Shown here: piece after piece, positions 1 to 10,907 of the stretch
How the letters are laid out: each line of letters begins with the position of its first letter
Numbering within the stretch: the stretch's first letter is position 1
Assembly (NCBI GenBank): GCA_021819255.1
Contig: JAKART010000037.1
Span: 1 to 10,907, forward strand
DNA from: Acidobacteriota bacterium
Lineage (GTDB): Bacteria; Acidobacteriota; Terriglobia; Terriglobales; Acidobacteriaceae
Reading direction: 5' to 3'
DNA length: 10,907 nucleotides
Program-made: the position numbers and the translations under genes
Notes under the pieces: model-generated
What the model was told of the DNA's origin: nothing
The model's input: the letters and a program-made list of their open reading frames with translations, nothing else
Databases searched by the model: none

Positions 1-2
1 GG

Positions 3-287
3 ACGCCCAAGTATCGCGTGCAGAAGAAGGGCGAAAGGTCGCAGGCGCGCAAGTACCGCAAGCGTCTGGGCATCATTCCCTGGATCGAGATCGCCATCGG
101 CGTCTACTTCGCCGCCACGGTCTGGTACGCCGTGACCACGGAGAACTACTTCACCGTGCCCTTTCTGCTGCTGTTCGTGCTGGGCTACTGGTACACCGGC
201 CTGCTGAGCATCTTTCAGGGCCTGTTCGAGCGCAAGGGCGCCGCTGGCGGTGACCTGCACGAGAAGCCCTACCCGGTGGGCATCTGA
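3..287 (+). CDS. Membrane glycosyltransferase (family 2-like), C-terminal end, partial
   Basis: The reading frame is open from the first complete codon at position 3 and ends at TGA 285-287, so the gene starts outside the window. The visible ~94 residues begin TPKYRVQKKGER, a basic juxtamembrane stretch. Two hydrophobic segments follow (around IPWIEIAIGVYFAATVWYAV and FTVPFLLLFVLGYWYTGLL), then a short charged tail. A TPKY-type basic motif followed by two final transmembrane helices is typical of the C-terminus of processive, cellulose-synthase-like GT2 glycosyltransferases that make or export polysaccharide at the inner membrane. The catalytic domain is not in view, so the assignment rests on the tail alone. 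The GTG at position 18 is an internal valine codon and not a convincing start, because the same frame stays coding-like upstream of it. Confidence 0.6.
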   Translation, partial: TPKYRVQKKGERSQARKYRKRLGIIPWIEIAIGVYFAATVWYAVTTENYFTVPFLLLFVLGYWYTGLLSIFQGLFERKGAAGGDLHEKPYPVGI

Positions 288-322
288 CGCAACCTCCAAA
301 ACCTGACGCAGCTTCAAAGACC
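285..322 (+). repeat. Two imperfect tandem 19-bp copies after the glycosyltransferase stop
   Basis: TGACGCAACCTCCAAAACC (285-303) is followed directly by TGACGCAGCTTCAAAGACC (304-322), with 15 of 19 bases identical. The first copy starts on the stop codon itself. This looks like a small local duplication of the gene end. No T-tract or stable stem accompanies it, so it is not an obvious terminator. The rest of 323-427 shows no gene or strong signal. Confidence 0.45.
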
Positions 323-427
323 AGCCTCCGGCTCCCGCAGCGATGGCCGGCAGACCCAGATTCGGATGCGCGGTGGTGACGCCCACCGGACATTTCATGT
401 GCTAACGACAATCCTTTCGTCGTCCGC

Positions 428-456
428 TTGCCAACAAAAGGATGATGCACTATTCT
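428..456 (+). promoter_or_regulatory. Candidate sigma70 promoter of the fic gene
   Basis: TTGCCA at 428-433 (5 of 6 to the -35 consensus) and TATTCT at 451-456 (4 of 6 to the -10 consensus) are separated by exactly 17 bases. Transcription would start near 463, giving a leader of about 25 bases before the GTG start at 488. The -10 box lies inside the left arm of the palindrome at 451-485, an arrangement that suits repression. Confidence 0.55.
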
Positions 457-485
457 TTCGTTACTCGAAAATTAGCGAAAGGATA
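451..485 (+). promoter_or_regulatory. Palindrome over the fic -10 box and ribosome binding site (candidate operator)
   Basis: The left arm TATTCTTTCGTTA (451-463) and right arm TAGCGAAAGGATA (473-485) are inverted copies with 11 of 13 positions complementary. The two mismatches are G-T pairs, so as RNA all 13 positions could pair around a 9-base loop. The left arm covers the -10 box and the right arm covers the Shine-Dalgarno-like AAAGGA (478-483). A further half-site, ATCCTTTCG, lies at 411-419, 41 bases upstream of the corresponding left-arm bases. The Fic protein carries a C-terminal winged-helix-like segment, so autoregulation at this site is a plausible inference. Confidence 0.5.
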
Positions 486-487
486 CC

Positions 488-1663
488 GTGCCAGAAACCG
501 AACCGTCCGCCCGACCAGGCCGCTATATCCTCAAGCAGTTTGAGGGCGAGACTGTTCGAGCCTTCGTGCCGCCATCGTTGCCGCCTGTGCCGCCGGTGGA
601 TCTGGCGCGGTTTCAGATAATCCTAGAACAGGCCAATCAGGCCATTGGCAGGCTGGACGGCCTAGCCTCGCTCCTGCCCGACCTGTCGCTGCTCCTTTAT
701 ACATACGTTCGCAAGGAGGCCGTGCTCTCGTCCCAGATCGAAGGCACCCAATCGTCCCTCTCGGACCTTCTGCTCTACGAGAACGATGAGGCGCCGGGAG
801 TGCCCATCGAGGATGTGCAGGAGGTCTCGAACTACGTCGCAGCCATGAATCATGGCTTGGAGCGAATCCGTTCCGGCTTCCCGCTCAGTTTGCGATTGAT
901 TCGGGAGATTCACGAAATCCTGCTCTCTAAAGGAAGAGGCAGCGGCAAGCAGCCCGGCGAATTTCGTCGCAGCCAAAATTGGATCGGCGGCAGCCGCCCA
1001 GGAAATGCGGTATTCGTTCCGCCGCCCCCGGAACATCTGAATGAGTGCCTCAGCCAATTCGAACTGTTCCTCCATAACGAGCACACAGGTTTGCCCCTGC
1101 TGATTCGAGCGGGCCTTGCGCATGTGCAGTTTGAGACCATCCACCCATTTCTCGACGGCAATGGAAGACTTGGACGACTCCTGATTACATTCTTGCTTTG
1201 TGCGGAATGTGCGCTCAGAGAGCCGATCCTCTACCTCAGCCTCTACTTCAAAACCAATCGAGCCGCATATTACGAATTGCTGGACCGCGTGCGAAGCAAA
1301 GGCGATTGGGAAGCCTGGCTTGATTTTTTCCTGATTGGCGTGCGCGACACCGCTGACCAGGCTGCCAAAGCGGCGCGCGAAATCCTAGACATGTTCGACC
1401 ACGATCGGAAGAAGATCGAGACGCTCGGCAGACCCGCTGCCTCCGTGCTGCGCGTCTTCCAACACATGCAGCGAAACCCGATCATTGCGATTCCATCAAC
1501 GGCCAAGCGTATTGGCATCTCCGCGCCCACGGTTGCAAAGTCGCTTGCTCATATGATCGATCTCGGCATCCTCGAAGAGACCACCGGCCGTGAGCGGCAT
1601 CGCCTCTTCGTCTATCGTCGCTATCTGGACATTTTGAATGAAGGAACCGAGCCACTGCGGTGA
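488..1663 (+). CDS. Fic family protein (AMPylase-type) with C-terminal winged helix
   Basis: A full-length 391-residue Fic protein. Such enzymes transfer AMP or a related nucleotide moiety from a nucleotide to a hydroxyl side chain of a target protein. The canonical core motif HPFLDGNGRLGR is at residues 219-230, with catalytic His219, acidic Asp223 and Arg227/Arg230 present. An inhibitory-helix motif of the (S/T)xxxE(G/N) type, SSQIEG at 81-86, lies N-terminal to the core. This makes it a self-inhibited class II-type protein whose Glu85 would block productive ATP binding. The order is an N-terminal Fic_N-like region (~25-110), the Fic core (~135-235), and a helix-turn-helix/winged-helix-like segment (~320-385, around TAKRIGISAPTVAKSLAHM). 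The C-terminus ending LNEGTEPL looks natural for the family. The GTG start is supported by GAAAGGA at 477-483 and by agreement with the promoter. Base composition is lower in GC than the flanks, which suggests transfer. The target is unknown; regulator or defence/toxin roles are both possible. Confidence 0.9.
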   Translation: MPETEPSARPGRYILKQFEGETVRAFVPPSLPPVPPVDLARFQIILEQANQAIGRLDGLASLLPDLSLLLYTYVRKEAVLSSQIEGTQSSLSDLLLYENDEAPGVPIEDVQEVSNYVAAMNHGLERIRSGFPLSLRLIREIHEILLSKGRGSGKQPGEFRRSQNWIGGSRPGNAVFVPPPPEHLNECLSQFELFLHNEHTGLPLLIRAGLAHVQFETIHPFLDGNGRLGRLLITFLLCAECALREPILYLSLYFKTNRAAYYELLDRVRSKGDWEAWLDFFLIGVRDTADQAAKAAREILDMFDHDRKKIETLGRPAASVLRVFQHMQRNPIIAIPSTAKRIGISAPTVAKSLAHMIDLGILEETTGRERHRLFVYRRYLDILNEGTEPLR

Positions 1664-1667
1664 GCCA

Positions 1668-1674
1668 AGGAGGT
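1668..1674 (+). promoter_or_regulatory. Strong ribosome binding site with no canonical start codon behind it
   Basis: AGGAGGT begins 5 bases after the fic stop codon (1661-1663). In the frame of the downstream helicase relic the first possible start is the rare ATT at 1685-1687, 11 bases away; no in-frame ATG, GTG or TTG lies within usual range. This looks like the preserved ribosome binding site of a downstream cistron whose 5' coding part has been lost. Confidence 0.45.
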
Positions 1675-1684
1675 ATATCCGGTA

Positions 1685-1873
1685 ATTTCGATCGCACACC
1701 AACGCGCACTCAAGGCACTGCAAGCTACGCGCAATCAAAAGCGTAAGGACCTCTTTATCGCCCAGGATGAAGTCGAGTCTCGCCGTGATGCTCTCATCGC
1801 AGACATCGAGGCTCGCATGACCAAAGATCAAAAGGAAGAAACCCTGTTTCGAATTCGCTGGAGCTTGAAATGA
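1685..1873 (+). pseudogene. C-terminal relic of a SNF2/DEAD-type defence helicase
   Basis: An open stretch in the same frame as fic, directly behind its stop codon, gives about 62 residues (ISIAHQRALKALQATRNQK..., ...LFIAQDEVESRRDALIADIE..., ending LFRIRWSLK) and stops at TGA 1871-1873. The pattern KRxxLFxAQDExxxRRDxLIxxIE, followed by a short LFxIRWxL end, resembles the coiled-coil C-terminus of large RapA/SNF2-like DEAD/DEAH helicases found in phage-defence operons. That is recognition from memory, not a search. No helicase motif (Walker A, DExH) remains and no normal start codon is available, so the gene has lost most of its 5' part. The stop overlaps the start of the next gene (ATGA, 1870-1873), preserving the old operon junction and coupling. 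An alternative is a genuine small protein with an ATT start. Confidence 0.55.
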
Positions 1874-3165
1874 CCGCAATCGCCGAACCCACAATTATCT
1901 GCCCGAAGTGCAAGACTGAAATTCCGCTCACTGAGTCACTAGCAGCACCGTTGCTGGAGGCGACTCGCAGGCAGTATGAGAGGAAGCTATCGCAAAAGGA
2001 CAAGGAGATTGGGCAGCGTGAGGAGGCGTTGCGCGATAAGGAGAAGAAAGTCGCCGACGCGAAGCGCAAGCTAGACCAGCAGGTTGCCGAACAGGTTGCT
2101 GAGCAAGTGAAGGTAGAACGGTCACGGATTGCAGCAGAGGAATCTAAGAAAGCGAAGCTTGTCAGCGCCGCAGAGATTGAATCAAAGAGCCGTGAAGTCG
2201 AGGGGCTCAAGGAAGTTCTCGCAGCGAACAATCAAAAACTGGCCGAAGCGCAAAAGGCTCAGACCGAACTCCTCAAGAAGCAACGCGAATTAGATGACGC
2301 AAAGCGGGAACTTGATCTCACCGTTGAAAAGCGGGTTCAGGAAAACCTCAGTGAAGTGCGGACCCAAGCCAAGCGGGAAGCAGAAGAGGCGGAGCGGTTG
2401 AAGGTCGCCGAGAGAGACCAGAAGATCGCCTCCATGCAGCGCACGATAGAAGAACTTCAGAGGAAAGCCGAGCAGGGCTCACAGCAGCTCCAGGGTGAAG
2501 TTCAGGAACTTGAAGTCGAAAACCTGCTCCGTGCAAAGTTCCCGTATGACACCATTGAACCGGTTCCAAAAGGTGAGTTCGGAGGCGACACGATTCAACG
2601 AGTTGTCAGTCCGGCCGGCGTCATGGCTGGGGCCATCCTCTGGGAGTCCAAGAGGACGAAAAACTGGAGCAACGGCTGGCTGGCTAAACTGCGCGAAGAT
2701 CAGAGGACCGCAAAAGCCGAGATCTCCATCCTTATCTCGCAGGCTCTACCCGAGGGCGTTGAAACCTTCGATGTAATCGATGGGGTATGGGTCGCGCACC
2801 CGCGCGTCCTGATCCCGGTTGCGACCGTGCTCCGAAACACGCTCCTTGAAGTCAGCACTGCCCGTCTCATCAACGAAGGGCAGCAAACGAAGGCTGAAAT
2901 GGTCTATCAGTACCTGACCGGGCCGCGCTTCCGTCAGCGCGTAGAGGCCATCGTCGAGGCATTTTCTGGTATGCAGGAAGACCTCGATAAAGAACGGAAG
3001 GCCATCATGAAGCAGTGGGCAAAGCGTTCAGAGCAAATCGAGCGCGTCATGGGAGCCACCGTGGGCATGTATGGAGATCTACAGGGTATTGCTGGGAAAT
3101 CAATTCAGGAGATCGAAGGACTTGAACTCAAGGCGTTGGCCGCCGGGGAAAATATTGTCGCCTAA
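1870..3165 (+). CDS. DUF2130 domain protein: coiled coil plus nuclease-like C-terminal domain
   Basis: A 431-residue protein that looks intact. The N-terminus has one CPKC knuckle (Cys11, Cys14), a half zinc-ribbon. Residues ~30-215 form a very long charged coiled coil rich in K, E, Q and A, including a VAEQVAEQV repeat at 72-80. The C-terminal part (~215-400) matches the DUF2130 family, with FGGDTIQRV (237-245), ILWESKRTKNW (256-266) and QALPEGVETF (291-300). Asp240 followed by Glu259-Ser-Lys261 fits the D...ExK spacing of PD-(D/E)XK nucleases, so a DNA-cleaving or DNA-binding role is a reasonable inference; family function is not established here. The ATG at 1870 overlaps the helicase relic stop, so translation was probably coupled. 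The next gene starts 20 bases downstream. Family members are often annotated only as DUF2130, which is the safe name. Confidence 0.85.
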   Translation: MTAIAEPTIICPKCKTEIPLTESLAAPLLEATRRQYERKLSQKDKEIGQREEALRDKEKKVADAKRKLDQQVAEQVAEQVKVERSRIAAEESKKAKLVSAAEIESKSREVEGLKEVLAANNQKLAEAQKAQTELLKKQRELDDAKRELDLTVEKRVQENLSEVRTQAKREAEEAERLKVAERDQKIASMQRTIEELQRKAEQGSQQLQGEVQELEVENLLRAKFPYDTIEPVPKGEFGGDTIQRVVSPAGVMAGAILWESKRTKNWSNGWLAKLREDQRTAKAEISILISQALPEGVETFDVIDGVWVAHPRVLIPVATVLRNTLLEVSTARLINEGQQTKAEMVYQYLTGPRFRQRVEAIVEAFSGMQEDLDKERKAIMKQWAKRSEQIERVMGATVGMYGDLQGIAGKSIQEIEGLELKALAAGENIVA

Positions 3166-3172
3166 AGATTTC

Positions 3173-3179
3173 AGAGGAG
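3173..3179 (+). promoter_or_regulatory. Ribosome binding site of the SIR2-like gene
   Basis: AGAGGAG lies 6 bases before the ATG at 3186, in the 20-base gap after the DUF2130 stop codon (TAA 3163-3165). It fixes the start of the next gene and shows that it was an operon partner. Confidence 0.6.
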
Positions 3180-3185
3180 TCACCA

Positions 3186-3785
3186 ATGGCAAATGTACAA
3201 GGTAGTGCGACACAGAAGAAAGCGGACCGGCAGCTATTGAAGATTCGCGAAATGCGAGAAACTCTTGAATTCGACTTTGAGACGGACAAGGTTGGAAATG
3301 ACATCTTTAAGCCGACCAACTCATCGCCTGGATTTGAGAAGGACAGCTACCGCGCCTCGGATTTGCATAAGGAACTTGAGCCTTGGCTGACTGCGCTTTT
3401 TCAAAGCGAGCACCTGTCGCTGTTGGCAGGTGCGGGCCTCACAACTGCGGTCCACCATCATGTCACCGGCAGCGCTCCAGGAGGATTCGCTTGCCGGAAT
3501 TACGCGACTTTTGATGCACAGATCAAAGCTGAAGCAAAGCGGTCAGCCGAGGAAATGGGACCGCGGCGCGTGGGTTCCAGCGGCTTGACGCAAGCGGCGC
3601 GGAGGTCGAGGTGGGCCAGGACGCAAGGAACTTCCGCCAGCCTGTGGAGGGCAAGCTGTACATCCGTAGCCTCGCCTTTACAGGCTTCTCCAAATGCATC
3701 TACGCCGCGGCCAAGTTCGACTCAGACACGGAACGGCGCTTCGCCACGGTCCTGGAGGACGACGCCGATGTGGCAAAGTGGCTGA
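3186..3785 (+). pseudogene. N-terminal fragment of a SIR2-like protein, frame broken near 3560
   Basis: The first ~125 residues are protein-like. A charged N-terminal segment (LKIREMRETLEFDFETD, GNDIFKPTN, SYRASDLHKELEPWLTALF) leads into LSLLAGAGLTTAVHHHVTG at 77-95. A hydrophobic strand followed by GAG(L/S) is how the NAD-binding Rossmann core of SIR2-type proteins begins; in bacterial defence these are NADases, often next to HerA/DUF87 ATPases. After EEMG (to about 3560) the frame turns into a low-complexity R/S/T/W-rich string ending at 3785, while a different frame becomes strongly coding (the restriction-gene fragment). The gene is therefore truncated: no NADase catalytic region survives. 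The ribosome binding site and position after DUF2130 indicate former co-expression. The SIR2 assignment is from the short glycine motif and remembered family look, hence moderate confidence; the truncation itself is clear. Confidence 0.55.
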
Positions 3786-4054
3786 GGCCGTCAAGGGACC
3801 TGCTGAGGATTCATTACAATGAGGACGACAACTACAACCCCGATTTCATCGTAGAGACAAAGAGCGGCAGGTTCCTCTGCGAGATCAAGCGGGCCAGCCA
3901 GATGGATGACGCTGTGGTTCAGAAGAAGGCCAAAGCCGCGACCCAGTGGTGTGAACGGGCATCCGAAGTGAGCGACAAGCCTTGGCGCTATGCTCTGATT
4001 CCCCACGATGTGGTCCAGATCAGCCGAACCTTCCGGAGCCTTGTTGGATCGTGA
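3561..4054 (+). pseudogene. C-terminal PD-(D/E)XK domain of a type III restriction/helicase subunit, 5' truncated
   Basis: In the frame of GTG 3611, coding character already begins before that codon (GFQRLDASGAEVEVGQD from about 3572). It continues through FTGFSKCIYAAAKFDSDTER, KWLRP and NYNPDFIVETKSGRFLCEIK to a natural stop at 4052-4054. The Pro-Asp (Asp codon 3842-3844) followed 12 residues later by Glu-Ile-Lys (Glu codon 3881-3883) is a complete PD-(D/E)XK active site. This arrangement, with KFDSDTERRFA upstream and AAxxWC downstream, is the C-terminal nuclease region of type III restriction (Res) or related DEAD/DEAH helicase-nucleases. The whole helicase part is missing, so the piece is a deletion remnant joined to the SIR2-like fragment in another frame. 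It could still be translated alone: GGAGGT (3601-3606) sits 4 bases before the GTG at 3611, giving a 147-residue protein. Confidence 0.65.
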
Positions 4055-4116
4055 CTACGGTTCGGACTGCTACCTCCTTTCTGCGCCCCGTTACGCCAGC
4101 GGGAATCTGTCATGAT

Positions 4117-4147
4117 AGCAGCGTTGCTCGCCTTCAATGACGCTGCT
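4117..4147. terminator. Hairpin between convergent genes, possible bidirectional terminator
   Basis: AGCAGCGT (4117-4124) and ACGCTGCT (4140-4147) form a perfect 8-bp stem with a 15-base loop. It lies between the end of the restriction-gene fragment (+ strand) and the end of the permease gene (- strand). No T-run follows on either strand, so an intrinsic terminator function is uncertain. Confidence 0.3.
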
Positions 4148-4201
4148 TCGGCGCCTCCCGCTCCTTCGTCGTGGCACCCCAAAGTTGATCCGAGCTTCCG
4201 C

Positions 4202-4228
4202 AGGCGACGCTGGAGGCGTCGTGCGCCT
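4202..4228. repeat. Second GC-rich hairpin in the 4055-4274 intergenic region
   Basis: CGACGC (4205-4210) pairs with GCGTCG (4216-4221) around TGGAG, with AGG/CCT able to extend the outside through a bulge. It lies about 50 bases past the permease stop on the minus strand. It may help to end that transcript, but no T-tract follows. The rest of 4055-4274 holds no coding sequence that I recognise. Confidence 0.25.
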
Positions 4229-4274
4229 GATGCCCGGCGTTGAGCGGCTGCGGAGACCTACCCTGAGCGCGGCA

Positions 4275-5624
4275 TCAGTGGACGTGTGAGACGGCCAGCG
4301 TGAGCAGCAGCGCGGTGACGGAGATGATGGTTTCGCAGATGGACCAGGTTTTCAGGGTCTGCGGAACGCTCATGTTGAAGTACTGCTTGACCAGCCAGAA
4401 TCCGCCATCGTTGACGTGCGAGAAGATGAGCGAGCCGGCCCCGGCGGCGATGGCCAGCAGTTCCGGATGCGGATAGGCGGTAGCCAGCGCCACCGGAGCC
4501 ACCATGCCGGCCGCGGTGACCATGGCCACGGTGGCCGAACCCGTGGCGAGTCGCATCACGGCGGCCAGCAGCCAGACCAGCAACAGCAGCGAAACGTGGC
4601 TCCGGGTGGCCAGCCCGACGATGGCGTGAGCCACGCCGCTGTCCTGGAGAACGCGGCCAAAGCCGCCGCCGGCGCCCACCAGCAGAGTGATCAGAGCCGT
4701 GGGCGCAAGGCACTCCTGGCTGAACTGCAGGATCGTCTGGCGCTGGAAACCACGCATCCTGCCCAGGGTCTGGAAGCTCACCAGAACGCCCAGCAGCAGG
4801 GCCAGGTCGTCGTTGCCCAACAGACCCAGCACCCGGCCGAACAGGCCGGCATGGCCGCCCGCCGCTCCGGCGATGCTGCCGAAGGCCAGCAGAAAGACCG
4901 GCAGAAGAAGGGTGAACAGGGTGAGGTTGAAGCCGGGCAGGCTGCTCTCCGCCCCGTGATCGACAAACTGCTCCGCCATGGGATTTTCCGCCGGCAGCTC
5001 GATATGCGGCGCGACCAGCCGGGCATAGACGGGGCCGGCGAGGATGGCTGTGGGTATGCCGATCAGCAGAGCGTACAACATCGTGCGGCCCATCCCGGCC
5101 TTGAAGATGGACACCGCCATCACCGCCGCCGGATGGGGCGGCGTCAGGCCCTGATCCACCGACAGACCGGCCAGCAGAGGCAACGCCACCTCCACCAGCG
5201 ACTTGCCCGTGCGGCGCGCCACGGTATACGCGATGGGGATGAGCAGAACGAACCCGACTTCAAAAAAGCACGGCAGGCCAACCACCAGCCCGATGGCCAT
5301 CATCGCCCAGGCGATGCGCCGGTGGCCGAAGACGCGAATCATGGTGTGCGCGATCTGGTCGGCTCCGCCGGACTCAGCCAGCATCTTGCCCAGCATGGTT
5401 CCCAGGGCGACGATGATGGCGATGTGCCCAAGCGTTGCGCCCATGCCCGACTCGAAGGAGCGTACTCCGGCGGCGAAGGGCATGCCCGCGGCCAGCGCCA
5501 GGGCCAGGGAGACGACAAACAGCGTGAGGAACGGGTTCAGCTTGAAGAGCGCGATCAGCACGATGAGGCCGATGACGGCGATCAGCCCGGCGATCAACAG
5601 AAAGGTGCTGTGAGGATCGATCAT
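4275..5624 (-). CDS. GntP-family permease (gluconate:H+ symporter type)
   Basis: A 449-residue polytopic inner-membrane protein, the usual GntP/GntT length, with about 12 or more hydrophobic segments spread along it. Family signatures are clear: GLPCFFEVGFVLLIP at 116-130, GLTPPHPAAVMAV at 159-171, GAGGGFGRVLQDSG at 317-330, MRLATGSATVAM at 357-368 and HVNDGGFWLVKQYF at 403-416. Members import gluconate, idonate or related sugar acids with protons; the substrate cannot be chosen from sequence alone. The start at 5624 (MIDPHSTFLL) is preferred because it places the first transmembrane helix at the N-terminus. An upstream ATG at 5744 would add 40 polar, Pro/Arg-rich residues through an inverted-repeat region and lacks a ribosome binding site. 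The site for 5624 is weak (AGGA 13 bases upstream). No gluconate kinase or regulator gene is adjacent. It is convergent with the defence island and divergent from the AsmA-like gene. Confidence 0.9.
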   Translation of the reverse strand: MIDPHSTFLLIAGLIAVIGLIVLIALFKLNPFLTLFVVSLALALAAGMPFAAGVRSFESGMGATLGHIAIIVALGTMLGKMLAESGGADQIAHTMIRVFGHRRIAWAMMAIGLVVGLPCFFEVGFVLLIPIAYTVARRTGKSLVEVALPLLAGLSVDQGLTPPHPAAVMAVSIFKAGMGRTMLYALLIGIPTAILAGPVYARLVAPHIELPAENPMAEQFVDHGAESSLPGFNLTLFTLLLPVFLLAFGSIAGAAGGHAGLFGRVLGLLGNDDLALLLGVLVSFQTLGRMRGFQRQTILQFSQECLAPTALITLLVGAGGGFGRVLQDSGVAHAIVGLATRSHVSLLLLVWLLAAVMRLATGSATVAMVTAAGMVAPVALATAYPHPELLAIAAGAGSLIFSHVNDGGFWLVKQYFNMSVPQTLKTWSICETIISVTALLLTLAVSHVH

Positions 5625-5689
5625 CGCTGGATTTTCGTCCTGGCGTGGAGGCCCGGCAGCCGCTGGAAAAGGCGCATTGGAGAACAGTA

Positions 5690-5801
5690 GACCATTTTCC
5701 CTGATGATGGGCGTACGGAAGCGGGCGTTCCGTGGCGTTTTCATTGAGGAAAACGCCCACAGGAGTCGTTCCCCTCGCTTACACCTTCAGGGAAAATGGT
5801 C
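5690..5801 (-). promoter_or_regulatory. Nested inverted-repeat element upstream of the permease (candidate structured leader RNA)
   Basis: GACCATTTTCCCTGA (5690-5704) and TCAGGGAAAATGGTC (5787-5801) are a perfect 15-bp inverted repeat. Inside it are two further hairpins: ACGGAA (5715-5720) with TTCCGT (5728-5733), and GCGTTTTC (5735-5742) with GAAAACGC (5749-5756). The latter is extendable by GTG (5732-5734) and CAC (5758-5760) across a one-base bulge. As RNA this gives a long closing helix over a multi-branch junction. It lies 66 to 177 bases upstream of the permease start on the permease's own strand, so a cis-regulatory leader is a fair inference. A protein operator pair or a small transposable remnant are alternatives. 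No known riboswitch class was recognised. Confidence 0.5.
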
Positions 5802-5823
5802 CAGCCGTCCTTGCTGAAGCTGA

Positions 5824-5849
5824 AGCAGCGGTGAAGTCCGTGAGCTGCT
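5824..5849 (+). repeat. Hairpin AGCAGC/GCTGCT
   Basis: AGCAGC (5824-5829) and GCTGCT (5844-5849) form a 6-bp stem with a 14-base loop, immediately 5' of the terminator-like stem at 5852-5890 and 3' of the nested element at 5690-5801. It is listed because the three together form an almost unbroken structured tract in DNA with no gene. Confidence 0.3.
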
Positions 5850-5851
5850 GA

Positions 5852-5890
5852 AACCCCTGAATCCCTGACTTCCCGGGGTTGCCGTTTTTT
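5852..5890 (+). terminator. Terminator-like stem followed by T6, + strand
   Basis: AACCCC (5852-5857) pairs with GGGGTT (5875-5880), a 17-base loop lies between, and GCCG leads into TTTTTT at 5885-5890. The T-run makes it look like an intrinsic terminator for a + strand transcript, but no coding gene precedes it on that strand. It could end a small non-coding RNA that contains the 5690-5850 hairpins. The long loop and short stem keep confidence low. Confidence 0.35.
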
Positions 5891-5961
5891 GAGGATTTGA
5901 GACGGAAGGCAAGGCTGCCCGGGTGGTTGGGAACTTTGCCTGATCATCTCACAGCGAGGAT

Positions 5962-6053
5962 CCCCGCCCAAGGCCGGATGCCCGGCTGGTCGCCAGGGAG
6001 AGCCTGGGGGCTTCCAGACCGTCCGGGGCGGGGGAAGGCAAGGCGGCATCCGG
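5962..6053. repeat. Interleaved GC-rich inverted repeats with an inner hairpin
   Basis: CCCCGCCC (5962-5969) is complementary to GGGCGGGG (6026-6033), and CCGGATGCC (5974-5982) to GGCATCCGG (6045-6053). The order A-B-A'-B' is that of a pseudoknot rather than nested stems. Between them CCAGG and CCTGG (about 5993-6007) form a small stem, with CTGG/CCAG outside it. Part of this may be chance in GC-rich DNA. Together with 5690-5890 it accounts for most of the 502-base gene-free region 5625-6126; no coding sequence is recognised there. Confidence 0.3.
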
Positions 6054-6087
6054 AAGCGGGTTTGAGCTTTGCTTCTCGGCCTGGGGG

Positions 6088-6120
6088 TACAATTCCATCG
6101 AATCTGTTTGCGAGGAGGAG
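6088..6120 (+). promoter_or_regulatory. -10-like box and ribosome binding site of the AsmA-like gene
   Basis: TACAAT at 6088-6093 (5 of 6 to consensus) would start transcription near 6100. A convincing -35 is missing: TTGAGC at 6062-6067 is 20 bases away. GAGGAGGAG at 6112-6120 is a strong ribosome binding site 6 bases before the ATG at 6127 and fixes that start. Confidence 0.45.
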
Positions 6121-6126
6121 AGCCCC

Positions 6127-7752
6127 ATGCAAAGACGCTGGTTGAAACCCCTGATTGCGGTCGCCGTTTTGTTCGTCGCCGTCCTGGTGCTGGTTCTGTT
6201 TTTCGTCAACGCCGACACCTTCCGGCCCACGATCGAGAGCGAGCTCTCCAGCGCGCTGGGGCGCAAGGTGACGCTGGGCCACCTGGGTCTGTCGCTGCTG
6301 ACCGGGAGCCTGGTGGCGGATAACATCTCCATTGCGGACGATCCGGCGTTTTCCACCGCTCCTTTTCTGGACGCCAAGGAGCTGCGGATCGGCGTGGAGC
6401 TGGGCCGGCTTCTCTTCCATCACTCGCTGCAGGTGACGGACCTCATCATCAAGTCGCCCTCCATTCAACTGATTCACGCGGCCAATGGAGCCTGGAACTT
6501 CTCTACCCTGGGCGGCGCGGCGGCCAAGCCTGCGCCGGCGCCGGCGTCAGGGAACGCGATTCCGGCGCTCACCGTGAATAAACTGGCGATTGAGAATGGC
6601 AGCGCCGTGCTCTCTTCGCTGCCGGCTGACGGCAAGCCCCTGCAGTGTACCGACGTGAACTTGACCGTCACGCAGTTTTCGCCCACCGCGTCGTTTCCCT
6701 TCACGCTTTCGTTACAGGTTCCCGGCGGCGGAAGTCTGAACCTGAAGGGCGCGGCGGGACCGCTGGCGCAGAACGACGCCTCGCTCACCCCATTCCACGC
6801 GACCATCTTGGTGAAGCACTTTGACCCGGTGGCCGCGGGGGCGATTCAGGCCGCCGACGGCATCTCCATGGTGGCGGACATGGACGCTCAGGTGGCCTCG
6901 CAGGATGCGAAGATGACCGCTTCCGGCAAGGCGAAGGCGACGCAACTGAAGCTGGCGGCAAACGGAGTGCCCGCTCCCCGGCCCGTGGATCTCAACTTCA
7001 ATCTGGCCGATGATCTCTCCTCGCGCAACGGCCAGGTGAACGATCTGGCGATCGTCACCGGCGCGGTTGCGGCGCACATCACCGGGACATTCCAGCAGAC
7101 TGGAACGGAGCCGAGCGTGAATCTGCAGCTTGCGGCGCCCCACCTTCCGGTGGACCAGGTGGAGCAGTTGCTGCCCGCGGCGGGAGTGGTGCTGCCGAGC
7201 GGCTCCCGTCTGCAGGGCGGCACCATCAACGCCAATCTTGCGATCAGCGGCCCGGTGAACGGTCTGACGATTGCCGGGCCGATCGAGCTGGATAACAGCC
7301 AACTGACCGGGTTCGATCTGGGAGGCGAGATTCAGGGCATTCATCCGCTCGCCGACACCTCGGGCGGCACGGAGATTCAAAAGCTCGCCGCGGTGGTGAA
7401 CAACTCGCCGCAGGGCACAAGCTTCCAAAACATCGACGCCGAGATTCCCAAGATCGGCAGCGCGACCGGCCAGGGGACGATCTCTCCCTCTCCCACCGAG
7501 GCGCTGAACTTTCAGATGAGCGCCAAGATTGCCGCGCTTTCGGCGGTGGGCGGAGCTGTGGACAAGCTCTTCGGCGGTGGTTCCTCCTCTTCTTCGAACT
7601 CGGGTGGCGGCGTTCCGCTGACGGTGACGGGAACGGCATCCCATCCGTCCATCCATGCCGACCTGGGACAGATGTTCAAGAGCGCGACGAACGGAGTGGT
7701 GAACAACACCGGAATCAAGAAATCCATGAAGTCGCTGAAGGGATTGTTCTGA
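6127..7752 (+). CDS. AsmA-like family protein, membrane anchored
   Basis: A 541-residue protein with a single N-terminal membrane anchor (residues ~8-28, a run of L, V, A and F after MQRRWLKP) and a large periplasmic part. The start of the soluble part, TFRPTIESELSSALGRKVTLGHLGLSLLTGSLVADNISIADDP (31-73), is the classic AsmA opening: an amphipathic helix, the GRKV(T/D)LG strand and a lipid-groove-type beta repeat. Further repeats of the same type follow. An Ala/Pro linker lies at ~131-142, and a Gly/Ser-rich linker (GGGSSSSSNSGGG, 483-495) precedes a final VTGTASHPSIHADL strand (500-513) and a basic amphipathic C-terminus (KKSMKSLKGLF). AsmA-family proteins are related to bridge-like lipid-transfer proteins and act in envelope or outer-membrane homeostasis. 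At 541 residues this is a mid-sized member. It is likely monocistronic: a 116-base gap follows it, and the next gene pair is functionally unrelated. Confidence 0.85.
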   Translation: MQRRWLKPLIAVAVLFVAVLVLVLFFVNADTFRPTIESELSSALGRKVTLGHLGLSLLTGSLVADNISIADDPAFSTAPFLDAKELRIGVELGRLLFHHSLQVTDLIIKSPSIQLIHAANGAWNFSTLGGAAAKPAPAPASGNAIPALTVNKLAIENGSAVLSSLPADGKPLQCTDVNLTVTQFSPTASFPFTLSLQVPGGGSLNLKGAAGPLAQNDASLTPFHATILVKHFDPVAAGAIQAADGISMVADMDAQVASQDAKMTASGKAKATQLKLAANGVPAPRPVDLNFNLADDLSSRNGQVNDLAIVTGAVAAHITGTFQQTGTEPSVNLQLAAPHLPVDQVEQLLPAAGVVLPSGSRLQGGTINANLAISGPVNGLTIAGPIELDNSQLTGFDLGGEIQGIHPLADTSGGTEIQKLAAVVNNSPQGTSFQNIDAEIPKIGSATGQGTISPSPTEALNFQMSAKIAALSAVGGAVDKLFGGGSSSSSNSGGGVPLTVTGTASHPSIHADLGQMFKSATNGVVNNTGIKKSMKSLKGLF

Positions 7753-7782
7753 AGACAGGCGACGTGCGGGGTCACCGAATCC

Positions 7783-7843
7783 GGCCGGCTTGCGCGGTAT
7801 AAACGCTTAAGCTTGAACGGTATAATTGGCGCACAAGCCGGCC
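7783..7843. promoter_or_regulatory. Inverted repeat around two TATAA boxes upstream of the oxidoreductase operon
   Basis: GGCCGGCTTG (7783-7792) and CAAGCCGGCC (7834-7843) are a perfect 10-bp inverted repeat, and GCGC follows or precedes each arm on the inside. Between the arms are a consensus -10 box TATAAT (7821-7826), a second TATAAA (7798-7803), the direct repeat CGGTATAA (7795-7802 and 7818-7825, 23 bases apart) and the palindrome GCTTAAGC (7805-7812). No good -35 is visible for either box. A promoter held between two operator arms is the simplest reading. It may also act as a hairpin after the AsmA-like gene, though there is no T-run. Confidence 0.4.
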
Positions 7844-7857
7844 CCAACATCGTTGCC

Positions 7858-7864
7858 GGGAGGA
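7858..7864 (+). promoter_or_regulatory. Ribosome binding site of the [2Fe-2S] subunit
   Basis: GGGAGGA ends 4 bases before the ATG at 7869 and supports that start over the downstream methionines. A start further down would remove the Tat signal. Confidence 0.55.
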
Positions 7865-7868
7865 CGCC

Positions 7869-8534
7869 ATGCCAGGCAGACAACCAACCCATTCGGAAGG
7901 CGAGAAGCCTTCTCTTGAACTCCACAGCAGCTCTGGAATCTCGCGGCGCAGCTTCCTGAAGGGCGCAGGCATCACGGCCGCGGGAACGGCTCTGCTGGAA
8001 GGAGTTCAAGGGCTCCGGCAGGAGGCCTTTGCCGCCGCGCCGGCAGACGTCAAGGAGTACAGCGCGGATGGCGCCAGGATCACGCTGCAGATCAACGGCA
8101 AGGAACAGGCGCTGCACATTGAGCCGCGCACCACGCTGGTGGAGGCGCTGCGGATCAACCTCGGCATGACGGGGGCCAAGATTGGCTGCGACCGCGGAGC
8201 CTGCTCCAGTTGCACGGTTTGGCTGGACGGGACGCCGGTGAACAGCTGCACCATGCTGGCCATCGACGCCATCGGGCATCAGATCACCACCATCGAAGGT
8301 CTTGGCGAGGGCGCCGAGCTTCACCCGGTGGAGGCGGCCTTTGTGCGCCATGACGCCCTGCAGTGCGGCTTCTGCACGCCGGGCATGGTGATGAGCTGTG
8401 CTGCCCTGCTGGAAAAGAACCCCCATCCCACCGAGGCGGACGTCCGCAGGGCGGTGAGCGGCAACCTTTGCCGCTGCGGAACCTACCCCAAGGTATTTGC
8501 TGCGACGCTGGACGCCGCCGGCCGGCGAGCCTGA
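7869..8534 (+). CDS. Tat-exported (2Fe-2S)-binding subunit of a xanthine dehydrogenase-family oxidoreductase
   Basis: A 221-residue electron-transfer subunit. Residues 25-31 are SRRSFLK, a twin-arginine signal, followed by a hydrophobic stretch and a likely AFA-A cleavage near residue 56. The mature part is a plant-type ferredoxin fold: cluster I cysteines Cys107, Cys112, Cys115 and Cys127 (CDRGACSSC ... NSC). The helical second domain has Cys166, Cys169, Cys201 and Cys203 (QCGFCTPG ... CRCG), so both [2Fe-2S] clusters are complete. The cluster I loop reads CSSC where many relatives have CGxC. It passes electrons from the molybdenum subunit encoded 21 bases downstream, presumably in the same operon and co-exported with it. 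It resembles the small subunit of periplasmic aldehyde oxidoreductases (PaoA/YagT type), but no FAD subunit gene lies between the two, unlike PaoABC. The natural electron acceptor is unknown. Confidence 0.9.
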
Positions 8535-8555
8535 CCCGCGCCAGAGAGGATAGCC

Positions 8556-10907
8556 ATGGCAGATCACACGTTGCCCATCATCACCGAGGCGCTGCCCGAA
8601 GCTGCCGGCGACATCGCCTCCGCGCCGGCCGAGACAGCGGCGACCAAAACCGTGACCATGCCGGTTGGAGTCCCTGGATATACGCTGCACGAAGTCGAAC
8701 GCACCATCCCGGCCTCACAGCCGCCCGTGCTTCCGGTAAACCACGACCTCCAGTACGTGGGCCAGGCTGTGGAGCGTTGGGATGGAGCGGCCAAGGTCAG
8801 CGGGCGGGCCCGCTACACGGCGGACATTCAACTTCCAGGCATGCTCTATGCGCGCTTTGTGAATGCAACCCTGCCCCATGCCCGGATTCTCTCCATCGAT
8901 ACCTCCGAGGCCGAGCGCCAACCCGGCGTCAAGGGCGTACACGTGGTGGAAAAGCTGCTGGGTGCGGCCGTCCTGCGTGATCCCGCTCTGGACCAGGGAC
9001 GCTATCCGATCGTGCGCTATGTCGGCCAGCCGATCGCCGCCGTGGCGGCCACCACCCCGCAAGCCGCGGAAGACGCGCTGGCCAAGGTGAAGGTGAAGTA
9101 TGAAGCCCTGCCGTTTGTGGTGGATCCTGACCTGGCGCGCCAGCCCAACGCGCCCCTGGTCTTCCCCGGACCCGCGGATCAGGCGGGCACCGCGGGCGGC
9201 GGCGGCAGCGCCGGCGGCATTCCGCAGACCGGCAACATCCATGGGCCGGCTATCAACAGACACGGCGACGTGGAGCAAGGCTTCAAGGACGCCGATGTGG
9301 TGGTGGATGAGCGCTATTCCACTCAGGTGGAGACCCACTCCGCCATGGAGACGCATGGCGTGGTCGCCGACTGGAAGCCGGAGATGCTCACCGTCTGGGC
9401 CTCCACGCAGGGCACGGCCAGTGTGCGCGAAGAGCTGGCCGCCTGCTTCCAACTGCCCATGTCCAGGGTCCGGGTGATTACGGAGTACATGGGAGGCGGC
9501 TTTGGCGCCAAGTTCGGCGCGGGGAACTACGGCGTGGTGGCGGCTGCGCTCTCCCGCAAGACCAACCTGCCGGTGCGCCTGATGCTCGACCGCAAGGAAG
9601 AGCATCTCTCGGTCGGCAACCGCCCCAGCTCCGAGCAGCGGCTTCGCATGGGAGCGAAGCGCGACGGGACGATCACCGCCATCCAGCTCACCAGCTACGG
9701 CACAGCGGGCTGCGGCACCGGAGCAGGCTGCGCCGGCCCGGCGGCGAACCTTTACAAGTGGGCCAGCCTGCTCACCGAGGAGAATGACGTCTTCATCAAC
9801 GCCGGCCCAGGCACAGCCTTTCGCGCCCCGGGCCATCCGCAGGGCGCGTTCTCGCTGGAGCAGTCCATCGACGAGCTGGCCATCCGGTTGCAGATGGACC
9901 CGTTGGATCTGCGCGACCGTATCGACGAAAATCCGGCTCGCCGGGTGGAGCGGCAGATCGTGCGCGAGCACGCGCTGTGGAAGTCTCGCCATGCCGCGCC
10001 CAATGCGGATCAAGGCGTGGTGAAGCGCGGCGTTGGCGTTGCGCAAGGGGTCTGGTATCGCCACATCAGCATGAACTCCGCCGCGGAGGTCCGGGTGCAC
10101 AAGGATGGGTCCGTGGAGGTGCTCTCCGCGGTGCAGGATATCGGCGGCGGCATCAAGACCGTGCTGGCGCAGATTCTGGCCGAGCAGTTCGGCGTTCCCC
10201 CCGGCAAGGTGGAGGTGAAGATCGGCGACACCAACTATCCGGTGGGCCCGAACTCCGGGGGCAGCGTCACCACCGCGTCCCTGACCCCCGCGGTGCGTGA
10301 CGCCGCATGGCAGGCTGCGCAGAAGTTCCTGGCCAGCGTGGCTCCCGCGCTTGGGGTACCGCCCGGCGACCTCACCCTGAGCGCCGGCATGGTGCGCAGC
10401 GCCTCGGGCAAGTTCCAGCCCATGGCCTTCCGCAACGCCGCGGCCCGGATGGATACCGATCAGGTCTCGGCGCAGGCCAGGCGCATCCCGGACTACGCTC
10501 GGAAGAGCTACGACACCTATGGCGGCGTCGATGTGGCTGCGGTAGCCGTGGATACGGAGACCGGGCGGATTCACGTCAAGCATGTGCTGGCGGTGCATGA
10601 CTGCGGACGCCCGATGAACTCCCGCCAGTTGGTCAGCCAGATCAACGGCGGCGTGATTCAAGGGCTCTCCTACGCGCTGTTTGAGAACCGGCTGCTGGAT
10701 CCCAACTACGGAATCATGGTGAACCCCAACCTGGACATGTACAAGATTGCCGGGGCCCAGGAGATTCCCAAGATCGAGGTGCACGTGATCGAGTCCTACA
10801 TTGGGCAGAGTTCAACGGACGCCTCCGGCATTGGAGAGCCGGGCGGCATCATCGCCACGCCGGCGGCCATCGGAAACGCCTTTTACAACGCCACCGGCGT
10901 CCGCATC
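8556..10907 (+). CDS. Molybdopterin-binding subunit of a xanthine dehydrogenase-family oxidoreductase, 3' partial
   Basis: Runs from ATG 8556 (AGAGAGGA at 8543-8550 upstream) to the window edge: 784 residues with no stop. It is the large catalytic subunit of the molybdenum hydroxylase family, oxidising aldehydes or N-heterocycles with water as oxygen source. The first ~65 residues are a low-similarity extension. The family domain then starts at VERWDGAAKVSGRARYTADI (72-91). The molybdopterin-binding part shows YMGGGFGAKF (311-320), GTAFRAPGHPQG (419-430), VQDIGGGIKT (526-535), HDCGRPMN (681-688), NGGVIQGL (697-704) and GIGEPGG (758-764). Glu761 is the expected catalytic base. Only the last few dozen residues are likely missing. 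A glycine-rich loop (211-221) interrupts the region before residue 240. No signal peptide is seen, so export would rely on the Tat signal of the small-subunit partner. The substrate cannot be told from sequence alone. Confidence 0.9.
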   Translation, partial: MADHTLPIITEALPEAAGDIASAPAETAATKTVTMPVGVPGYTLHEVERTIPASQPPVLPVNHDLQYVGQAVERWDGAAKVSGRARYTADIQLPGMLYARFVNATLPHARILSIDTSEAERQPGVKGVHVVEKLLGAAVLRDPALDQGRYPIVRYVGQPIAAVAATTPQAAEDALAKVKVKYEALPFVVDPDLARQPNAPLVFPGPADQAGTAGGGGSAGGIPQTGNIHGPAINRHGDVEQGFKDADVVVDERYSTQVETHSAMETHGVVADWKPEMLTVWASTQGTASVREELAACFQLPMSRVRVITEYMGGGFGAKFGAGNYGVVAAALSRKTNLPVRLMLDRKEEHLSVGNRPSSEQRLRMGAKRDGTITAIQLTSYGTAGCGTGAGCAGPAANLYKWASLLTEENDVFINAGPGTAFRAPGHPQGAFSLEQSIDELAIRLQMDPLDLRDRIDENPARRVERQIVREHALWKSRHAAPNADQGVVKRGVGVAQGVWYRHISMNSAAEVRVHKDGSVEVLSAVQDIGGGIKTVLAQILAEQFGVPPGKVEVKIGDTNYPVGPNSGGSVTTASLTPAVRDAAWQAAQKFLASVAPALGVPPGDLTLSAGMVRSASGKFQPMAFRNAAARMDTDQVSAQARRIPDYARKSYDTYGGVDVAAVAVDTETGRIHVKHVLAVHDCGRPMNSRQLVSQINGGVIQGLSYALFENRLLDPNYGIMVNPNLDMYKIAGAQEIPKIEVHVIESYIGQSSTDASGIGEPGGIIATPAAIGNAFYNATGVRI

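Follow-up and report, generated by a model that had tools for sequence, protein, structure and literature searches.

The window analysed here, 10,907 nucleotides long, is the entire contig C359 of an acidobacterial genome assembled in 465 contigs at 67% completeness. It carries a block that is very probably what remains of a single composite restriction operon, [Fic]–SNF2 helicase–DUF2130–SIR2–(HerA)–type III Mod–Res, acquired horizontally and shortened by two deletions. Within positions 1664–4054 only the DUF2130 gene is full length; a helicase tail (~58 codons), a SIR2 head and a Res tail surround it at operon spacing (Table 1). All four pieces had been named in a first-pass annotation made from the sequence alone, and all are present, as indicated by Pfam and PADLOC models and, for the helicase tail, by relatives. 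Their extents needed adjustment: the helicase frame has no ATG, GTG or TTG before 1817, and the Res remnant begins at ~3560, ~50 bases ahead of GTG 3611. The list of pieces, correct for 1664–4054, had also left out the intact Fic gene (488–1663) directly upstream. The claim that overlaps and ribosome binding sites are kept was borne out, as the helicase stop shares an ATGA with the start of DUF2130 and an AGAGGAG stands ahead of the SIR2 ATG (3186). Neither the Rfam nor the tRNA scan of the window gave a match.

Table 1 Features of the window
Feature	Position	Strand	Basis or remark
End of small gene	3–287		
Fic gene, full length	488–1663	+	PF13784/PF02661; SoFic, 400 bits; motifs
SNF2-type helicase, C-terminal tail	1664–1873	+	Homologous from ~1691–1697 to L018 codons ~904–963 of 963
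Deletion junction 1	1690–1702		Leader following Fic fused to helicase codon ~906; comparison with L019
DUF2130 gene, intact, 431 aa	1870–3165	+	PF09903, E = 5.3e-80
SIR2-like N-terminal head, ~125 codons	3186 to ~3560	+	PADLOC PDLC04079
Deletion junction 2	3557–3566		SIR2 codon ~125 fused to Res codon ~730; alignment of L021 18771 starts at window 3566; reading frames
Type III Res, C-terminal endonuclease part, ~165 codons	~3561–4054	+	PADLOC REase_III; PDF...CEIK kept; first usual start GTG 3611
gntP (other strand), DUF748/AsmA-type gene, molybdopterin-binding oxidoreductase	Beyond Res tail		
Acquired block (insert)	300–4230		Without counterpart in same-genus genome (L153)

The site of insertion was identified by comparison with a genome of the same genus (G464, locus L153), in which the flanks lie 42 bp apart versus 3,938 bp in the window. 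L153 matches window 1–292 at 98.6% and 4231–5690 at 95.1%; the comparison was located through gntP, the AsmA-like gene being of no use for the flanks. This empty site therefore shows that the whole block, Fic through Res, is an insertion. Its GC content is 56.4% (300–4230) versus 65.1% outside. A search of the insert ends with 10-base words revealed neither direct nor inverted repeats. In the relative L018, a MobF relaxase and a TraD-type coupling protein lie upstream of the helicase, with homologues in L021 and L023, and such neighbours are in line with a mobile origin.

The helicase tail itself matched nothing in Pfam, PADLOC or NCBIfam. It aligns to the C-terminus of open frames of 942–1164 codons in four of 247 phylum genomes besides its own, and is 95% identical to L018 over 60 aa. 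Because the full-length L018 gene encodes an SNF2-type helicase (PF00176/PF00271), we assign the remnant to that type. Comparison with L019 resolved junction 1: window 1501–1696, comprising the Fic end and the leader, corresponds to L019 6844–7037, and window 1697–3137 to L019 9828–11268; therefore ~2.8 kb, encoding the helicase to codon ~905, is missing from the window. The breakpoint lies at ~1696/1697, with a few bases of possible microhomology. The first 200 bases past it are 97–100% identical to L018, but identity falls to 78–90% over most of the DUF2130 second half, a sign of recombination. L019 retains the last 53 Fic codons ahead of its helicase with an alignable leader, suggesting that the Fic–helicase adjacency predates the window. 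The Fic tail of L019 is another broken end of such a block; at ~6100–7003 it directly follows the start of an unrelated protein, 'secreted-type' by eye.

At junction 2, the SIR2 head (PADLOC model PDLC04079, E = 6.4e-15, residues 49–125) reaches codon 125 at 3558–3560, and its frame stays open past its own sequence to 3785. Res homology starts at ~3560–3566, equivalent to codon ~730 of 893 in L021. SIR2 relatives P0004 and P0005 continue beyond this breakpoint, and the FTTNYD stretch of the family is gone from the window. The Res tail matches PADLOC REase_III (E = 1.1e-35) at model positions 713–860 of 871; Pfam returned a TnsA-like match, with RE_endonuc just below cut-off. Junction 2 removed the rest of SIR2, Mod and 729 Res codons, and probably HerA as well; HerA and Mod are assigned to the ancestor because relatives carry them, and no base of either is left in the window. 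Reduction by internal deletions, as proposed in the first-pass annotation, is thereby located to the base at the helicase end and to within ~10 bases at the Res end. A GGAGG (window 3601–3613) stands a few bases before GTG 3611, and together they could allow separate translation of a putative 147-aa Res nuclease end.

The SIR2 of the window belongs to a different clade from those of L021 and L043, and tblastn of the L021 protein against the window head gave no match. Window-clade SIR2 was followed by HerA in all three loci scanned (L011, L145 and L146). A search of 397 genomes of the order found it in two other genomes, both with SIR2 and HerA, and no DUF2130 or Mod match was seen in the stretch around the pair. 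One metagenome protein, P0009, has DUF2130 joined to a window-type SIR2 head. Viral contigs scanned with the head yielded no relative. In L011 (5282–12286), HsdM and HsdS of a type I R-M operon flank the window-clade SIR2 and HerA.

The order of the relic exists intact elsewhere. A DUF2130 scan of a species-genome collection gave 180 loci, of which the best 80 were kept. Among these best 80, 77 had an open DUF2130 frame, 20 a helicase piece upstream and 22 Mod or Res downstream. In 14 of the best 80, SNF2 helicase, DUF2130, type III Mod and Res follow in order on one strand, DUF2130 and Mod being separated by a variable cassette; some gene is split, shortened or doubled in four of the 14 (L031, L035, L045 and L055). 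SIR2 directly follows DUF2130 in nine of the best 80, with HerA next in eight. In L021 and L043 the order is helicase, DUF2130, SIR2, HerA, Mod and Res, with SIR2 and HerA confirmed by PADLOC models, so full-length homologues of all four window pieces do co-occur in the order seen here, which was the check proposed earlier. The ancestral system envisaged at that stage holds as to gene order; the lost genes include Mod and probably HerA, neither of which it listed, and the SIR2 clade differs, no complete operon with window-clade SIR2 being found among the intact loci. Its supposed novelty is narrowed to, at most, the combination, since each part belongs to a known family; searches of open PMC texts turned up no publication on such an operon. 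The most fitting description of the ancestor is a type III-like R-M operon that includes an SNF2 helicase, DUF2130 and an exchangeable cassette of effectors.

In the slot that separates DUF2130 from Mod, L018, L022 and L024 have AAA_13 ATPases (PADLOC PDC-S06 group), L065 has a TrlF-family ATPase (698 bits, cut-off 350), and L044, L045 and L055 have AAA_15/OLD-like ATPases. L077 also has a TrlF-family ATPase (365 bits, cut-off 350), but no Mod was seen there. The L018 Mod matches PF01555 and MTase_III (PDLC03636, 767 bits), and the L021 Res matches REase_III (PDLC03648, 776 bits). The best PADLOC labels of the scanned L018 and L021 proteins are DrmD, PDC-S06, SIR2, HerA, MTase_III and REase_III.

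The helicase also occurs with Mod and Res apart from DUF2130. In all four phylum loci found via the helicase tail, Mod and Res homologues follow (Mod 51–63% and Res 38–60% identical to those of L018/L021; both broken in L015), and the slot is occupied by other genes. Seven of 247 evenly drawn phylum genomes have the helicase and 13 have DUF2130 over cut-off; the overlap is zero, and DUF2130 is therefore optional. Among plasmids, 42 records match the helicase, and in each of six regions opened a methylase and a DEAD/DEAH protein are annotated beside it. Close homologues of Mod (51–66%) and Res (45%) are present in only two of the six (Deinococcus and Paracoccus). The methylases of the Cupriavidus, Rhizobium, Conchiformibius and Aeromonas plasmids are 27–30% like Mod over part of their length, and their DEAD/DEAH proteins match Res weakly or, in three, not at 1e-15. 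The helicase therefore also pairs with other methylases. Gap cargo is annotated in three of the six: AIPR, a regulator and VapC (Deinococcus), DUF262 (Rhizobium), and an AAA ATPase with DUF4276 (Aeromonas). The Conchiformibius order is methylase, DEAD/DEAH, helicase.

Could the block be something other than a decayed operon? Separate insertions of unrelated fragments side by side in a defence island would be compatible with the promiscuity of Fic and with DUF2130 and the helicase often being apart, but order, strand and the ATGA overlap are as in intact operons and the broken ends are collinear along them; L021 and L043 largely refute this explanation, which we regard as highly improbable. An assembly artefact, in which the contig joins parts of one intact operon, or parts from two strains, and the genome may still hold a working system, is also improbable. 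The fragmented, incomplete assembly and the lack of internal stops in the helicase and Res tails speak for it. Against it, junction 1 has a few bases of possible overlap and no long repeat, the outer block ends are continuous with chromosomal genes as in L153, and the 67% complete assembly yields no full-length helicase elsewhere at E ≤ 1e-60.

The reduced block might instead be functional, with DUF2130, perhaps together with Fic and the free Res end, kept as a minimal nuclease module. DUF2130 is intact with all its signature residues, the Res remnant retains a PD...ExK stretch, and a DUF2130 cluster at 99% identity is recorded with nine contigs. In addition, a blastp panel was applied to the 47 DUF2130 loci that reach at least 3 kb ahead of the gene and at least 8 kb beyond it, and it found the full core in 13, any core gene in 19, and no helicase, Mod or Res in the other 28; in L042, L046, L048 and L053, DUF2130 stands beside SIR2 and HerA only. 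However, survival of DUF2130 is built in, the loci having been found through it. Its dN/dS (0.045–0.059 against four of five loci, the fifth not computable) is pairwise and mostly reflects time before the collapse, and the SIR2 head and helicase tail lack catalytic parts. We consider this reading unlikely. In the favoured reading, that of a decayed operon, one internal deletion removed helicase codons 1 to ~905, and the other, which took Mod with it, removed everything between SIR2 codon ~126 and Res codon ~729. Judged from its gene content, the window most likely no longer restricts DNA because Mod and the helicase motor are gone along with most of Res, and whole proteins could still come only from DUF2130 and Fic.

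In the intact relatives, family knowledge suggests that Mod would mark self DNA and that Res, with the SNF2 helicase, would restrict unmarked DNA. DUF2130 may be a DNA nuclease acting with the ATPase of the slot, and the slot might provide a second-line effector that becomes active once restriction fails. The SIR2–HerA cassette would act by NAD depletion; AAA_13, TrlF and AAA_15/OLD-like ATPases would be alternative slot effectors.

Similar to type III R-M systems, L018 and L021 carry Mod and Res adjacent on one strand, and the window retains the Res endonuclease end. The relatives differ in having an SNF2 helicase, DUF2130 and cargo within the operon, and their Res scores 91 bits versus the NCBI BPTD_3080 cut-off of 800; the window lacks the Res motor, and Pfam and PADLOC detected no methylase among the scanned pieces of its block. 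As in class 1 DISARM, the helicase scores best on DrmD models (PADLOC 642, NCBIfam 650 bits), but the latter score is below the NCBI DrmD cut-off of 950 and the methylase is a type III Mod; neither DrmA, DrmB nor DrmC was the best label of any scanned L018 or L021 operon protein. SIR2 (PDLC04094) and HerA (PDLC04105) are adjacent in L021 and L043 as in SIR2–HerA systems, except that the pair sits inside an R-M operon, whereas the window has only a SIR2 head of the PDLC04079 clade, without NYD and without HerA. Passages of PMC11090510 describe type III-A CoCoNuTs as extended operons with ancillary defence genes on a restriction core with a McrBC-type GTPase. As far as those passages go, ancillary defence genes in one operon and coiled-coil and PD-(D/E)xK parts are shared, and the McrBC-type GTPase core contrasts with Mod/Res here; these passages make no mention of DUF2130 (PMC11090510).

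The DUF2130 protein of the window scores 268.8 bits on PF09903 (Pfam cut-off 26.7). Its features are a CxxC, a long coiled coil and a putative PD-(D/E)xK-like domain at residues ~202–329. D240, E259 and K261 (D-x18-ExK) are invariant in alignments of 34 and of 30 rows and lie beside and on strands 241–246 and 252–261 of the predicted model, in which the fold may be PD-(D/E)xK-like. With phmmer against PDB sequences, the single match had E = 0.84, and PADLOC models gave weak matches only, the best being a ZorA model at 25 bits. DUF2130 is a candidate defence nuclease, judging by its motifs and by neighbourhoods counted without a random-gene control. The family is named in only three papers among the open PMC texts searched. 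In L129 (8005–15762), DUF2130 lies directly before, and overlaps, Cmr1, followed by Cas10 and more Cmr-like genes, and is possibly an ancillary nuclease of that type III CRISPR operon. L132 (8366–17281) has DUF2130 near a ZorA–ZorB–ZorC–ZorD set on the opposite strand, and in L131 (8385–11593) an AbiEi–AbiEii pair comes after it. Short Mod-like fragments (86–160 aa) lie downstream of DUF2130 in L036, L049, L064 and L084; operons like these may decay repeatedly, although loci selected through DUF2130 are a biased sample.

A broader reading, which we put forward tentatively and hold to be rather doubtful, is that SNF2 helicase–[slot]–Mod–[slot]–Res is an undescribed modular R-M class whose gaps dock exchangeable abortive-infection effectors. 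DUF2130 would then be a general nuclease partner that plugs ATPase effectors (SIR2 with HerA, AAA_13, TrlF, OLD-like) into restriction operons, type I R-M (L126, L128 and L130), type III CRISPR (L129) and possibly Zorya (L132). If the main reading of the block and its intact relatives is right, restriction operons would hold replaceable second defences in fixed slots, helping to explain the same effectors within unrelated systems and offering a natural swap set; DUF2130 would be highlighted as a probable defence nuclease. The window provides a view of how such an operon decays.

The Fic gene is intact, with a PF02661 match. Its HPFLDGNGRLGR motif (at 219) fits the AMPylase motif HxFx(D/E)GNGRxxR, and SSQIEG is also present. 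Fic genes are frequent in the order, with matches at E ≤ 1e-140 in 25 of 298 genomes (own included), and have varied followers elsewhere; in none of 11 other Fic loci compared does the match extend more than ~10 bases beyond the stop. We assign Fic to the acquired block and do not count it among the core genes. A second Fic, 87% identical, was found in the same genome at G000:C216:927–2096. Just ahead of Fic, window 448–482 holds a palindromic TTTCGTTA...AGCGAAAGGATA element, which suggests possible autoregulation by the C-terminal helix-turn-helix of Fic. Similar CTTTCGTT...CGAAAGG repeats were seen by eye before Fic in seven of the 11 other loci.
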